From Methanomassiliicoccales archaeon (GTDB taxonomy: Archaea > Thermoplasmatota > Thermoplasmata > Methanomassiliicoccales > UBA472): a stretch of 64,000 bases of DNA. How positions within the stretch are numbered: position 1 is the first letter of the stretch; every line of letters starts with the position of its first letter. The stretch lies in NCBI GenBank assembly GCA_028682895.1, contig JAJRAK010000052.1, forward strand, positions 1 to 64,000, read 5' to 3'. The notes beneath the pieces are model-generated. The model made no database searches and had not been told where the DNA came from. It saw nothing but the letters and a program-made list of their open reading frames with translations. The translations under genes were made by a program, and so were the position numbers. Shown piece after piece: positions 1-64,000 of the stretch.

Positions 1-318
1 CTGGGGGCACAGCCCGTCGTAGTAGAGGAGGGCTCCATCGCCAACCAGCTGTACGGAAAGGCGCTCATAATGGAAAGGCATCGGCATCGGTTCGAGGTCA
101 ATCCCAAGCATATAGAGGAGCTTGAGGCCAAAGGCTGGAAGTTCACAGGACGTTCCGCTGACGGTGTGAAGATGGAGATAGGCGAGATGAAAGGGCACGA
201 TTTCTACGTGGCATCGCAGTTCCATCCGGAGTTCAAATCGAGGCCGAACAAGCCATCCCCTCTGCATCTGGGTCTGGTCAGGGCAGCCGTGCGAAAGAAG
301 TACGGCGGCACCCAATAA
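1..318 (+). CDS. pyrG: CTP synthase, C-terminal fragment (5' end outside window)
   Basis: The frame is open from base 1 and ends in TAA. It encodes the last 105 residues of CTP synthase, which makes CTP from UTP, ATP and glutamine. The visible part is the end of the class I glutamine amidotransferase domain. The ERHRHRFEVNP segment is characteristic of the family, and SQFHPEFKSRPNKPSPL holds the catalytic His and Glu (HPE). Only the start is missing, because the window begins inside the gene; nothing suggests damage. The next gene starts 38 bases downstream behind its own TATA element. Confidence 0.95.
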   Translation: MGAQPVVVEEGSIANQLYGKALIMERHRHRFEVNPKHIEELEAKGWKFTGRSADGVKMEIGEMKGHDFYVASQFHPEFKSRPNKPSPLHLGLVRAAVRKKYGGTQ

Positions 319-320
319 GC

Positions 321-347
321 TTTATATGGCATGGGGGACTTGGAGGG
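321..347 (+). promoter_or_regulatory. TATA-like element and Shine-Dalgarno of the aIF2-beta gene
   Basis: A TTTATATG element lies at about 321-328 and a GGAGGG Shine-Dalgarno at 342-347, followed by ATG at 357. The spacing suits a short-leader archaeal transcript starting near 350. Confidence 0.5.
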
Positions 348-356
348 CCGATAGAC

Positions 357-980
357 ATGTCCAATGACGATTACCTCTCACTCCTGGACCGGGCCAAGAT
401 GCAATTACCGGAGACCATAGAGAAGCACGAGCGCTTCGTTATCCCGGAACCGGACGTTTTCCAGGAAGGAAAGACCACCGTCTTCCGTAACTTCGGTGAT
501 GTTGTGGATACATTGCGCCGGGAGCCGGAGCAGATATTGCAGTACCTGTTGAGGGAACTGGGAACTCCGGGCACCATGGAGGGCCGCCGTGTGGTCTTCA
601 AGACCAGGCTGACCCCGGTCCAGATCGCCGATAAGATCCAGAACTACACCGATACATTCGTCCTGTGCTCCGAGTGCGGACGCCCGGACACGCACATCAA
701 CAAGGAGGACCGCGTCCTCGTATTGGAATGCGAGGCCTGTGGCGCCCACCGCCCCGTAAACGTTCGTAAGACCCAGAAGCCTTCCGAAGAAGGTCTGCGG
801 GAAGGCGGCATCTACGAGATGATGATCGAGGACGTCGGTAAGAAGGGCGACGGAGTGGCCCGCATGTTCGATTACATCATCTATGTCCCTGGGACGACAA
901 AAGGTTCCAGGGTCAAGGTGAAGGTGGCCAAGATAACTGGCAAGGTCGCTTACGGGAACGTTTCCGTTGAGCAGGCCTGA
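357..980 (+). CDS. eif2b: Translation initiation factor aIF2 subunit beta with C-terminal TRAM domain
   Basis: This 207-residue protein is the beta subunit of aIF2, which brings initiator Met-tRNA to the small ribosomal subunit as a GTP-dependent ternary complex. Residues 1-95 form the helical and alpha-beta core. A zinc ribbon uses C104, C107, C125 and C128 (CSECG and CEACG). Residues from about 148 to the end (GGIYEMMIEDVGKKGDGVARM...) form a TRAM domain, a small RNA-binding barrel. Classical aIF2-beta is about 135-140 residues, so the TRAM part is an added module; similar fusions are known in some euryarchaea. The ATG has a good upstream GGAGGG. Confidence 0.95.
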   Translation: MSNDDYLSLLDRAKMQLPETIEKHERFVIPEPDVFQEGKTTVFRNFGDVVDTLRREPEQILQYLLRELGTPGTMEGRRVVFKTRLTPVQIADKIQNYTDTFVLCSECGRPDTHINKEDRVLVLECEACGAHRPVNVRKTQKPSEEGLREGGIYEMMIEDVGKKGDGVARMFDYIIYVPGTTKGSRVKVKVAKITGKVAYGNVSVEQA

Positions 981-988
981 TCTTTTTC

Positions 989-1012
989 AGGGGCATCGCC
1001 CCCTTTCCTTTT
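989..1012 (+). terminator. Hairpin plus T-rich tract after aIF2-beta
   Basis: AGGGGC and GCCCCT flank a very short loop at 989-1004 and are followed by a T-rich run to 1012. The hairpin is small, so the T tract may be the real archaeal terminator. No termination data support it. Confidence 0.4.
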
Positions 1013-1056
1013 ATTAATGGCAACAACGATTTATTCAGGCATCTGTATGTGAGCGC

Positions 1057-1968
1057 ATGCGCACCACCAGACAGTACCTGGTCATGGCAATCATGTTCCT
1101 AACCGTGCCCGTGGCCGCATTGCTGCTGGTACCTGGTGTTCCCTCTGGATATCGAGCGTTCGAGGACCAGAACGACCCGGGCAACATCCTGATGTACGTA
1201 CTGCTCATCCTCGTAACCACCGGCGTACTGCTTATATTGATCAAGCGGTCGCGCCTCGGGCTTCTTAAGGCCCTGATGTTCACGGCCATGGGCCTGGGGC
1301 TGTTCTCCATCGGCTCCTTGTTCCTTATGCTGGCCGGGACGAGCGACCTGGTGGCGATGGTCTTCGGCGCGCTCCTGGCCGGAGCACTGCTTACCCTTCT
1401 GATAAAGTATCCCCGATGGTACGTGGTCAACGGGACCGGGCTGATAATGGGCATAGGTGCCGCGCTTATCCTGGGACTGTCCCTAGGGATCCTCCCGGCC
1501 CTGCTCTTCCTGACGGTGATGGCAGTGTATGACGCCCTTTCGGTCTATGTCACCAAGCACATGCTCACACTGGCCAAGGGCATCGTCGACATCGGTCTGC
1601 CGGTGGTCCTGACCGTACCTGCGAAAGGCGGTGAAAAGACGGCCAAGCTTGACCTGAAGGACCGCAGCAAGGACGTAGAGAGGGACGTGATGCTGATGGG
1701 GCTTGGCGATGCCATCATACCATCTGTCCTGGTGATATCCGCTGCAGGGAACCTTCCACAGGTGAGCGCCACGGGATGGGGGCAACCGGCCATGCTGGTG
1801 GCCCTGATGACACTGGTGGCCATGACCATCGGTTACCTTTCCCTCATGTTCCTCATATCGAAAGGAAGGCCGCAGGCTGGACTGCCATTCCTGAACGGAT
1901 GCGCGATAATCGGCTTTACCATCGCATACTTGGTCGTCTACCAGGACCTGGCCTTCGGCTTCGCCTGA
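1057..1968 (+). CDS. Presenilin/signal-peptide-peptidase-like intramembrane aspartyl protease (A22 family)
   Basis: This 303-residue polytopic membrane protein has about nine hydrophobic segments. It carries both catalytic aspartates of the presenilin fold: D159 in VYDALSVY and D218 in MGLGDAIIP. A QAGLPFLNG segment near residue 273 occupies the place of the conserved PAL motif. Archaeal members (DUF1119-type presenilin homologues) cleave transmembrane helices within the lipid bilayer. The loop between the two catalytic helices (residues 190-212) is charged, as in the family. The natural substrate cannot be told from context: the flanking genes are housekeeping (aIF2-beta and a metallophosphoesterase). 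The ATG at 1057 follows a short A/T-rich region. Confidence 0.88.
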   Translation: MRTTRQYLVMAIMFLTVPVAALLLVPGVPSGYRAFEDQNDPGNILMYVLLILVTTGVLLILIKRSRLGLLKALMFTAMGLGLFSIGSLFLMLAGTSDLVAMVFGALLAGALLTLLIKYPRWYVVNGTGLIMGIGAALILGLSLGILPALLFLTVMAVYDALSVYVTKHMLTLAKGIVDIGLPVVLTVPAKGGEKTAKLDLKDRSKDVERDVMLMGLGDAIIPSVLVISAAGNLPQVSATGWGQPAMLVALMTLVAMTIGYLSLMFLISKGRPQAGLPFLNGCAIIGFTIAYLVVYQDLAFGFA

Positions 1969-2004
1969 GAAAAGATTATTTTCATCCTCGCCATCATCAA
2001 GGAC

Positions 2005-2643
2005 GTGGACGACAGATATCTCGTTCTTTCTGATGTGCATGGGCGCGGATGGGCCGCGGAAGCGGCCAAGGAGCTGATGCGAGAGCAGGGACTGGACCAG
2101 GCGATACTGCTCGGGGACATCACCCATTTCGGCCCCATACAGTTCGCTGAGGAGTTCATACACGACCTGGGGGTCAGATGTTTTGCCGTACCGGGCAACT
2201 GCGATCCCCCTGGGGCGTTGCCGTTCATCGAGAGATGCGCCACCTCGCTGCATGCGAGGAAGGTAAACGTCAACGGTCGAACCTGGGGTGGACTGGGAGG
2301 ATGCAACCCGACCGTGTTCCAGACCCCGTTCGAGATGACAGAGGAGGAGATGGGAGGGCTACTGGCGCCTTTGATGGAGCCGGGAATGATATTGGTCCTC
2401 CATTGCCCGCCGAAAGGAACGTTCGATAGTACGTTCTCTGGCATGAGCGTCGGTAGCACCGCGGTGCGGGACCTTATTGAAAGAACGAAACCGCTGGTCG
2501 TCCTATCTGGTCATATCCACGAGGACCGTGGGGTGGAACAGAAGGATGGGGTCTGGTACATGAACCCGGGGGCGGTCAAGGACCACTACGCTGGGATGAT
2601 GGAACTAGGAAAGGATGTCAAGCTCACCTTACTGGACATCTAG
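2005..2643 (+). CDS. Calcineurin-like metallophosphoesterase (Icc/YfcE type)
   Basis: A 212-residue single-domain phosphoesterase with the full set of metal-ligand motifs in order: SDVHG near residue 9, GDI near 37, GNCD near 63, LHCPP near 132 and GHIHE near 170. These form the two-metal site of the calcineurin-like fold, so a phosphodiesterase or phosphatase activity is expected; the substrate is unknown. The start used is GTG at 2005, the only start that keeps the first motif close to the N terminus. The stop is TAG. The gene sits just upstream of rps8e, which has its own TATA box. Confidence 0.85.
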
Positions 2644-2656
2644 GCGTGAAGCAAGG

Positions 2657-2665
2657 TATTTATAC
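2657..2665 (+). promoter_or_regulatory. TATA box of rps8e
   Basis: TATTTATAC lies about 33 bases before the rps8e ATG at 2696 and overlaps the space just after the phosphoesterase stop, so rps8e can be transcribed independently. Confidence 0.55.
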
Positions 2666-2695
2666 AGCAGCCCGATTAGGTGTGGAAGGATTGCT

Positions 2696-3079
2696 ATGGC
2701 ATTATGGCAAGGTAGATCTAAGAGGAAGCCCACTGGCGGCAGGTTGACCCTGTCGAGGAAGAAACGCAGGTTCGAGATCGGTAAGGAGCCGGTTTTCACC
2801 TTCGTTGGCACCGAGAAGCGCCAGGTATCCAGGGTACGCGGGGCTAACGTCAAGGTTCGCCTGCTGAAGGCGCAGTTCGCCAATATTTTGGACCCTGCCA
2901 CGAACAAGGCCCAGAAGGCCAAGATCATCACCGTCAAGGAGAACCCCTCCAACCCCAACTACGTCCAGCGCAACATCATCACCAAAGGCGCTGTCATCCA
3001 GACCGAGCTGGGAATGGCCAAGGTCACTTCCAGGCCTGGACAGGACGGGGCAATCAACGCCATCCTCATAAAAGAGTGA
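2696..3079 (+). CDS. rps8e: Ribosomal protein S8e
   Basis: This 127-residue protein begins [15 protein letters not shown], the diagnostic N terminus of archaeal/eukaryotic S8e, a small-subunit protein that has no bacterial equivalent. The basic N terminus contacts 16S rRNA. An in-frame upstream extension exists back to 2615, but it overlaps the preceding gene and is not conserved in the family; the ATG at 2696 is the family start. The next gene (SRP19) starts 14 bases after the stop, so the two are probably cotranscribed. Confidence 0.96.
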
Positions 3080-3093
3080 GCGGGCGGTAGACG

Positions 3094-3387
3094 ATGGCCT
3101 TGGACGAGGACACCGCTTGGGTTCTCTGGCCGGAATATTTCGACCGGTCGAGGCCCAGGTCCCAAGGTCGTAAGGTGAGCAGGGCATTGGCCATAAACGA
3201 TCCAAATGTCGATCTTATCTCCAGGGCGCTGAAGCAATTGGACCTGGAACATAAGGTGGAGCGGGAAAAGAGCTATCCCGCCAATTGGTTCTCCAAAGGC
3301 GGGCGGGTGCTGGTTCAGAGGTCCGGCCCCAAATCCCAACTTGTCCTAAAAGTAGGGGAGATTTTGGTAAAGGGTCAGCGGTCCTGA
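3094..3387 (+). CDS. srp19: Signal recognition particle 19 kDa protein
   Basis: This 97-residue protein carries the SRP19 signature near the N terminus ([19 protein letters not shown]). It binds helices 6 and 8 of SRP RNA and prepares the RNA for SRP54 loading, so it acts in co-translational targeting of membrane proteins. Length and domain match archaeal SRP19. It follows rps8e closely. Its 3' end overlaps the convergent DUF211 gene by 13 bases. Confidence 0.95.
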
Positions 3388-3665
3388 GGCGTCTCGACCT
3401 CTTCGACCAGCTTCTTGCCCGCAGATACGCTGTCCACGGAGTGGATCACGGCCCCGGAATCGATTATCACTTCTTCTACGTCCTCATAGTTGATCGCGAT
3501 GCCTTCGATGGTGATCTTGATGCTCTCGGTCTCTTGGTCCACCTCGTCCAGGGTACAGTTGACCCCGGATACGCCGTCGACAACGCTCAGTCTGCTGGCC
3601 AGGTCAATTATTGAAGGGTGGTGCGGTTTCAGTACGTCGAGCACTAATCGTTTTATCTCTGACAT
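3375..3665 (-). CDS. DUF211 family protein (COG1888)
   Basis: A 96-residue protein beginning [19 protein letters not shown], typical of the small archaeal DUF211 family, which adopts a ferredoxin-like fold and forms ring-like oligomers in solved structures. No catalytic residues are evident and the biochemical role is unknown. It ends inside the srp19 3' end and shares its upstream region with the divergent nnr gene. Confidence 0.85.
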
Positions 3666-3700
3666 GTTCAGTTCTTCCGGGCGTTAAAATGGAATTCTCC

Positions 3701-3710
3701 TATAAATTGG
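3701..3710. promoter_or_regulatory. Possible shared TATA element between DUF211 gene and nnr
   Basis: TATAAATTGG on the plus strand reads CCAATTTATA on the minus strand. It lies about 36 bases before the minus-strand ATG at 3665 and about 55 bases before the plus-strand ATG at 3760. No other convincing TATA element lies in the gap, so one element may serve both directions. Confidence 0.45.
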
Positions 3711-3759
3711 TTGTTGGTCGCTGGAAACCATTATTCGCTCCCTCGGACATGTAGTCCAC

Positions 3760-5199
3760 ATGATGCGGTGGGAAGAGGTCAAGGTCCTTGATGCCAATGC
3801 GGAATACCTAGGTGTTCCGATCATGACGCTGATGGAGAACGCCGGATGGGCGTTAGCCCAGGAGATATCCTCTCAGTTCGGCAAGGGCAAGGGGCTACGC
3901 ATAGCCATCCTCTGCGGCATGGGGAACAATGGCGGCGACGGTTTCGTGGCCGCCAGGGCATTGACCAAGGAGAACAAGGTCAAGGTGTTACTGGCATATC
4001 CGCCGGCTGGCATACGGACCGCCGAGGCCAGGGCCAATTTCGAGAAGATCGAGGACATCCACAAGGTCTTCCAGGGAGATGACCTTTCCAACTACGACAT
4101 CATCATCGATGCCATAGTCGGCGTGGGAGCGCAGGGCGAGCTGAGGGACCAGTACAAGGAGATGGTGATGGCCATCAACGCGGTCAAGCGTCCGGTGATC
4201 TCAATTGACATCCCATCGGGACTGGGGACGGCCGTGGCCGTGAAGCCTACCATAACCGTGACGTTCCACTCACTGAAAGAGGGGATGGACAAGGACAATT
4301 GCGGCGAGATCCTGGTCAGGGATATCGGAATGCCGGCCGAAGCGGAGAGGTATATCGGACCTGGGGACATGCTGTTCTACCCGGTGCCGTCACCGGAATC
4401 GCACAAGGGGAAGAACGGGCGCGTACTGCTCGTTGGCGGGGGACCGTACACAGGCGCCCCGGTGCTGGCCGGTATGGCCGCATACCGGATAGGGGCGGAC
4501 CTTGTGTTCGTGGCCTGCCCATCCGAGGTCCGCTCCATCATCGCCTCCCATTCCCCGGACCTCATCACGGTCCCTCTGCTGGGTGCCCGCTTCGCCCAAA
4601 GCAACGTCGAGGAGACGCTGGCATTGTCCAAGGACGTGGACGCGGTGCTGATCGGCCCCGGCCTCGGAGACGATGCTGAGACGATGAAGGCAGTGAGGAA
4701 CCTGATCAGGGGATGCGATCGCCCAATGGTGCTGGACGCGGACGCGCTGAAGGCGGTGGCAGGTCACCTGGACCTGTTGAAGGGGAAGACCGGTGTGCTC
4801 ACGCCCCATCACCGCGAGCTGGAGCTTCTGTGCGGCAGGACCATAGCTCCCGAGCTAGGAGGGCGCCTGGAAGTGGCAAAGCAGATAGCGCTGAACACTG
4901 GCTGGACGTTGCTGGTGAAAGGGAGGGTGGACCTGATCACCGACGGTGTGAACGTTAAGTACAACCGTACCGGGAACCCCGGGATGAGCGTGGGCGGCAC
5001 GGGCGATGTCCTGGCTGGAATAACCGTCGGACTGCTGGCCAAGAAGGCCACGCCCTTCAACTCTGCCCGGATATCGGCGTTCATAAACGGGTCCGCCGGT
5101 GACCTGGCATTCGAGAAGAACAGCTACGGGTTGGTGGCCACAGACCTGCTTGATAGGGTCCCGCAGGTGCTCCGGAGAAATCTTCCCCGAGATCGGTGA
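3760..5199 (+). CDS. nnr: Bifunctional NAD(P)H-hydrate epimerase / ADP-dependent NAD(P)H-hydrate dehydratase
   Basis: A 479-residue fusion that repairs hydrated NADH and NADPH. The N-terminal YjeF-like epimerase domain (about 1-215) contains GMGNNGGDGFVAARAL near residue 53. The C-terminal ribokinase-like dehydratase domain contains GGTGDVLAG near residue 410, with the conserved catalytic Asp. This two-domain arrangement is standard in archaea and bacteria. ATG codons at 3760 and 3763 are adjacent in frame; the first is used here. A GGTGAGG at the stop codon serves the following gene. Confidence 0.94.
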   Translation: MMRWEEVKVLDANAEYLGVPIMTLMENAGWALAQEISSQFGKGKGLRIAILCGMGNNGGDGFVAARALTKENKVKVLLAYPPAGIRTAEARANFEKIEDIHKVFQGDDLSNYDIIIDAIVGVGAQGELRDQYKEMVMAINAVKRPVISIDIPSGLGTAVAVKPTITVTFHSLKEGMDKDNCGEILVRDIGMPAEAERYIGPGDMLFYPVPSPESHKGKNGRVLLVGGGPYTGAPVLAGMAAYRIGADLVFVACPSEVRSIIASHSPDLITVPLLGARFAQSNVEETLALSKDVDAVLIGPGLGDDAETMKAVRNLIRGCDRPMVLDADALKAVAGHLDLLKGKTGVLTPHHRELELLCGRTIAPELGGRLEVAKQIALNTGWTLLVKGRVDLITDGVNVKYNRTGNPGMSVGGTGDVLAGITVGLLAKKATPFNSARISAFINGSAGDLAFEKNSYGLVATDLLDRVPQVLRRNLPRDR

Positions 5200-5206
5200 G
5201 GTACGC

Positions 5207-5881
5207 ATGCTGATCGCTTTCATCTCTGACGTGCACGCCAACCTTCCTGCCCTGGAGGCGGTCATGGACGATATGTCGTCCAGGGGCGTCGGCACCGTCT
5301 ACTGCGCCGGAGACATACTCGGATACTACACCTACCCAGACCAAGTGATCGAACTGCTGAGAAGGCGGAACGTCACCTGCATCGCCGGCAATCATGACCG
5401 GGCCGTCCTTGTCGGGGTCAGAGGGATGAACAGCATCGCCGCCTCGGCCATCGAATGGACAAGGAACAATCTTTCAAAGAGCTCGTTGGACTTCATCCGC
5501 GACCTGCCGAACTCGCTGCATCGACCGGTTGAGGGCGTTATGACGGCGGTCCACCACGGATCGCCAAGGAACATGTCCGAGTACGTGTTCGAGGAGCATG
5601 TGAGCGGAGAGCTGCTGGACATCGCTGGCGCCCGCCTGCTCGTGCTGGGCCATACGCATGTCCCGTTCGTAGCACATTTCGCCACTGGAACGGTCATCAA
5701 CCCTGGTTCCGTCGGTCAGCCTCGGGACGGCGATCCGAGGGCCTCATACACCATCCTCGACTCGGTGGAGTGGAACTTCGAGCGGGTGCGTGTCGACTAT
5801 GACAGGCAGCGGGTCATGGACAAGGTGGCCGAGAACGGGCTGCCGGATATGCTGGCGCAAAGGCTCCCCCGGGGTAGGTGA
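5207..5881 (+). CDS. Metallophosphoesterase (YfcE/COG0639-like)
   Basis: A 224-residue phosphoesterase with motifs SDVHAN (residue 7), AGDILGY, GNHDRAV, VHHGSP and LGHTHVPF, followed by INPGSVGQPRDGDPRASY, which is typical of this subfamily. The start is ATG 5207, seven bases after a GGTGAGG Shine-Dalgarno that overlaps the nnr stop. The longer in-frame extension inside nnr is rejected. It is translationally coupled to the next phosphoesterase (stop and ATG adjacent at 5879-5884). The substrate is unknown. Confidence 0.87.
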   Translation: MLIAFISDVHANLPALEAVMDDMSSRGVGTVYCAGDILGYYTYPDQVIELLRRRNVTCIAGNHDRAVLVGVRGMNSIAASAIEWTRNNLSKSSLDFIRDLPNSLHRPVEGVMTAVHHGSPRNMSEYVFEEHVSGELLDIAGARLLVLGHTHVPFVAHFATGTVINPGSVGQPRDGDPRASYTILDSVEWNFERVRVDYDRQRVMDKVAENGLPDMLAQRLPRGR

Positions 5882-6658
5882 ATGACCTTCGAAGCGTCAC
5901 CGATACCGGACCGGCCAGTGCTACGTCTCATAGGCACCGAGACCGTCCTGTGCGTCGGGGACCTACATATCGGCCTGGAGGCGGACATGCGCTTCCATGG
6001 CGTCATCGTTCCTTCGCAGACGCACCGGATGGAGAAGGAGCTCATCGACCTGGCGGAGGGGGTTGACCGCCTGATCATAATCGGAGATGTGAAGCATCAG
6101 GTGCCCGGTTCGACCAGACAGGAGCATGTAGAGGTCCCCCGTTTCTTCAATTCCCTGCTCAACTTCTACCCGAAGATAGACCTGGTCAAGGGAAATCATG
6201 ACACTGACATCGAGCGCATGCTGCCTTCCCGGGTCACGGTGCACGATCAGGGCGGGATGCTGTTAGATGATATCGGTTTCGTTCACGGACATGCCTGGCC
6301 ATCGCCCGAGACCATGTCCGGCAGGCTGCTGGTCATGGGTCATAATCATCCGGCCGTGATCTTCGAGGACGGCCTACACCACAACCAGGTGGAAAGATGC
6401 TGGGTACGCTGCCGCTTCAAGGGTATGGGCAACAGGTACGAACATGTTCCAGAGGAGGCCATCATGATCCCGGCGCTGAACCGCTCACTGGGAGGCGGCC
6501 CGGTGAACCTGGAGGGGCCGCGCATGCTCGGACCGTTGCTGGTGAACGAGCTGGTGGACCTCGATAATGGTCAGGTGTACCTGATGGACGGGGTTTATCT
6601 AGGCACGGTCTCATCGCTCCGCGTGAGGCGCAGAGGGTTCTTCCGGCTAGAGGACTGA
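5882..6658 (+). CDS. Metallophosphoesterase of the COG1407 family
   Basis: A 258-residue protein with motifs GDLHIG (near residue 26), GDVKH, KGNHD, VHGHAWP and MGHNHP. The GDLHIGLEADMRFHG opening marks the archaeal COG1407 (ICC-like) family, sometimes found beside Lhr-type helicases; no helicase is seen here. A C-terminal part of about 70 residues beyond the catalytic core is rich in Gly, Arg and Leu and may bind nucleic acid. It begins directly after the preceding stop, so the two phosphoesterases form one unit with nnr. Nucleic acid is a possible substrate, not a demonstrated one. Confidence 0.86.
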   Translation: MTFEASPIPDRPVLRLIGTETVLCVGDLHIGLEADMRFHGVIVPSQTHRMEKELIDLAEGVDRLIIIGDVKHQVPGSTRQEHVEVPRFFNSLLNFYPKIDLVKGNHDTDIERMLPSRVTVHDQGGMLLDDIGFVHGHAWPSPETMSGRLLVMGHNHPAVIFEDGLHHNQVERCWVRCRFKGMGNRYEHVPEEAIMIPALNRSLGGGPVNLEGPRMLGPLLVNELVDLDNGQVYLMDGVYLGTVSSLRVRRRGFFRLED

Positions 6659-6699
6659 TCTCGATCACAAAGCGAGCGTTCCTCCCGACGAATGACGTG

Positions 6700-6757
6700 G
6701 CCATTGCTGTCCTGAAAAATGAAAAATTAGGGAAAAGGTTGGAAGAAAGGGGTTTGC
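6700..6757 (-). terminator. T-rich termination region after mvhA
   Basis: Read on the minus strand, the bases after the mvhA stop contain repeated pyrimidine and T runs (CCTTTTCCC, AATTTTTC and ATTTTTC at about 6735-6708), the usual form of archaeal intrinsic termination. They lie between two convergent genes and no stable hairpin is needed. Confidence 0.5.
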
Positions 6758-8284
6758 TCAGTTCCGGGACAGGGTCTTGTAGACCGAACCGTCCGCGTCC
6801 CTGATGACCGCTACCATCGGCATCTGGCCAGGCAGGGTGTGCGTGGCGCAGCTGTTGCAGGGGTCGTAGGCGCGGTAGGCCATCTCCACGGCGTTCAGCA
6901 GTCCATCGGACACCATCCAGTTCTTGATCAGAGCGGTGGCGGCCTTCCTGACGCTGAGGTTCATGGGGGCGTTGTTGTTGGTCGTCCCGACGACAAGGTT
7001 CACGTTGGTGGTGATGCCGTTCTTGTCGGACTGGTAGTGGTGGACCAGGGTTCCGCGTGGAGCCTCCAGTATTCCCACTCCCTCGTCCGGGACCTTTAGG
7101 TCCGGGTTGCGCACGTCCTTGCTGGTGATCTGCGGGTCCTGAGAAAGCTCCAGGAGCCTCTCGGAAGCGTACAGCAGCTCGATGACCCTGGCCCAGTGAG
7201 TAGCCATGGTGTGGTGCACCGGTCCCTTGACGCCAAGGGAACGGAAGGTCTCGTGGTACTTCTCGAACTCGGCCTGGGCCAACGGGGTTGTGAAACCCTT
7301 GGAGACGTTCAGCCTGGCTAGAGGAGTTGCACGGTATATGCCGCTGTCCTTCCCATCGACCAGTCCCTTCCAGCCGACCGGCTTGAAGTAGCAGAACTTC
7401 TCGTACGACCAGGGCAGGGTGTGCTCGGCGATGTACTTCAGGTATTCCTTGCCCTTGTACCTCGCGACCTCCTCTCCAGTAGGCGAGATCATCTTCTGCG
7501 TTCCGTCGTAGAAGTTGATCTTGTCGTTCTTGTCGACGGTACCGAGGTAGTAGGTCTCGTTGTAGTAGATGCCCGGGTTGGTGATGAGCGCCATGTAGTC
7601 CGGGTTCTTCAGCACGATATCGGCGAACACCTGGTTGGTGAACTGCGCGAACTTCACGCAGGACTTGGCCATGGCCTCGATCTTTGCCCTTTCCTCCTCG
7701 TTGATGCTCTTGGAGAAACCGCCGGGGATACCGCACACCGGGTGGGTGGCCTTACCTCCGAGCATCTCCTGGACCTTCTGGGCGTAGGAACGGTGCTTTA
7801 TGACCTCTCCTCCGATCTCCACTCCGACCGCACCGACCACACCGAGGATGTTCCTCTGAGCGGCCGGGGCTCCCGGGCCGAGGACGAAGTCCGCGGCGGC
7901 CAGGGCATAGAAGTGCGCTATGTGGCTGTGTACGTAGTGGGCCGAGTAGAAGAGCTCGCGCAACTTCTTGGCGGTCTCGGTTGGCTCGACCCCGAAGACG
8001 CCGTCCAAGGCCTTAGTGGCGCACAGGTGGTGAGCACCTGGGCATACACCGCATAGCCTGGAGGTCAGCTTGTTCAGCTCGTCCACGGACCTGCCTATGC
8101 AGAACTTCTCGAAACCCCTAAGCTCGGGCACCTGCCAGTAGGCGTTAGCAACGTTACCGTTGTCGTCCAGGAAGATCTCGATCTTACCGTGACCCTCCAA
8201 TCTGGTTATTGGGTCGATGGTGATGCGCTTCTCGGTGGTCTTGACGATCTTGTCGTCTCCTTGACCCATCAGTATAGGACACAT
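6758..8284 (-). CDS. mvhA: F420-non-reducing [NiFe]-hydrogenase large subunit MvhA
   Basis: A 508-residue catalytic subunit that oxidises H2 at a Ni-Fe centre. The N-terminal metal motif RLCGVCPGAH places C78 and C81; the C-terminal motif DPCNSCATH places C476 and C479 and ends at H482. Twenty-six residues follow this His. In this family a maturation protease normally removes such a tail, so the gene encodes an immature form; no protease gene lies nearby. The operon is hdrA-mvhD-mvhG-mvhA, as in electron-bifurcating Mvh-Hdr complexes. ATG 8284 is used; a second in-frame ATG lies five codons later. Confidence 0.95.
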   Translation of the reverse strand: MCPILMGQGDDKIVKTTEKRITIDPITRLEGHGKIEIFLDDNGNVANAYWQVPELRGFEKFCIGRSVDELNKLTSRLCGVCPGAHHLCATKALDGVFGVEPTETAKKLRELFYSAHYVHSHIAHFYALAAADFVLGPGAPAAQRNILGVVGAVGVEIGGEVIKHRSYAQKVQEMLGGKATHPVCGIPGGFSKSINEEERAKIEAMAKSCVKFAQFTNQVFADIVLKNPDYMALITNPGIYYNETYYLGTVDKNDKINFYDGTQKMISPTGEEVARYKGKEYLKYIAEHTLPWSYEKFCYFKPVGWKGLVDGKDSGIYRATPLARLNVSKGFTTPLAQAEFEKYHETFRSLGVKGPVHHTMATHWARVIELLYASERLLELSQDPQITSKDVRNPDLKVPDEGVGILEAPRGTLVHHYQSDKNGITTNVNLVVGTTNNNAPMNLSVRKAATALIKNWMVSDGLLNAVEMAYRAYDPCNSCATHTLPGQMPMVAVIRDADGSVYKTLSRN

Positions 8285-8289
8285 TTTAC

Positions 8290-9309
8290 TCAGGCCTCCT
8301 TCGGAGCAGTGGTAGCTTTCCTTTCTTTAACCTTCCGCTTGATGATAGAGGAAGGCATGGTGTACGAATAGAACGTTCCCAGCGGGTCCTTGACCTGCAA
8401 CATCAGCTCCATGATGTCATCCTCGTTCAGCAGACCTTCCCCATTTCCGATGGAGAAGATCGAAGCCAGTGCGCTCAGCATGCTTCCGCCCTGATCCAAT
8501 ACGTCGGCGGTCGGTCCCATGCATCCACGGCAGGGCTGGTTCCCCTCAAGGCATTTGGCGCCGCAGCCCGCCCTGGTGGACGGTCCGAGGCATATGACAC
8601 CTTGTTCCAACATGCACTTCTTGGGATCGATGTCGATCTCATAGGGCATGAATATCTTGTCCACCTTCTTGACGGTCCTCGTCCTGGGGCACTCATCGCA
8701 GAGGGTCTTCTGAGAGGCGATCACGGAGCCTTTGGGGGGCAGCGGGGCGCCTTCCTTGACGTGCTTCTCCACGATGCCCAGGAACTCGTTGATCAGATTG
8801 GTGGTGGGCGGGCATCCAGGCATGTAATAGTCGACGTCGATCACATGGTCCAGGGTGAACACCTGGTCGTACATGACCGGTATCTCCAGGTCACCTTCAG
8901 GTGCCTTCCAATGCGGGGTGGGGAATACCCTTTCCACATTGTCCGAGGAAGGCGTCTTGGTGTAGACATAGTCCATGATCTCCTTCAGGGTGTACATGTT
9001 GGCCAGTCCGGGAATTCCCCCGAAGCAGGCGCATGAACCGAAGGACACGACCAGCTGGGACTTCTTCCTGAGAAGCTTGGCCACGTGCTCGTTCTCGCTG
9101 TTGCGGATGGCACCGTTGAAAAAGGTGGCGGTGATATATCCGTCAGGCATGGCCTCGACATCCTTCAGCTTGGCGTCGACGGCGATAGGCCAGAAGACGA
9201 TGTCGGCCATCTCGGCCACACCGAGGATCTTCTCGTCTATGTCCAACAGGGCGACGTCGCATCCTCCGCAGCCGGCGCCCCAGTATTGAGCTATCCTTAT
9301 TTTTGCCAT
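8290..9309 (-). CDS. mvhG: F420-non-reducing [NiFe]-hydrogenase small subunit MvhG
   Basis: A 339-residue iron-sulfur subunit that carries electrons from the Ni-Fe site through three clusters. It opens MAKIRIAQYWGAGCGGCD (C14, C17), the proximal-cluster motif. Further groups are GSCACFGG, YMPGCPP, CDECPRTR, and CGAKCLEGNQPCRGCMG near residue 265. The start is ATG 9309 two bases after the mvhD stop; the longer open frame upstream runs through mvhD in another frame and is not coding. The C-terminal KRKVKERKATTAPKEA tail is basic and probably disordered. Confidence 0.95.
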   Translation of the reverse strand: MAKIRIAQYWGAGCGGCDVALLDIDEKILGVAEMADIVFWPIAVDAKLKDVEAMPDGYITATFFNGAIRNSENEHVAKLLRKKSQLVVSFGSCACFGGIPGLANMYTLKEIMDYVYTKTPSSDNVERVFPTPHWKAPEGDLEIPVMYDQVFTLDHVIDVDYYMPGCPPTTNLINEFLGIVEKHVKEGAPLPPKGSVIASQKTLCDECPRTRTVKKVDKIFMPYEIDIDPKKCMLEQGVICLGPSTRAGCGAKCLEGNQPCRGCMGPTADVLDQGGSMLSALASIFSIGNGEGLLNEDDIMELMLQVKDPLGTFYSYTMPSSIIKRKVKERKATTAPKEA

Positions 9310-9311
9310 GT

Positions 9312-9764
9312 TCAATCCTCCAGGGGGTTGGGACCGAGTTCGATGATCTTCTGGTTGAACTCCTTGATCGTAGCCTGGAACTTTAGTCCCTCCGATGCGG
9401 AGACCCATTCCAGCTTTAGACGGTCCGGGTTGAATCCATACTGCTCCAGCAGCACGCGGAGCAGGGCGATCCTTCTCCTGGTGCGGTAGTTGCCACCGAT
9501 GTAGTGGCAGTCGGCGGGGTGGCAACCGAGGACGAGTACGCCATCGGCCCCCTTGGCGAAGGCCCTGAGCACGAACTCGGGGTCCACCCTGGCAGAGCAC
9601 ATCGTTCGAATTACCCGGAAGTTGGTCGGCATCTGCAGACGGGATACTCCGGCCAGGTCGGCCCCGGCGTATGAGCACCAGTTGCAACAGAACACCAAAA
9701 GGTTGGGTTCCCAGGCCCCGGCCTCGGCGGCAGGAGCGCTGGTGGTTTGTGCTTGGTTGGACAT
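9312..9764 (-). CDS. mvhD: Electron-transfer subunit MvhD (hydrogenase-Hdr linker)
   Basis: A 150-residue [2Fe-2S] protein that links the MvhAG hydrogenase to HdrA. The family pattern is complete: FCCNWCSYAGADLAG near residue 25, CSARVDP near 56 and LGCHPADCHYIGGN near 78. The first 18 residues are Ala/Thr/Gln-rich and probably flexible. Its ATG overlaps the hdrA stop as TAATG, so translation is coupled, which fits a fixed HdrA-MvhD stoichiometry. Confidence 0.95.
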   Translation of the reverse strand: MSNQAQTTSAPAAEAGAWEPNLLVFCCNWCSYAGADLAGVSRLQMPTNFRVIRTMCSARVDPEFVLRAFAKGADGVLVLGCHPADCHYIGGNYRTRRRIALLRVLLEQYGFNPDRLKLEWVSASEGLKFQATIKEFNQKIIELGPNPLED

Positions 9765-12700
9765 TACTTTCCACCTCCGATCAGGGCGGCGTCGATCTGA
9801 GCCAGTATCTGGTTGTTCTTGAAGCCCTTCTGCTCAAGAGCACCGGACGGGCAGGCAGCGACGCAGGTACCGCATCCCATGCACAGGCCTTCATTGATGA
9901 CGGCCTTGCGCTTGTCGGGGTTCGCCGGGTCACCAACGATGGTGATGGCACGGTACTCGCAGACCGGCTCGCATATGCCGCAACCGTTGCAGACCATGTC
10001 GTTGACCGCGGCGATGATGCCCTGGGTCTCGAGGTACTGCTTCGATATTATGGTGATGGCCCTAGCGGCCGCACCAGACGCCTGTGCGATGGCCTCGTCT
10101 ATGAACTTCGGCCAGTGGGCCAGACCGGCAAGGTAGACACCGCTGGTGGCGAAGTCGACCGGCCTTAGCTTCATGTGCGCCTCAAGGAAGTACTTGTCCT
10201 TGCTCAGGGGCACCTTGCACATCTTGGCCAGTTCCTCGTTCTCCTCGTTGGGGGAGATCCCGACGCTGAGCACCAGCATGTCGGGGGTGAGCTGTACCGG
10301 GGCGCCAAGCACCGTGTCGTCCACCAGGACGGTCATGGTGTTGCCGTTCGCGGTCATGTCGGGCATCTTGTTCTCCGGGAAGCGGATGAACTTGACACCC
10401 AGCTCGCTAGCCTCCTTGTAGGTGATCTCCCTGAAGCCGTAGGTCCTGATGTCCTTGTGCAGTATGTAGACCTGGGCCTTGGGGTCCTTCTTCTTGATCT
10501 CGATGGCGTTCTTGACCGCCTTTGCACAGCACACGCGGCTACAGTAGGGGACCTTGTCGTTCCTAGAACCGACGCACTGGATCATGACGACGGTCTTGGC
10601 GTTGAACTTGTTCTCGGCCAAAGCCTTCTCCAGCTCGTTCTGGGTGACGACCCCTTTGTTCTTACCGTACATGTACTCTGTCGGCACATAGGCCTTGGCA
10701 CCGGTGGCCACGACTATGGCGCCAGTCTCGATCTCCTTTCCGCCGGTGACCTTCACCTTGAAGTTCCCGACGAACCCAGCGACATCCTCCACCTTGGTGT
10801 TCAGGTGTACGGTTATCAGCTTGTTGGCGCGCACCTTGGACTCCAGGTCCTTTATGTACTGGTTGGGGGAGATGCCTCCTTCCTTAGTGTACATGTTGAC
10901 CAGCAGTCCGCCCATGGCGCCGGTCGCCTCAAGTATTTCGACCTTGAAGCCTTGTGCGGCGATGTCCATAGCGGCGGTCATACCGGCCAGGCCGCCACCG
11001 ACGACGATGGCGGAATGGTTGACGCCTAGCCTGGACTTGCTCAGGGGCTCCAGGAACCGGGACTTGGCGATGGCCATGCGGGTAAGGTCCTTGGCCTTCT
11101 CGGTGGCCTTCTCCGGCTCATGCATGTGGATCCAAGAGCACTGGTCACGGATGTTGGCCATCTCGAACAGGAACGGGTTCAGCCCGGCCTCCTTGATGGT
11201 GCTCTGGAAGAGCGCCTCGTGCGTCCTGGGCGTGCATGATGCGACGACCACACGGTTCAGCTTCTCTTCCTTTATGACCTTCTTGATTGTCTCCTGGGTA
11301 TCTGCGGAGCAGGTGTACTTGTTCTCGACGGCATAGACCACGTTGGGCAGGGTCTTGACATACTCAACAACGGACGGGACGTCGACAGTGCCGCGGATGT
11401 TGATACCGCAGTCACAGACGAACACACCGATGCGAGGTTCTTGACCGGCGACCGGGGTCTCGGGAGTTTCCTTGACCACGGAGTCGATGCTGATCCTGTT
11501 GTTGAAGACATGGGCCCCGGCCTTGGCCGCGGCACCGCTGGCCTCAGCGACGGTCGTTGGAATGTCCTTGGGGGCGCTGAACGCACCAGTGACGTATATG
11601 CCCTTCCTGGAGGTCTCCAGTGGGGTGTAGGTACCGGTCTGGCAGAAGCCAAACTCGTTCAGCTTGAAGCCCATGTTGTCGGCCAATGCCTTTGCCTGTG
11701 CCGGAGGCTGGAAGCCTGCGGATAGAACAACGAGGTCGAACTCCTCGGCCAGGACGTTGTTGCCGTCACTGTAGCGCAGGAGCAGGTTGTTGCCCTCGGT
11801 CTCGTCGACGGACGCGACACGGGTGCCGCGGTGCATCTTGATGCCGTACTCGCCCTCGGCCCTCTTGGCGTAGTCTTCGAACTCCTTGCCGAACGCCCTG
11901 ACGTCCATGAAGAATATGGTGGACTTCAGGCCGGTCGAGTGCTCACCAGCGATGATGGCCTGCTTGAGCGCGTACATGCAGCAGACGGACGAGCAGAAGG
12001 GATTGCCGACCTTCTCGTCCCTGGAGCCGACGCACTGGATGAACGCGACCTTCTTAGGGGTCTGGTGATCGGAAGGCCTAACGACATGTCCCTGGTATGG
12101 GCCAGTGGCGCTGAGGACCCTCTCGAACTCGAGGCTGTTCAGGACGTTCTTGAACTCCTTGTAGCCGTACTCCTTCTTCAGGCGAGCGTCGAACAGCTCG
12201 TAGCCGGGAGCCAGAACGACGGCTCCGACGTTGATCTTCTCGATCTCCTCCTTCATCTCATAATCGATGGCATCGGCGGGGCAGACCTTCTTACAGTTGC
12301 CGCACTTGCCCTTCATCAGGAACAGGCAGTGCTCCGCGTCGATGGCGTACTTCATCGGGACGGCCTGAGCATAGGCCACGTAGATGGCCTTCCTGTTCAT
12401 GAGCCCGAACTCGTATTCGCTCGGGACCTTGGACGGGCACTTCTCGGCGCACAGTCCGCATCCCACGCATCTGTCGGCCCGGACGTACCTGGGCTTCTTC
12501 TTCAATGTCACAGTGAAGTTGCCGGCCTCTCCCTCGACCTTCATGACCTCGGTCAAGGTCATCATGTTGATCATGGGATGCCTTGCAGCCTCCACTAGCT
12601 TAGGGGACAGAATACACATAGAACAGTCGTTGGTCGGGAAGGTCTTATCAAGTTGAGCCATGACACCGCCTATGCTGGCCTTGTTCTCAACCATGTATAC

Positions 12701-12790
12701 CTTAAATCCCGACTCGGCTAGGTCTAGTGAGGTCTGGACACCGCCAATTCCTCCCCCTACCACCAAAACAGAACCGCTTTTTGATTCCAC
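9764..12790 (-). CDS. hdrA: Heterodisulfide reductase subunit A, long two-module form
   Basis: HdrA is the flavin subunit that splits electrons from H2 between ferredoxin and heterodisulfide. This one is about 1008 residues, against roughly 650 in classical methanogens. Residues 1-430 form a first FAD module (VLVVGGGIGG, CSMCILSPK, CVGCGLCAEKCP). At about 450 a second, complete HdrA begins (RIGVFVCDCGINI, then VVGGGLAGM near 600). Two 4Fe-4S motifs close the protein (CNGCGICEPVC and CMGCGTCVAACP). GTG 12790 is chosen because AAGGAGG lies seven bases upstream. The frame stays open, giving TTG at 12859 or a possible CTG further up, and a longer N terminus cannot be excluded. hdrB and hdrC are not adjacent. 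Confidence 0.93.
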   Translation of the reverse strand: MESKSGSVLVVGGGIGGVQTSLDLAESGFKVYMVENKASIGGVMAQLDKTFPTNDCSMCILSPKLVEAARHPMINMMTLTEVMKVEGEAGNFTVTLKKKPRYVRADRCVGCGLCAEKCPSKVPSEYEFGLMNRKAIYVAYAQAVPMKYAIDAEHCLFLMKGKCGNCKKVCPADAIDYEMKEEIEKINVGAVVLAPGYELFDARLKKEYGYKEFKNVLNSLEFERVLSATGPYQGHVVRPSDHQTPKKVAFIQCVGSRDEKVGNPFCSSVCCMYALKQAIIAGEHSTGLKSTIFFMDVRAFGKEFEDYAKRAEGEYGIKMHRGTRVASVDETEGNNLLLRYSDGNNVLAEEFDLVVLSAGFQPPAQAKALADNMGFKLNEFGFCQTGTYTPLETSRKGIYVTGAFSAPKDIPTTVAEASGAAAKAGAHVFNNRISIDSVVKETPETPVAGQEPRIGVFVCDCGINIRGTVDVPSVVEYVKTLPNVVYAVENKYTCSADTQETIKKVIKEEKLNRVVVASCTPRTHEALFQSTIKEAGLNPFLFEMANIRDQCSWIHMHEPEKATEKAKDLTRMAIAKSRFLEPLSKSRLGVNHSAIVVGGGLAGMTAAMDIAAQGFKVEILEATGAMGGLLVNMYTKEGGISPNQYIKDLESKVRANKLITVHLNTKVEDVAGFVGNFKVKVTGGKEIETGAIVVATGAKAYVPTEYMYGKNKGVVTQNELEKALAENKFNAKTVVMIQCVGSRNDKVPYCSRVCCAKAVKNAIEIKKKDPKAQVYILHKDIRTYGFREITYKEASELGVKFIRFPENKMPDMTANGNTMTVLVDDTVLGAPVQLTPDMLVLSVGISPNEENEELAKMCKVPLSKDKYFLEAHMKLRPVDFATSGVYLAGLAHWPKFIDEAIAQASGAAARAITIISKQYLETQGIIAAVNDMVCNGCGICEPVCEYRAITIVGDPANPDKRKAVINEGLCMGCGTCVAACPSGALEQKGFKNNQILAQIDAALIGGGK

Positions 12791-13087
12791 AGTCACTCCT
12801 CCTTTTTCGTTATTCGCTGATCCATTGGATTGCTCCCCTTTAGAGCCTTTCTTGAACAATCCACCAAATACTGATCCTGAACCGCTCAGTTTCCTCTCCT
12901 CCTATTGCCAATCTCCATTCTTGACTAGAACGCAGGCCTCGGTCGCCTCTCCCACCGTGTTCTGATCCCCGTGAGGTGAATGGGTACCTCTGGAAACCAA
13001 GTTCCCTGACGGCCGGTCCATTCGGGGATCGGACCCTGCATTCCGAGCAGTTCCGCCAGGATTAGTATGTCCATATTTCAACATTTT
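12791..13087 (-). ncRNA. Structured 5' leader of the hdrA-mvhDGA operon (candidate cis-regulatory RNA)
   Basis: This is the only stretch over 300 bases without a convincing gene (12791-13280 in all). On the minus strand, 13018-13030 pairs with 12964-12983: an 8-bp helix (13023-13030 with 12964-12971) and a 5-bp helix (13018-13022 with 12979-12983) separated by a 7-nt bulge. A 3-bp extension and an apical 6-bp hairpin (13001-13006 with 12992-12997, loop UUG) follow. The apical hairpin needs a G-U pair that exists only in minus-strand RNA. A weaker second hairpin lies at 12927-12963. Bases 13031-13035 can pair instead with 13015-13019, so a switch is possible. The transcript would be about 300 nt before GTG 12790. 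I do not recognise a known riboswitch class. Confidence 0.55.
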
Positions 13088-13108
13088 GTGTTTTTTCGAG
13101 AGATAGGA

Positions 13109-13117
13109 CATATAATC
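13109..13117 (-). promoter_or_regulatory. TATA box of the hdrA-mvh operon
   Basis: Read on the minus strand this is GATTATATG, preceded by CGA. It predicts a transcription start near 13087. A weaker alternative, CTTAAATGG, lies further upstream near 13131-13139. Confidence 0.5.
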
Positions 13118-13280
13118 TCGTCATCACGTACCATTTAAGAGCTTTTCGCTTATTTCGTTTGATTAATCGGAAGAAAAAGATTGCTTGTATGGGAAACGGA
13201 GAACATCGTATATCTGATGCCATCGTCCGTCAATGTCAGAATTCAAGAATTGTGGGCGAAATGATATAAATCGGAAGCCC

Positions 13281-13979
13281 ATGAATCTCCGCGTGCTCCT
13301 GGCGATGTTCATTGGATCGCTGGCCGTTTCGAGCCTCGCACCCCTATACTACATTATCAGAAGAAAGAAGGGGAACGATGTTGAGAGCTGGCGGTTCCAT
13401 GAGGACCGCTTGAACCCGTTGAGCAGGACGGAGATGACGGTCAAGATAAGGCCTGTGAGGAGCGAGGACGTCATTTGCCAAATATGCATGGGAAAACTGA
13501 AGGAACGGCTTCCCCATGTCAGATGTGATTGTGGGAAGATATTCCACATCACTTGTCTTAAACGGACCGGGTTTTGCCCCTATTGTCAGAAAACCTATCG
13601 TCCTGAGGACGTTGAAAGAAGCGCCGTATATCCGGAAACGGAAAGCATAGCGTGCCCGATGTGTGGCCGCTCCGTGCTCAAGGACTCAGGCACTTGCGAG
13701 TGCGGGGCGATAATCTCTGACGAGGAGGGCAAGTTCTACTGTCCGAGCTGTGGGACGTTGATAGATGAGAGCGAGGACGTCTGTCCTTTCTGTCATGAAC
13801 GCTTCGAGGACGTTCATCTAGTGCAGTGCCCCGTATGCGCAAGGGTCTTGGAAGAGGGCAGAGGCGTCTGCGAGTGCGGGACGTTCATAGGGGAGACGTG
13901 CCCTGATTGTGGGACGCTTCTCTCCGTTGACGATAAGGGATGTCCGGTCTGCGGCCTCAACTTCGAGCTCGTAGAATGA
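13281..13979 (+). CDS. Membrane-anchored multi-zinc-ribbon protein with a RING-like domain
   Basis: A 232-residue protein of unknown function. Residues 1-22 (MNLRVLLAMFIGSLAVSSLA) form one membrane anchor followed by RRKK, which suggests the rest faces the cytoplasm. Near residue 64 lies CQICMGK, then RCDCGKIFHITCLKRTGFCPYC: C-x2-C...C-x-C-x4-H-x2-C-x5-C-x2-C, a cross-brace pattern like RING or RINGv domains. At least three more Cys4 ribbons follow (CPMCG/CECG, CPSCG/CPFC, CPVCARV/CECG, CPDCG/CPVCG). ATG 13281 has a GGAAG upstream; an in-frame ATG at 13233 lacks a ribosome site. ftsZ is next downstream with its own promoter. Confidence 0.8.
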   Translation: MNLRVLLAMFIGSLAVSSLAPLYYIIRRKKGNDVESWRFHEDRLNPLSRTEMTVKIRPVRSEDVICQICMGKLKERLPHVRCDCGKIFHITCLKRTGFCPYCQKTYRPEDVERSAVYPETESIACPMCGRSVLKDSGTCECGAIISDEEGKFYCPSCGTLIDESEDVCPFCHERFEDVHLVQCPVCARVLEEGRGVCECGTFIGETCPDCGTLLSVDDKGCPVCGLNFELVE

Positions 13980-14009
13980 GATCGATAGGCATCTGGTTTT
14001 CCTTGTCTT

Positions 14010-14020
14010 TTTATAGTATA
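14010..14020 (+). promoter_or_regulatory. TATA box of ftsZ
   Basis: TTTATAGTATA is centred about 26 bases before the GTG at 14041, so the message is probably leaderless or nearly so. Confidence 0.55.
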
Positions 14021-14040
14021 TAGAATATTTCATACATCGG

Positions 14041-15108
14041 GTGGGTGCCATTTGCCCTTTATTTGATAACCTGTTCCAGAAGGATGAAGTGAGAGCGCCG
14101 GCCTTGTCCTGCGCTGACGACGCGGAATTGATGCAGCTGGTCGAGTCCCTAAGGATAAAGATCGCTATCATCGGGTGCGGTGGAGGCGGTTCGAACACCG
14201 TTCGCCGCATGTACCAAGGCCAGGTAGAAGGTGTCAGGCTGGTCGCGTGCAACACGGATGCCAGACACCTGCTGTCGATACAGGCCCATCACAAGATCCT
14301 CATGGGAAGGAGCATGACCAAGGGGTTGGGCTCCGGGGCAATGCCCGAGGTAGGGCAGAAGTCCGCCGAGGAATCGGAGAACGAGCTCTGGAAGGAGGTT
14401 GACGGGCAGAACATCGTGTTCGTCGTCGCCGGAATGGGCGGAGGCACCGGGACCGGTTCCGCGCCGGTCGTGGCCGAGCTGGCCAAGAGGGCAGGGGCCC
14501 TGACCATCGGTGTGGTCACTTTGCCTTTCAAGGCCGAGGGCAACGTTAGGATGAACAACGCCCTGAAAGGCCTGGAGAAGTTGAAGGAGAAGTGCGACAC
14601 GACCATCGTCCTCCAGAACGACAGACTGCTAGAGCTGGTCCCCAAGCTGCCTTTGGACGCGGCCTTCAGGGTGACCGACGAGGTGCTCATGCAGAGCATC
14701 AGGGGCATCACGGACGCCCTTACCAAGCCGGGTCTGATCAACATAGATTTCAACGACCTGCTCACCATCATGAGGAACGGTGGCATGGCGCTCATCGGCC
14801 TTGGGGAATCCACCGAGTACGGTCAAAGGGCCGAGATATGCATCGAGGACGCGTTGTCCTCCCCGATGTTAGGTGATGTTGACATCAAGCAGGCCAAGGG
14901 AGCCCTGGTCAGGGTCACCGGCGGCGATGATGTGACCGTCACCGAAGCGGAGAAGGCCGCGCTCCTCGTCAGTGAGCGGATCGACCCACGCGCCCGTATC
15001 ATCTGGGGTTGCGCCGTCGTTCCAGAGATGAAGGGGAGCATGAGAGTGCTCGTCGTTCTGACCGGGGTCAAGTTCAACAGCATCGTCGATTCCGTAAAAG
15101 GAAGATGA
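14041..15108 (+). CDS. ftsZ: Cell division protein FtsZ
   Basis: A 355-residue tubulin-like GTPase that polymerises into the division ring. The N-terminal nucleotide site is IAIIGCGGGGSNTVRRM near residue 42; the tubulin signature GMGGGTGTGSAPVVAEL is near 137; the T7 synergy loop NIDFNDLLTIM is near 237. All are canonical, so GTPase activity is expected. An N-terminal arm of about 40 residues precedes the core, and the C terminus is short, with no obvious conserved tail peptide. GTG 14041 fits the TATA spacing. The Pop5 gene follows within 10 bases. Confidence 0.95.
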   Translation: MGAICPLFDNLFQKDEVRAPALSCADDAELMQLVESLRIKIAIIGCGGGGSNTVRRMYQGQVEGVRLVACNTDARHLLSIQAHHKILMGRSMTKGLGSGAMPEVGQKSAEESENELWKEVDGQNIVFVVAGMGGGTGTGSAPVVAELAKRAGALTIGVVTLPFKAEGNVRMNNALKGLEKLKEKCDTTIVLQNDRLLELVPKLPLDAAFRVTDEVLMQSIRGITDALTKPGLINIDFNDLLTIMRNGGMALIGLGESTEYGQRAEICIEDALSSPMLGDVDIKQAKGALVRVTGGDDVTVTEAEKAALLVSERIDPRARIIWGCAVVPEMKGSMRVLVVLTGVKFNSIVDSVKGR

Positions 15109-15117
15109 GGGCGACAG

Positions 15118-15423
15118 ATGGTCGTCAAGGAGAAGCGAGGCCGGCGCCGCTATATTGCGTTCGAAACTAGCGAGCCTGCTTCGAACGAGATGCTGTTGGC
15201 CTATCTTACGGCCGTCTTTTCTCCGATCGGGGTCAAGACGCCCAAGGTCATTCAGTTCGATGGCGAGAAGGGGATCGTCCGTTGTTCCCCTGCGGACAAG
15301 GACAAGGTGCTCGGCGCACTTTCGTCCAAGACCGGCATCGGTCTTTCTATCACCACTTTGAGCACGTCAGGGACCTTGAGGACGCTCAGAGAGAAATACT
15401 TCCCAATGGAAGAGCACCGATGA
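15118..15423 (+). CDS. rnp2: Ribonuclease P protein component 2 (Pop5)
   Basis: A 101-residue member of the Rpp14/Pop5 family. It opens with the basic RGRRRYIAFE segment typical of the family, followed by an RRM-like alpha-beta fold. Pop5 pairs with Rpp30 to support the catalytic domain of RNase P RNA in tRNA 5' processing. In many archaea it lies next to psmA, as here, although the Rpp30 gene that often accompanies it is not present. Confidence 0.88.
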   Translation: MVVKEKRGRRRYIAFETSEPASNEMLLAYLTAVFSPIGVKTPKVIQFDGEKGIVRCSPADKDKVLGALSSKTGIGLSITTLSTSGTLRTLREKYFPMEEHR

Positions 15424-15466
15424 TATGTCTGGAGAGGTGCACCGGGCCTCGACAAAAATCAACAAG

Positions 15467-15476
15467 AAATATATAC
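15467..15476 (+). promoter_or_regulatory. TATA box of the psmA-exosome operon
   Basis: AAATATATAC predicts a start near 15498, about 30 bases before the psmA TTG codon. A GGAG at 15514-15517 serves as ribosome site. Confidence 0.6.
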
Positions 15477-15526
15477 GTCCTGATAACTTAGGTGGCTTGA
15501 ATCGAGGACATTTGGAGCGTGATTAA

Positions 15527-16249
15527 TTGCAACCAGGACAGATGGCATATGACAGGGCCATAACGGTTTTTTCCCCTGATGGCCGACTTTTCCAAGTGGA
15601 GTATGCAAGGGAAGCGGTCAAGCGCGGCACTACCACGGTCGGTCTGAAGTTCAAAGATGGTGTGGTCCTTATTGTCGATAAGAGGATCGCCAGCAGGCTG
15701 ATGGAGCCTAAGTCTATCGAGAAGATATTCCAGATAGACCATCACATCGGCTGCGCCACCTCCGGACTGGTGGCCGACGCCCGCATACTTGTGGACCAGG
15801 CAAGGGTCCTTGCCCAGATCAACAAGATCACCTACGATGAAAGGGCTGGTGTCGAGGACCTCGTAAAGAGGATCTGCGACTACAAACAGAATTACACTCA
15901 GTACGGCGGAGTGCGCCCCTTCGGGACAGCTCTCCTCGTGGCCGGCGTAGATGACGCTGGCGAGCACCTGTTCGAGACGGACCCCAGCGGTGCGCTGGTG
16001 TCCTACAAGGCGGGCAGCATCGGGGCCGGACGCAACGTCGTCATGGAGGTCTTCGAGGAAGAATACCAGGAAGGCATGCCCATGGAGGACGCCGTCACCT
16101 TGGGGCTCAAGGCCCTGAAGAAGGCCACCGAGGAAGAGAAGCTCAACCCCAAGGGCGTGGAGATCGGCATAGTACGCCATGGGGATAACTTCCGCCGCCT
16201 GGACGAGACCGAGGTCGATGGATACATCGCCAAGGTCAACCAGGGGTAG
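15527..16249 (+). CDS. psmA: 20S proteasome alpha subunit
   Basis: A 240-residue alpha-type subunit that forms the outer rings of the 20S proteasome and gates substrate entry. The N terminus (MQPGQMAYDRAITVFSPDGR) matches the family so closely that the TTG at 15527 is accepted as start, supported by GGAG nine bases upstream. The YDRAITVFSPDGRLFQVEYA signature is complete. The stop is TAG. It heads a classic archaeal superoperon with SBDS and the exosome, linking protein and RNA turnover. Confidence 0.96.
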   Translation: MQPGQMAYDRAITVFSPDGRLFQVEYAREAVKRGTTTVGLKFKDGVVLIVDKRIASRLMEPKSIEKIFQIDHHIGCATSGLVADARILVDQARVLAQINKITYDERAGVEDLVKRICDYKQNYTQYGGVRPFGTALLVAGVDDAGEHLFETDPSGALVSYKAGSIGAGRNVVMEVFEEEYQEGMPMEDAVTLGLKALKKATEEEKLNPKGVEIGIVRHGDNFRRLDETEVDGYIAKVNQG

Positions 16250-16262
16250 ACCGGAGAGTTAG

Positions 16263-16958
16263 ATGGTAGACCTGGAAGAGGCCATTGTGGCTCGTCTTGA
16301 ATCACATGGTGAGACCTTTGAGGTGCTTATCGACCCCAAGGTCGTGAACCAGCTCAAAGAGGGCAAGGAGGTCGAGCTGATCGACTTCATGGTCATCGAT
16401 GAGATCTTCAAGAACGCCCACAAAGGGACCAAGGCCTCCGAGGACACCTTGAAACAGGTGTTCGGCACCACCGACGCGGTGGAGATCGCCAAGACCATCA
16501 TACTCAAGGGAGAGGTGCAGCTCACAGCCCAGCAGCGCAAGGAGATGCTGGAGAGCAAGAGATTGCGCATAATCGCCACCATAGCGCGCAACGCCATCAA
16601 CCCCCAGACGGGAGGGCCACATACCCCGGCGCGCATAGAGATGGCCATGGAGGAGGCGAAGGTCCATATCGATGCCTTCAAGCCAGTGGACCTGCAGGTA
16701 CAGTACGTCCTTGATAAGCTGCGTCCTCTGATCCCCATTCGCTTCGACAAGGTCCGCATCGCCGTGAGGTTGAAGGCCGATGAGTACGGACGTTGCTACG
16801 AGGACATGGCCGAGATGGGGAAGATAACGAAAGAAGAATGGCAGAAGAACGGGGACTGGATCGGTGTGGTGGAGATACCGGCAGGCATGAGGGACGACCT
16901 GTTCGACAGATTGAACCACAAGACCCATGGTACGGCCGAGACGAAGCAGCTGAAATGA
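16263..16958 (+). CDS. sdo1: Ribosome maturation protein SBDS/Sdo1
   Basis: A 231-residue three-domain protein. The N-terminal FYSH domain contains [22 protein letters not shown], a helical middle domain follows (residues 90-165), and a C-terminal ferredoxin-like domain ends the protein. In eukaryotes SBDS works with EFL1 to release eIF6 from the 60S subunit; in archaea it is probably a 50S maturation factor. Its place directly before rrp4 is conserved in many archaea. Confidence 0.95.
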
Positions 16959-16989
16959 TATCACATATGAGATTCCAAGAGTTGATCAA

Positions 16990-17685
16990 ATGAACAAAGA
17001 GAGCATGACCAGAGAACTGGTGCTACCCGGTGATGTATTGGACGCCGGGACGATGAAGCCTGGTGAGGGGACGTACGTCCATGACGGCAAGATATTCGCC
17101 GCCATGCTGGGCATAAAGAGCGTCAAATCCAATTTCGTGAACGTCATCCCATTGGGCGGAAGGTACATACCGATCCCCGGGGACATGATCATAGGCAAGG
17201 TCATCGACATCGGCCCATCCAACTGGCTGGTGGACATCTACTCGCCATACCCGGCCCCGTTGCATGTCAACGAGGTCCCGTGGAGGGTGGAGTTCGGCGA
17301 CACGGCAAGGTACCTGGGAATTGGGGACACCTTGCTGGCGAAGGTCCTGTCCGTGGACGAGACCAAGCGCGTGCAGGTGACGATGAAGGAACAGGGGCTG
17401 CGGAAGCTGCAGGGCGGACAGATAGTTGAGATAGCCCACAGCAAGGTGCCGAGGGTCATCGGCAAGAACGGCTCCATGATCCAGATGATCAAGACGTACA
17501 CCAACTGCCGCATATTCATCGGACAGAACGGCAGGATATGGATGGATGGCAGCATGAGCGACATGGTGCACGCCATGCAGGCCATCAAGATGATAGACGA
17601 GGGCGCACAGACCCTGAAGCTGACCGAGCGGGTTAAGGAGTTCCTGGAATCGGTCTATCCCAAAGAGAAGAGTGAGGTGTTATAA
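16990..17685 (+). CDS. rrp4: Exosome RNA-binding subunit Rrp4
   Basis: A 231-residue cap protein of the archaeal exosome. It has an N-terminal domain ([10 protein letters not shown]), an S1 barrel (residues 65-130) and a KH domain whose GXXG loop reads [11 protein letters not shown] near residue 157. It sits on the Rrp41/Rrp42 ring and selects RNA, favouring A-rich substrates in characterised archaea. Its stop overlaps the rrp41 ATG (TAATG), so translation is coupled. Confidence 0.95.
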
Positions 17686-18464
17686 TGGGTGGAAATTCTG
17701 ATATGAAGCTCATCGATGAAAACGGTATTAGGATAGATGGTCGGAAGGTTGATGAGCTCCGGCCGATAAAGATCGAGGCCGGCGTGCTCAAGAGCGCGGA
17801 CGGGTCTGCGTACGTGGAGATAGGGAAGAACAAGGTCCTGGCAGCCGTGTACGGCCCCAGGGAGTGCCACCCCCGGCACATGCAGAACCCGGCCAAGGCC
17901 ATCGTACAGTGCAAGTACAACATGATATCCTTCTCGGTCTCGGACCGTAAGAGGCCGGGTCCGGACAGGCGCTCGGTGGAGATATCCAAGCTGATATCTG
18001 AGGCCATGGAGTATGTCGTGTTCACCGAGAACTACCCCCGCACGTCCATCGATGTGTACATCGAGGTACTGCAGGCGAACGCTGGTACCAGATGCGCCGG
18101 GCTAACCGCAGCCGCGGTCGCCCTGGCCGATGCTGGCATCCCGATGAGGGACATGGTCCCGGCAGTGGCCGTCGGAAAGGTCAACGACCAGGTGGTCTTG
18201 GACCTGAACAAGGAGGAGGACAACTATGGCCAAGCGGACCTTCCGATCGCCATGATCCCCCGCACCGGAGAGATACTGCTTATGCAGATGGACGGACACC
18301 TTACCCAGGCCGAGTTCGACAAGGGGATGGAGATGGGCGTCAAGGCCTGCATGGAGATATATGAGCTCCAGAAGGACGCCTTGCGCCGCCGCTACGCAAT
18401 AGCCAACGCAGAGAGCGACGAAGAGTCCAAGGACGAGCCCCAGCAGATCAACGAGGAGGCCTGA
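17685..18464 (+). CDS. rrp41: Exosome catalytic subunit Rrp41
   Basis: A 259-residue RNase PH-fold protein. The [16 protein letters not shown] stretch near residue 86 is typical of active Rrp41, and [10 protein letters not shown] near 184 includes the conserved active-site Asp. With Rrp42 it forms the hexameric ring that degrades RNA phosphorolytically and can add tails. An acidic C-terminal tail of about 20 residues ([12 protein letters not shown]) lies beyond the core. Confidence 0.95.
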
Positions 18465-18466
18465 AG

Positions 18467-19240
18467 ATGGCAAGGTCCATAGTATCCGAGATCAAGAGGG
18501 ACCATATCCACAAGCTCATTGCGGACGGACACCGTGTCGACGGCCGCGCTTGGGATGAACTGCGTCAGATACAGATCCAGACGAACGTGGTGGAGACCGC
18601 TGAGGGGTCCTCCCGCGTGAAGATAGGCAACACCGAGGTCATCGTCGGAGTGAAGATGACCGTAGGCGAGCCGTTCGCAGACACCCCCGACCGGGGAGTA
18701 CTGTCCACCAACGCCGAGCTCATACCGATGGCGTCCCCCAGCTTTGAGTCGGGTCCGCCGGATGAGAACTCCATCGAGCTTGCCAGGGTCGTTGACCGTG
18801 GCATACGCGAAAGCCATATGATCGACCTGGAAAAGCTTTGCATCGAGCCGGGCAAGAAGGTCTGGATCAACTTCGTGGACATATACGTGCTGGACTTCGA
18901 TGGCAACCTGTTCGACGCCTGCTCCCTGGGAGCGGTGGCGGCGATCAAGAGCGCCATAGTGCCGGCCAAGGCCAATGGATTGGGAGAGGACTATCCTATG
19001 CCCATCACCTGCGTGCCCGTGTCGATCACGGCGGTGCAGATAGAAAACTCTATATTGGTTGACCCGAGTCTCGACGAAGAAAAAGTGGCGGCAGCTAGGC
19101 TGACCGTGACCACGGACAACAATGGAGACCTGCGGGCCATGCAAAAGGGGCTTAGCGGTGCGCTCACGTTGGATCAGGTCAGGACCATGATCGAGACCTC
19201 GCGCAGATTGGGCGCAGAGGTCAGAAAGATAATTGGGTGA
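18467..19240 (+). CDS. rrp42: Exosome structural subunit Rrp42
   Basis: A 257-residue RNase PH-fold partner of Rrp41, without phosphorolytic activity of its own but needed for the ring and for RNA binding at the shared interface. The opening IVSEIKRDHIHKLIADGHRVDGR and the FESGPPDENSIELARVVDRG region are typical. It starts three bases after the rrp41 stop. Confidence 0.95.
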   Translation: MARSIVSEIKRDHIHKLIADGHRVDGRAWDELRQIQIQTNVVETAEGSSRVKIGNTEVIVGVKMTVGEPFADTPDRGVLSTNAELIPMASPSFESGPPDENSIELARVVDRGIRESHMIDLEKLCIEPGKKVWINFVDIYVLDFDGNLFDACSLGAVAAIKSAIVPAKANGLGEDYPMPITCVPVSITAVQIENSILVDPSLDEEKVAAARLTVTTDNNGDLRAMQKGLSGALTLDQVRTMIETSRRLGAEVRKIIG

Positions 19241-19245
19241 GAGCA

Positions 19246-19512
19246 ATGGCGAAGAGAACTGTGAAGGCCGGAAGTTCTGGTAGGTACGGTGCCAGGTACG
19301 GCGTCGTGACCAGGAAGTTAACGAGGGACATCGAGAAGGTGCAGAGGTCCAGGTTCGAATGCCCCAGCTGCCATCACATGAGCGTGAAGAGGGTCGGCTC
19401 GGGAATTTGGTCCTGCAGACACTGTGAGACCAAGTTTGCTGCGGCATGTTATACTCCTAGGACGAGGGAAGCGGTATCCAAGGAGATCGCTGCGGCCATC
19501 AACAAGGAGTGA
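19246..19512 (+). CDS. rpl37ae: Ribosomal protein L37Ae (eL43)
   Basis: An 88-residue large-subunit protein with a Cys4 zinc ribbon: CPSC near residue 37 and CRHC near 55. The N terminus MAKRTVKAGSSGRYGARYG is family-typical, so ATG 19246 is used rather than the GTG three codons earlier. It has no bacterial equivalent. Confidence 0.95.
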   Translation: MAKRTVKAGSSGRYGARYGVVTRKLTRDIEKVQRSRFECPSCHHMSVKRVGSGIWSCRHCETKFAAACYTPRTREAVSKEIAAAINKE

Positions 19513-19519
19513 TCCTGAC

Positions 19520-19657
19520 TTGACCTACAAGTGCGGCCAATGCGAGAAGCCCATCCGCTCCAACGTCAACGCTGTGGGGATGCAGTGCGAGAACTGCGGC
19601 TCCAAGCTGTTCTACAAGGAGCGACCTAACGTCAAGAAGGTAATAAAGGGCCGGTAG
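19520..19657 (+). CDS. rpoP: DNA-directed RNA polymerase subunit P (Rpb12-like)
   Basis: A 45-residue zinc-ribbon subunit: CGQC at residues 5-8 and CENC near 22, ending RPNVKKVIKGR, the conserved basic tail that contacts the core polymerase. The start is TTG at 19520, with GGAGTGAT about 10 bases upstream at the L37Ae stop; the longer frame inside L37Ae is not coding. The stop is TAG, followed directly by the pcc1 ATG. Confidence 0.93.
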   Translation: MTYKCGQCEKPIRSNVNAVGMQCENCGSKLFYKERPNVKKVIKGR

Positions 19658-19900
19658 ATGTTCCGAGCCACCTTGACGGTGCGCTCACCCTTCGCCTCCA
19701 ACGTGGCCAATGCCATCGGTCCGGAGGCTGGAAGGGAGATACCTCGCACCAGGGCGGAAGTGAGCTATGCGGACGACCGCATGACCTTGGCCCTGGACGC
19801 CGATGACCTTTCTGCCCTGAGGGCAGCTTTAAATTCCTACATCCGATGGATGAGCATTGCAGAAAAGATGAGTGAAACGGTCGGTGAAATCAATGGATGA
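19658..19900 (+). CDS. pcc1: KEOPS complex subunit Pcc1
   Basis: An 80-residue dimerising subunit of the KEOPS complex, which makes the universal t6A modification on tRNAs that read ANN codons. The RATLTVRSPFASNVANAI opening and the LRAALNSYIRWMSIAEKM C-terminal helix are typical. It starts immediately after the rpoP stop and overlaps the prefoldin beta start by eight bases. Confidence 0.9.
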   Translation: MFRATLTVRSPFASNVANAIGPEAGREIPRTRAEVSYADDRMTLALDADDLSALRAALNSYIRWMSIAEKMSETVGEING

Positions 19901-20276
19901 GATCAGCCCCAAACTTCAGAACCAGATCGCCCAGTTCCAGCAGCTGCAGCAGCAGTTGCAGACGGTCATGAGCCAGAAGATCAGGATGGACGCCATGATG
20001 AAAGAGATGGAGATGACCATCGAAGAGCTGAAGAAGGCGGAGGAAGGAGCCACCGTCTACAAGAGCGTCGGTTCCCTCATGATAAAGGTGGCGGACACCC
20101 CTGCACTGCTCAAGGAGATCGAGGACGACAAGGAGACCACCGAGGTCCGCGTCAAGAGCCTTGATCGCCAGGAGAAGATGCTCAAGGAGAAGTTCCAGAG
20201 CGTCCAGGAACAGCTGAACCGCGCTTTGGGCGCACAGCAACAGGCACCTATCAAGATGGATGACGAGGACAACTGA
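19893..20276 (+). CDS. pfdB: Prefoldin beta subunit
   Basis: A 127-residue chaperone subunit. Two long coiled-coil arms (residues 5-45 and 75-115, Gln/Glu/Leu-rich) flank a short beta hairpin around GATVYKSVGSLMIKV. Four beta and two alpha subunits make the jellyfish-shaped hexamer that hands unfolded proteins to the thermosome. ATG 19893 is preferred over the ATG at 19872 inside pcc1 because the coiled coil starts normally and GGTGAA lies just upstream. Confidence 0.94.
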   Translation: MDEISPKLQNQIAQFQQLQQQLQTVMSQKIRMDAMMKEMEMTIEELKKAEEGATVYKSVGSLMIKVADTPALLKEIEDDKETTEVRVKSLDRQEKMLKEKFQSVQEQLNRALGAQQQAPIKMDDEDN

Positions 20277-20284
20277 TCCTCCAT

Positions 20285-20298
20285 CCCTTTTTTTATAT
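20285..20298 (+). terminator. T-run ending the psmA-prefoldin operon
   Basis: CCCTTTTTTTATAT follows the prefoldin stop within about 10 bases. Such T runs terminate archaeal polymerase without a hairpin. The TATA-like end of the run could also act as a promoter element for the next gene. Confidence 0.5.
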
Positions 20299-20318
20299 TT
20301 CAACAACAAATTGGATAT

Positions 20319-20332
20319 AACGAATATTCGTT
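20319..20332 (+). promoter_or_regulatory. Perfect 14-bp palindrome between TATA and start of the DHH gene
   Basis: AACGAATATTCGTT is its own reverse complement. It directly follows a GGATATAA element at 20314-20320 and ends 11 bases before ATG 20344, so a dimeric repressor bound here could block promoter use. The cognate regulator is unknown. Confidence 0.45.
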
Positions 20333-20343
20333 TGCGTCGATGG

Positions 20344-21288
20344 ATGATCGACGACATCATCAGCAGGTTGATCTCATCGGACAAGCTCATCTTGGTCCAT
20401 GGCAACGCGGACCCTGACGCTCTGGGCAGCGCCTACGCTCTGGCGATGGCGTTCCCCCCAGCTGTGATACTACCAGTGGACGGTCTGGACCGCACTTCCA
20501 AGAACGTCGCCGGCAAGCTTGGCATCGAGACCCTTTCTGAGCTGGATAGGGAGCATTCGCTCATCGTGGTCGTCGACACCTCGTCCCCGGAACAGTTGGG
20601 GAGCATGAGCAATATCGAGGGAGAGATGATCGTCATCGACCATCACTGCCCCTCGGACAAGTGGGGAGAGCACCGTACATATCTCTGTGACGATAGCAAA
20701 CGCAGCTGCGCCGAGATAGTCCTTGATATACTGGAAAGGGCGAAATGCCCTATAGACCGAAAGATGGCGTTGGCCCTCTGCGCCGGCATCCTTACCGACA
20801 CCGGTCATTTCCGCTACGCCAACGTTGCATCGATGAGGGCGTTCGCTCACCTGATGGAGGTCGCCGGCCTCGGCATGGAGGACGTATTGACCTTGACGGA
20901 GTCGCCCACGGACATCTCCGAACGGGTGGCGCAGATGAAGGGAGGGCAGCGCATGCGCTTTGAGCGCGTCGGCGAATACATCGTCGCCATATCCCAGGGC
21001 TCTTCCTTCGAGTCGTCCGTCTGCAAATCATTGCTTTACCTGGGAGCGGACATAGCCTTCGTCGCCTCGCAGAGGAACGAGGAGTTCCGCCTCAGCGCCC
21101 GGGCCAAGCAGGACCTGGTCAAGAAAGGGCTGCACCTCGGTCAGCTCCTAGGGGACGTCGGTCAGGAGACTGACAATGACGGGGGCGGGCACGGCGGCGC
21201 GGCCGGCCTCGTGGGCATGGGAGATGCAGAGGCGATGCTCAACATCTGCATGCAAAAGTCAATGGCCTTCCTCAGGAAGTTGAAATGA
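20344..21288 (+). CDS. DHH-family phosphoesterase (DHH-DHHA1)
   Basis: A 314-residue protein with the metal-binding motifs HGNADPDALGSA (residue 20), VVVDTSS, and VIDHHCPS, which contains the DHH signature, then a DHHA1 domain ending in GGGHGGAAGLVGMG near residue 280. This family covers RecJ-like and NrnA-like nanoRNases and 3'-phosphoadenosine phosphatases (COG0618); the exact substrate cannot be fixed from sequence. ATG 20344 is used because the upstream extension crosses the promoter and the preceding stop. It is set apart from the exosome operon by a T-run. Confidence 0.87.
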   Translation: MIDDIISRLISSDKLILVHGNADPDALGSAYALAMAFPPAVILPVDGLDRTSKNVAGKLGIETLSELDREHSLIVVVDTSSPEQLGSMSNIEGEMIVIDHHCPSDKWGEHRTYLCDDSKRSCAEIVLDILERAKCPIDRKMALALCAGILTDTGHFRYANVASMRAFAHLMEVAGLGMEDVLTLTESPTDISERVAQMKGGQRMRFERVGEYIVAISQGSSFESSVCKSLLYLGADIAFVASQRNEEFRLSARAKQDLVKKGLHLGQLLGDVGQETDNDGGGHGGAAGLVGMGDAEAMLNICMQKSMAFLRKLK

Positions 21289-21291
21289 ACC

Positions 21292-22359
21292 TTATCGCAG
21301 CTTGTTCAGACCTGCGATGACCTCTCGTACCCGATCATAGTTACGAGAGTTGCTTTGGAAGAACTCCCGGGTCGGCGCAAGCACCTCGGCCAAGGCGGCC
21401 GCGGTCCCGTTCTTCAGGTCCATAGGGTGCAGCTTTCCGGAAAGGTACAACCTCTCCAGCTCGTCGTAGCTGTGGAACTCCAGGTTGCCCCCGAACTTCT
21501 CCGGGCGCTCGAAGCGCAGCGTGTCCATCCTCTCGAAGAGCACGTTCTTGCAGATGGACATGACAGGGTTGCCCTCTGTTTCCGGAGGGCAGAACGCTTT
21601 GCCCAGCTTCCTCTTGATCTCTTCAGGGGAATCGTGGATGAGCAGGCTTCCCTCGGGATCGCTCTTGGACATCTTGCTGCTGACGGGGTCCATGCGGTTC
21701 CCTCCCTTGAGGCCGGGTAATAACGGTGTATGCACGGCGACGGCCTTCTTCATGCCCATCTTCTCCGCCGCCTCGCGCGCCAACATGTGCGCCCTCCTCT
21801 GATCGAGACCCGCGTAGGCCACGTCCACATCCAGGAACATGAGGTCCGCCGCCTGCATCAGTGGGTACAGCATCTTGCTGGAGTCGACATCTGCCTCGTC
21901 CTCGGTGCGGCCCATGATGGTCATGGCCCTCTTCACCCTTTGTAGCGAGGAGGCCTTGCCCACCTTCATTACCATCTCCCAGTAATCGATATCGTCCATT
22001 ATCTCGGATGCCAGACGGTACTCGACCCGGTCCCGGGGCACGCCCAGGGCCTCGAAGCAGTCCTTCATATACTCGGCGCAAACACGGATGTTCTCGATGT
22101 CACCGCCCATCTTATCGTTGATATAGGCATGCCAGTCCGCGAGAAATATTGTGAACTTGAAACCGGCGTCGGCGAAGTTGCGCACCTTCTGCGCGGTGAC
22201 CATCCACCCGATGTGCACCTGACCGGAAGGCTCGAAACCGATATAGCCGGTAGGCGAGGTCTTGTTCTGGAGAACCTCCCTGAGGTCCTCCGCGGTGATT
22301 ATCTCCTCGGTGTTCCTGGCGATCAGTGCGAACCGCTCTTCGATGTCCATGGTCCTCAT
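21292..22359 (-). CDS. tyrS: Tyrosine--tRNA ligase
   Basis: A 355-residue class I synthetase that charges tRNA-Tyr. The ATP-binding HIGH motif appears as HIGW (residues 49-52) within GFEPSGQVHIG, and KMSKS lies at 229-233. Size and motifs match the compact archaeal/eukaryotic TyrRS type. A TATA-like GTTTAATATT at about 22376-22386 on the minus strand fits a nearly leaderless transcript from ATG 22359; a second ATG three codons later is possible. Confidence 0.95.
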   Translation of the reverse strand: MRTMDIEERFALIARNTEEIITAEDLREVLQNKTSPTGYIGFEPSGQVHIGWMVTAQKVRNFADAGFKFTIFLADWHAYINDKMGGDIENIRVCAEYMKDCFEALGVPRDRVEYRLASEIMDDIDYWEMVMKVGKASSLQRVKRAMTIMGRTEDEADVDSSKMLYPLMQAADLMFLDVDVAYAGLDQRRAHMLAREAAEKMGMKKAVAVHTPLLPGLKGGNRMDPVSSKMSKSDPEGSLLIHDSPEEIKRKLGKAFCPPETEGNPVMSICKNVLFERMDTLRFERPEKFGGNLEFHSYDELERLYLSGKLHPMDLKNGTAAALAEVLAPTREFFQSNSRNYDRVREVIAGLNKLR

Positions 22360-22394
22360 GGTCGAATGAGGGAGGGAATATTAAACTGATTTGC

Positions 22395-23753
22395 CTATCG
22401 GTCTAGCTCACTGGCCAGCTTCTCGGCCGCCGCGTTCACCGTGTCGAAGACCATGGATGTGGGCGGGCAATAGGCGTTCTCAAGCTGCACGAACTCCTTC
22501 ACTGTGACCCCTTTCAGTATAGCGGCGGTGATCCAGTTGATCCGGCCGGTGACATCGTCCTTTCCCACTATCTGTCCGCCGATGAGGCGCCCGCTGTCAA
22601 CGTCCGCCAGTAGCTTTACCGTCATGTCCTTGGCCCCGGGGTAGTACCTGGCCCGGCACCCTCCCTTTACGACGGCGTCCACGACCTTGAGGCCGTAGTA
22701 CTCGGCGAGGGAGCGGGACATACCAGTGCCACCTACCTGCAGTCCTCCGATGACACTGATGTAAGGGCTGGCCGTACCTGGGAATGTAGCGCTGCCGCCT
22801 GCGGCGCGCATACCTGCCACGCGGCCCTGCCTGACCGCGGTCGAACCGAGCTGGCTCATCGTCGGTCCAGGCACGATCGCGCTCTGGCACATGACCACGT
22901 CGCCGGCCAGATAGATATCAGGGACCAGGCGCCCTTTGCGGTAAGGCTGCAAGCTTGGGCTCACGCGCACCGCGCCCAACGAACCGATCTCCAGCCCCAT
23001 CTGCTCGGCCAGCCTGATGTTCGCCCGGACGCCAGTGGCCATGATCACCATCTGACAGGGGATGGTGGTGCCTCCAGCGACAACACCGGAAACGCTGCCC
23101 TGGCCCTCTATCTTCGACAATGGTCTTCCCATCACGAACTTGATGCCCAGGGACTCGCAATGGTCCTGTACCAGCTTGGCCATGTCCTTGTCCATTATGC
23201 GCGGGACCACTTGGTCGAACATCTCCACCACGGTGACGTCCTTGCCCCGCTCGTGCAGCGCCACGGCCACCTCCAGACCGATCACGCCCGCACCGGCCAC
23301 CACTACCTGATGGACCGATGGGAGATCATCCATGATCGCCTCTCCGTCAGATATGAACCTGACCGGGAAAACTCCCTTGAGGTCCTTCCCTTCGATGGGA
23401 GGCACGAACACGGTACCACCGGTGGCGACCACCAATGAATCGAAGTCGAAGGAGCTACCGTCCTTTGTGGTCAACTGCTTCTTGTCCAGGTCCACCTTGT
23501 CCACGCTGGTCTTTACCAGGACCTTGATCCCCCTTTCCTTTTGATAGAACTCGGGGGTATGCATGACGATGCTCTGGAAGTCCTTGATCCTCCCTTCGAT
23601 GACAAAGGGGATGGCACAAGGAGAGTAAGCTACGTGCTCATCCTCGGTGATAAGTGTTATGTCCTCGGCCCCATGCTCCCTGGCGGTCGAGGCCGCGGTC
23701 ATGCCGGCCGCGCCCCCTCCGATGACGATGATCTTCCTGGCCATTGTTCTCAT
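22395..23753 (-). CDS. FAD-dependent pyridine nucleotide-disulfide oxidoreductase (CoA-disulfide reductase/NADH oxidase family)
   Basis: A 452-residue flavoprotein. The N-terminal FAD site is IIVIGGGAAGMTAAS. The typical redox Cys sits in YSPCAIPFVI near residue 48, as in coenzyme A-disulfide reductases and NADH oxidases that use a single active Cys. An NAD-binding segment VVAGAGVIGLEVAVAL lies near 155, and a dimerisation domain follows from about 330. Likely roles are thiol redox balance or oxygen/sulfur detoxification. ATG 23753 fits the TATA spacing; the ATG three codons downstream is possible. A longer upstream frame crosses the promoter and is rejected. Confidence 0.88.
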   Translation of the reverse strand: MRTMARKIIVIGGGAAGMTAASTAREHGAEDITLITEDEHVAYSPCAIPFVIEGRIKDFQSIVMHTPEFYQKERGIKVLVKTSVDKVDLDKKQLTTKDGSSFDFDSLVVATGGTVFVPPIEGKDLKGVFPVRFISDGEAIMDDLPSVHQVVVAGAGVIGLEVAVALHERGKDVTVVEMFDQVVPRIMDKDMAKLVQDHCESLGIKFVMGRPLSKIEGQGSVSGVVAGGTTIPCQMVIMATGVRANIRLAEQMGLEIGSLGAVRVSPSLQPYRKGRLVPDIYLAGDVVMCQSAIVPGPTMSQLGSTAVRQGRVAGMRAAGGSATFPGTASPYISVIGGLQVGGTGMSRSLAEYYGLKVVDAVVKGGCRARYYPGAKDMTVKLLADVDSGRLIGGQIVGKDDVTGRINWITAAILKGVTVKEFVQLENAYCPPTSMVFDTVNAAAEKLASELDR

Positions 23754-23772
23754 GCGGCAAATCCGGAAGAAA

Positions 23773-23782
23773 GGATATAAAA
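23773..23782 (-). promoter_or_regulatory. TATA box of the flavin oxidoreductase gene
   Basis: Read on the minus strand this is TTTTATATCC, centred about 25 bases before ATG 23753, which indicates a leaderless or near-leaderless message. Confidence 0.55.
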
Positions 23783-23850
23783 TCTTGTAATGCGGGAGCG
23801 TATCCCTAAAATAGTACGGTTCGTTAGCCATAGGTGGAAATGGAGCGGCA

Positions 23851-24837
23851 ATGAAGAACATGGACCTGTCCAGCCCGGTAACGGTCTGGAAAGAGGATGA
23901 TGTCGTCGATGGACGGAGAGAGAAGGCGCTGGTCGCCATACTCCGTACCCGTGGTTGTCACTGGTCCCGCAAGGGCGGATGCACCATGTGCGGTTACAAC
24001 GTGGAAAGCCTAGAGGGCATCGGCGTAGAGGAGCTCACCGCACAGCTCAGTGCGGTCCTGAGCCGGTACGAGGGCGAGGGCATGGTCAAGCTGTACACCT
24101 CGGGAAGCTTCCTTGACCCCCTGGAAATACCTGTGGAGATGCGGGACCGTATATTGGGTGCGTTCGATCAGGCCAAGAGGGTCCTGTTCGAGAGCCGTCC
24201 CGAGTTCGTGACACCTGAGATATTGAGGGAGCTGCCAGACCACGCTTCCATAGCGTTAGGCCTGGAGAGCGCCTCGGACACCGTTCTCAGGTGCAGCGTG
24301 CACAAGGGCTTTGGCGTCAAGGACTACGTCCGGGCATCGGATGCGATAAACGACCGCGGTCTTCCCGTACGAACATACCTGCTGCTCAAACCGCCCTATC
24401 TTACGGAAAGGGCGGCCATCGAGGACACTGCCGCCTCGATCAGGTTCGCCGCCCCCCGCTCCGAGAGCGTGTCGGTGAACCCGCTCAATGTGCAGAAGGA
24501 GACCGTCGTGGAGGGACTTTGGCGGCGCGGCGACTACCGCTCGCCCTGGATATGGTCGCTCTTTGAGGTGCTGAAGGTAAAAAGGGAGTTCCCCGGGGTC
24601 AGGATATTCTCCTCCCCCAGCGGCGCGGGCACCCAACGTGGCGTGCACAACTGTCCTGAATGCGACAAGCGCCTTCTGGACGCCTTGGAAAAGTTCAACT
24701 TCGAGCAGGACCTTAACCTTCTCGAAGGCCATCAATGCCAATGTCGCAAGGAGTGGTCGTCGCTCGTCTCCATGGAGGACCTCATGCGTACCTCCGTGGA
24801 CGTGCACCGCCACCTCGAGGACGAATTGGCGCTATAG
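23851..24837 (+). CDS. raSEA: Archaeosine biosynthesis radical SAM protein RaSEA
   Basis: A 328-residue radical SAM enzyme. The cluster-binding Cys are C36, C44 and C47 in GCHWSRKGGCTMCGY, the spacing used by the Elp3-like branch. YTSGSFLDPLEIP and IALGLESASDTVLRCSVHKGF are further family marks, and the C terminus has a Cys-rich part (CPECDKR, CQCRK). RaSEA works with ArcS to turn the lysine adduct of preQ0 at tRNA position 15 into archaeosine. No arcS or tgt gene is adjacent. The stop is TAG. Confidence 0.87.
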   Translation: MKNMDLSSPVTVWKEDDVVDGRREKALVAILRTRGCHWSRKGGCTMCGYNVESLEGIGVEELTAQLSAVLSRYEGEGMVKLYTSGSFLDPLEIPVEMRDRILGAFDQAKRVLFESRPEFVTPEILRELPDHASIALGLESASDTVLRCSVHKGFGVKDYVRASDAINDRGLPVRTYLLLKPPYLTERAAIEDTAASIRFAAPRSESVSVNPLNVQKETVVEGLWRRGDYRSPWIWSLFEVLKVKREFPGVRIFSSPSGAGTQRGVHNCPECDKRLLDALEKFNFEQDLNLLEGHQCQCRKEWSSLVSMEDLMRTSVDVHRHLEDELAL

Positions 24838-24847
24838 AGGGATGTTC

Positions 24848-25168
24848 ATGGATTACGACATCAAGAAGGGAAATTACGGCAATATAGAGGGTGACGGATT
24901 GCGCAGCATGATGGAACTTGCGTTCGGCTCGGCCAAGATGGAGGGCGACACCTGCGTCTCCTCCTACGGCGCCATGACCCGGATCGAGGTCAAGATAAAG
25001 AGCAAGACCTCCCTGGACATCAATACCGTGAGCGACAAGAACGTTTCCGTGGATATCGCCACCGAGACCATCAAAAGATGGAACGCTTTCCTCGAGGAGG
25101 TCACGGGCTTTAATTCGAAGGAGCGCCGCAATCGCCTGCAGAAGAAGGCCAAGGAAGGAAAGCTCTGA
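24848..25168 (+). CDS. DUF5611-like small archaeal protein
   Basis: A 106-residue protein opening MDYDIKKGNYGNIEGDGL, with an alpha-beta composition and a basic C-terminal tail (KERRNRLQKKAKEGKL). It resembles the uncharacterised euryarchaeal DUF5611 family. ATG 24848 has AGAGGG six bases upstream; an ATG two codons earlier is also in frame. It starts 10 bases after RaSEA and is probably cotranscribed with it. The function is unknown. Confidence 0.75.
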   Translation: MDYDIKKGNYGNIEGDGLRSMMELAFGSAKMEGDTCVSSYGAMTRIEVKIKSKTSLDINTVSDKNVSVDIATETIKRWNAFLEEVTGFNSKERRNRLQKKAKEGKL

Positions 25169-25225
25169 GAACTGGTCCAGCATGACCTTTTCCCTTCCCC
25201 TCTTTTAAATACTGTCCACCGATTC

Positions 25226-25235
25226 TTTTAAATAT
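25226..25235 (+). promoter_or_regulatory. TATA box of the L3-SecY ribosomal operon
   Basis: TTTTAAATAT predicts a transcription start near 25257. A second, similar element (TTTTAAATAC) lies at 25203-25212, so two starts are possible. Pyrimidine-rich DNA just upstream (25184-25205) may terminate the RaSEA unit. Confidence 0.5.
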
Positions 25236-25256
25236 GATTGACGGTATGCGAGTTCT

Positions 25257-25444
25257 GCTCAACGCACTGAGGACGTTCGACCAGACCCCTTGGGCAATGC
25301 AAACGCATCCCTAAGCCGTTCCCCTAAGCACATTCTGGGGAGCGATGACGGTGTCACGGTCGAAGGTGCTGACCTCAACACTCTTGAGAACAGGCGTTAG
25401 CGTAAGAGAGTGTGCTCTCTCATGAGTAAGGGAGAGGGAGATCA
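25257..25444 (+). ncRNA. Structured leader of the ribosomal protein operon
   Basis: About 190 bases separate the predicted start from the L3 ATG. Several helices can form: 25317-25324 with 25337-25344 (8 bp, one G-U), 25276-25282 with 25358-25364 (7 bp, long range), 25346-25349 with 25353-25356, 25374-25378 with 25384-25388, and 25405-25410 with 25415-25420 (6 bp, tetraloop). The CUCUC of the last hairpin can pair instead with GAGAG in the L3 Shine-Dalgarno (25430-25440), so the leader could sequester the ribosome site. Autogenous control by an operon product is a plausible inference; the E. coli S10 leader is controlled by L4 in that way. Confidence 0.5.
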
Positions 25445-26446
25445 ATGTCGAACATTAGACGTCCGAGAAGAGGCTCCAAGGGATTCGGTCCCAGAAAGAG
25501 AGCCGTCAAGCAGACACCGAGACTGGATTCGTGGCCAGAGATCAGTGAAGGCCCGAAGGTCCAGGGATTTGCCGGTTACAAGGCAGGAATGACCCACGCG
25601 TTCATCGTGGACTACCGCAAGACCAGCACCACCGCCGGGCAGGAGATCAAGATCCCGGTCACCGTGCTGGAAGTGCCCCCTATGAAGGTGGCAGCGGTGC
25701 GCATCTACGAGAACACCCGCTACGGGCTGAAGACCGCCGGAGAGGTATGGGCTAGCCAGTTGGACGAGAATCTGTCCAGGCTGTTGCCCGTACCCAAGAA
25801 GGCCGAGCCCGAGGCAGCATGGGAGAAGATGAAGGGCGTTGACGTGGAGGACGTAAGGGTCCTCGCGTTCACCCAGCCGAAGCTGGTCTCTGGTATACCG
25901 AAGAAGCGCCCTGAGCTCATGGAGCTGCGCATCGGCGGCGGCACCATCGATGCCAGGGTCGAGTTCGCCAAGGGATTGCTAGGAAAGGATGTCGGCATCA
26001 ACGACTTCGCCAAATCTGGCGGGATGATCGACGTCATCGCCATCACCAAGGGAAAGGGCTTCCAGGGCGCCACCAAGAGATGGGGCCTGAAGCTGATGTC
26101 CCACAAGAACTCCAAGCACCGCCGCGCCATCGGTAACCTAGGTCCCAAGAGGCCGGGATACGTGCGCACTACCGTCCCCCAGAGTGGCCAGATGGGCTAC
26201 CACCAGAGGACGGAGGTCAACAAGCTCATCATCAAGATCGGTGAGAGCGGACAGGAAGTGACCCCCAAGGGAGGCTTCCTGCACTATGGCGATGTGAAGA
26301 ACCCCTTCGTACTGGTCCATGGATCCGTGCCCGGCCCCACCAAGAGGCTGGTCAGGATGAGGGATCCGGTCAGAAGGCAGATGGCCGACCTTAAGGAGGC
26401 GCCTGAGATGGTATATATATCCACCGAGTCCAAGCAGGGGGCGTAA
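25445..26446 (+). CDS. rpl3: Ribosomal protein L3 (uL3)
   Basis: A 333-residue archaeal L3, which helps assemble the 50S subunit and reaches toward the peptidyl transferase centre. The GGMIDVIAITKGKGFQGATK segment near residue 200 is the conserved finger. The N-terminal 20 residues are strongly basic. It is the first gene of the operon, with a strong GGGAGAGGGAG ribosome site. Confidence 0.97.
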   Translation: MSNIRRPRRGSKGFGPRKRAVKQTPRLDSWPEISEGPKVQGFAGYKAGMTHAFIVDYRKTSTTAGQEIKIPVTVLEVPPMKVAAVRIYENTRYGLKTAGEVWASQLDENLSRLLPVPKKAEPEAAWEKMKGVDVEDVRVLAFTQPKLVSGIPKKRPELMELRIGGGTIDARVEFAKGLLGKDVGINDFAKSGGMIDVIAITKGKGFQGATKRWGLKLMSHKNSKHRRAIGNLGPKRPGYVRTTVPQSGQMGYHQRTEVNKLIIKIGESGQEVTPKGGFLHYGDVKNPFVLVHGSVPGPTKRLVRMRDPVRRQMADLKEAPEMVYISTESKQGA

Positions 26447-26449
26447 GCA

Positions 26450-27220
26450 ATGGTCGACAACACTGTAAACGTATATTCGCTGACGGGAGAGGTCCTGAGG
26501 ACCCAGTCCCTGCCTGGCGTGTTCGAAACCCAGTTCAGGCCTGATGTAATACACAGGGCTGTAGTGGCCGAGGAGGCCAACAAGAGGCAGCCCTACGCAC
26601 CGAAGGCCGGTGCCGGTATCAGGCACTCTGTCGCCACCTGGGGAAAAGGGCGCGGCACTGCCCGTGTCCAGAGGATAGCCGGCGGATCGAAAGGTGCCGA
26701 GTCCCCTAACAACGTGGGAGGCCGCAGGGCCCACCCGCCGCGGGTGGAAAAGGTCTGGGCCAAGAAGGTCAACCAGAAGGAGCGCATGCTCGCCAGGTTC
26801 TCCGCCCTTGCCGCCACCGCTGATGTGGAGAAGGTCAAGGCCCGCGGGCACCAGTTCAAGGAGGAGCTCACCCTGCCGGTCATCATAGAGGACCGTCTGG
26901 AGGACGTAAAGAGCACCGCCGAGGTAATGGACGTATTGACGAGCATCGGTCTGGAAGGCGACGTGGCTCGCAGCAAGGACGCTATCCGCATCCGCGCTGG
27001 TCGCGGCAAGATGAGGGGCAGGCCATACCGCATGCCCCGCAGCCTGCTGATAGTCGTCTCCAGCGCTGACGCCGCAGTGGTGAAGGGCGCCAGGAACCTA
27101 CCTGGTGTCGAGGTCGCCTATGCAGAGGGGTTGAACCCAAGCCTGCTAGCGCCTGGAGGATTACCGGGGAGGCTGACCGTGTTCACTGAGGCCGCACTGA
27201 AGAAAGTAGGAGAGTGGTGA
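26450..27220 (+). CDS. rpl4: Ribosomal protein L4 (uL4, L1e type)
   Basis: A 256-residue large-subunit protein. The long basic loop GKGRGTARVQRIAGGSKGAE (residues 65-84) lines the exit tunnel. Length and fold are of the archaeal L1e type. In some organisms L4 represses its own operon, which makes it a candidate ligand for the structured leader upstream. Confidence 0.96.
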   Translation: MVDNTVNVYSLTGEVLRTQSLPGVFETQFRPDVIHRAVVAEEANKRQPYAPKAGAGIRHSVATWGKGRGTARVQRIAGGSKGAESPNNVGGRRAHPPRVEKVWAKKVNQKERMLARFSALAATADVEKVKARGHQFKEELTLPVIIEDRLEDVKSTAEVMDVLTSIGLEGDVARSKDAIRIRAGRGKMRGRPYRMPRSLLIVVSSADAAVVKGARNLPGVEVAYAEGLNPSLLAPGGLPGRLTVFTEAALKKVGEW

Positions 27221-27222
27221 GC

Positions 27223-27501
27223 ATGGCCAAGAAGATCCTGTTTTACCCGTATGTGACGGAAAAGACAATGAACTACATGACCGGCACGCCTACCCAGGAG
27301 TTCAAGGACGGAAACAAGATCGAGTTCATCGTGGACCGCTTCGCCACCAAGACGGAGATCAAGGTCGCCTTCGAAAAGTACTTCGATGTCAAGGTGGACA
27401 AGGTCTGGACCAAGATCTCCAAGGAAGGCAAGCACGCGGTCATAAAGCTCGCTGAAGGATACTCTGCCGAGGACATCGGCATGAGGATCGGAGTGTTCTG
27501 A
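27223..27501 (+). CDS. rpl23: Ribosomal protein L23 (uL23)
   Basis: A 92-residue protein at the tunnel exit, part of the docking site for SRP and the Sec translocon. YPYVTEKTMN near the N terminus is the family motif. ATG 27223 follows GGTGAG at the L4 stop; the GTG three codons earlier overlaps L4 and is less likely. Confidence 0.95.
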   Translation: MAKKILFYPYVTEKTMNYMTGTPTQEFKDGNKIEFIVDRFATKTEIKVAFEKYFDVKVDKVWTKISKEGKHAVIKLAEGYSAEDIGMRIGVF

Positions 27502-27512
27502 GGAGGGGGAAC

Positions 27513-28211
27513 ATGGGCAGACAATTGAGACAACAGAGAAGAGGTCGCGGGACCATGACCTATACTTCCCCGAGCCACAGGCACGTGGGAGAGATAAAGC
27601 ACCCTTACACACAACGTAAGGTCGGCAAGGTCATGGACATCGTGCACGCCCCGGGCCGCAACAGCCCGGTGGCGGAGATAAAGTTCGATGACGGAAAGAA
27701 GGACAAGATCATCGCCGTGGAAGGATTGACCGTCGGCCAAGAGATAAATGTGGACGGCACTGTCAACCTGAAGCCCGGCTGCATCTTGCCGCTAGCGAAC
27801 ATCCCCGAGGGTACCCTGGTGCACAACCTGGAGGCCCGTCCCGGAGATGGAGGTAAGTTCGTGAGGACCGCAGGGACCTACGCAACTGTGGTCACGAAGG
27901 GCGACACCATTGTGGTGCAGTTGCCCTCCGGCGCATTCAAGAACTTCGACCCCAGGTGCCGCGCCGGCATCGGGATCATTGCGGGCGGAGGGGCTTCTGA
28001 CAAGCCTTTCGCCAAGGCGGGTAAGAAGTTCCACGCCTACCGCAGCAAGAGCAAGGCATACTTTAAGGTGAAGGGAGTCGCCATGAACGCGGTCGACCAC
28101 CCCCACGGTGGTGGAGGTCACCCGCACGTTGGTAAGCCCAGCACAGTTTCGAGGAACGCTCCGCCGGGAAGGAAGGTCGGAAGGCTTTCACCCCAAAAGA
28201 AGAGGAAGTGA
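27513..28211 (+). CDS. rpl2: Ribosomal protein L2 (uL2)
   Basis: A 232-residue large-subunit protein needed for subunit joining and peptidyl transfer. NAVDHPHGGGGHPHVGKP near residue 190 carries the invariant His-rich loop near the active site. GAGGGGGA precedes the ATG. Confidence 0.97.
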   Translation: MGRQLRQQRRGRGTMTYTSPSHRHVGEIKHPYTQRKVGKVMDIVHAPGRNSPVAEIKFDDGKKDKIIAVEGLTVGQEINVDGTVNLKPGCILPLANIPEGTLVHNLEARPGDGGKFVRTAGTYATVVTKGDTIVVQLPSGAFKNFDPRCRAGIGIIAGGGASDKPFAKAGKKFHAYRSKSKAYFKVKGVAMNAVDHPHGGGGHPHVGKPSTVSRNAPPGRKVGRLSPQKKRK

Positions 28212-28217
28212 TTCTAG

Positions 28218-28685
28218 ATGGCAGCTGAAGAAGTAAAGCTAACTGGTACCAAGTCCTCGAGGAGGAAGCAAAGGAAGAAGAAGGGCATGATGACCGCCCG
28301 TAGGAAGAAGGAATTCACCTACCGCGGATACACCATGGAACAGCTCATGGAGATGCCCTTCGAGGAAATGGTCGACCTGCTACCGTCTAGGGTCAGAAGG
28401 TCCTTCCGCCGCGGACTCAACGAGGAACAGAAGACCACCTTCGACAAGATATGGTCCGGGGAACACGAAGTGGTACGCACCCACCGCAGGGACATACCGA
28501 TCGTGCCGGCCTTCGTCGGTCGCCGCGTGGCAGTATACAATGGAAAGGAATTCAAGGAAGTTGAGATCAAGCCAGAGATGATCGGGCACTTCCTGGGCGA
28601 GTTCGCCCTGACGAGGGGGGCTGTAAAGCACTCCGGTCCGGGTGTAGGTGCGACCAGGGGTTCCAAGTTCATGCCGCTGAAGTGA
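28218..28685 (+). CDS. rps19: Ribosomal protein S19 (uS19)
   Basis: A 155-residue small-subunit head protein. The C-terminal core GHFLGEFALTRGAVKHSGPG is diagnostic. The N-terminal 30 residues are very basic (KSSRRKQRKKK), longer than in bacteria but common in archaea. Confidence 0.95.
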   Translation: MAAEEVKLTGTKSSRRKQRKKKGMMTARRKKEFTYRGYTMEQLMEMPFEEMVDLLPSRVRRSFRRGLNEEQKTTFDKIWSGEHEVVRTHRRDIPIVPAFVGRRVAVYNGKEFKEVEIKPEMIGHFLGEFALTRGAVKHSGPGVGATRGSKFMPLK

Positions 28686-28696
28686 GGTGAAGAAAC

Positions 28697-29143
28697 ATGG
28701 TTGGATACACTGCAGAAGCTGATCCGGACACCACGTCCAAGGCCATCGCCAAGGAGCTCCCCATCTCACCTAAGTTCTCTCGCGAGATCTGCCGCATGGT
28801 GAGGGGCAAGAAGGTCGATGTCGCTATACGCATGCTCGAAGAGGTAGTCGAGATGCGCCGCGCCGTGCCCATAAAGAGGTACAACCTGGGAGTCGCCCAC
28901 AAGAAGGGCATAGGCCCAGGCCGCTTCCCTAAGAAGGCAGCGGCGGCAATAATCAAGGTGCTGCAGAGCGCCAAGAGCAATGCCGAATACAAAGGCCTCG
29001 ACGCTGACAACATGAGGGTGCGGATAATCTCCGCCCATCATGGAAGGACCATACCTGGTTACATGCCTAGGGCCCACGGCCGCAGCACGGCCTGGGACCA
29101 GCAGACCGTCAACATCGAGGTTATACTGGAGGAGGTTCAGTAA
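28697..29143 (+). CDS. rpl22: Ribosomal protein L22 (uL22)
   Basis: A 148-residue protein whose extended hairpin reaches into the exit tunnel. The AKELPISPKFSREICRMVRG region and the C-terminal AHGRSTAWDQQTVNIEVILEE are typical. Its stop overlaps the S3 start (TAATG). Confidence 0.95.
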   Translation: MVGYTAEADPDTTSKAIAKELPISPKFSREICRMVRGKKVDVAIRMLEEVVEMRRAVPIKRYNLGVAHKKGIGPGRFPKKAAAAIIKVLQSAKSNAEYKGLDADNMRVRIISAHHGRTIPGYMPRAHGRSTAWDQQTVNIEVILEEVQ

Positions 29144-29862
29144 TGGCCAGCGAAAGGAAGTTCGTGGCGGAGAACATCAGAAGGGTTCTCCTCAAGGAGT
29201 ATCTGATGAAGACCATCGACCGCGCTGGTTTTGGAGGCGTGGACGTGCAGAGGACCCCCATGGGGACCAGGGTCACCCTGGTCACCGAGAGGCCCGGCAT
29301 CGTCATCGGTCGCCGTGGAGCAGCCATCAAGTCGCTGACCAAGGCCATCGAGGACAATTTCCATTACGACAACCCCCAGATCGAGGTCCAAGAGGTCGAG
29401 AACCCCAACCTGAACGCCCAGATCATGGCCGAGAAGTTGGCCTTCGCTCTGGAGCGCGGCTGGCATTTCAGGCGCGCAGGGCACTCCACGGTACGCCGAA
29501 TAATGGAGTCCGGTGCCCGCGGGTGCCTGATCATCATCTCCGGTAAGCTTACCGGGGAACGCCACCGCACTGAGAAGTTCAAGGAAGGGTCGATAAAGTA
29601 CTGCGGTGAGACCAGGAACCTGTTCATAGGTACTGGGTTCGCCGTGGCCAAGCTGAAACCTGGAGTCATAGGCGTCCAGGTCGAGATCATGCAGCCGGAC
29701 GCACGCCTACCTGCCGAGATCGACGTCATGCAGATGGAGGCCGCGATACAGGCCAACCCTGACCTGGCGGACCTGCTGTGCAAGCAACAGGAGGCCTCAG
29801 TAATAGTCGAGCATCCGGCCGATGAAGCCCCCGTCGATGAAACGAAGGAGGTGGCTGAATAA
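29143..29862 (+). CDS. rps3: Ribosomal protein S3 (uS3)
   Basis: A 239-residue protein at the mRNA entry channel. The KH domain GXXG loop is VIGRRGAAIKSL near residue 49, and the C-terminal domain includes SGARGCLIIISGKLTGER. An acidic tail of about 20 residues (ADEAPVDETKEVAE) ends the protein. Confidence 0.96.
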   Translation: MASERKFVAENIRRVLLKEYLMKTIDRAGFGGVDVQRTPMGTRVTLVTERPGIVIGRRGAAIKSLTKAIEDNFHYDNPQIEVQEVENPNLNAQIMAEKLAFALERGWHFRRAGHSTVRRIMESGARGCLIIISGKLTGERHRTEKFKEGSIKYCGETRNLFIGTGFAVAKLKPGVIGVQVEIMQPDARLPAEIDVMQMEAAIQANPDLADLLCKQQEASVIVEHPADEAPVDETKEVAE

Positions 29863-30063
29863 ATGGCTTTACTGAGAACCTCTGAGATAAAGAAGATGAC
29901 CGTTCAGGAGCGCGCCAGCAAGCTACGTGAGCTGCAGGACGAGCTAATGCACGAGAAGGGAGCCGCCGCCATGGGAGGCGCCCCTAACAACCCGGGGAAG
30001 ATCAGGGCTTTAAGGAGCAACATCGCCAGGATCCTAACCGTCCAGAAGGAGGAAGAACAATAA
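29863..30063 (+). CDS. rpl29: Ribosomal protein L29 (uL29)
   Basis: A 66-residue two-helix protein at the tunnel exit, next to L23, where nascent-chain factors dock. NNPGKIRALRSNIARILTV is the conserved second helix. It follows S3 without a gap, and its stop overlaps the aIF1 ATG. Confidence 0.93.
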   Translation: MALLRTSEIKKMTVQERASKLRELQDELMHEKGAAAMGGAPNNPGKIRALRSNIARILTVQKEEEQ

Positions 30064-30362
30064 TGGCCGACATCTGCTCGGTATGTGGGCTCCCTAAAGA
30101 GCTGTGCATGTGCGAGGAGATCGCCAGAGAACAGCAGTCCGTAAGGATCTTCACTGACAGCAGGCGCTACGGCAAGATCGTCACCGTCGTCGATGGCATC
30201 GACGCCACCGACATAGACATCGACGATCTGGCGCGCAAGTTGAAGAACAAGTGCGCCGCCGGCGGCACCGCTAAAGAAGGCAAGATCGAGCTCCAGGGCG
30301 ACCACAAGAAGAAGGTCGCACAGACACTGGAAGAGATGGGCTTCAAGACCGAGGTTCGGTAG
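30063..30362 (+). CDS. eif1: Translation initiation factor aIF1 (SUI1)
   Basis: A 99-residue SUI1-fold protein that monitors start-codon choice on the 30S subunit. The N terminus carries CSVCGLPKELCMCEE (C-x2-C...C-x-C), a possible small zinc site seen in archaeal aIF1. The core GKIVTVVDGID...CAAGGTAKEGKIELQGDHK is typical. The gene sits inside the ribosomal operon as in most euryarchaea. The stop is TAG. Confidence 0.93.
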   Translation: MADICSVCGLPKELCMCEEIAREQQSVRIFTDSRRYGKIVTVVDGIDATDIDIDDLARKLKNKCAAGGTAKEGKIELQGDHKKKVAQTLEEMGFKTEVR

Positions 30363-30367
30363 GAGCC

Positions 30368-30628
30368 ATGGACAAGAGGGATTTCATGAGGCAAGAATTC
30401 ATAGGACTGGACATCGAGGTGGTGGAATCCAACTGCCCCGGGCACCTGTTGCGCGGGAAGGTGGTGGACGAGACCAAGAACATGTTGGCCATCTCCTGCC
30501 AGGGCAGGGAACGGTGGATACCCAAGTCCGGCCATGAGTTCGAGCTCACATATCAGGGCGAGAGGATCAGGGTCCTAGGATCCGAGATCCAACATCGACC
30601 AGAGGATAGGATCAAGAGAATTAGGTGA
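30368..30628 (+). CDS. rnp1: Ribonuclease P protein component 1 (Pop4/Rpp29)
   Basis: An 86-residue Sm-like barrel protein that binds the specificity domain of RNase P RNA with Rpp21. EFIGLDIEVVESNCPGHLLRGKVVDETKNML is the family core. Location between aIF1 and S17 is conserved in archaea. Confidence 0.92.
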   Translation: MDKRDFMRQEFIGLDIEVVESNCPGHLLRGKVVDETKNMLAISCQGRERWIPKSGHEFELTYQGERIRVLGSEIQHRPEDRIKRIR

Positions 30629-30632
30629 TCTA

Positions 30633-30959
30633 ATGAGCGAAGTTAGAGACATTGGCATTGATGTCAAGGCCCCCTCGGCCACCTGCGAGGACAAGCACTG
30701 TCCGTTCCACGGGCAGCTCCCAGTTAGAGGGCAGATCATGGAAGGTGTAGTCGTTTCCGTAAAAATGAACGACACCGCCGTGGTCGAGAGGAACTACTTG
30801 AAGTATGACAAGAAGTACGAACGTTTCGAGAAGAGGACCAACAGGTACACCGTCCACAACCCCCCGTGCCTAGAGATAGCCACCGGGGACAGGGTGCGCA
30901 TTATGGAATGCCGCCCGTTGAGCAAGACGGTGTCCTTCGTCATCGTGGAGAAGAGGTGA
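30633..30959 (+). CDS. rps17: Ribosomal protein S17 (uS17)
   Basis: A 108-residue OB-fold protein binding 16S rRNA. An N-terminal segment with [16 protein letters not shown] is characteristic of the archaeal form. The motif [19 protein letters not shown] marks the core. Confidence 0.94.
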
Positions 30960-30963
30960 GGAC

Positions 30964-31362
30964 ATGAAGGGATTGGCAGGAACTCAGACCAGGGGCATCA
31001 TAACCGGTACGATACTGGACGTTGTCGATAACACTGGCGCCAAGACCATCAACGTCATCGCCGTGCCCAACTACCACGGTACGCACGGGCGCTGCCCGGC
31101 CGCCGCCGTGGGCGACATAGTCGTCGCCTCTGTCAAGAAGGGAACTCCGGAGATGAGGAGACAGGTCGTCTACGCCATCATAGTCCGCCAAAGAAGGCCT
31201 TTCCGCCGCGCTGACGGGACCATGATCCATTTCGAGGACAACGCCGCGGTCATCACCACAGAGGAGGGTGAGACCAAGGGAAGCGATATAAAGGGACCGG
31301 TGGCCAGAGAGGCCGCCGAGCGCTGGCCGCGCGTAGCAGCCACCGCATCCACCATAGTGTGA
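30964..31362 (+). CDS. rpl14: Ribosomal protein L14 (uL14)
   Basis: A 132-residue protein at the subunit interface, where eIF6 and bridge contacts occur. [18 protein letters not shown] and [16 protein letters not shown] are conserved. A GTGAGG lies just before the ATG. Confidence 0.96.
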
Positions 31363-31372
31363 GGTGAAGGAA

Positions 31373-31747
31373 ATGACGAGCAAGTACGCAGACAAGCAGA
31401 GGAAGGCGCTCTACAATGCGCCTAACCACGTGCGCAACAAGACCGTCGGCTCCCACCTCAGTGAAGAGCTTATCGCGAAGCTGGGACGCAAGACCGTTCG
31501 CGTCGTCAAGGGCGACACCGTAAAGGTGGTCCGTGGCGACGAGAAGATCCTCGGAGTCGAGGGCAAGGTCACGAGCGTCGACACTGAGAAGGGACGCCTG
31601 ATAATAGAGGGCGTCACCACCGCCAAGGCCGACGGAACTCAGATCGAGAGGCCCGTGCACGCGTCCAACGTGATAGTCACCAAGTTGGAACTGAAGGACA
31701 ATTACCGCAAGCAGAAATTGCACACCGAGGAGGAGGTCTCCTCATGA
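31373..31747 (+). CDS. rpl24: Ribosomal protein L24 (uL24)
   Basis: A 124-residue protein with a KOW motif (VVKGDTVKVVRGDEKILGVEG). It is an early 50S assembly factor near the tunnel exit. ATG 31373 follows GAGGTGAAGG; the GTG three codons earlier is part of that site. Its stop overlaps the S4e ATG (ATGA). Confidence 0.95.
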   Translation: MTSKYADKQRKALYNAPNHVRNKTVGSHLSEELIAKLGRKTVRVVKGDTVKVVRGDEKILGVEGKVTSVDTEKGRLIIEGVTTAKADGTQIERPVHASNVIVTKLELKDNYRKQKLHTEEEVSS

Positions 31748-32454
31748 CCCAGGACCTAAAAAGATTGAACGCACCGAAAAGCTGGCCGGTGCCTAGGAAG
31801 AACTCAGAATGGGTGACCAGCCCCAACCCCGGCGCCCACCCGCTCGAGCGGTGCATGCCCCTGAGCATCGTGCTCAGGGACCTGCTGAAGGTCGTCGACA
31901 CCACTGCCGAGGCCAAGAAGATCCTGTCAGCGAAACAGGTGCTGGTCGATGGAAGGGTGGTCACGGAAACGAAGCTGCCAGTCGGACTCATGGACGTTGT
32001 AAGCCTGCCGACGATCGGTAAGCACTACCGCATGCTGCTGGACAGCCGCGGAAAGTTCTTGCTCATCGAGATCGCGGAGGACCGCGCCAAGTGGAAGCTG
32101 TGCCGTATCGAGAACAAGACCTACGTCACCGGCGGCCGCCTGCAGCTGAACCTGCACGACGGACGCAACATACTGGTGAACGATGACATCTACAAGACCG
32201 GCGATGTGCTGAAGATCGAGCTGCCCACGCAGAAGATCATTGAGGCCTTCAAGATGGTCCAGGGCAACGTGTCCATGGTCATCAGCGGAGGGAGCGCCGG
32301 AGAGATACTTGTCATAGACGAGCAGATCGAGGAGCGCTCCTCCTCGCCCAACCTGGTCCGCTTCAAGAACGGGAAGATGACCGTGAAGGACAACGTGTTC
32401 GTCATCGGCAACAAGACACCTGAGATAATGCTGCCCGAGGTGAGAGCGGCATGA
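31744..32454 (+). CDS. rps4e: Ribosomal protein S4e (eS4)
   Basis: A 236-residue small-subunit protein found only in archaea and eukaryotes. The RNA-binding S4 segment (residues 38-95) includes TTAEAKKILSAKQVLVDGRV; a KOW-like part follows near 170. Starts and stops overlap with both neighbours (ATGA), showing tight coupling. Confidence 0.95.
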   Translation: MTQDLKRLNAPKSWPVPRKNSEWVTSPNPGAHPLERCMPLSIVLRDLLKVVDTTAEAKKILSAKQVLVDGRVVTETKLPVGLMDVVSLPTIGKHYRMLLDSRGKFLLIEIAEDRAKWKLCRIENKTYVTGGRLQLNLHDGRNILVNDDIYKTGDVLKIELPTQKIIEAFKMVQGNVSMVISGGSAGEILVIDEQIEERSSSPNLVRFKNGKMTVKDNVFVIGNKTPEIMLPEVRAA

Positions 32455-32975
32455 GCGAGGATATCGTTAACGTAATGCGCAAGCCGCGCATAGAGAAGGT
32501 AGTGGTCAATATCGGCGTCGGAGAGTCCGGCGAGAGGCTTCAAAAGGCCCAGAAGGTCATCGAGATGGTCACCGGGCAGAAGTCCAAGCAGACCATTTCC
32601 AAGGTCACCAACCGTGACTTCGGTATCCGTGAGGGTCAGCCTATTGGCTGCATAGTCACCCTTAGGGGCGAGACGGCCATCGAGTTCTTGAAGAGGGCGT
32701 TCACCATCCGCGAGAACCGCATAGCGTCCTATTCGTTCGACCGGGAGGGCAATCTGTCCTTCGGTATACCGGACTACACCGACTTCTCAGGGATGAAGTA
32801 CGACCCTGAGATAGGCATATTCGGAATGGACATAAGCGTGTCCATCCAGAGGCCGGGAAAGCGTGTTTCGAGGCGCCGTGTGATGCGCAGGCCCATACCT
32901 ATGGGCCACCGCATGACCAGGGTCGAGGCCATGAACTTTGTGAAAGAGATGTTCAATGTCGAGGTGATCGATTGA
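32451..32975 (+). CDS. rpl5: Ribosomal protein L5 (uL5)
   Basis: A 174-residue protein that binds 5S rRNA and contacts P-site t[22 protein letters not shown] at the N terminus and [18 protein letters not shown] near residue 122 are typical of the archaeal form. The stop shares bases with the TTG start of S14. Confidence 0.95.
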
Positions 32976-33118
32976 AGCCCAAGAAGAAGTTCGGACGGAG
33001 CGTGGGCTGCACCAGGTGTGGCCGCAGGAGAGGCATAGTCCGCCGTTATGGAATGCACCTCTGCAGGCAATGCTTCAGGGAGATCGCGCCGCAGATAGGG
33101 TTCAAGAAGTACTCGTGA
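32972..33118 (+). CDS. rps14: Ribosomal protein S14, zinc-binding type (uS14)
   Basis: A 48-residue gene read from the TTG at 32972, whose bases overlap the L5 stop (TTGA). The sequence [19 protein letters not shown] continues to [18 protein letters not shown]. The two CxxC pairs form one zinc site, and the C-terminal [10 protein letters not shown] is invariant in the family. Archaeal S14 is always this short. Position between L5 and S8 is universal, so I am confident despite the rare start codon. Confidence 0.95.
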
Positions 33119-33128
33119 GGTGAAAAAA

Positions 33129-33518
33129 ATGCAGAGCGATCCATTGAATGATGCGATGTCCACCATCAAGAACGCCGCGGCCGTGGGCAAGAGCGAATGC
33201 CTCATAAGGCCCTCTTCCAAGCTGATCGGCAGGGTTCTGAAGGTGATGCAGGACAACGGCTACATCAACCAGTTCGAATTCATAGAGGACGGCAAGGCTG
33301 GAGTGTTCAAGGTCAGGCTGGAAGGAAAGATAAACAACTGCGGAGTGATCAAGCCCCGCTACTCGGTCAAGAAAGTTGACATGGAGCAGTTCGAGGCCCG
33401 CTATCTGCCGGCCCAGGACTTCGGCGTGCTCATACTGACGACCACCGACGGCGTGATCACCCACATGCAGGCCAAGGAGAAGGGGGTCGGCGGTAAGCTG
33501 CTGGCCTTCGTGTACTGA
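33129..33518 (+). CDS. rps8: Ribosomal protein S8 (uS8)
   Basis: A 129-residue 16S rRNA-binding protein needed for central-domain assembly. [21 protein letters not shown] and the C-terminal [20 protein letters not shown] are typical. ATG 33129 follows GAGGTGA; the GTG three codons earlier is unlikely. Confidence 0.95.
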
Positions 33519-33528
33519 GGGGAATGAC

Positions 33529-34077
33529 ATGACTGTAACAGGACATTTGGACGATAAGGTGCATGTGCCCAAGGAGGTCAAGGTCACCCTGAAGGGAGCC
33601 GAAGTAACTGTCAAGGGGCCCAAGGGCACCGTGACCCGTGACTTCAGCCACCCCAAGGTCAAGATCTCCATGAAGGACGACACCATACACATTGAGTGCG
33701 AGTACCCCCGTACCCAGGAGAAAGCCTTGGTCGGAACGTACACCTCTCACATAAAGAACATGGTGGAAGGCGCGAACCACGGGTTCGAGTACTGTATGAA
33801 GATGGTCTACTCCCACTTCCCCATGAAGATCGCGGTGAAGGGCGACAGGTTCGTCATCGAGAACTTCCTGGGAGAGAAGGCCCCGCGCTCCGCGCCCATA
33901 CTGGCCGGAGCAAAGGTCACCATAAAGGGAGCGGAGGTCTTCGTGACCGGCTCTGACCTGGAGAAGGTCTCCCAGACCGCGGTCAACATCGAACGAGCCA
34001 CCAAGATCCGCGGGTTCGACCCCAGGGTCTTCCAGGATGGTATATACATCGTTGAGAAGGCAAGGAGGCCCCAGTAA
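33529..34077 (+). CDS. rpl6: Ribosomal protein L6 (uL6)
   Basis: A 182-residue protein made of two repeated alpha-beta domains, located near the factor-binding region. VKVTLKGAEVTVKGPKGTVTRDF is the first-domain core. The stop overlaps the L32e ATG by one base. Confidence 0.95.
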   Translation: MTVTGHLDDKVHVPKEVKVTLKGAEVTVKGPKGTVTRDFSHPKVKISMKDDTIHIECEYPRTQEKALVGTYTSHIKNMVEGANHGFEYCMKMVYSHFPMKIAVKGDRFVIENFLGEKAPRSAPILAGAKVTIKGAEVFVTGSDLEKVSQTAVNIERATKIRGFDPRVFQDGIYIVEKARRPQ

Positions 34078-34739
34078 TGTCAGCTAACAAGGAGATAAAG
34101 ACCATCCAGGACCTTCCTTACTACAGGGAAGAGTACACCGCACAGCTGGCCGATATGGGCATCAAGGAGAGGGACGAGCTGCTGGAGGCGCTGAAGGATA
34201 AGAAGCGCAAGAAGCAGATCGTCGACGCCCTTGACGGTGTCGGTAACAAGATAGCCGATCACTGGCTAGAGCTGCTAAGCGAGACGTCGGGTGAGACGCA
34301 GATCGTCGAGGCCGGAGAGGAAGAGGTCAAGAAGACCGTCCTCAAGGTCAAGGCAGAGCTGACCGACGAGATCAAGGCGGCCCTCGTGATGAGGGACGAA
34401 AAGAACGACCGCCGCCCCGCCTTCTACAGGCAGGAGTGGTTCCGGTATCAGAGGCTAGGTTACAAATGGAGGAAGCCGAGAGGCATACACTCCAAGATGC
34501 GCCGGCACCTCTCGTACCGCCCGCCGGTCGTCTCGATAGGCTTCCGCGGACCGAAGATGGTGCGCGACTACCACCCCTCTGGATTCCAAGAGGTCATGGT
34601 GTACAACCCCACCCAGGTGGAGGGTGTGGACCCCAAGGTGCAGGCAATACGCATAGGCGGCACCGTGGGTGGAAAGAAGAGGATCGCCATCACCGCTAAG
34701 GCGGACGAGCTAGGCATCCGCGTATTGAACAGGACGTGA
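34077..34739 (+). CDS. rpl32e: Ribosomal protein L32e (eL32) with N-terminal helix-hairpin-helix extension
   Basis: A 220-residue protein. The L32e core starts near residue 110 (RRPAFYRQEWFRYQRLGYKWRKP). The first 75 residues form a helical region containing RDELLEALKDKKRKKQIVDALDGVGNKIAD, which looks like helix-hairpin-helix DNA/RNA-binding units, followed by an acidic linker. Similar extensions occur in haloarchaeal L32e. Eukaryotic L32 is about 135 residues. Confidence 0.94.
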   Translation: MSANKEIKTIQDLPYYREEYTAQLADMGIKERDELLEALKDKKRKKQIVDALDGVGNKIADHWLELLSETSGETQIVEAGEEEVKKTVLKVKAELTDEIKAALVMRDEKNDRRPAFYRQEWFRYQRLGYKWRKPRGIHSKMRRHLSYRPPVVSIGFRGPKMVRDYHPSGFQEVMVYNPTQVEGVDPKVQAIRIGGTVGGKKRIAITAKADELGIRVLNRT

Positions 34740-34744
34740 AGACG

Positions 34745-35200
34745 ATGGATCTAAAGAACCAGAAGCGCATGGCGGCCGAAGTCCTGAAGTGCGGGTACAA
34801 CCGGGTCTGGATAGACCCGAACCGTGCTGAGGACGTCGCAGACGCCATCACCCGGGCGGACGTTAGGACCGCTATTCAATCCGGGTCCATCCGCGCCTTG
34901 CCTGTCAGGGGAATATCCCGTGGACGGGCCCGTCACCGGTTGGCACAGAAGGCCAAGGGACGCAGGCGTGGACAGGGAAGCAGGAAGGGTACCTCCGGGG
35001 CCAGGAAGCCCAAGAAGGAGGCATGGATCCAGACGATCAGGCCCCTGCGTAACACGTTGCGCGAGCTGCGTGACGAGGGCAAGATCACTAGGACCGTGTA
35101 CCGCGAATTCTACATGAAGGCCAAGGGAGGCATGTTCAGGAGCAAGAACAACCTGCTCATGCACCTCAAGACCGCAGGTTACCTAAAGGAGGAGAACTGA
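34745..35200 (+). CDS. rpl19e: Ribosomal protein L19e (eL19)
   Basis: A 151-residue highly basic large-subunit protein. KNQKRMAAEVLKCG at the N terminus and the RGRARHRLAQKAKGRRRGQG stretch are typical. ATG 34745 is used; the upstream GTG is three codons earlier and overlaps L32e. Its stop overlaps the L18 start. Confidence 0.94.
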   Translation: MDLKNQKRMAAEVLKCGYNRVWIDPNRAEDVADAITRADVRTAIQSGSIRALPVRGISRGRARHRLAQKAKGRRRGQGSRKGTSGARKPKKEAWIQTIRPLRNTLRELRDEGKITRTVYREFYMKAKGGMFRSKNNLLMHLKTAGYLKEEN

Positions 35201-35700
35201 TGGCACAGGGACCGAGATACAAGGTCGCTTTCCGCCGCAGGCGGGAAGGCAGGACCGATTACAGGCAAAGGGCTCGTTTGCTAAGGGCCAGGGTCCCGCG
35301 CGCCGTCGTGCGGACCTCCCTGAGGCACACCAGTGTACAGATCGTCGACTTTGACCCCCAGGGGGACCAAGTGCTGGTGACCGCCCATTCCCGCGAGCTC
35401 GTGGAGATGGGATGGACCAAGGCCACGGGCAACGTGCCCGCCGCCTACCTCACTGGATACCTCGCCGGGAAGAAGGCGAAGGCCAAGGGACTTGAGGAGG
35501 CCGTGCTCGACATCGGCCTCAAGGTCCCGTCCAAGGGCGCGACCGTGTTCGCCGCCCTGAAGGGCATGCTCGACGCGGGCATGAAGATACCCCACGGAAA
35601 GGAAGTGCTGCCGAGCAAGGAACGCCTGGCCGGAAAGCACATCGGAGACGACGTGGAGAAGATGGTACAGGACATCAAGAAACGCATGGAGGCGAACTGA
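35200..35700 (+). CDS. rpl18: Ribosomal protein L18 (uL18)
   Basis: A 166-residue 5S rRNA-binding protein of the archaeal L5e/L18 type. YKVAFRRRREGRTDYRQRA at the N terminus and the AYLTGYLAGKKAKAKGLEEA helix are diagnostic. Confidence 0.94.
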   Translation: MAQGPRYKVAFRRRREGRTDYRQRARLLRARVPRAVVRTSLRHTSVQIVDFDPQGDQVLVTAHSRELVEMGWTKATGNVPAAYLTGYLAGKKAKAKGLEEAVLDIGLKVPSKGATVFAALKGMLDAGMKIPHGKEVLPSKERLAGKHIGDDVEKMVQDIKKRMEAN

Positions 35701-35701
35701 T

Positions 35702-36379
35702 ATGGATTGGGTACCAAGGACGAGATTGGGACAGATGGTGCTCAACGGTGAGATAACCACCATGAGCCAGGCCCTCGCCACCAAGCTCCCCCTGCGTGAG
35801 GCGGAGATCGTGGACATATTACTCCCCGACCTGAAGGACGAGGTCATCGATGTGAACATAGTTCAGAGGATGACCGACTCCGGCAGGAGGGTCAAGTTCA
35901 GGATCACCTGCGTCGTCGGCAACGGAGATGGGTTCATTGGCATCGGCCGCGCCAAGGGGAAGGAGGTCGGACCTTCTATCCGCAAGGCCATCGATAACGC
36001 CAAGCTGAACATAATCGAGATCAAGCGCGGTTGCGGTTCCTGGGAGTGCGGTTGCGGCACCCCACACTCGCTGCCGTTCACCGTGCTCGGCAAGTCCGGC
36101 TCGGTCGAAGTGACGTTGAAGCCCGCCCCCAGGGGAATTTCCCTAGCGGTAGGCGACGTGGCCAAGAGCCTCCTCACCCTTGCGGGCGTGAAGGACTCCT
36201 GGGGATTCGCCCAGGGGCACACCAAGACCACCGTGAACTACGCATATGCCACCTACTATGCCCTGAGGGCCACCACCGAGATGCGTGTGACCGAGGAGCA
36301 GGAGAAGAGGCAGCACATAGTCAGCGGACCGGTCGGCCTGCACGTGGCCGAGAGCGACGTACAAGGACAGGAGGAATAA
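35702..36379 (+). CDS. rps5: Ribosomal protein S5 (uS5)
   Basis: A 225-residue small-subunit protein near the mRNA entry site. The dsRBD-like N-terminal domain contains RVKFRITCVVGNGDGFIGIG. IKRGCGSWECGCGTPHSLPF near residue 109 is the Cys-rich variant seen in archaeal and eukaryotic S5. Confidence 0.95.
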   Translation: MDWVPRTRLGQMVLNGEITTMSQALATKLPLREAEIVDILLPDLKDEVIDVNIVQRMTDSGRRVKFRITCVVGNGDGFIGIGRAKGKEVGPSIRKAIDNAKLNIIEIKRGCGSWECGCGTPHSLPFTVLGKSGSVEVTLKPAPRGISLAVGDVAKSLLTLAGVKDSWGFAQGHTKTTVNYAYATYYALRATTEMRVTEEQEKRQHIVSGPVGLHVAESDVQGQEE

Positions 36380-36381
36380 GC

Positions 36382-36846
36382 ATGGCATACGCAGCAATAA
36401 GGATACGCGGTCACGCCGGTGTCAGGCATGACATCGAGGACACCATGCGCATGCTCCGCCTGACCCGAGCGAACCACTGTGTGGTGCTCCCGGAGACGGA
36501 TGAGATAAAGGGCATGCTGATGAAGGCTAAGGACTACATCACCTGGGGCGAGATCTCGGAAGAGACCCTGGCCCGTATGATAAAGTTCCGTGGTCGGCTC
36601 GTCGGCGACAAGCCCATTGACGATGAGGTGGTAAAGGAAGGCACCGCCTTCGGGTCCATCATGGCATTCGCCCGCGGAATATCCAAGGGAGAGGCCAAGT
36701 ACTCGGAGATGAAGGACGTGAAGCCCCTGTTCCGCCTGAGCCCACCCAAGAAAGGCTACGAAGGCAACAAGCGCGCATACAACGCCGGCGGAGCTTTGGG
36801 ATACCGGGGAGAGGCCATAAATGACCTCATCTCCAGGATGATCTGA
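36382..36846 (+). CDS. rpl30: Ribosomal protein L30 (uL30)
   Basis: A 154-residue L30 of the long archaeal/eukaryotic L7 type. It opens MAYAAIRIRGHAGVRHDIEDTM, and GTAFGSIMAFARGISKGEA falls in the C-terminal half. ATG 36382 has GAGGAATAAG upstream; the larger open frame crossing S5 is not coding. Confidence 0.94.
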   Translation: MAYAAIRIRGHAGVRHDIEDTMRMLRLTRANHCVVLPETDEIKGMLMKAKDYITWGEISEETLARMIKFRGRLVGDKPIDDEVVKEGTAFGSIMAFARGISKGEAKYSEMKDVKPLFRLSPPKKGYEGNKRAYNAGGALGYRGEAINDLISRMI

Positions 36847-36858
36847 AGGTGAACTAAG

Positions 36859-37287
36859 ATGGTAAGCAGAACTGATAAGTTCAGGGGCTCCAGGACCCAC
36901 GGACGCGGCAAGAAGGCCGGCCGTGGTGCCGGTAAGCGCGGCGGCAAGGGCAACGCCGGACTACACAAGCACAAGGTTCAGTACATGTTAAAGTACATGC
37001 CCGACCACTTCGGCCGGCACGGCTTCAAGAGGCCACAGAAGATGGTCTCTGCCAAGATCACCATGAACGTTGGCGATCTGGAGCAGATCCTCGATGTCAT
37101 GAAGACGCAGGGGACGGCCGTGGAGAAGGACGGTAAGGTCATGATCGACCTTGTCGCCCTGGGTGTGGACAAGCTGCTGGGGAACGGACGTGTGAGCACT
37201 CCTCTAGAGGTCTCGGTGTCTGAGACCACCGCTTTGGCGAAGGCCAAGGTTGAAGAGGCAGGCGGGCATATCCTGGTGCCAGAGTAA
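36859..37287 (+). CDS. rpl15: Ribosomal protein L15 (uL15)
   Basis: A 142-residue protein. The Gly/Lys/Arg-rich N terminus (RGSRTHGRGKKAGRGAGKRG) threads through 23S rRNA, and a compact C-terminal domain follows. It is the last ribosomal gene of the operon, just before secY, as in bacteria and archaea. Confidence 0.95.
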   Translation: MVSRTDKFRGSRTHGRGKKAGRGAGKRGGKGNAGLHKHKVQYMLKYMPDHFGRHGFKRPQKMVSAKITMNVGDLEQILDVMKTQGTAVEKDGKVMIDLVALGVDKLLGNGRVSTPLEVSVSETTALAKAKVEEAGGHILVPE

Positions 37288-37303
37288 GTACCACGTGATG
37301 CTC

Positions 37304-38887
37304 ATGGCCGACGACCAGAAGAGCAGGCTGTATAAGCTGAAGCCTATAACTGACCGCCTACCGGCGGTCTCCAAACCTGAAGGGCATGTCCATTTCCGGA
37401 CGAAGATGATATGGGTCATAGTCATACTGGTCTTCTACTTCGTTATGACCAATATCTTCCTGTACGGGCTGGACAGTGAAGATACAGTCGACCTTTTCGC
37501 TCAGTACAGGGCAATCCTGGCCGGAGCGCAAGGTTCGCTGATGCATCTGGGCATCGGCCCGATAGTCACTGCCTCCATCATCATGCAGTTGTTCGTGGGG
37601 GCCAAGATAATCAAATTGGACCTCACCAACCGTGATGACAAGGCGGTCTATCAGAGCTCACAGAAGTTCTTAGTTATAGTGATGATCCTGGTCGAGGCCG
37701 TGCCTCAGGTGTTCGGATACCTGACACCCTCCGAGACCTTCGTCACTGGACTGGAAGGAGCGTTCGGGGATTCGGGATACATTACCGGCGAGAACATAGC
37801 CAGGTTGATAATCATCCTGCAACTGTGCGTCGGTTCGTACCTCGTGTTCCTGATGGACGAGGTGGTCTCCAAATGGGGCATAGGGAGCGGTATATCGCTC
37901 TTCATCGCGGCCGGGGTAGCGGAAGCGCTGTTCACAGGTACCCTGAACACAGAAGGGTACTATTCGGACGAGGCGCTGAGCACCAGCAACCTGCCGGTGG
38001 GCACCATCCCCAAGACCATCTTCATATTGACGAACTATTCCGCAAGCGACCTGGCAGGCGGTGGGTATGAACAGATACTCATCCAGAACCCCAATCCATT
38101 GATCGCGCTGGTCGGTACGTTGATAATATTCCTGTTGGTGGCATACCTAGAGTCAGCGCGCATAGAGCTGCCGTTAGCTCACGGGAACGCCCGTGGTGCC
38201 CGCGGACGCTATCCGATAAAGCTGATCTACGCATCCAACATCCCGGTCATCCTGATGGCCGCGCTGCTGGCGAACGTAAGCATGTTCGCTATGCTGTTCT
38301 ACAGCAATGACGCGCTCAACAACATACCCCTGATAGGAGGGCAATCGTGGCTGGGAGTGTATCCGTCCGGAGAGAGCACACCGACGTCAGGTCTGGCGTG
38401 GTATCTGTCCTCACCTAGCGGTATCAACTACTGGCTGATGCCATTGCTCGACTCGGGCACCTATGGGAGCTTGGTCTACGGGCACGCGGCCTGGCAGATC
38501 ATGCTGCATGTGGCGGTGTATGTGGGCGTGATGGTTGGAGGTTCGATCCTCTTCGCCAAGTTCTGGATCATGACCACCAACATGGGACCGGAGGCGGTGG
38601 CCAAACAGATCGAGTCCAGTGGACTGCAGATCCCTGGTTTCCGTCGCGACCCGCGCGTCCTGAAGAGAGTACTGGAAAGGTACATTCCGATAGTCACGGT
38701 CATCAGCGGTGCCGTGGTCGGAGGCCTGGCCGCCGGAGCGGACCTCATCGGTACGGTCGGAAACGCCAGCGGTACCGGTGTGCTTCTGGCCGTAGGCATA
38801 ATGATCCAGCTGTACGAGGCGATCGGCCGCGAGCAGATGATGGAGATGCACCCAGTGCTGAGGGGCTTCTTCGGTGGGGAGGGTTGA
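37304..38887 (+). CDS. secY: Preprotein translocase subunit SecY (Sec61 alpha)
   Basis: A 527-residue channel protein with about ten membrane helices. The plug region follows TM1 (near residues 50-70), and LESARIELPLAHGNARGARG near residue 280 matches the conserved cytoplasmic loop that binds ribosomes. The loop between TM7 and TM8 (residues 340-385) is long and external. ATG 37304 is preferred: GTGAT lies just upstream, and the longer frame overlaps L15. An ATG at 37298 is an alternative. The next gene encodes another membrane-insertion protein. Confidence 0.95.
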   Translation: MADDQKSRLYKLKPITDRLPAVSKPEGHVHFRTKMIWVIVILVFYFVMTNIFLYGLDSEDTVDLFAQYRAILAGAQGSLMHLGIGPIVTASIIMQLFVGAKIIKLDLTNRDDKAVYQSSQKFLVIVMILVEAVPQVFGYLTPSETFVTGLEGAFGDSGYITGENIARLIIILQLCVGSYLVFLMDEVVSKWGIGSGISLFIAAGVAEALFTGTLNTEGYYSDEALSTSNLPVGTIPKTIFILTNYSASDLAGGGYEQILIQNPNPLIALVGTLIIFLLVAYLESARIELPLAHGNARGARGRYPIKLIYASNIPVILMAALLANVSMFAMLFYSNDALNNIPLIGGQSWLGVYPSGESTPTSGLAWYLSSPSGINYWLMPLLDSGTYGSLVYGHAAWQIMLHVAVYVGVMVGGSILFAKFWIMTTNMGPEAVAKQIESSGLQIPGFRRDPRVLKRVLERYIPIVTVISGAVVGGLAAGADLIGTVGNASGTGVLLAVGIMIQLYEAIGREQMMEMHPVLRGFFGGEG

Positions 38888-38890
38888 TAG

Positions 38891-39547
38891 ATGACCAACC
38901 CACCGGCGACCAACCCGAAGTCCAGCATGTCCAGGATGCTGCTCATATTCGCCTTCGTTCTGGCCATATTCGTGATGTTCGACCAGGACCTGCGTAACGC
39001 CCTGGGCAACATCGTGGGCATGGGACTGATGCCGCTGTGGGGATTCGGCGGTTCGTTCCCTGTGATGACATTGTTCATCACGGGCGCGTTCATGACATTC
39101 CTCAGCATCGCCATCAGGCACTTCTTCACGGATTACGTGAAGCAGGCTGAGAGCCAGAAGGCCATAGGCGCCTTCAACAAGGAGATGAAGCAGGCCCGCC
39201 TGGATAATAACACCTACAAGCTGAAGAAGATGATGGAGCAGCAGCCGAAGATCATGGAGGCCTCCATGGGCCAGACCATGAGCCAGATGAAGCTGATGCC
39301 AGTGACGATGCTGATCATCATTCCCATCTTCGCCTGGCTGTCGGTGTTCGTGTACAATGACCTGAACAGCACGCTGATCACCGTGCCGTGGTCCGAGGTG
39401 GCGAACCTGAAGGATACATATGTAATGCCATCCTGGGTGCTCCTCTACTCGCTGATAAGCATACCGTTCGGACAAGTCCTGTCTCGCGGGCTGAGATACT
39501 TCTCGTTCAAGAAGCGCCTCGACAAGCTGAAGGCAACAGGGCAATGA
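38891..39547 (+). CDS. DUF106 membrane insertase-like protein (Oxa1/EMC3/Get1 superfamily)
   Basis: A 218-residue archaeal Ylp1-type protein. It has a first membrane helix at 15-32, another at 55-75, a charged coiled-coil loop (residues 80-128, rich in Lys, Gln and Met), and two or three C-terminal helices. The Met-rich cytoplasmic coiled coil is the Oxa1-superfamily mark for engaging nascent membrane proteins. Placement right after secY is widely conserved in archaea. The stop overlaps the cmk ATG (ATGA). Confidence 0.88.
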   Translation: MTNPPATNPKSSMSRMLLIFAFVLAIFVMFDQDLRNALGNIVGMGLMPLWGFGGSFPVMTLFITGAFMTFLSIAIRHFFTDYVKQAESQKAIGAFNKEMKQARLDNNTYKLKKMMEQQPKIMEASMGQTMSQMKLMPVTMLIIIPIFAWLSVFVYNDLNSTLITVPWSEVANLKDTYVMPSWVLLYSLISIPFGQVLSRGLRYFSFKKRLDKLKATGQ

Positions 39548-40074
39548 TAATCACCATAAGTGGTCTGATCGGCAGCGGCAAGACCACCGTTTGCCGCATG
39601 CTCAGCGAACGGTTAGGGTATAGGATGGTCATCTCCGGTCACGTGTTCCGGGAGATGGCCAAGGAATTGAACCTTAACCTGGAGGAGTTCAGCCTGCGGG
39701 CGGAACAGGACCCCAAGTATGACAAGCTCATCGACGAGCGGATGGTCGAGATAGCCCGTGGCGAGAAGGACGTCATCCTCGAAGGCCGGTTGGCCGGACA
39801 GATGATGCGCCGGAACGGGATACCGGCCTTCTGCATCTTCCTCGACGCCGCCCTGGAGATACGCACGCAGCGCGTCTCCGGGCGCGAGGGCGTGGAACTT
39901 CAGAACGCCATGCAGGAGATGAGCGCCCGCGAGGCGAGCGAAGTGCTAAGATACCGCAAATACTATGGCATCGACGTGACCGACCGTTCTATCTATGATT
40001 TGGTCATCGATACCGGCGCCCTGACCCCGGAACAGGTGGTCGAGAAGATCGTCTCCCGGGTCGGGGGAGATTGA
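39544..40074 (+). CDS. cmk: Cytidylate kinase
   Basis: A 176-residue archaeal-type CMP kinase. The P-loop is ITISGLIGSGKTTVCR at the N terminus, and EGRLAGQM near residue 80 is the conserved nucleotide-binding segment. It phosphorylates CMP and dCMP. The gene lies between the EMC3-like gene and cbf5, a conserved archaeal position. Confidence 0.92.
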   Translation: MIITISGLIGSGKTTVCRMLSERLGYRMVISGHVFREMAKELNLNLEEFSLRAEQDPKYDKLIDERMVEIARGEKDVILEGRLAGQMMRRNGIPAFCIFLDAALEIRTQRVSGREGVELQNAMQEMSAREASEVLRYRKYYGIDVTDRSIYDLVIDTGALTPEQVVEKIVSRVGGD

Positions 40075-40075
40075 G

Positions 40076-41032
40076 ATGTTGGTGCGGGACAAGGGTCCGC
40101 GCACCTTGCCTAATGGCAAGCGCCCCGAGGACCGATCCATGGAGGAATTACTGTCCGCCGGGGTGATCGTCCTGGACAAGGTCCAGGGGCCAACGTCGCA
40201 CCAGGTGACCGCCTGGGTGCGAGATATCCTTGGTGTGGAGAAGATAGGCCACGGTGGCACGCTCGATCCGAACGTCAGCGGCGTATTGCCGATAGCGCTG
40301 GGAAAGGCGATACGAATGACGGACCTGGTGCTCCGTTCCGATAAACAGTACGTATGCCACATGTACCTGCATCGCCCCATGCCCGAGGAGAAGGTGCGCG
40401 AGGTGGTCAGCTCGTTCGTCGGCTCCATATATCAGACGCCCCCGGTGCGCTCTGCCGTCAAGGTGGCGATGAGGGTGCGCAAGGTGCGCTCCATCGATAT
40501 ATTGGAACTGAGCGGTAGGGATGTGCTCTTCAAGGTCGATTGCGACGCCGGGACCTACATACGCACGCTGTGCGTGGACATCGGCGAGGCCCTGGGGGTC
40601 GGGGCGAACATGAAGGCGCTGCGCCGCACACGTTCCGGAGCGATGAGCGAAACGGACGCCGTCACGCTCCAGGACCTGAAGGACGCTACGGACGCATGGA
40701 AGAAGGGCGATGATGCCTGGTTGAGGAGCATCGTCCGGCCGATGGAGGCCCTATTGGAACCGCTCCCCAAGGTGATAGTGAAGGACCACGCCGTGGACGC
40801 GGTTGCGCACGGCTCCGACCTGAACGCGCCTGGTGTGGTGGCCTTGGACGAGAACATCGAGAAGGGTGAGCCGGTGGCGATGTTCACCATCAAAGGAGAG
40901 GCGCTGGCCTTGGGCACGTCCAACATGTCCGCCCGCGACATGTACAAGGCATATAAGGGCAAGGCGGTCAAGACCGTACGGGTCTTCATTCCTGAAGGCA
41001 CATATCCCCGCATGTGGGGAGATCAGCAGTAA
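40076..41032 (+). CDS. cbf5: tRNA/rRNA pseudouridine synthase Cbf5
   Basis: A 318-residue catalytic subunit of the H/ACA ribonucleoprotein. The catalytic Asp is in HGGTLDPNVSGVLPIALGKA (near residue 64), and a PUA domain (from about 238) ends the protein and binds the ACA side of the guide RNA. It lies at the end of the secY segment. The last 10 bases overlap the convergent MBL gene. Confidence 0.95.
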   Translation: MLVRDKGPRTLPNGKRPEDRSMEELLSAGVIVLDKVQGPTSHQVTAWVRDILGVEKIGHGGTLDPNVSGVLPIALGKAIRMTDLVLRSDKQYVCHMYLHRPMPEEKVREVVSSFVGSIYQTPPVRSAVKVAMRVRKVRSIDILELSGRDVLFKVDCDAGTYIRTLCVDIGEALGVGANMKALRRTRSGAMSETDAVTLQDLKDATDAWKKGDDAWLRSIVRPMEALLEPLPKVIVKDHAVDAVAHGSDLNAPGVVALDENIEKGEPVAMFTIKGEALALGTSNMSARDMYKAYKGKAVKTVRVFIPEGTYPRMWGDQQ

Positions 41033-42039
41033 CAGCCCAGGTTGCTCTGCCCCTTCTTTGCCTTGTTGAGCGGTATGGCGGTTATGCCGAGGCGCTTTTG
41101 TATCTCATTGGCCAGCATCTCCTCGGAACCGTGGTGCGTGTAGACGACGTCGGGCGAGCATCTCTTGACGAAATCGATGAGCTCGTAGAAATCGGCGTGA
41201 TCTGAGTACGCAAAGCCCTGGTCCATGCCCCATCCCATCTTCCCCCAGGAACGGTCCCTATTGTCCAGGCACCAACCGGAGACGTTGGCGGAGCGTACCT
41301 TCCCAAGACGGTCGAGGCCGCTCTCGCTTCGGGACGTCGAACTGATCACCAGCTGCGGCGAGCCGTCCTCCGGGTCGAAGGGAAGATAATCGAAGCGAAG
41401 GTCGTCCGCCTCCATCATGCGGGTGGCCTCCAGGACCGATCCGTGCAGATGGGGCTTGTAGCTCTTCAACATGGAGATGAGCTCCTGGGACTTGCCCAAG
41501 GGATACGCCTGCATCACCGCGGAATAGCCTCGGCCTACAGTATCCTCCACCCAATCACGGATGATGCCTATCATGGCATTGCGGTCCGGGAAGCGGTAGC
41601 GCGGGTTGCCGTATGTCGACTCGATGATGAGCACGTCGCACTTCTGCGGACGGGCGCCCTCGATGTCCAGGCGGTCCTGGGGGCAGAAGTCGCCAGTGTA
41701 CAGCACCTTCTTTCCCATGTCGAGCATGAACATGTTGGAGCCGAGCATATGCCCGGCACCGATACTGGTGACGTCAGAACGGTCCTCCCGTTGGACGTTC
41801 TCTAGGAAATCCTTCGATCTTTTGCTCTTGACCCGCCCGCGCATGCAGCGCAGCGTTATATCGGAACATATGAGCGGACCGCCAGCGAAGCTGGATGGCA
41901 TATGATCGGAATGGGCGTGCGAAACGCATGTGATACCGTCGGCCGGAGCTTGGCAGCATGGGTCGAGGTAGAACTTCGTCTCACCGCAGGTGACCTCGAT
42001 GCCTTTGCCCATCTTAACGGAAAGCCCATCCCCTCCCAT
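41023..42039 (-). CDS. Metallo-beta-lactamase-fold RNase/exonuclease-like protein (COG1236-like)
   Basis: A 338-residue MBL-fold hydrolase. Metal motifs are in order: SHAHSDHMP near residue 40, GAGHMLGSNMFML near 94, YTGDFCPQD near 114, ESTYGNPRYRFP (a beta-CASP-like entry) near 140, and SDHADFYELI near 280. This resembles archaeal proteins annotated as mRNA 3'-end processing or exonuclease-like factors, but the beta-CASP insert is short, so RNase activity is likely rather than proven. The N-terminal MGGDGLSVKMGKGIEV includes a second possible start at 42012. Confidence 0.83.
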   Translation of the reverse strand: MGGDGLSVKMGKGIEVTCGETKFYLDPCCQAPADGITCVSHAHSDHMPSSFAGGPLICSDITLRCMRGRVKSKRSKDFLENVQREDRSDVTSIGAGHMLGSNMFMLDMGKKVLYTGDFCPQDRLDIEGARPQKCDVLIIESTYGNPRYRFPDRNAMIGIIRDWVEDTVGRGYSAVMQAYPLGKSQELISMLKSYKPHLHGSVLEATRMMEADDLRFDYLPFDPEDGSPQLVISSTSRSESGLDRLGKVRSANVSGWCLDNRDRSWGKMGWGMDQGFAYSDHADFYELIDFVKRCSPDVVYTHHGSEEMLANEIQKRLGITAIPLNKAKKGQSNLGCYC

Positions 42040-42139
42040 TGTGCCGACTATAAACGCCTCGGCTATTTACTGATAACTAGGACATGACCGAACGTGCCAA
42101 ACGGTTAAAGGATCGCTGGAACTAGTCAACCGCTCCGCA

Positions 42140-42733
42140 TCATATTCGGCCCATGATATCTTCAGCCCATTCCATTAGGAATGGATCACTGTTGCCAGGG
42201 ATCTTATTGAAAAAAGAGGCATTTTCGATCTCATGAATGTCGACTGGTCGGATATCGCCACCGACCATTCTCCCGATCACGATGAAATTCCATCTAATCA
42301 GATCCCAATCATTGAAACAGATTTTAACGACGTACAATAATGGAATTGATGATATTTCGACCATTAATCCAGTTTCCTCGAAAGCTTCTCTGATGGCAGC
42401 CCTATCGATGGATTCACCGATGTTAATCCTACCCATCGGAAAAAACCAATCTGTAGGATGGTCACACCGAGCGACGTATGCGATCATTGACCTGTTATCG
42501 TGAATGACCATGACGACCTCCCCCGAGCAGGCAGGAGGAGAGAAATCTTCGTTAAGCTGAGATAGGTTCCAGGTCCGATGATGGACTGCTGGCTGGCCGT
42601 ATTTGCCGTACAGTTCAGATAACTGTTCGGTCGAGGGGCGTTCCTCAACGGTCGGTCTTATGCCCTTGTTGTCTTTCATCATCATTCGATCGGGCGATGA
42701 TGACGTTGTAACCATATCTAAGACTGTCTGCAT
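42140..42733 (-). CDS. Nudix hydrolase
   Basis: A 197-residue protein with a complete Nudix box, G-x5-E-x7-REAFEETGL, in GRINIGESIDRAAIREAFEETGL (residues 101-123). This metal site hydrolyses nucleoside diphosphate-linked compounds. The N-terminal 50 residues are not part of the core, and the true start may be one of the Met near residues 17-19. The gene is more A/T-rich than its neighbours, which hints at separate ancestry. It lies upstream of the MBL gene on the same strand, with a TATA-containing gap between. Confidence 0.85.
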   Translation of the reverse strand: MQTVLDMVTTSSSPDRMMMKDNKGIRPTVEERPSTEQLSELYGKYGQPAVHHRTWNLSQLNEDFSPPACSGEVVMVIHDNRSMIAYVARCDHPTDWFFPMGRINIGESIDRAAIREAFEETGLMVEISSIPLLYVVKICFNDWDLIRWNFIVIGRMVGGDIRPVDIHEIENASFFNKIPGNSDPFLMEWAEDIMGRI

Positions 42734-42796
42734 TTTTCGTATGGACGAAGAGCGTTGCGGGGGCCTTCATTTTCACCGACCTCCCCCTGTCATTCC

Positions 42797-42803
42797 TTTA
42801 TAC
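42797..42803 (+). promoter_or_regulatory. TATA box of the RecA-like/polymerase cassette
   Basis: TTTATAC lies about 33 bases before ATG 42833, so transcription would start near 42825 with a very short leader. It is the only promoter signal before the three-gene cassette. Confidence 0.5.
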
Positions 42804-42832
42804 CCACAAGGCGAAGTTGCTGCGGTGAGCAG

Positions 42833-43567
42833 ATGTACCGCCCTATGCCAGAGATAGTGACCGATCCCTTGGTCCACGATATCAGCTTGGACACAGAGGA
42901 CATGCTGGCCACTACCGCCATACCTCCGGTGGACGAGCTTCTCGGCGGCCTCAGGGCGGGCACCATCACCACCATCGACAGTTCGGACCGGCTGCTGTTC
43001 ACCATGGTCAACATGCTCTGCGTGAACTTCGTGCGGGAATGGCATAAGGACGTCATCTGGGTGGATGGCGGGAACTCCGTCAATCCGTACGACCTCACGT
43101 ACGTGTGCAAACGCTTCCGACTGAGACCGGAGAGCGTGCTCTCCAGCATCAACGTCTCCCGGGCCTTCACCGCCTATCAGATGTCCACCCTGGTAGAGGA
43201 ATCACTGGAAGAGGAGCTGGTCCGATGCCATGGCGGAATGGTCATGATATCATGCTATCCCGACCTGTTCCAGGACGCCGACATGGACTGGGAGGAATCG
43301 CTGAAGCTCATGACGAGGGGCATGGGCAAGCTGCGCTCGCTGACGGAGAAGCATCGGACCGTCACCGTGGTGACGAACTACGGACTGGCCAAGCTCATGT
43401 ACCGCAAGGGGCTGCGCCCTCTTTTCTACGACGGCGTGGACCGGGTGATCGGCATGGAGCATCGTTCCGGACATACGAGGGTGTTCCTGCCTAAAGAGGA
43501 GAAGGAGATCATGTACCGGCCGGTATCCCCCAACCAGACCACCTTGGACGAATACAGGAGGCGGTGA
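42833..43567 (+). CDS. RecA-fold protein without Walker A, with C-terminal PIP-like motif (ImuA-like partner of a PolB)
   Basis: A 244-residue protein related to RadA/RadB. VDELLGGLRAGTITTID (residues 33-49) matches the strand before the P-loop, but the following SSDRLLFT replaces GxxxxGKT, so ATP binding is probably lost. MVMISCYPDLF near residue 136 is the Walker B strand. The last residues, NQTTLDEYRRR, match a PCNA-binding motif (Q235, L238, Y241). It is translationally coupled to a small protein and a family B polymerase. Bacterial ImuA, a RecA-fold protein of the mutasome, is the closest functional analogy, by inference. Confidence 0.8.
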   Translation: MYRPMPEIVTDPLVHDISLDTEDMLATTAIPPVDELLGGLRAGTITTIDSSDRLLFTMVNMLCVNFVREWHKDVIWVDGGNSVNPYDLTYVCKRFRLRPESVLSSINVSRAFTAYQMSTLVEESLEEELVRCHGGMVMISCYPDLFQDADMDWEESLKLMTRGMGKLRSLTEKHRTVTVVTNYGLAKLMYRKGLRPLFYDGVDRVIGMEHRSGHTRVFLPKEEKEIMYRPVSPNQTTLDEYRRR

Positions 43568-43812
43568 GATTGGGACGGACGGTGCCCACGTACCGCCAGG
43601 CGGCCGAGATGACCATGGACGGCTGGAAGGAGTTCCGACGGGCTCTCTCGCAAGAGGACAAAGAAGCGTTCGACCGCCTTTCGGACAAGGTTCGCCTGCA
43701 CTCCTCGGCCGCTGGCTGCGCTGCCTTCCTGGACCCGCTGGAAGGAGTTCTCCTGTCCATACTTCTGGAGCAGGAGAAGGAGATAGAGCGTCTGCACAAG
43801 AAGGACCGATAG
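43564..43812 (+). CDS. Small helical protein of the RecA-like/polymerase cassette
   Basis: An 82-residue protein from GTG 43564, overlapping the previous stop (GTGA). GRTVPTYRQAAEMTMDGWKE, then FRRALSQEDKEAFDRLSDK, are strongly helical; the C terminus is a charged helix (EQEKEIERLHKKDR). It looks like an adaptor. Similar small proteins, with a GRTxPTYR start, occur in haloarchaea (DUF8156-type, from memory and not certain). No enzymatic motif is visible. It ends one base before the polymerase ATG. Confidence 0.75.
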   Translation: MRLGRTVPTYRQAAEMTMDGWKEFRRALSQEDKEAFDRLSDKVRLHSSAAGCAAFLDPLEGVLLSILLEQEKEIERLHKKDR

Positions 43813-43813
43813 G

Positions 43814-45970
43814 ATGCGCGGATGGGTCCTGGACTGCTATGCTGACGAAGTGAACAACGAGATGGTCACCTGGGTGAAGACCTCCGGCGGCATGGAGCGC
43901 ATCGCCGACAGGGATTTCCGAGCCTCCTTCTACGTCAAGCCCTCCCCGGACAAGAGAGGGGCGCTGCTGATGGGACTGAAGGAGGCGGGAGTGGAGCATT
44001 GCTGGGAAAAGCACCGCACCTGGCTCTCCGGACCGCTGGAGGACGTGCTCAAGGTGACCCCGCGCGGATATCGGAACCTCGCGCCCCTGGCCAAGACCGT
44101 GGACAAATGGGGATGTCATCGGGACCATACGCTCTTCAACGTGGACCTGAGGATGGACGCGCGCTACTTCCTGCACCGCAAGGTGTTCCCAATGGGATTG
44201 ATGGACGTGGAGAGGTGGAAGAACCTGGACACCCCGTTCCGCCTGGACTATCCAATGCCGGACCTCAGGACCTCGGAGCTGAGCTTGGAGACGTCCGCGC
44301 GGCGGGGCATACCGTCCATGGACGACCGGTTGAAGAGCGTCACCCTCGACGACGTTGTGATCGAAGGGAAGGAGACCGACGTACTGGAACGGCTTCAGGA
44401 GGCCATACGTGAGAGGGACCCGGACGTGCTGGTGACGGACGGAGGGGACAGCTTTCATCTGCCGTTCCTGGAGAAGTGCGCCCAGCGCAACGAGATGGAA
44501 CTGGAGCTGGGTAGAGAGGAGGGAAAGCGCTTGGGAAAAGGAAAGAGCTACTTCACTTATGGGCGCATCCTATACAAACCGCCGGCATACAAGCTGCGCG
44601 GGCGGATGCATCTGGACAAAGGCTCATCGTTCATATTCCAAGAGGGCGGGATGCCGGGGCTGGCCGACCTGAGCCGCATGTCGAGGATATCGCCGCAGGA
44701 TATGGCCCGCATGTCGCCGGGCAGCGCCATCAGCGCCATGCAGTTGAACGAAGCGATGCGCACTGGTACGCTGGTCATGTGGAAGAAGAACCTGCCGGAG
44801 GACTTCAAGACCGCGGCCGACCTGGTGGCCTCGGACCGAGGAGGACTTATCTACGAACCCAAGGTCGGGCTGCACGAGAAGGTGCATGAGGTGGACTTCA
44901 CCTCCCTCTACCCGAGCATCATGGTGCGCCACAACATCTCGCCGGAGACGCTGAACTGCGAGTGTTGCTCCGGGGCCGGGGAACCGGTGCCTGGGCTCGG
45001 GTACTGGACCTGCTCCAAGAAGGTCGGAATGCTGCCCCGGGTGCTGGAGCCCGTGATCCGTCGCCGCATAGCGCTGAAGCGCCTGAAGAAGGAGGGCGGA
45101 CGGCATGCGGAGATGTACGATCAGCGGGCGAAGGTCCTCAAGTGGTTGCTGGTGACCTGCTTCGGTTATACTGGCTATCGCAACGCTCGCTTCGGGCGGA
45201 TAGAATGCCATGAATCGATCAACGCCCACGGACGGGACATATTGCTGAGATCGGCCGAAATAGCCGAGCGCCGCGGGTTCCGCATCCTGCACGGCATCGT
45301 GGACTCGCTGTGGCTGGAAGGTGACGGGGACGTGGGATCGTACTGTCAGGAGATCGGAATGCGCATGCAGATACCCCTGGCGTACGAGGGCGAGTACAAG
45401 TGGATCGTGTTCCTGCCCAACCTGACGAACGGCGCCGGCGCATTGAACCGTTATTATGGCGCGTTCCAGGACGGGGAGGTCAAGATCAGAGGGATAGCGT
45501 TGCGGAGGAGGGACACCTGCATCCTGGCCCGGGACCTTCAGCAGGGCATGCTGGACCGTTTGTCGTCGGGGGAGGACGCCGAGGGCTTCCGTCACCGCAT
45601 ACCGGAGGCGCTGGACGTCCTGGACGGTCATATGAGAAAGCTCAGGGACGGTTCCGCTCCGTTGGAGAAGCTGGTGCTGTCCAGGCGCATCACCCGCGAG
45701 CTTTCGGAGTACCGGCAGAGGAACGACCAGTACCGGGCGTTGTGCCAGTTGGAGGACCAGGGATTCCGCACGCCACCTGGAGAGGCCGTCGAGTTCATCA
45801 TGACCAAGGGGAAGGAGGTCAAGGTGGCGCAGTTCATGGACGGGGAGGAGGAGTATGACGCCGAACGTTACGCTGAGCTTCTCTTCCGTGCTGCTGGTGA
45901 GCTCTTATCGCCGTTCGAGCTGGGCCAGGACCGCCTACGCGATTTCTATCGCAGGAACGGGACGAAGTAA
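43814..45970 (+). CDS. Family B DNA polymerase with degenerate proofreading exonuclease (PolB2-like)
   Basis: A 718-residue polymerase. Motif A is DFTSLYPSIM with D361; motif B is KWLLVTCFGYTGYRNARFG with K443; motif C is HGIVDSLW, where the first Asp of DTD is replaced but the catalytic D497 stays. Polymerisation is therefore plausible. Exo I reads LSLET (S157 in place of Asp), Exo II reads DSFHLPFL (H215 in place of Asp), and Exo III's YxxxD is not seen; instead SPGSAISAMQ occurs, so proofreading is lost. The C-terminal QDRLRDFY (Q705, L708, F711, Y712) is a PCNA-binding motif. It ends overlapping a convergent transporter gene by 25 bases. Confidence 0.88.
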   Translation: MRGWVLDCYADEVNNEMVTWVKTSGGMERIADRDFRASFYVKPSPDKRGALLMGLKEAGVEHCWEKHRTWLSGPLEDVLKVTPRGYRNLAPLAKTVDKWGCHRDHTLFNVDLRMDARYFLHRKVFPMGLMDVERWKNLDTPFRLDYPMPDLRTSELSLETSARRGIPSMDDRLKSVTLDDVVIEGKETDVLERLQEAIRERDPDVLVTDGGDSFHLPFLEKCAQRNEMELELGREEGKRLGKGKSYFTYGRILYKPPAYKLRGRMHLDKGSSFIFQEGGMPGLADLSRMSRISPQDMARMSPGSAISAMQLNEAMRTGTLVMWKKNLPEDFKTAADLVASDRGGLIYEPKVGLHEKVHEVDFTSLYPSIMVRHNISPETLNCECCSGAGEPVPGLGYWTCSKKVGMLPRVLEPVIRRRIALKRLKKEGGRHAEMYDQRAKVLKWLLVTCFGYTGYRNARFGRIECHESINAHGRDILLRSAEIAERRGFRILHGIVDSLWLEGDGDVGSYCQEIGMRMQIPLAYEGEYKWIVFLPNLTNGAGALNRYYGAFQDGEVKIRGIALRRRDTCILARDLQQGMLDRLSSGEDAEGFRHRIPEALDVLDGHMRKLRDGSAPLEKLVLSRRITRELSEYRQRNDQYRALCQLEDQGFRTPPGEAVEFIMTKGKEVKVAQFMDGEEEYDAERYAELLFRAAGELLSPFELGQDRLRDFYRRNGTK

Positions 45971-47481
45971 TAGAGCAGTATCGGCAGGAGCAAGCAGCCA
46001 GTGAGATGCACCCTGCTAACGCCGACCTTTGCCGGTACCATGCCGACCAGTGTGGACAGCATCAGCAGGAGCAGGCCGGCCGGCCCGGCCAGGAAGAACG
46101 ACAGTATCACCATGCCCACGAGCGCGACCCGGTTCATGCGGGTGAGGTCCCGACCCTGCGCCTGGCGCAGCAGCTTGGCGCCCAGCCTCATAGTAATGAT
46201 GTAGGAAAGGAGCGAAGAGATCATCACGCAGAGGAGCAGCGACGGCAGCGAGCTGACGTCGATCGATGGCATGGCCTCCTGCATCGCCAGGAGCGTCCCG
46301 CTCCGTCCTTTTCCCAGGAGCAGCAGCGTCCCCAGCCCCAGCACCGAGGCGGCGGTGGCCACGGACGATACCGTCGAGATGAAACCCTCTGGACCGTCCT
46401 CCCTGGAACGGTGCACCATCGTCGTGAGCACCGCCCCGGCCGTGGCCGTGACGCCTGGAAGGAAGCCGACCAGTCCGCCCATGAACGACCCTTTGAGCGC
46501 CCCGACGACGGACGGCGGTTCGCCTGGTTCGGCATCCTGCGCGGGCATGCGCCCGCTGCTGGAGCCGATGAGCAGCGGCAATCCGAAAAGACCGGTGAAC
46601 AGGGGCATCAGCATGTTGCCCTCCATCCCCTTCCAGATGTCCTCCCCGGGAACGAGGCCGTCCATGGCCATGACGCCCAAGGCACCGGACAGCAGGAAAA
46701 GGACGATGCACCAGACGGTAATGAGGGAGCGGTCCCTGCGAACGGTCCAATGGCCCAGGAGAACTTGCCTCCCCGGCCGGAGCCCTCTTCCTTTTATCGG
46801 GAACGTCTGCAGCGGTGTGCGCACCTGCCAGCGACCTCGCCACCTATACACGTCGCCTATCACCCGGGCGGAATCGCCATGCACCGGAACATGCCTCTTC
46901 AGGGAGATCGTGCTGGTCATGGACGATCGCCCGTCGCGCATGTCCAGTGCTGCTTTTGGATCGCCCTTGCTCCCCTCGGCCCATATCAGCAGGAACGGGA
47001 CGGCCAGCAGAATGAATGGTATCACTGGCGTCAACGAGGTGAGGGCATCTGTGACCTGGACGTGCATGAGAGGCAGAGGCAGCAGCACCAGCATCCCGGC
47101 CATGGCCCCGACCAGACTGCCCTGGGCCGCGGCCTGTAACGCGCTAAGTCCTTTTCCTTCCAATAGCAGACGATGGGATGGAAGCACTGACAAGCATTCC
47201 GTCTCGTCCGGCACGCCCATTATCAATGAGGGTATGAAGTCTAGGAAGGAATGACATATCGCCGCCGAGAGTATCGTGCATGCCAGTAGCAGCGCCGGCG
47301 ATACGGCGCAACCGGTGGTATGGCACATGCTATCGAGTATGGGCGAGAGCGCCGGGACCGTCATGATCAATAGAACGGCAAGCGTGTTCACATGTATGCC
47401 CGGCGCCAGCCCGGACAACGCTCCCAGGGCCATGCCGAACAGGGTGAAGTAGAGCACCATGAGCAGGTCCGCACCGAACAT
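45946..47481 (-). CDS. TctA-like membrane protein (COG1784, DUF112-type)
   Basis: A 511-residue protein with about ten hydrophobic segments. GALSGLAPGIHVNTLAVLL at the N terminus and a later GGLVGFLPGVTATAGAVLTT repeat the family's two pseudo-symmetric Gly/Pro-rich motifs, as in TctA permeases. A hydrophilic insert (residues 178-255) separates the halves. Archaeal members are common, but no TctB/TctC partners are present, so the transported solute is unknown. The gene is convergent with the polymerase gene and divergent from the ABC transporter. Confidence 0.85.
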   Translation of the reverse strand: MFGADLLMVLYFTLFGMALGALSGLAPGIHVNTLAVLLIMTVPALSPILDSMCHTTGCAVSPALLLACTILSAAICHSFLDFIPSLIMGVPDETECLSVLPSHRLLLEGKGLSALQAAAQGSLVGAMAGMLVLLPLPLMHVQVTDALTSLTPVIPFILLAVPFLLIWAEGSKGDPKAALDMRDGRSSMTSTISLKRHVPVHGDSARVIGDVYRWRGRWQVRTPLQTFPIKGRGLRPGRQVLLGHWTVRRDRSLITVWCIVLFLLSGALGVMAMDGLVPGEDIWKGMEGNMLMPLFTGLFGLPLLIGSSSGRMPAQDAEPGEPPSVVGALKGSFMGGLVGFLPGVTATAGAVLTTMVHRSREDGPEGFISTVSSVATAASVLGLGTLLLLGKGRSGTLLAMQEAMPSIDVSSLPSLLLCVMISSLLSYIITMRLGAKLLRQAQGRDLTRMNRVALVGMVILSFFLAGPAGLLLLMLSTLVGMVPAKVGVSRVHLTGCLLLPILLYYFVPFLR

Positions 47482-47546
47482 GGGCGCCCATCCGTCGGCG
47501 TAAGATAGAGGGATGGCCTTGCAGTGATGCTACCGACGCTTATCCC

Positions 47547-47555
47547 TAATATATG
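47547..47555 (+). promoter_or_regulatory. TATA box of the ABC transporter genes
   Basis: TAATATATG is centred 26 bases before ATG 47577. The frame's first ATG (47553) lies inside this element, so 47577 is the likely leaderless start. Confidence 0.6.
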
Positions 47556-47576
47556 AAAGGCCATCCATCATCGTCC

Positions 47577-48485
47577 ATGCCAGCGGTCAGAGCGGAAGGG
47601 TTGACGAAGAAGTACGATGACCTTGTAGCTGTCAACGGCATCGACTTTACCATAGATGAGGGCGAGTGCTTCGGTTTCCTCGGTCCGAACGGAGCGGGGA
47701 AGAGCACCACCATGCGCATGATCCATTGCGGCAGCCCAGTGACCTCCGGCAAGCTGGAAGTGCTGGGCATGGACGTGACCGCGTCCCCGCGCGATATCAA
47801 GGCCGCCATAGGCGTCGCCCCGCAGGAGAACAATCTGGACCCGGACTTTACCGTGCGCCAGAACCTTACCGTCTACGCGCGTTATTTTGACATCCCTAAG
47901 AATGAGGCGATGGTCCGCGCCGATAGGCTGCTGGACTTCATGCAGCTGAGCGAGAAGAAGGACGAGAGAATCCAGGATATCTCCGGCGGCATGAAGAGAA
48001 GGCTCATAATCGCCCGGGCCATGATGAACGACCCCAAGCTGCTGATCCTGGACGAACCGACGACCGGACTGGACCCGCAGGCCAGGCATCTCATCTGGGA
48101 GAGGGTCCGCGAGCTGAAACGGAACAAGGTGACCGTCATACTCACCACCCATTACATGGATGAGGCGGAGCGGCTCTGTGACCGTTTGGTCATAATCGAC
48201 CACGGCAAGATCATACTGCAGGGCAGGCCCAGGGACCTCATTGACGAGGTCATAGGCACGGAAGTGGTCGAGATCGACGTGCCTACGGACGAGATGGAAT
48301 CGTTCGCCAAGGAAAAGGGATGGCAGTATGAGCGGACCATCGACCGCCTGTTGATATACACTGACGAAGGACAGCATGTGGCCGCCGACCTCAAGGGAAG
48401 GTTCTCCATGAGCTACTGCCTGATCAGGAACGCCACCCTGGAGGACGTCTTCCTCCGCACTACCGGCAGGGGGCTGGTCGAATGA
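47577..48485 (+). CDS. ABC transporter ATP-binding protein (DrrA-like)
   Basis: A 302-residue ATPase. The Walker A is FLGPNGAGKST, the ABC signature DISGGMKRRL, and the Walker B LLILDEPTTGLDP, with the H-loop in TTHYMDEAERL. It resembles DrrA/NodI-type exporters for drugs or lipids. A C-terminal part of about 80 residues follows the nucleotide domain. The stop overlaps the permease ATG (ATGA). The substrate cannot be told from sequence. Confidence 0.93.
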   Translation: MPAVRAEGLTKKYDDLVAVNGIDFTIDEGECFGFLGPNGAGKSTTMRMIHCGSPVTSGKLEVLGMDVTASPRDIKAAIGVAPQENNLDPDFTVRQNLTVYARYFDIPKNEAMVRADRLLDFMQLSEKKDERIQDISGGMKRRLIIARAMMNDPKLLILDEPTTGLDPQARHLIWERVRELKRNKVTVILTTHYMDEAERLCDRLVIIDHGKIILQGRPRDLIDEVIGTEVVEIDVPTDEMESFAKEKGWQYERTIDRLLIYTDEGQHVAADLKGRFSMSYCLIRNATLEDVFLRTTGRGLVE

Positions 48486-49270
48486 GCATGCCCCTCAACA
48501 TATCCTGGCGCTCCATCGCCCTGTGGAAAAGGAACAGGGACGTGTTCCTCCATACCTGGAAGACGAACTTCGTGCCGCCGTTCCTGGAGCCGATATTGTA
48601 CCTGGTGGCCATGGGAATGGGCTTCGGGGCGCTGATACAGGGCGATATAGAGTATCACGGCCAGAGCGTGGAGTACATCAAGTTCCTGGCCCCTGGCCTC
48701 GTGGCCATAAGCATCATGTACGGGGCCTTCTTCGAGTGCACCTACAGTTCGTTCGTGCGCATGTACTACCAGAAGACATTCGACGCCATCATGGCGACCC
48801 CGTTATCATTGGAGGACATCATCGCAGGCGAGATCCTCTGGGGCGCCACCAAGAGCTTCATCAACGCCACCATCGTGCTGCTCGTCATCTCGGTGCTCGG
48901 TTACGCCACGCTGCCCGGGCTCTTGCTGATACCTGTGATCGCATTCGTGGGCGGGCTCATGTTCGCCTCACTGGCGATGCTGTTCACCGCGCTGGTGCCG
49001 AACATGGACTCGTTCAATTACCCGTTCTTCCTGTTCATAACGCCCATGTTCCTGTTCAGCGGGACGTTCTTCCCGCTCAGCGTGCTGCCGCAGTGGGGCC
49101 AGGACCTGGCGATGACATTGCCGCTGACACATATATCCAACATGGTGCGTGACCTATCGTACAACATGTTCAGCACCGATGTGGCACTGGGAGCGGTCTA
49201 TATCGTCATATTGACCGCGGTTACTTTCGTGGCCTCGGTGCAATTGATGAAGAAGAGATTGATCAACTGA
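48482..49270 (+). CDS. ABC-2 type permease (DrrB-like)
   Basis: A 262-residue membrane protein with six predicted helices. The N-terminal helix follows KRNRDVFLHTWKTNFVPPFLEPILYLVAMGMG, and LFITPMFLFSGTFFPLSVLP is the family's mid-segment. It forms the membrane half of the exporter with the upstream ATPase. The last eight bases overlap the convergent phosphoribosyltransferase gene. Confidence 0.9.
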   Translation: MSMPLNISWRSIALWKRNRDVFLHTWKTNFVPPFLEPILYLVAMGMGFGALIQGDIEYHGQSVEYIKFLAPGLVAISIMYGAFFECTYSSFVRMYYQKTFDAIMATPLSLEDIIAGEILWGATKSFINATIVLLVISVLGYATLPGLLLIPVIAFVGGLMFASLAMLFTALVPNMDSFNYPFFLFITPMFLFSGTFFPLSVLPQWGQDLAMTLPLTHISNMVRDLSYNMFSTDVALGAVYIVILTAVTFVASVQLMKKRLIN

Positions 49271-49820
49271 GCACGCGCACCTTACCATCGCGCATCTCGA
49301 CGCGCACCAGCGTCTTGATCTTCTGTCCCAGCTCGGCCTCCATCTCCGCCAGCCGGTCCGTCTTCTGCACCACGATGATGACGTCCACGACCGTCACGCC
49401 CATGAGCTTGAACGCTTGCACCATGGCCTTCAGCGTCCCTCCGGTGCTGAGCACGTCGTCAACGATGACCACGCGGTCACCTTTCTTCAGACCGTTGATG
49501 AAAAGCTCCTTCTCGGAATAACCGGTCGTCTGGTGCACGCTGACCTCGCCCGGAAGCCCGTACTTCCTTTTTCGTACGACATTGTAAGGAATTCCGGTCT
49601 GCAAAGAGAGAGGCACCATCAGAGGGATGGCCATGGCCTCGGCGCCCACGATGTAATCGCACCTGAAGTCCCCCAGCACGAGCATGCGGTCCAGAACCTC
49701 CTGCAGGACCTTGGGGTCCATGGAGGGGATGCCGTCCGTGATGGGGTGAACGAAGTATTGGTATTCGCCGAATCGGACCACATCGCTCCGTTCCAAGCTT
49801 TCCTTGAGCTTTTCCAACAT
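49263..49820 (-). CDS. hpt: Hypoxanthine/guanine phosphoribosyltransferase (archaeal type)
   Basis: A 185-residue PRTase. The PRPP site is VVIVDDVLSTGGTLKAM near residue 118. The N-terminal SLERSDVVRFGEYQYFVHPITDG region matches archaeal Hpt. It converts hypoxanthine or guanine to the nucleotide. ATG 49820 has GGAGAA upstream and the TATA-like CAATTAATG about 30 bases before. The frame stays open for 49 further codons (to 49967) but shows no homology I recognise. A purine salvage group follows upstream on the same strand. Confidence 0.87.
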   Translation of the reverse strand: MLEKLKESLERSDVVRFGEYQYFVHPITDGIPSMDPKVLQEVLDRMLVLGDFRCDYIVGAEAMAIPLMVPLSLQTGIPYNVVRKRKYGLPGEVSVHQTTGYSEKELFINGLKKGDRVVIVDDVLSTGGTLKAMVQAFKLMGVTVVDVIIVVQKTDRLAEMEAELGQKIKTLVRVEMRDGKVRVLS

Positions 49821-50019
49821 GTTCTCCGTGCGACATTGCTCGGCAGGCTCATTAATTGTATCGTTCCGAAGAGAACGTCGTGGGACCAGCTTCACTTCGG
49901 CATGGAGCTCGATGTGGGAGAGGGAAAGTAATTGGCGCACAGCGGCGCCCGTGACCTTGTGGTGCACCTCATCTCCGTCGAAGGTGACGAGGTCGGTCTG
50001 GAGATGTGATCTGCCTCGA

Positions 50020-50679
50020 TCACGCCTTGTACCACTTGGCGCCCTTCTTATGGACCTTGCCGGTGGCGGCCAGATGCCTCAGGGTGCGCCTCAGCAGCTC
50101 CTCCGGGACGTCTATCTGGAACTGGTCCTTGAACCCTTTCTGTATGCCCGTGACGGTCTTCGGCTCGTATAGGGTCTTGGGCAGGATGGTCCTCAGGTCC
50201 TCGTGCAGGTTCCAGGGGAAGATGAACCAGGTCCAGTCCTCATCTGGCACCTCGACCTCGTAGTAGTCCGGTTCTTTCTTGGAATGGGTGATGTGCAGGA
50301 GGGTGGCGGTGCGGACCTCCTTGGGTCCCATGGTCTTAAGATGCTGCTCCGCCAAGATGAGGCTCTCGCCGGTGTCGGTGATGTCGTCGACGATCAGGAC
50401 GGACTCGCCGGCGATGCTGGCATTGAGCTCTTGGGTCAGGAGCGCCTTGCCATCGGTGCTGGCGGTGACGCCCCAGTGCTCGGTCTTGACCGCGTAGAGG
50501 CGCTTCACCTGGAGATGGTCACATATCACGCGGGCGGGCACCCACCCTCCCCGGGTGAGGCCGATGACGACCGTCGGTCGGAAACCGTTGTCCGCGATAT
50601 CATAGGCCACGGCCTCGGTCCATTTGGCTATCTCGTCCCAGGTCAGTATGCGGCACTTGAAGCTCTCAACTTTGTCCAT
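50020..50679 (-). CDS. Phosphoribosyltransferase with C-terminal winged-helix-like region (COG2236-like)
   Basis: A 219-residue protein. The PRPP loop is SVLIVDDITDTGESL near residue 93, and VVIGLTRGGWVPARV near 37 is the hood strand. About 50 C-terminal residues (ELLRRTLRHLAATGKVHKKG) read like a winged helix, which hints at nucleic-acid binding or regulation. Related archaeal proteins are described as xanthine/guanine-type PRTases; the exact base is unsure. It lies between hpt and adenine deaminase on the same strand. Confidence 0.82.
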   Translation of the reverse strand: MDKVESFKCRILTWDEIAKWTEAVAYDIADNGFRPTVVIGLTRGGWVPARVICDHLQVKRLYAVKTEHWGVTASTDGKALLTQELNASIAGESVLIVDDITDTGESLILAEQHLKTMGPKEVRTATLLHITHSKKEPDYYEVEVPDEDWTWFIFPWNLHEDLRTILPKTLYEPKTVTGIQKGFKDQFQIDVPEELLRRTLRHLAATGKVHKKGAKWYKA

Positions 50680-50743
50680 CGGATCATCTCACCAGGGAAC
50701 GGCCCTGGCGGTCTGCAACCTGCATTGATGAAGATATACCTTT

Positions 50744-52369
50744 TCAGAGAAGGGGCGACACGAACTCCGCCTTTCTGACGTCGAACAGTCCGAAGTTGCT
50801 TATCTTGAGCTCGGGCACCACCAATAGGGATTGGAACGAGAGTGTGCTGAACGGCGCTGGTAGGGCACACCCCATCCCATTGAGCATGTCCATCAATATC
50901 GTCTCTTGGGCTGATACCGTGCCTACCGAGGCGGAGCTCATGAGCCCGGCCACGTCCAGTGGTAGCTGTTCCATCAGTTCTCCGTCCACGACGGCATGAC
51001 CGCCGCTGTGCGACACGGCGTTGATCGCTTTTGCCATGTCCACGGGGGACGCTCCTACGGAGAGCAGATGATGGGAATCGTGGGCCACTGACGAGGCGAG
51101 CGCACCACGCTTGAGGCCGAACCCTTTGATAAAACCGAGCACAGGCGGTCCTACCGCATATCGGTCCACGAGCGCCAGCAGCAGCACGTCCTGGCGGATG
51201 TCCGCCTGTATCCGTCCGTTGACGACCGGAAGCTCGGTGAGCACGCATCCGCTCTCTATGCTGTCCCGATGGACCTCGATCACCCGCACCGCCGCACTGT
51301 CCCCTCCGGCCGATAGGGTAAGCTCGTTCGCGGAACGGTCCTGAGGAGCGATGGCCAACACGGTCCTTTTCGGTTCCGCGCTGAAGAGCGGCCGGCCGTC
51401 CTTGGCCACCAGTTCCCCGTTGATGTACACCTCGCGCACCTTGAAGTCCTTGAGGTCGTCGACGATCACCAGGTCAGCGGTGCGTCCGACGCCGATGCTC
51501 CCTCCAGGCAGACTGTAATGCCAGGCGGGCCAGGACGTCACCGCTTTTATGGCGTGCATGGGGCTCATTCCCATCGAGACCGCCTTTCGCAGCAGGACAT
51601 CGATGTGTCCATTGACCAGGTCCTTGGCCCGCAGGTCGTCGGAGACCAGCATGCACTCGTTCGCCTTGGCGAACGACATGAGCTTGGCCATATCCCTGGA
51701 GGCGCTGCCTTCCCGCACCTGGATCCACATGCCCAGGAAGTATTTCTCCTCGGCCTCGTCGGAAGTGGTGCATTCGTGATCGGTGGAGATCCCGGCGTTG
51801 ATGTACTTGACCAACGGTCTGCCTATCAGGCCGGGGCAGTGCCCGTCTACCTTCTTCCAGTACTTCTTGGTGGCCTTGATCTTCTCGATGATGCCCGGAT
51901 CGCCCTCCAGCACGCCCTGGAAGTCCATGACCTCTCCCAGCGCGACGAAGCGGCGGTCCTCCAACATGCTCTCGATCTCCTTCACACCGATGACCGCCCC
52001 CGACGTCTCGTATTTGGTGGCCGGGACGCACGAAGGGGCGGTGAAATTAAAACGCAACGGGACGCTTTCCGCGTCCAGGAGCATGTAGGCGATGCCGGTC
52101 ATGCCTATCACGTTGGCGATCTCATGAGGGTCCGAGACCGTGGCGGTCGTACCGTGAGGAACGGCCGCCTCTGCGAACCGAGAGGGGCATAGATAGGACG
52201 ATTCGATGTGGATATGGGCATCAATCAGTCCGGGCAAGAGGAAGTGCTGGGGCGCCTCTGCCATATGTGTGATCTCAATGAACTTCCCGCCCTCCATGAC
52301 CACCTTGGACGGGACTATCTTGCCGTTGATCACGTCCACTAGTTGCCCGGCGACCTCGACCCTTGCCAT
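50744..52369 (-). CDS. ade: Adenine deaminase
   Basis: A 541-residue amidohydrolase that turns adenine into hypoxanthine, the substrate of the nearby hpt. LPGLIDAHIHIESSYLCPSR near residue 44 holds the metal-binding His pair; HGTTATVSDPHEIANV and later YINAGISTDHECTTSDEA are further family marks. A C-terminal domain of about 200 residues has SVAHDSHHLLSVG, also typical. With hpt it completes a salvage path from adenine to IMP. Confidence 0.93.
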   Translation of the reverse strand: MARVEVAGQLVDVINGKIVPSKVVMEGGKFIEITHMAEAPQHFLLPGLIDAHIHIESSYLCPSRFAEAAVPHGTTATVSDPHEIANVIGMTGIAYMLLDAESVPLRFNFTAPSCVPATKYETSGAVIGVKEIESMLEDRRFVALGEVMDFQGVLEGDPGIIEKIKATKKYWKKVDGHCPGLIGRPLVKYINAGISTDHECTTSDEAEEKYFLGMWIQVREGSASRDMAKLMSFAKANECMLVSDDLRAKDLVNGHIDVLLRKAVSMGMSPMHAIKAVTSWPAWHYSLPGGSIGVGRTADLVIVDDLKDFKVREVYINGELVAKDGRPLFSAEPKRTVLAIAPQDRSANELTLSAGGDSAAVRVIEVHRDSIESGCVLTELPVVNGRIQADIRQDVLLLALVDRYAVGPPVLGFIKGFGLKRGALASSVAHDSHHLLSVGASPVDMAKAINAVSHSGGHAVVDGELMEQLPLDVAGLMSSASVGTVSAQETILMDMLNGMGCALPAPFSTLSFQSLLVVPELKISNFGLFDVRKAEFVSPLL

Positions 52370-52429
52370 GGATGGTACTCAGAGCTAGCAGGACAAAAAC
52401 CTTTTCACCGCACCCGGCGATGTTCAAGC

Positions 52430-52657
52430 GTGACCTATCCCAGAGAGGTCCTGAACCGCATCAAGTGGGTAAAGGGGGGACTGTCTGACGTGATAGTTAC
52501 GTATGTCCACAGGGGCGCCCCTGATGATATGGCCATGATAAAGGGGGAGGACATTGTGGAACTAGGCAGGTCGTTCTTCCGCGTTGGGGAGAGCCATGTA
52601 CCATACCACAGGATAATAAAAATAGAGAATGACGGGGAAGAGGTTTATCGCGCCTAG
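52430..52657 (+). CDS. UPF0248/DUF504 family protein
   Basis: A 75-residue protein from GTG 52430, reading MTYPREVLNRIKWVKGGLSDV and ending HRIIKIENDGEEVYRA. This matches the small archaeal DUF504 family, thought to bind RNA. The start is GTG because the only nearby ATG (52420) is out of frame. The stop is TAG. The function is unproven. Confidence 0.83.
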   Translation: MTYPREVLNRIKWVKGGLSDVIVTYVHRGAPDDMAMIKGEDIVELGRSFFRVGESHVPYHRIIKIENDGEEVYRA

Positions 52658-52658
52658 C

Positions 52659-53273
52659 TCAATGCTTAGGCTCGTTGCAGTTAGGGCAGGTGTGCATGAA
52701 GGTCGGGAAGTTCACACCGCATTTGCGGCACTTGACCATCTCCACCTTCTTTTCCGCATGCTGCTCTTGTGCCGCGGGCTGTGCTGGCTGCGCCGGTGCC
52801 TGCTGGGGGGCGGGCGTCGGAGCGGCGGCGGGAGCCTGTTCCGCGGGCTTGTCCGGTGCGACCTGGTACTGCTGCGCCTGGTACTGCTGGTACTGAGGCT
52901 GCTGGATTACCTCCTGCAGCTTCAGGTAGGCAAGCAACAGCACTACCCCTGGGATGATGTACACGAAGAACCCCACGATGAGCCAGATAAGCAGATCATC
53001 ACTGGCCTGCTTGAACTTACCCTGGTCCAGGTTGCTGAAGACCTTCTCCTTCAGCATATAGACGACGAGGAGCCCGAGGGCGCCCATCACCAACGCGGCG
53101 ATCCCGTCACCTGTGCTTCCGGTTATTACGCGGATGATCCCCACGAGAATGCCTATGATAGCAAATACCAGTGCCAGCAATTGACCGACGTAGAGCAACT
53201 TGCGTGACTCCGCTGCGCTGGCTGGCAACCATGGCGGACCGTTCTCTGATGCTAAGAAACTGTTCAGATTCAT
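52659..53273 (-). CDS. Membrane protein with C-terminal zinc ribbon
   Basis: A 204-residue protein with three hydrophobic helices (about 28-47, 57-74 and 94-117), a flexible Gln/Pro/Ala-rich linker (125-173), and a C-terminal zinc ribbon CRKCG...CPNC. The domain order suggests a membrane-anchored zinc domain on the cytoplasmic side, a style repeated in several Thermoplasmatota proteins. The function is unknown. The gene is divergent from the TPD nuclease. Confidence 0.7.
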   Translation of the reverse strand: MNLNSFLASENGPPWLPASAAESRKLLYVGQLLALVFAIIGILVGIIRVITGSTGDGIAALVMGALGLLVVYMLKEKVFSNLDQGKFKQASDDLLIWLIVGFFVYIIPGVVLLLAYLKLQEVIQQPQYQQYQAQQYQVAPDKPAEQAPAAAPTPAPQQAPAQPAQPAAQEQHAEKKVEMVKCRKCGVNFPTFMHTCPNCNEPKH

Positions 53274-53391
53274 TTTCCCTTCCCTCCGACGGATGAATAT
53301 CCAGGAGCTAAAGGTGGGTCCCCGATATTGAATCTATCGCAGGCTGGAGGATGAATGGCACAATTTCAGATGATCATCGGCACCTCACAAC

Positions 53392-53402
53392 TATTATATA
53401 CA
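53392..53402 (+). promoter_or_regulatory. TATA box of the CDIN1/TPD-like gene
   Basis: TATTATATACA is centred about 34 bases before the GTG start at 53431; a GGTG at 53421-53424 serves as ribosome site. Confidence 0.55.
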
Positions 53403-53430
53403 ATCCGTCAACTACGAAAGGTGCCAAAGA

Positions 53431-54201
53431 GTGAACTGGATGAAGAATGAGGATTTCAGATATTTATATGAAAGATTAAATGATCCTTCTGATATCGACT
53501 GTCTCTGCCAGGAGCTTAGCCTGGACCGCGAACTTCTGACCGTCATCTATAGCCAAAGGACGGTACGTGAGACCACTAAGAAGTTCTACAAGGTGCAGAG
53601 GAACAGCCAGAGGATGATCCAGTCCTGGAAGAAGGGAGAGACCCTCTTGGAGCTCTCACAGCGTTTTGAGTTCCCGCCGATCCTGACCGGATTGATGATA
53701 TTCCAGGAAACAGGACGTTCCAAGAAGCAGTACTGGGCCATGGTGAGGGAGCCTGAGACCATCCAGGACGAGGAGCTGAGAAGACAGATCGTGGAGATCG
53801 CCAAGGCCGACCTCATCTATTCCCCGGAAGGTACCGAGAAGCAGTACCAGAGGGGTGCCTGGGGAGAGAAGAACCTCCAGGACTGGCTGGACGGTCAGGG
53901 CATATCCTATCGTACTGAGAAGGACCTCAGGGGCGAGTTCCCCAAGACCCCGGACGCGCTCCTGGACAAGCCCATCATGGTCAACGGTTGGAAGGTCAAT
54001 TGGATCGAGTCCAAGGCCACCTTCGGCGACCGCGTCGAGGTGAACAAGAACACCAAGAAGCAGCTGTCACCGTACGTGCAGCTCTTCGGGCAGGGCCTGG
54101 TAGTATACTGGTTCGGTTTCGTTGACGAGATAACCATGGAGGACGGCATATTCATCACCGACTCCTCCCTCAGTGGGTTGACCTGCAAACCAGTAGAGTA
54201 G
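53431..54201 (+). CDS. TPD-domain nuclease, archaeal homologue of human CDIN1/C15orf41
   Basis: A 256-residue protein. The N-terminal half (1-110) is helical and includes helix-turn-helix-like units. The C-terminal half is a PD-(D/E)XK nuclease of the TPD family: RGAWGEKNLQDWL near residue 141, FPKTPDALLDKPI near 170 (the TPD motif) and VNWIESKATFG near 189 (the ExK). Human CDIN1 binds codanin-1 and is mutated in congenital dyserythropoietic anaemia; archaeal homologues are known but functionally unstudied. GTG 53431 has GGTG seven bases upstream; ATG 53440 is an alternative. The stop is TAG. Confidence 0.8.
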   Translation: MNWMKNEDFRYLYERLNDPSDIDCLCQELSLDRELLTVIYSQRTVRETTKKFYKVQRNSQRMIQSWKKGETLLELSQRFEFPPILTGLMIFQETGRSKKQYWAMVREPETIQDEELRRQIVEIAKADLIYSPEGTEKQYQRGAWGEKNLQDWLDGQGISYRTEKDLRGEFPKTPDALLDKPIMVNGWKVNWIESKATFGDRVEVNKNTKKQLSPYVQLFGQGLVVYWFGFVDEITMEDGIFITDSSLSGLTCKPVE

Positions 54202-54215
54202 ACCCTCTGCAAGAT

Positions 54216-54226
54216 GTTAATATCTT
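54216..54226 (+). promoter_or_regulatory. TATA-like element of the Cas4-like gene
   Basis: GTTAATATCTT is centred about 25 bases before ATG 54246, so the transcript would be leaderless. A second A/T-rich stretch (GTATTTAAG) follows closer to the ATG. Confidence 0.5.
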
Positions 54227-54245
54227 AAACCCGTATTTAAGTCGC

Positions 54246-55235
54246 ATGGACCGGGGCGATGTCATCTCAGCCAGCGACTTGGAGCGGTACGGCTACTGCC
54301 CGCTCAGTTGGTGGCTAGGGCGTCAGGCCAAGGTCCACAACGCCGAACTTGACGAGGGCGACCGGATCCATCGCAGCAAGGCCGATGAATACCTGCGCAT
54401 CACCCACGCCGAGGAGATGGCCTGGGACTGGGAACGCATGGTCTTCCTCTTCTCATTGGTGGCGACCGTGCTCGCTCTGACCGGGATATCACTGATGCGC
54501 GTCGATGGCGGGGCCGATTGGGGATGGGCCCTCACTCTGCTGAGCATCATGTGGTTCTTCGTGGTCATCGCTCTGCTCTATCTATCAGCGCAGAAAGGCA
54601 GGGCGCTCATAATGGTCCGCCGGCAGCAGATGCTGGCCATCGTAGGCCTGGTGATGATGGTCATCGCCATGAACGTGGGGACCCTCATCGAGGTCGACCC
54701 CTTGGTCTCCATGATAATCGAGGCCTTGGCCTTGCTGTGGTTGATAGCTGCCTCGTTCGCCTTGTACCGTTCCCTGTCCGCCGCTCAGCAAGCAAAGGAA
54801 TGGATGGGGGAGCAGAAGCTGGAAGGCAAGATACATTACGTGGGGACGGACAGTTCCCCCTTGTACCTCTCCGAGAGCCTTGGGCTGAGCGGTCGTCCCG
54901 ATTTCGTGCTGGAGGTGAACGGCAATCTGATACCGGGGGACCTGAAGACCGGACGCACACCGAAAGGCCCCTTGTTCTCTCACATCCTTCAGGTGGCCGC
55001 CTACTGCGTCCTGATCGCCGAGAGCTCGGGAAAGAGGCCTCCGTACGGACTTCTCGTATACGGTGACATGGAGCACGAGATAGAGTTCACCGATGAGCTG
55101 GAGAAGATATTGCATAATAAGTTGGAGGAGATGCACGGGATCATCGTGACCGGCGAGGCGCATCGTAACCATAATCGTCCTGGTAAGTGCACCACCTGCT
55201 CGCGCCGTGCCTCCTGCCCCGAGAGATTGAACTGA
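54246..55235 (+). CDS. Membrane-embedded Cas4-like PD-(D/E)XK nuclease
   Basis: A 329-residue protein combining a Cas4/RecB-like nuclease with four membrane helices. The N-terminal ERYGYCPLSWWLGRQ places C18 in the Cas4 position. Four hydrophobic segments follow (about 65-84, 94-113, 129-148 and 154-174). Then comes the nuclease: GLSGRPDFVLEV (D219), GDLKTGR (D232, K234) and the QVAAYCVLIAE helix. Three Cys end the protein (C315, C318, C324), together with C18 making a possible 4Fe-4S site. No CRISPR array or cas1/cas2 is nearby, so a DNA-repair role away from adaptation is more likely. Confidence 0.78.
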   Translation: MDRGDVISASDLERYGYCPLSWWLGRQAKVHNAELDEGDRIHRSKADEYLRITHAEEMAWDWERMVFLFSLVATVLALTGISLMRVDGGADWGWALTLLSIMWFFVVIALLYLSAQKGRALIMVRRQQMLAIVGLVMMVIAMNVGTLIEVDPLVSMIIEALALLWLIAASFALYRSLSAAQQAKEWMGEQKLEGKIHYVGTDSSPLYLSESLGLSGRPDFVLEVNGNLIPGDLKTGRTPKGPLFSHILQVAAYCVLIAESSGKRPPYGLLVYGDMEHEIEFTDELEKILHNKLEEMHGIIVTGEAHRNHNRPGKCTTCSRRASCPERLN

Positions 55236-55236
55236 C

Positions 55237-57033
55237 CTATTCCACCGTCACGCTCTTGGCCAGGTTCTTTGGTTTATCGATGGAGCAGTTGCGCCTCTTC
55301 GCCACATGATAGGCGAGTATCTGAAGCGCCACGGTGACAGGGATGGGCGAGTAGACCGGCTTGACCTTCGGCACATATATGACGCGCTCGCATAGCCGGG
55401 CCAGTTCAGTGTCCCCTTCCAGCCCGATACCGAGCACGGGACTGTCGCGGGCGGCCACCTCTGAAACATTGGCCAACATCTTCTCGTATGTCGGGTCTCC
55501 CTTGATGGCCGTAGCGATCACCGGTGTGGTGGAATCCAGGAGCGCCAAGGGACCGTGCTTGAGCTCACCGGCGGCGAATCCCTCGGCATGTATGTACGAT
55601 ATCTCCTTGAGCTTGAGCGCCCCCTCGAGCATCGTTGGGTAGTTGATGTTGCGGCCGATGAAGAAGCAGTGCTCGGCCGAATCGATCATCTTGCTGGCCT
55701 CCTCGATCTCATGCATGCGGTTCAGCACGGATTGGACCATGTTCGATGATTGGCGAAGTGAGGACAACGCACTGCGCATGGAATCGTGGCTGAGATTGCC
55801 CTTAGCGTAGCCGATGCGTATCGCTAAAAGGTACATCGCCAGCATCTGGGCGAGGAATGTCTTGGTCGCCGCCACGCCTATCTCAGGTCCGGCCTTGGTG
55901 TACAGCACCTCGTCGACCTCACGGGTGATGGTGGAGCCAACGACGTTCGTGACGGCCAATGTGCGGCACCCGCGCCGCCGGGCCTCCCGGGCGGCCGCCA
56001 GCGTGTCCGCGGTCTCCCCGCTCTGAGTGATAAGAATGACCAACGGGGTCTCTCTGGCCCCTGGTGAGTAACGGTACTCGGACGCCAGCTCCAGCGTGGT
56101 CGGCAGGGAGGCGAACTCCTCCATGACGTACTTTCCTACCATGGCGGCATGGAAGGAAGAACCGCAGGCCACCAGCTTCACCGAGCGGAAGTCGATGCGG
56201 GGGAGCACCTCCCCGTTCTCGATCATGTCCAATGCGCCCAGCAGCGTGTTGTGCATGGCGTTGGGGCCTTCGAATATCTCCTTTAGCATGAAATGTTCGA
56301 AACCGCCCTTCTGGGCATCTTCGGCGGACCAGGTGACCACGGCCGGCTCCCTCTCCACGGGGACGCCCTCGGCGTTGAACACCTTGACCTCCGAAGGGGT
56401 GATGGAAAGTGTCTCGCCGTCCATGATGTAAAGCACCTTGTTGGTGTAGCTGAGCAGAGCGGTTACGTCCGAGGCCAGGAAGTTCTCCTTGACCCCGAGC
56501 CCGATGACCATAGGGTTCTCCTTGCGGGCAGCGGCGATCTCCTGGCCCCCGTCGCGGATGGCAGCGATGGCGTAAGTTCCCTCGATCTCCTTTATCGAAT
56601 CGGCCAGCGCCTGTCGGAGGTCGCCCTTGTAATGGTCCTCCAACAGATGCACTATGACCTCGGTGTCGGTCTCGGAGGTGAACCGGTGACCGTTCGACTC
56701 CAACCGCCCCCGCAACGCCGCATAGTTCTCGATTATCCCATTATGAACGATGGCTAATTTGCCGTCGCATGACATGAAGGGGTGAGCGTTCCTATCCGAA
56801 GGACGGCCACATGTGGCCCACCGAGTATGGCCGATGCCGGTGCGGGCCTCGGACCGAGGCATCACACCGCGCAGCACATCCAGTTCGCCCTGACGCTTGG
56901 TCAAGGAAAGACGTCCATTGTCCACCAACGCGATACCGGCGGAGTCGTATCCCCGGTATTCCAGGCGCTTGAGGCCTTCCATAAGCACTTCCGCCGCCTG
57001 ACGGTACCCTACGTAACCGACTATGCCGCACAT
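55237..57033 (-). CDS. glmS: Glutamine--fructose-6-phosphate aminotransferase GlmS
   Basis: A 598-residue enzyme that makes glucosamine-6-phosphate. Class II glutamine amidotransferase domain: the N-terminal MCGIVGYVGYRQAAEVL has the catalytic Cys. Two SIS sugar-isomerase domains follow, with VACGSSFHAAMVGKY near 290 and LITQSGETADTL near 335. The C-terminal KNLAKSVTVE is the family end. It overlaps the upstream glmU stop, so the two are coupled. The stop is TAG. Confidence 0.96.
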   Translation of the reverse strand: MCGIVGYVGYRQAAEVLMEGLKRLEYRGYDSAGIALVDNGRLSLTKRQGELDVLRGVMPRSEARTGIGHTRWATCGRPSDRNAHPFMSCDGKLAIVHNGIIENYAALRGRLESNGHRFTSETDTEVIVHLLEDHYKGDLRQALADSIKEIEGTYAIAAIRDGGQEIAAARKENPMVIGLGVKENFLASDVTALLSYTNKVLYIMDGETLSITPSEVKVFNAEGVPVEREPAVVTWSAEDAQKGGFEHFMLKEIFEGPNAMHNTLLGALDMIENGEVLPRIDFRSVKLVACGSSFHAAMVGKYVMEEFASLPTTLELASEYRYSPGARETPLVILITQSGETADTLAAAREARRRGCRTLAVTNVVGSTITREVDEVLYTKAGPEIGVAATKTFLAQMLAMYLLAIRIGYAKGNLSHDSMRSALSSLRQSSNMVQSVLNRMHEIEEASKMIDSAEHCFFIGRNINYPTMLEGALKLKEISYIHAEGFAAGELKHGPLALLDSTTPVIATAIKGDPTYEKMLANVSEVAARDSPVLGIGLEGDTELARLCERVIYVPKVKPVYSPIPVTVALQILAYHVAKRRNCSIDKPKNLAKSVTVE

Positions 57034-58223
57034 CAGACCACTATGCTCCTGTCCTCAAAAGTGCCCTCGACCTTGACGCCATTACCCACGCGGGAGTTCG
57101 CTCCGATGATGGCCCCGGAGGACAGCACCGCCCTTGATCCTATTTGGGTGAACTCGCCGACGATACTGCCGGCCTTCTCTACCTTGAAGAACTCATCTTC
57201 GATGCGCACCTGCGCCATGCCCGAAGGGGCGGACAGTCCGCTCCCTATGCGGCATCCATCATCGATGACCGCACGCGAGATATGAGAATGGGAACCGATG
57301 GAAACGTTGTTCATGATCATGGAATTGTATATCGTGGTGAAGGGGGCGATGCTGACACCGTTCCCTATGCTTGTGGTCGAGAATATGGTCGCGTACGGAC
57401 CTATCTCACATCCTTCACCGATCGCCACCGGCCCTTCGATGTAGGAGCCAGCCTTTATCTTGGTCCCAGCGCCTATGTGCACTGGCCCGCGGAGCGTGAC
57501 CCCTCCCTCGATGGTACCGGCTATTTCCTGACCGGTGAGGTCGGAGGCGTACTCGTTCAGTCGTATGAGGTCCCATGGATAGACCGCGTCCATCCAGCGG
57601 CCGGTGGAACGCACCACTTCCAGGTCCACCTTGGAAATGCAGCTGTGCAGCACGTGGGTGATGCCGGACTTGCCTTCCATGACCCCCTTTTCCAAATATT
57701 TGAATATGCTGGGCGGGAAACGGTAGATGCCGGTGCTTATGATATTGCTCTCCCCTTTATCCGGCTTCTCGATGATATCGACCACCCGACCGGCCTCTAT
57801 CTGCACCACGCCGTACTTGGAGGGCATCTCGGAATCGGTCACGAGCAGGGCGATGTTGCCCTTGTGCTTGAGAAGGTCGGAGATGGCCTGGGCATCGATG
57901 ATGTTGTCACCAGCCACCATGATGAAGTCGTCCTTGATCTGGTTCTTGACGGTCAGAGCGGCATGGGCGGTACCGAGCTGCTTCTCCTGCAGTGCGTATG
58001 ATATTTTCACACCGAACTGCGAACCATTGCCGAAGAAGGACATTATCCTCTCCTTCATGTAGCCGACGACCAGTATGATATCGGTGATGCCGTTGGCCGC
58101 CAACGCTCGGACCACGTACTCAAGGATAGGGCGGTTCCCTATCGGTATCATGACCTTGGGCCGGGACACGGTGAATGGGCGCAGCCTAGTCCCTTCCCCG
58201 GCGGCCAGTATGACGGCTTTCAT
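57033..58223 (-). CDS. glmU: Sugar-1-phosphate nucleotidyltransferase, GlmU-like (bifunctional UDP-GlcNAc synthesis)
   Basis: A 396-residue enzyme with an N-terminal nucleotidyltransferase (AAGEGTRLRPFTVSRPKVMI) and a C-terminal left-handed beta-helix of hexapeptide repeats from about residue 240. Archaeal GlmU of this length joins GlcN-1-P acetyltransferase and uridylyltransferase. Start ATG 58223 has GGGAGGAG upstream and the TATA-like ATTATTAAATGG at 58254-58265. It feeds UDP-GlcNAc into surface glycan synthesis with glmS; glmM is not here. Confidence 0.92.
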   Translation of the reverse strand: MKAVILAAGEGTRLRPFTVSRPKVMIPIGNRPILEYVVRALAANGITDIILVVGYMKERIMSFFGNGSQFGVKISYALQEKQLGTAHAALTVKNQIKDDFIMVAGDNIIDAQAISDLLKHKGNIALLVTDSEMPSKYGVVQIEAGRVVDIIEKPDKGESNIISTGIYRFPPSIFKYLEKGVMEGKSGITHVLHSCISKVDLEVVRSTGRWMDAVYPWDLIRLNEYASDLTGQEIAGTIEGGVTLRGPVHIGAGTKIKAGSYIEGPVAIGEGCEIGPYATIFSTTSIGNGVSIAPFTTIYNSMIMNNVSIGSHSHISRAVIDDGCRIGSGLSAPSGMAQVRIEDEFFKVEKAGSIVGEFTQIGSRAVLSSGAIIGANSRVGNGVKVEGTFEDRSIVV

Positions 58224-58307
58224 TATTCTCCTCCCTAGTAGCCATCATCTGGCCATTTAATAATCTTTTTCAACGCGATGATATCATTACTTGTAAAGAG
58301 ACAGCAT

Positions 58308-58317
58308 GCTTTAAATG
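58308..58317 (+). promoter_or_regulatory. TATA box of the KaiC/GvpD-like gene pair
   Basis: GCTTTAAATG predicts a start near 58338. The glmU TATA on the other strand lies at 58254-58265, so this is a compact divergent promoter region. Confidence 0.5.
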
Positions 58318-58353
58318 TCCTTTCGAACGATAGTATTCGCGAGAAGGTTCCGT

Positions 58354-59793
58354 ATGAACGATGAACGCCCTTCAATGCTACCGCATGAGATAATCCAATT
58401 TCTAGACGGCTCGGGAGGACATTCCCTGATCGTCAGAGGGAACGCTGGAACCGGCAAGACAACGTTCACACTTCAGCTGGCGGAGGAGTTCAAGGACCGG
58501 CAAGAGGCCCATTACCTTTCCACGCGCGTGTCGGATAACGCTCTGCTAAACCAATTTCCTTGGCTCAAGGACCGGCTCTTAAAAAAGACAGAGGTGGACA
58601 CCGGACAGAGCCGCTCCGGGCTGGGAAAGCTGAAAGGGATCCATATGGGGGAGATCGTCACCCAGCACAGGGAGATGACGATATCCATCGGCAGGACCAT
58701 GCCGGACATCGAGCGCATCTATGAGATAATCGAGAGCTCGAACGACCGGAGGATGGTCATCGTCGATAGCATAGATGCCCTGGCCGATCGTTATGACCTT
58801 AACAACCGAGAATTGATGATCGCGTTGCAACGGGACCTGGTGGAGGGCAATGGAGCCAACGTTGTCCTGGTCCTTGAGAGCAACGATCACATGCTCGATT
58901 ACCTCGGCGACGGCGTGCTGGAGTTCACCCGCAACGAGCATGATAGACGCCTCATCAGGGAGATGGACCTGATGAAGCTTCGCGGCTGCGAGATCCAGCA
59001 GCCATTGTACATATACACTCTTAAGGGCGGTCGTTTCCAATGCTTCGGGGCCGATTGGGACGCGGTCAAGAACGACATCAAGAAGGGATGGACCGTCACC
59101 AACGACCTCCAGGGAAAGCTCTCATACGGTATCGAGGACCTGGACCACATGACCGGAGGGATGGTCCCTGGCGATATCGTGTTGGTCGAGTTCGGCCAGG
59201 CGATGCCGCCGATCGTCGGCGACCTGCTCGAACGGTCATTGGTCTCCAACTTCGCCAACACCGGCCATGGGGTGATCTGGATCCCTCTGCGCAAATCGAG
59301 CGGCTCCACCGCCCGGGCGGTCCTGCACGAAATGATACCGAACGATGTCCTGGAGAGGACCGTCAGAGTGATCGAACCAGCATCCCAGATGGATTCGGAG
59401 GGAGGCCGTTTCGTTCTCCCGGTGGAAGGGAGCAATGTGACCAACGACCTCAAATGGAAGAACCTGGCCTTCAGTCTCGAGAGCGCTTCCAACCCGTTCC
59501 TGTCCCTCATCGGCATGGACAATTTGGAATCGATATATGGCGGCAACGTGATGGAGGGGCTGGTAGAGCATCTGGCCGCCATCAGGAGGAACGGCGGGGT
59601 CTTCGTCGGCATGACCACGCCGACCAGCCAATCGAGCGCAAGGTTGGCCGACATGGCCACCGTGCATATCAAGGCGCAGAGGATAGGAGGGACCGTCGTG
59701 TTCTACGGCAGCAAGCCCTTCACGGAATGTTATGCCCTGAGGCTAGAGCACAGGGCGAAAGGCGGGTGCGGGACCCTGACCCCGTTAGTGTGA
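58354..59793 (+). CDS. RecA-superfamily ATPase with two KaiC-like domains (GvpD-like)
   Basis: A 479-residue protein. The first domain has Walker A VRGNAGTGKTTF (K35) and Walker B RRMVIVDSIDAL near residue 130. The second domain starts near 250 (YGIEDLDHMTGGMVPGDIVL) but has EFGQAMPPIVGD in place of its P-loop, so only the first half should bind ATP. MLPHEIIQFLDGSGGHSLIV resembles the archaeal GvpD-type family; KaiC and RAD55 annotations are also used. ATG 58354 has GAGAAGG upstream and fits the TATA. No gas-vesicle genes are near, so a signalling or regulatory role is more likely. Confidence 0.82.
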   Translation: MNDERPSMLPHEIIQFLDGSGGHSLIVRGNAGTGKTTFTLQLAEEFKDRQEAHYLSTRVSDNALLNQFPWLKDRLLKKTEVDTGQSRSGLGKLKGIHMGEIVTQHREMTISIGRTMPDIERIYEIIESSNDRRMVIVDSIDALADRYDLNNRELMIALQRDLVEGNGANVVLVLESNDHMLDYLGDGVLEFTRNEHDRRLIREMDLMKLRGCEIQQPLYIYTLKGGRFQCFGADWDAVKNDIKKGWTVTNDLQGKLSYGIEDLDHMTGGMVPGDIVLVEFGQAMPPIVGDLLERSLVSNFANTGHGVIWIPLRKSSGSTARAVLHEMIPNDVLERTVRVIEPASQMDSEGGRFVLPVEGSNVTNDLKWKNLAFSLESASNPFLSLIGMDNLESIYGGNVMEGLVEHLAAIRRNGGVFVGMTTPTSQSSARLADMATVHIKAQRIGGTVVFYGSKPFTECYALRLEHRAKGGCGTLTPLV

Positions 59794-59802
59794 TGTGATA
59801 TC

Positions 59803-60483
59803 ATGTTCAAGACCAATCTTCCCCAGAAATCATCGATCCTGTTGCTCGGCAGCCCTGGAGTGGGACTGCTGGAGTTCGAGCTGGGAATGGTCAAGGAATA
59901 TTTGGACAATGACGAGCCGGTGGTCTTCGTAATCATGGACATGTTACCGAAGGACCTGATATCGTTGATGCAGCGTTTTGGCATATCTCAGGACAGCCTT
60001 GGTAACGGCCTCTACATCATCGATTACCATTCCAGCCTTCTTGGCAACACCGATGATCGCGATACGTACGAGAGGCGCAAGGTGCGGCGCATCACCGACC
60101 TGGAAGGCATCATGTTCAACGTCGCCAACATCTATGAGGAGGTCAAGAGGCCGCTTCGAATCTTCGTGCACACGCTCTCCACCCTCTTCCTCTATAACCA
60201 GCCGGGCGTGGTGCTGAAGTTCTTCCAGATCAGCGCGTCGCGCATCAGGAGCGAGTACGGCACGGCCATCGTTGCCGTGCACGAGGGAGTGCACGACGAC
60301 AAGTCGGTGAACCACCTGGTGGCGCTTGCCGACGGCGTGATAGAACTAGGTTTCGACGCGAACCTCAACCGCATGCTGAGGGTCAGGCACATGCGCGGGA
60401 CGACCGCGCCCTGCCATTGGATGCCGTTCCAGATCACACCGGCCCGTGACGATAACCAGACACCGGTGCTGTTGTGGAAGTGA
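59803..60483 (+). CDS. KaiC/RAD55-like protein with degenerate P-loop
   Basis: A 226-residue single KaiC-like domain. LLGSPGVGLLEFELGMVKEY near residue 14 has the form of a P-loop, but the essential GK[T/S] is replaced by GLL, so ATP hydrolysis is unlikely. RIFVHTLSTLFLYN near residue 120 replaces the Walker B strand. It follows the preceding ATPase after nine bases, suggesting a hetero-oligomer in which only one partner hydrolyses ATP. The function is unknown. Confidence 0.75.
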   Translation: MFKTNLPQKSSILLLGSPGVGLLEFELGMVKEYLDNDEPVVFVIMDMLPKDLISLMQRFGISQDSLGNGLYIIDYHSSLLGNTDDRDTYERRKVRRITDLEGIMFNVANIYEEVKRPLRIFVHTLSTLFLYNQPGVVLKFFQISASRIRSEYGTAIVAVHEGVHDDKSVNHLVALADGVIELGFDANLNRMLRVRHMRGTTAPCHWMPFQITPARDDNQTPVLLWK

Positions 60484-60687
60484 TCATTCCTCGGCTTCTT
60501 CCATCACGCCATAGAGGGAGCGGTTCAGCTCCTGGATGGCGCGTGTCGTGGCCTTGGAATAGATGGCGCATTCCATCTTTGGACGTACTACCATCTCTTT
60601 CTTCCTACAGTAGATAAGCTGATCGCTGAGCCCCAGCTCAGGGCGGTTCTCGCGATGCAGACAGGAGAAACAGAGTGCTTTCTTCAT
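60484..60687 (-). CDS. Small Cys-containing protein of unknown function
   Basis: A 67-residue protein opening MKKALCFSCLHRENRPELGLS, with Cys at about 6, 9, 27 and 40 (C-x2-C...C...C), which could bind a metal or cluster. A helical charged C terminus (ATTRAIQELNRSLYGVMEE) follows. It ends directly at the 3' end of the KaiC-like gene and lies just downstream of glpC on the same strand, but a gap with an A/T-rich stretch suggests its own promoter. Reality is likely because the frame is intact in a gene-dense strip. Confidence 0.62.
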   Translation of the reverse strand: MKKALCFSCLHRENRPELGLSDQLIYCRKKEMVVRPKMECAIYSKATTRAIQELNRSLYGVMEEAEE

Positions 60688-60726
60688 CCGGTGCGTTCAA
60701 TTGTGCATGGTGTATTTTAGGGTATC

Positions 60727-61716
60727 TCACCTGTTAGCGATTATCGCTTCGGAGATGTCCAATACGTTCGATCCGGCCTTGCGCAGGTTCAGGCAGCAGA
60801 ATGGACAGGCGGTGATCACGCCGCGGACATCAGCTTTCCGATAGACATCCGCCTTGGAGACGGCGATGGAGTCGGACGTATCAGGGAAGCCGGAGAGCAT
60901 CCCTCCTCCTCCGCCGCAGCACCTGTCCTCCTCAGGCAGGCGCACCAGGTCCACGCCGGCGCGCTCCAGCACGGACATCATATCGTCCGCCGTCCAGGGA
61001 CTGACCCCCCTTTTGAGGTGACAGGGCACCTGCAGCGCCCATCGGCCTTCGACCGCAGAGCTGAACCTACCTTCCGGAAGAATCTCGACCAGGTGCTCGG
61101 CCTTGATGCCATATACCTCACGCAACTGGTATGTGCATCCGGGGCAGGAGGTGATGATGCGGTCGTATCTGGAGAACACCTTCATGTTGCTCTGCCTGAG
61201 CCCCTCCGCCTCCTGATCTGCGCCGATCTTGAGCAAAGGGGAACCGCAGCACTTGACCTGACTGGAGATGTCGTGCGCGATCCCTAATGAATCGAGAAGG
61301 CGCGAGACCGACGATACCATATCAGGAAGCTTTCCCAGACCGATACATCCCGGGAAGTAGAGCGCCTTCTCCCCGTTCTCCTTCCAGGAACGGAAGTCGT
61401 TGTCGACCGTCCGTCCCATTCTCCTTATGTTCTCCCTCATGCGCTGATGGCCGGGGAGCGATGGCATTGATGTGACCATCTCCCCCCTGAGCCTGATCAT
61501 GGAACGGGTGATGGTGATCGAGGAGGGGCAGGCCCATTCACAGGCGTGGCACATGGTACATTTGAAGGATACCTTACCCATGCTGAGGCGTTCCGAGAAG
61601 CGGGGGGCGTCTATCCCTACCGTGCGCGGCCCGGGGAAATCGGAGCCGCGTGGATCGTTGAGGACAGGGCAGGCCTGCATGCAGCTGCCGCATTTGATGC
61701 ACCGCCCTTCGTTCAT
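60727..61716 (-). CDS. glpC: Anaerobic glycerol-3-phosphate dehydrogenase subunit C
   Basis: A 329-residue electron-transfer subunit. Two 4Fe-4S motifs open the protein (CIKCGSCMQACP and CTMCHACEWACP). Two CCG domains follow, with CCGSPLL near residue 156 and CCGGGGGML near 264, like HdrB and GlpC proteins. It passes electrons from GlpAB to the membrane quinone pool or another acceptor; which acceptor this organism uses is unknown. The start overlaps the glpB stop (ATGA). Confidence 0.9.
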   Translation of the reverse strand: MNEGRCIKCGSCMQACPVLNDPRGSDFPGPRTVGIDAPRFSERLSMGKVSFKCTMCHACEWACPSSITITRSMIRLRGEMVTSMPSLPGHQRMRENIRRMGRTVDNDFRSWKENGEKALYFPGCIGLGKLPDMVSSVSRLLDSLGIAHDISSQVKCCGSPLLKIGADQEAEGLRQSNMKVFSRYDRIITSCPGCTYQLREVYGIKAEHLVEILPEGRFSSAVEGRWALQVPCHLKRGVSPWTADDMMSVLERAGVDLVRLPEEDRCCGGGGGMLSGFPDTSDSIAVSKADVYRKADVRGVITACPFCCLNLRKAGSNVLDISEAIIANR

Positions 61717-62762
61717 AGCGCCTCCATTGCCTGGACCGTCATCCAGGCATCGTCCAGGGCAGTTGCCAGCCCGTTCCCAAACGACCTACGTTCTGAGCAA
61801 AGGCAATCACCAGCGCCGAACGCGTTCTTCATCTCATGCCCGGACCGATCGCGCAAGCGCTGACCGATATGCGCATAACCGCCCCCGATCCCCGGGCAAT
61901 TTATCGTCTGGAACGTGTTGAAAGGGTCAGAGATGCCTTCTGTCGACAGCAGCGTTCCGTCCACCAGAGGGCCCCCGGTCGCCAGCAATAACGCGTCCAT
62001 GTCCAGGCGCCTGGAGTCCAGCCCACCCTTCACCTCTACCTGGACCGCGCGGTCCCCATTTGTCCTGATCGATGTCACCTTTCGCCCGGACCATACAACG
62101 GCCCCGGAGCTTACCGCGGATGAGAGCAGCATCTCCAGGAACCTCTGCCCCGGGATGCCCAGGGGGGTCACGGCCTCCATGAGCCTTCTGCCGCAACGGC
62201 GTTCCAGCTCTCCCATCCTCATGTAATCGTGCAGTGTGAACATGGGAGGCAGAAGTATCGACTCGCCCGCTGCGTCCTTCATGACCTCCACCAGACGGTC
62301 CGATAGCGCCTCGTCCCTGAAGGTCGCGGCCAGTGTCATTTCTGGAGAAATTTCCACGTCAGCGGTCATCGCATCGACCTTTGGAGCCCATCCAGACAAC
62401 ATGGACGCGGTCAGCCGGGGGCGCAGGGAAGGATGGCCCCCTATGCCCAGCACGGTGATGCTGTTTGGCATCCTATCAGAGAACATGGAATGAACTGGCA
62501 AGAGCGTGCAATCGAAGCGCGTGCCCAGGTTGGTCGCGCCAGTTCCCGGGCCGGTCATGGGCATGCCGTTGGACCGGGCCATCTTCAATATCTCCTCGAT
62601 ACATCCATCGTTCACGATCTGCCCTTTGATGCATCCTGTGGACATGGCGCTTGCCGGTGTTCCGCGACCGACCACTGTGACCTTCCAGCCCTTTTTGGCC
62701 AGCAGGTACGAGGAGAAGAGCCCGCTCGCACCCATCCCCACGACCACGGCGTTCCTGCTCAT
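61713..62762 (-). CDS. glpB: Anaerobic glycerol-3-phosphate dehydrogenase subunit B
   Basis: A 349-residue FAD/NAD-binding protein: VVVGMGASGLFSSYLLAKKG is the dinucleotide fold at the N terminus, and GIGGGYAHIGQRLRDRSG near residue 300 contacts FAD. GlpB pairs with GlpA. Starts and stops overlap with both neighbours, so glpA, glpB and glpC make one transcription unit. Confidence 0.9.
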   Translation of the reverse strand: MSRNAVVVGMGASGLFSSYLLAKKGWKVTVVGRGTPASAMSTGCIKGQIVNDGCIEEILKMARSNGMPMTGPGTGATNLGTRFDCTLLPVHSMFSDRMPNSITVLGIGGHPSLRPRLTASMLSGWAPKVDAMTADVEISPEMTLAATFRDEALSDRLVEVMKDAAGESILLPPMFTLHDYMRMGELERRCGRRLMEAVTPLGIPGQRFLEMLLSSAVSSGAVVWSGRKVTSIRTNGDRAVQVEVKGGLDSRRLDMDALLLATGGPLVDGTLLSTEGISDPFNTFQTINCPGIGGGYAHIGQRLRDRSGHEMKNAFGAGDCLCSERRSFGNGLATALDDAWMTVQAMEAL

Positions 62763-64000
62763 CCCTTCCTCCTTAGGCCGTAGACGCCGCTCAGAAGATG
62801 TTCCCGCAGCATTTCCTGGCGCCGCTGATCGCCCGATGCCATCGTCTGCCCTCTTCCTCTTTCATCCAGGAAATCGTTGAAGGTCGGGACCGCTTCCACG
62901 TGACGCCTCTCCACCATGATGTCCAGGACGGCGAGGGAGCAATCAAGCCCCTGGCAGTATCCCATGCCAGCCCTGGTCCGGCGCATCACGTCCGCCATCG
63001 TCAACACGTCCGGGCTCTGAAGCACGTGCTCCACCTCGGTATGCAACACTTGTTCGCAGGAGCAGATGACCTTCGGGGACGACGTGGAGATGGATGAGGC
63101 CTTCGCACCGTACTTGCGGACCAGCCTGGTGGATGCTATGCTACCGCCTACGGGCACCGCCCCGGGGCTCAGTTCCTCCAGATGTGTCCTGCAGTTTACG
63201 CTGTTGCCGAGCATGCCGCATACCTGGTCGGAGACCTTCTCTGCCATGAGGCGATATGTGGTCAGCTTCCCTCCGGCGACGCTCAGAAGGTTGTCGACGT
63301 CCTCCGAACGTATGACACTGAACGACCTGCTCGCTTCCCGGCCGCCGCTCCCTCCCAGCAATGGCCTCACACCGCAGTAGGCGCGTACTACGCGAGCGTT
63401 GCGGAGCCCGGGCAGGAGCACCGCGGCCTCCTTTTTCAGCAGATCGATGTCCCCGGCGGAGACCGTGGCGCCCTCATATGATGGGGCGGACCGTGAGGTT
63501 GTGCCGAGTATCGTTGACGTATGATTCGGCACGGCGATGTCCCCGTTAGACGGAGGCCGCAGTCGGTTCACCACACGCCCACAGCATCGTCCGTCGAAGA
63601 CCAACATGCTCCCCTGGTCCAATGCCATCTTCAGATCGGCCCCGGCCAGACCTGCCACCGTCGGCGCCCAGGAACCCGCGGCGTTAACGATGATCTCCGG
63701 AGATACCTCATGTCTCTGTCCATCGCGCTCGTCCACATACTCGACATCGGACGCCCTCCCATCCTTGACCTTGATACCGGTGACGCGGCAATGGTTGAGC
63801 ACCGTGGCGCCGTTCTCCCGAGCCTGGTCCACATTGGCCTGGACCAGTGCGAATGGGTCGATGGAACCGTCCTCGACCTCGAAACATCTGGTGATGCCTG
63901 GGTCCAGTCCAGGCTCCAGAGATAGTGCCTCCTTGAGGCTGAGCTCGGCCGTCGGGACTCCGGCGGCATGGCATGATCCTTTGAAAACATCACCGAACCC
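62759..64000 (-). CDS. glpA: Anaerobic glycerol-3-phosphate dehydrogenase subunit A, 3' part (start outside window)
   Basis: The minus-strand frame is open from 64000 to its stop at 62759: 413 residues, beginning in the window with GFGDVFKGSCHAAGVP. The N-terminal FAD motif lies beyond the window. The core contains GSIDPFALVQANVDQARENG and VRAYCGVRPLLGG; the C terminus carries a Cys-rich BFD-like cluster site (CSCEQVLH...GMGYCQGLDC) seen in GlpA. It oxidises glycerol-3-phosphate to dihydroxyacetone phosphate. Archaeal membrane lipids use glycerol-1-phosphate, so this enzyme points to use of external glycerol or bacterial/eukaryotic lipids. Confidence 0.92.
   Translation of the reverse strand, partial: GFGDVFKGSCHAAGVPTAELSLKEALSLEPGLDPGITRCFEVEDGSIDPFALVQANVDQARENGATVLNHCRVTGIKVKDGRASDVEYVDERDGQRHEVSPEIIVNAAGSWAPTVAGLAGADLKMALDQGSMLVFDGRCCGRVVNRLRPPSNGDIAVPNHTSTILGTTSRSAPSYEGATVSAGDIDLLKKEAAVLLPGLRNARVVRAYCGVRPLLGGSGGREASRSFSVIRSEDVDNLLSVAGGKLTTYRLMAEKVSDQVCGMLGNSVNCRTHLEELSPGAVPVGGSIASTRLVRKYGAKASSISTSSPKVICSCEQVLHTEVEHVLQSPDVLTMADVMRRTRAGMGYCQGLDCSLAVLDIMVERRHVEAVPTFNDFLDERGRGQTMASGDQRRQEMLREHLLSGVYGLRRKG

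Follow-up and report, generated by a model that had tools for sequence, protein, structure and literature searches.

The window, by which we mean the whole stretch of 64,000 nucleotides analyzed here, comes from a Methanomassiliicoccales archaeon and includes a ribosomal protein (r-protein) operon headed by L3, in the order L3-L4-L23-L2-S19-L22-S3..., as read from open reading frames and Pfam matches (table 1). In practically every locus bearing the motif described below, L3 is followed by L4 and L23. The gene upstream of L3 encodes a DUF5611 protein (PF18446; 24842-25168) and is separated from it by a gap of 276 nt; the same order of DUF5611 gene and leader appears in relatives as far as the Methanomethylophilaceae (two loci). 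Upstream of the leader, the window and three related loci carry a pair of TATA-like boxes separated by about 23 nt, which suggests tandem promoters or two start sites in the genus. Judging from the proximal box, the L3-operon mRNA would start near 25257. A scan for bacterial-type promoters and terminators returned none, as expected for an archaeon. A TATA box was present no more than 90 nt upstream of the core motif CCAGAC in 78 of 83 loci (median 51 nt), compared with 12.6% of shuffles, and because this upstream distance is fixed, the core begins close behind the transcript start.

A sequence-only reading of this DNA had proposed that the region before L3 is a structured leader capable of hiding the L3 ribosome-binding site, a view at odds with transcription starting downstream of 25400. 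The position of the proximal TATA box speaks against such a late start. The helices named in that reading, one of 8 bp (P4), one of 7 bp (P1), and three smaller hairpins (P3, P6, and P5), are all found by direct reading at the positions in table 1, and the leader is more structured than chance would provide: for the predicted transcript (25257-25444) the folding energy is -72.9 kcal/mol (z = -3.2), a stability reached by 0 of 200 shuffles, and the slightly longer span originally proposed gives z = -2.35. To these elements we add a closing helix, P0 (25257-25265/25394-25401), a competing pairing that joins the P6 loop to the 5' arm of P5, and a clamp that extends into L3 coding sequence.

Table 1. 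Features of the L3 locus, with positions in the window and pairing partners.
Feature	Position	Strand	Remarks
Distal TATA-like box TTTTAAATAC	25203..25212	+	Direct reading; second TATA box at the same place in other genus members
Proximal TATA box TTTTAAATAT	25226..25235	+	Direct reading; predicts transcription start at ~25257
Leader of L3	about 25257-25444	+	Precedes L3 operon
P0 5' strand GCUCAACGC	25257..25265	+	Predicted mRNA 5' end; pairs with 25394-25401 (8 bp, one bulge); invariant in 19/19 family members; present in single-sequence fold
Clamp strand GGACGU	25271..25276	+	Complements ACGUCC in L3 codons 5-7 (25459-25464); invariant in family
Core (P1-P2 with A / AC internal loop, three-way junction, P3, P4)	25276..25364	+	Covariance model R1
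P1 5' strand UUCGACC	25276..25282	+	3' strand 25358-25364; 7 bp; abundant double changes at 5/7 pairs
P2 5' strand GACCCC	25284..25289	+	3' strand 25350-25355
P3 hairpin GGG-CAA-UGC-AAAC-GCA-U-CCC	25292..25311	+	UGC/GCA covaries with UCC/GGA and others
P4 hairpin	25317..25344	+	8 bp (one G-U); arms 25317-25324/25337-25344; up to 32 double changes per pair
P6 hairpin CUCAA-CACUC-UUGAG	25374..25388	+	Loop CACUCU conserved, stem sequence varies
Element A, ACACUCUU	25378-25385	+	Within P6 hairpin
P0 3' strand GCGUUAGC	25394..25401	+	Invariant in 19/19
P5 hairpin AGAGAG-UGUG-CUCUCU	25405..25420	+	Predicted ON state, SD free
Element B, GAGAGUGU (P5 5' arm)	25406..25413	+	Partner: A (8 bp, predicted OFF) or, as GAGAG, CUCUC (P5, predicted ON)
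Element C, anti-Shine-Dalgarno CUCUCUC	25415..25421	+	Complements GGGAGAG, 25430-25436
Element D, L3 Shine-Dalgarno GGGAGAGGGAG	25430..25440	+	SD GAGG at 25434-25437, overlapped by GGGAGAG
rpl3 (ribosomal protein L3)	25445..26446	+	Pfam PF00297, E 6.5e-89
Clamp target in rpl3, codons 5-7 (AGA CGU CC-)	25457-25464	+	
Downstream operon genes	26450..29862	+	L4 26450, L23 27214, L2 27513, S19 28218, L22 28697, S3 29143 (Pfam, ORFs)

Almost all Thermoplasmatota rpl3 leaders share a core of the pattern ..CCA-GACG..-GGGCAA-hairpin-CCC-(P4 ending UUYU-G)-..CGUC-ACGG... A covariance model (R1), home-made from 54 Thermoplasmatota rpl3 leaders and giving only rough E-values, matches the window at 25271-25370 (E 2.5e-19) and detects the core before rpl3 in 87 of the 90 loci examined from the phylum; one further source in the same search, beside the 90 loci, is an rRNA fragment. 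In an alignment of the 87 homologues (A2), 91.6% of cells form pairs, compared with 76.9% after shuffling, and 281 double changes were counted where shuffles give 76 +/- 7. Covariation scores 0.395, falling to 0.144 when shuffled and to 0.04-0.10 when the alignment is slid by 1-3 columns. Since A2 was fitted to R1 it is biased towards the model, but with an effect this large and with the support of the plain alignments the core structure is secure; leaders of the window's family align in near-perfectly identical blocks. P2 has one C.U mismatch in this family and reads GACGCC/GGCGUC in others, and the apical loop of P4 ends in a conserved UUCU before a G. The sequence-only reading had looked to covariation across relatives as a check on the leader, and for the core that check comes out strongly positive.

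R1 was positive in 275 of 395 Thermoplasmatota genomes, nearly always with one copy per genome, and each of 50 inspected hits directly precedes rpl3, two of them on contigs that end just past its ATG. The genomes searched all belong to the Thermoplasmatota, with one haloarchaeal record from outside the phylum. A second model (R2) picks up 6 of 34 R1-negative genomes, including one of genus g16, whose cores, drawn from the leaders of 26 R1-negative loci, are divergent yet recognizable (CCAUACACG...CGUGUAACGG). In families f3 (five loci) and f7 (four loci) there is an apparent true absence of the core, and a TATA box lies near the rpl3 start, so that the L3 mRNA seems to be short-leadered or leaderless and the switch described below to have been lost. 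No L3 was found in viral contigs.

The distance from the end of the core to the start codon is 20-27 nt in Aciduliprofundum/DHVE2-type lineages, where the core adjoins the Shine-Dalgarno (SD) sequence as expected if initiation is controlled, and 38-153 nt elsewhere. A conserved core at a varying distance from the start is the pattern of a constant receptor joined to a variable expression platform, and the platforms outside the window's family do differ. Eight loci with Methanomethylophilaceae-type leaders have a small hairpin, UGUG(A)...(U)CACA/CGCA, that holds the rpl3 start codon in its loop and whose pairs change between loci, representing a different expression platform on the same core. 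Five loci carry a 5' hairpin, GGACA...UGUCC, upstream of the core; it overlaps the 5' strand of P1 and would therefore compete with P1, making it a candidate switch in that clade.

In the window's family, comparison of the leaders supports two mutually exclusive folds that would expose or hide the L3 SD. The 16S 3' end of a congener terminates in ...GGATCACCTCCT. As the sequence-only reading had noted, CUCUCU can pair either with GAGAG, forming P5, or with the SD; P5 and the C:D helix exclude each other, and the SD-hiding pairing is preserved in all 19 family members. The conservation of pairings on which that reading depended is thus borne out. The A:B complementarity (8 bp, -10 to -11 kcal/mol) is present in 18 of the 19, being broken in one, and element A is missing from three Methanomassiliicoccus loci. 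The P6 loop is constant over stems of changing sequence (CUCAA/UUGAG, CGAA/UUCG, AUGCA/UGCAU, and CAAAG/CUUUG). Judged on the window by itself, B is matched equally well by 2.1% of shuffled P6 hairpins, so the weight of A:B lies on its conservation. In all 22 related leaders that retain CUCUC/UCUCUC, the C:D hairpin exceeds the average stability of its spacer-shuffled versions.

The predicted energies of the leader tail are similar in the two states, at -11.4 kcal/mol with P5 enforced and -12.7 kcal/mol with the 5' arm of P5 kept unpaired, and the unconstrained tail folds at -15.0 kcal/mol with the SD hairpin formed. RNAalifold applied to the bare 19-sequence alignment gives a consensus of clamp, A:B, and C:D; the alternative fold, built from P0 (GCUCAACGC:GCGUUAGC), P6, and P5, keeps the SD unpaired. 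These family-specific helices (A:B, C:D, P0, and the clamp) show almost no variation, with little or no covariation of their own, and so rest on conservation.

The clamp is a third long-range helix, GGACGU:ACGUCC, reaching from the leader to L3 codons 5-7 (RNAalifold columns 15-20/208-213). Synonymous sites of its target are frozen, with 49 of 50 Methanomassiliicoccales loci keeping AGA and 48 keeping CGU, even though CGU makes up only 8% of the arginine codons in L3. At 16 of 17 other conserved L3 arginine sites the commonest codon is kept in 38-80%, and at the remaining one in 94%. A 7-nt complement, GGACGUU:GACGUCC, occupies an identical position in every leader of the window's family and the Methanomassiliicoccus group. 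Codons 5-7 (AGA CGU CC) are frozen throughout the Methanomassiliicoccales, including those loci in which the complementary leader strand follows the core rather than preceding it.

The RNA combines covarying secondary structure with a consistent position in the 5' untranslated region of r-protein genes, and its location before an r-protein operon, single copy, receptor-like core, and SD-hiding platform together define an r-leader. We therefore interpret it as a new r-leader through which excess operon protein would control translation autogenously by way of an SD-hiding platform, and put the probability of this reading at roughly three in four. The case for autogenous control comes from position and precedent; the mode of control is probably translational, the OFF fold would be the ligand-bound state, and the ligand would be a product of the operon. 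We favor L4 for that role by analogy with the Escherichia coli S10 leader and the prediction for Archaeoglobi discussed below. A search for 23S or 16S rRNA mimicry with the R1 model and a descriptor gave nothing above chance, so that mimicry supports no particular ligand; a short CCA...ACGG likeness at 23S 1874/1923 (base-of-H68-like) is within chance and was not used. It also seems reasonably probable that the RNA represents an undescribed, phylum-wide class of archaeal r-leaders, probably ancestral to the Thermoplasmatota, which in one family carries a four-strand attenuator-like translational switch (A:B and C:D versus B:C) together with a coding clamp. We know of no such combination of four-strand switch and long-range coding clamp described for archaeal r-protein mRNAs.

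Under the proposed mechanism the mRNA would run from about 25257, its first 190 nt comprising the receptor core (P1-P4 with the three-way junction) and then the expression platform. In the absence of ligand P0, P6, and P5 would form and the SD would be free. A surplus operon r-protein would bind the core instead of its own rRNA site and favor the OFF fold, in which the P6 loop (A) would take the 5' arm of P5 (B), releasing the anti-SD (C) to pair with the SD (D), while GGACGU would also clamp onto L3 codons 5-7. Hiding of the SD as modeled would thus provide a structural route to repression in the window's family.

It is possible that the core instead binds a small molecule or ion and that the same SD-hiding switch sets r-protein synthesis as a riboswitch. 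Near-invariant unpaired bases of aptamer-like appearance (A and AC of the P1-P2 loop, CAA of P3, and UUYU of P4) would fit such a role, as would the variation of platforms between clades, but the core occurs once per genome and solely before rpl3. Riboswitches are commonly found before metabolic or transport genes as well, r-protein operons being the typical home of protein-binding leaders, and we consider a riboswitch improbable. A similarly low probability attaches to the idea that the leader is constitutive, either enhancing stability or translation or offering a site to a general RNA-binding protein such as L7Ae, with no feedback. Structure at the 5' end can shield an mRNA, and one report suggests that L7Ae acts on archaeal mRNAs (PMC5539422); however, a switch fits the conserved exclusive helices at the SD and the frozen L3 codons better than a static element does. 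The tandem G.A pairs beside a 3-nt bulge that mark a kink-turn are not visible in the core alignment, and a kink-turn/L7Ae site in the core was rejected. Very improbable is a free-standing small RNA whose gene is merely located before rpl3: it would account for the separate TATA box, but the strand is constant, the core always lies 20-153 nt before rpl3, no terminating T run intervenes between core and ATG, and the pairing partners lie within the SD and L3 codons.

The remaining alternative is a refinement of the r-leader interpretation, bearing on origin and ligand, and does not contradict it. A leader predicted upstream of rplC-rplD-rplW-rplB in Archaeoglobi, L4-Archaeoglobi (RF03135), was rated borderline by its authors (PMC7247131; Eckert and Weinberg 2020), and the present RNA might share an ancestor with it and have diverged beyond recognition, which would make it an L4 leader by descent. 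The two hold the same operon position, and by eye the printed consensus has a matching layout of P1, asymmetric loop, P2, three-way junction, P3 (GGG-(U)CAA-UG..C), and P4. Against this, the RF03135 model does not reach its gathering cut-off in the window or in 14 diverse leaders and has zero hits in 60 Thermoplasmatota genomes, and R1 scores at most 2.2 bits at the RF03135 site of Natronorubrum, which lies inside coding sequence. With the models failing in either direction and the likeness only visual, homology was rejected as an assignment and the RNA is not filed under RF03135; descent from a common leader keeps a minor share of our expectation. More broadly, Rfam 15 searched against the window and 14 diverse homologues at gathering and permissive thresholds returned chance hits only.

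To our knowledge few archaeal cis-regulatory RNAs have been described. Published r-leaders are mostly confined to narrow lineages, with 1 of 20 spanning more than one phylum (PMC7247131). The L3-leader RNA is recognizable in most of the searched genomes across a whole archaeal phylum. As an r-leader it would illustrate how a large r-protein operon is kept in step with rRNA in archaea, and its two folds supply a specific model of archaeal translational switching that can be tested, with a core small enough to be a target for direct binding, probing, and structural work. The sequence-only reading had regarded archaeal L3/L4 leaders as not well described, and we found no published description of a Thermoplasmata L3 leader in the open-access literature, but it had overlooked the existing prediction for Archaeoglobi (PMC7247131; RF03135).

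That leader resembles ours in being archaeal, in preceding the rplC-rplD-rplW-rplB operon, and in having a three-way junction with P3 as GGG-CAA-UG(g)C..., and differs in its P1/P2 loop, gg/aAcc there versus A/AC here. In Natronorubrum bangense (NZ_CP031306.1) the RF03135 match (positions 2443-2542 of locus L137) falls in frame within an RNA methyltransferase coding sequence (..RVNCGLQHPI..) upstream of L3, whereas the present RNA is a noncoding leader. The RF03135 consensus can itself be read as protein (RVNGGFATPDPPP), so that this family, named for the L3/L4 operon in archaea, may be partly a protein-coding artefact or dual-use sequence and calls for caution. The archaeal S15 and eL15 r-leaders lie before other genes and possibly resemble rRNA sites, a resemblance that we could not establish for the present RNA; like the present RNA they are structured, supported by covariation, and placed before r-protein genes (PMC7247131). 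Feedback by an operon product, as we propose here, links our leader to that of the E. coli S10 operon, and so does an r-protein operon with L3, L4, L23, and L2; no relation in sequence or structure was found between the two. The S10 leader is controlled by L4 and acts on transcription too, whereas here SD hiding alone is proposed. In Methanococcus vannielii, MvaL1 provides an archaeal precedent for autogenous translational control, of the L1 operon; there both operon and ligand are others, and the target is a simple site resembling rRNA, in place of which the Thermoplasmatota L3 leader has a three-way junction and, as we propose for the window's family, a switching platform.
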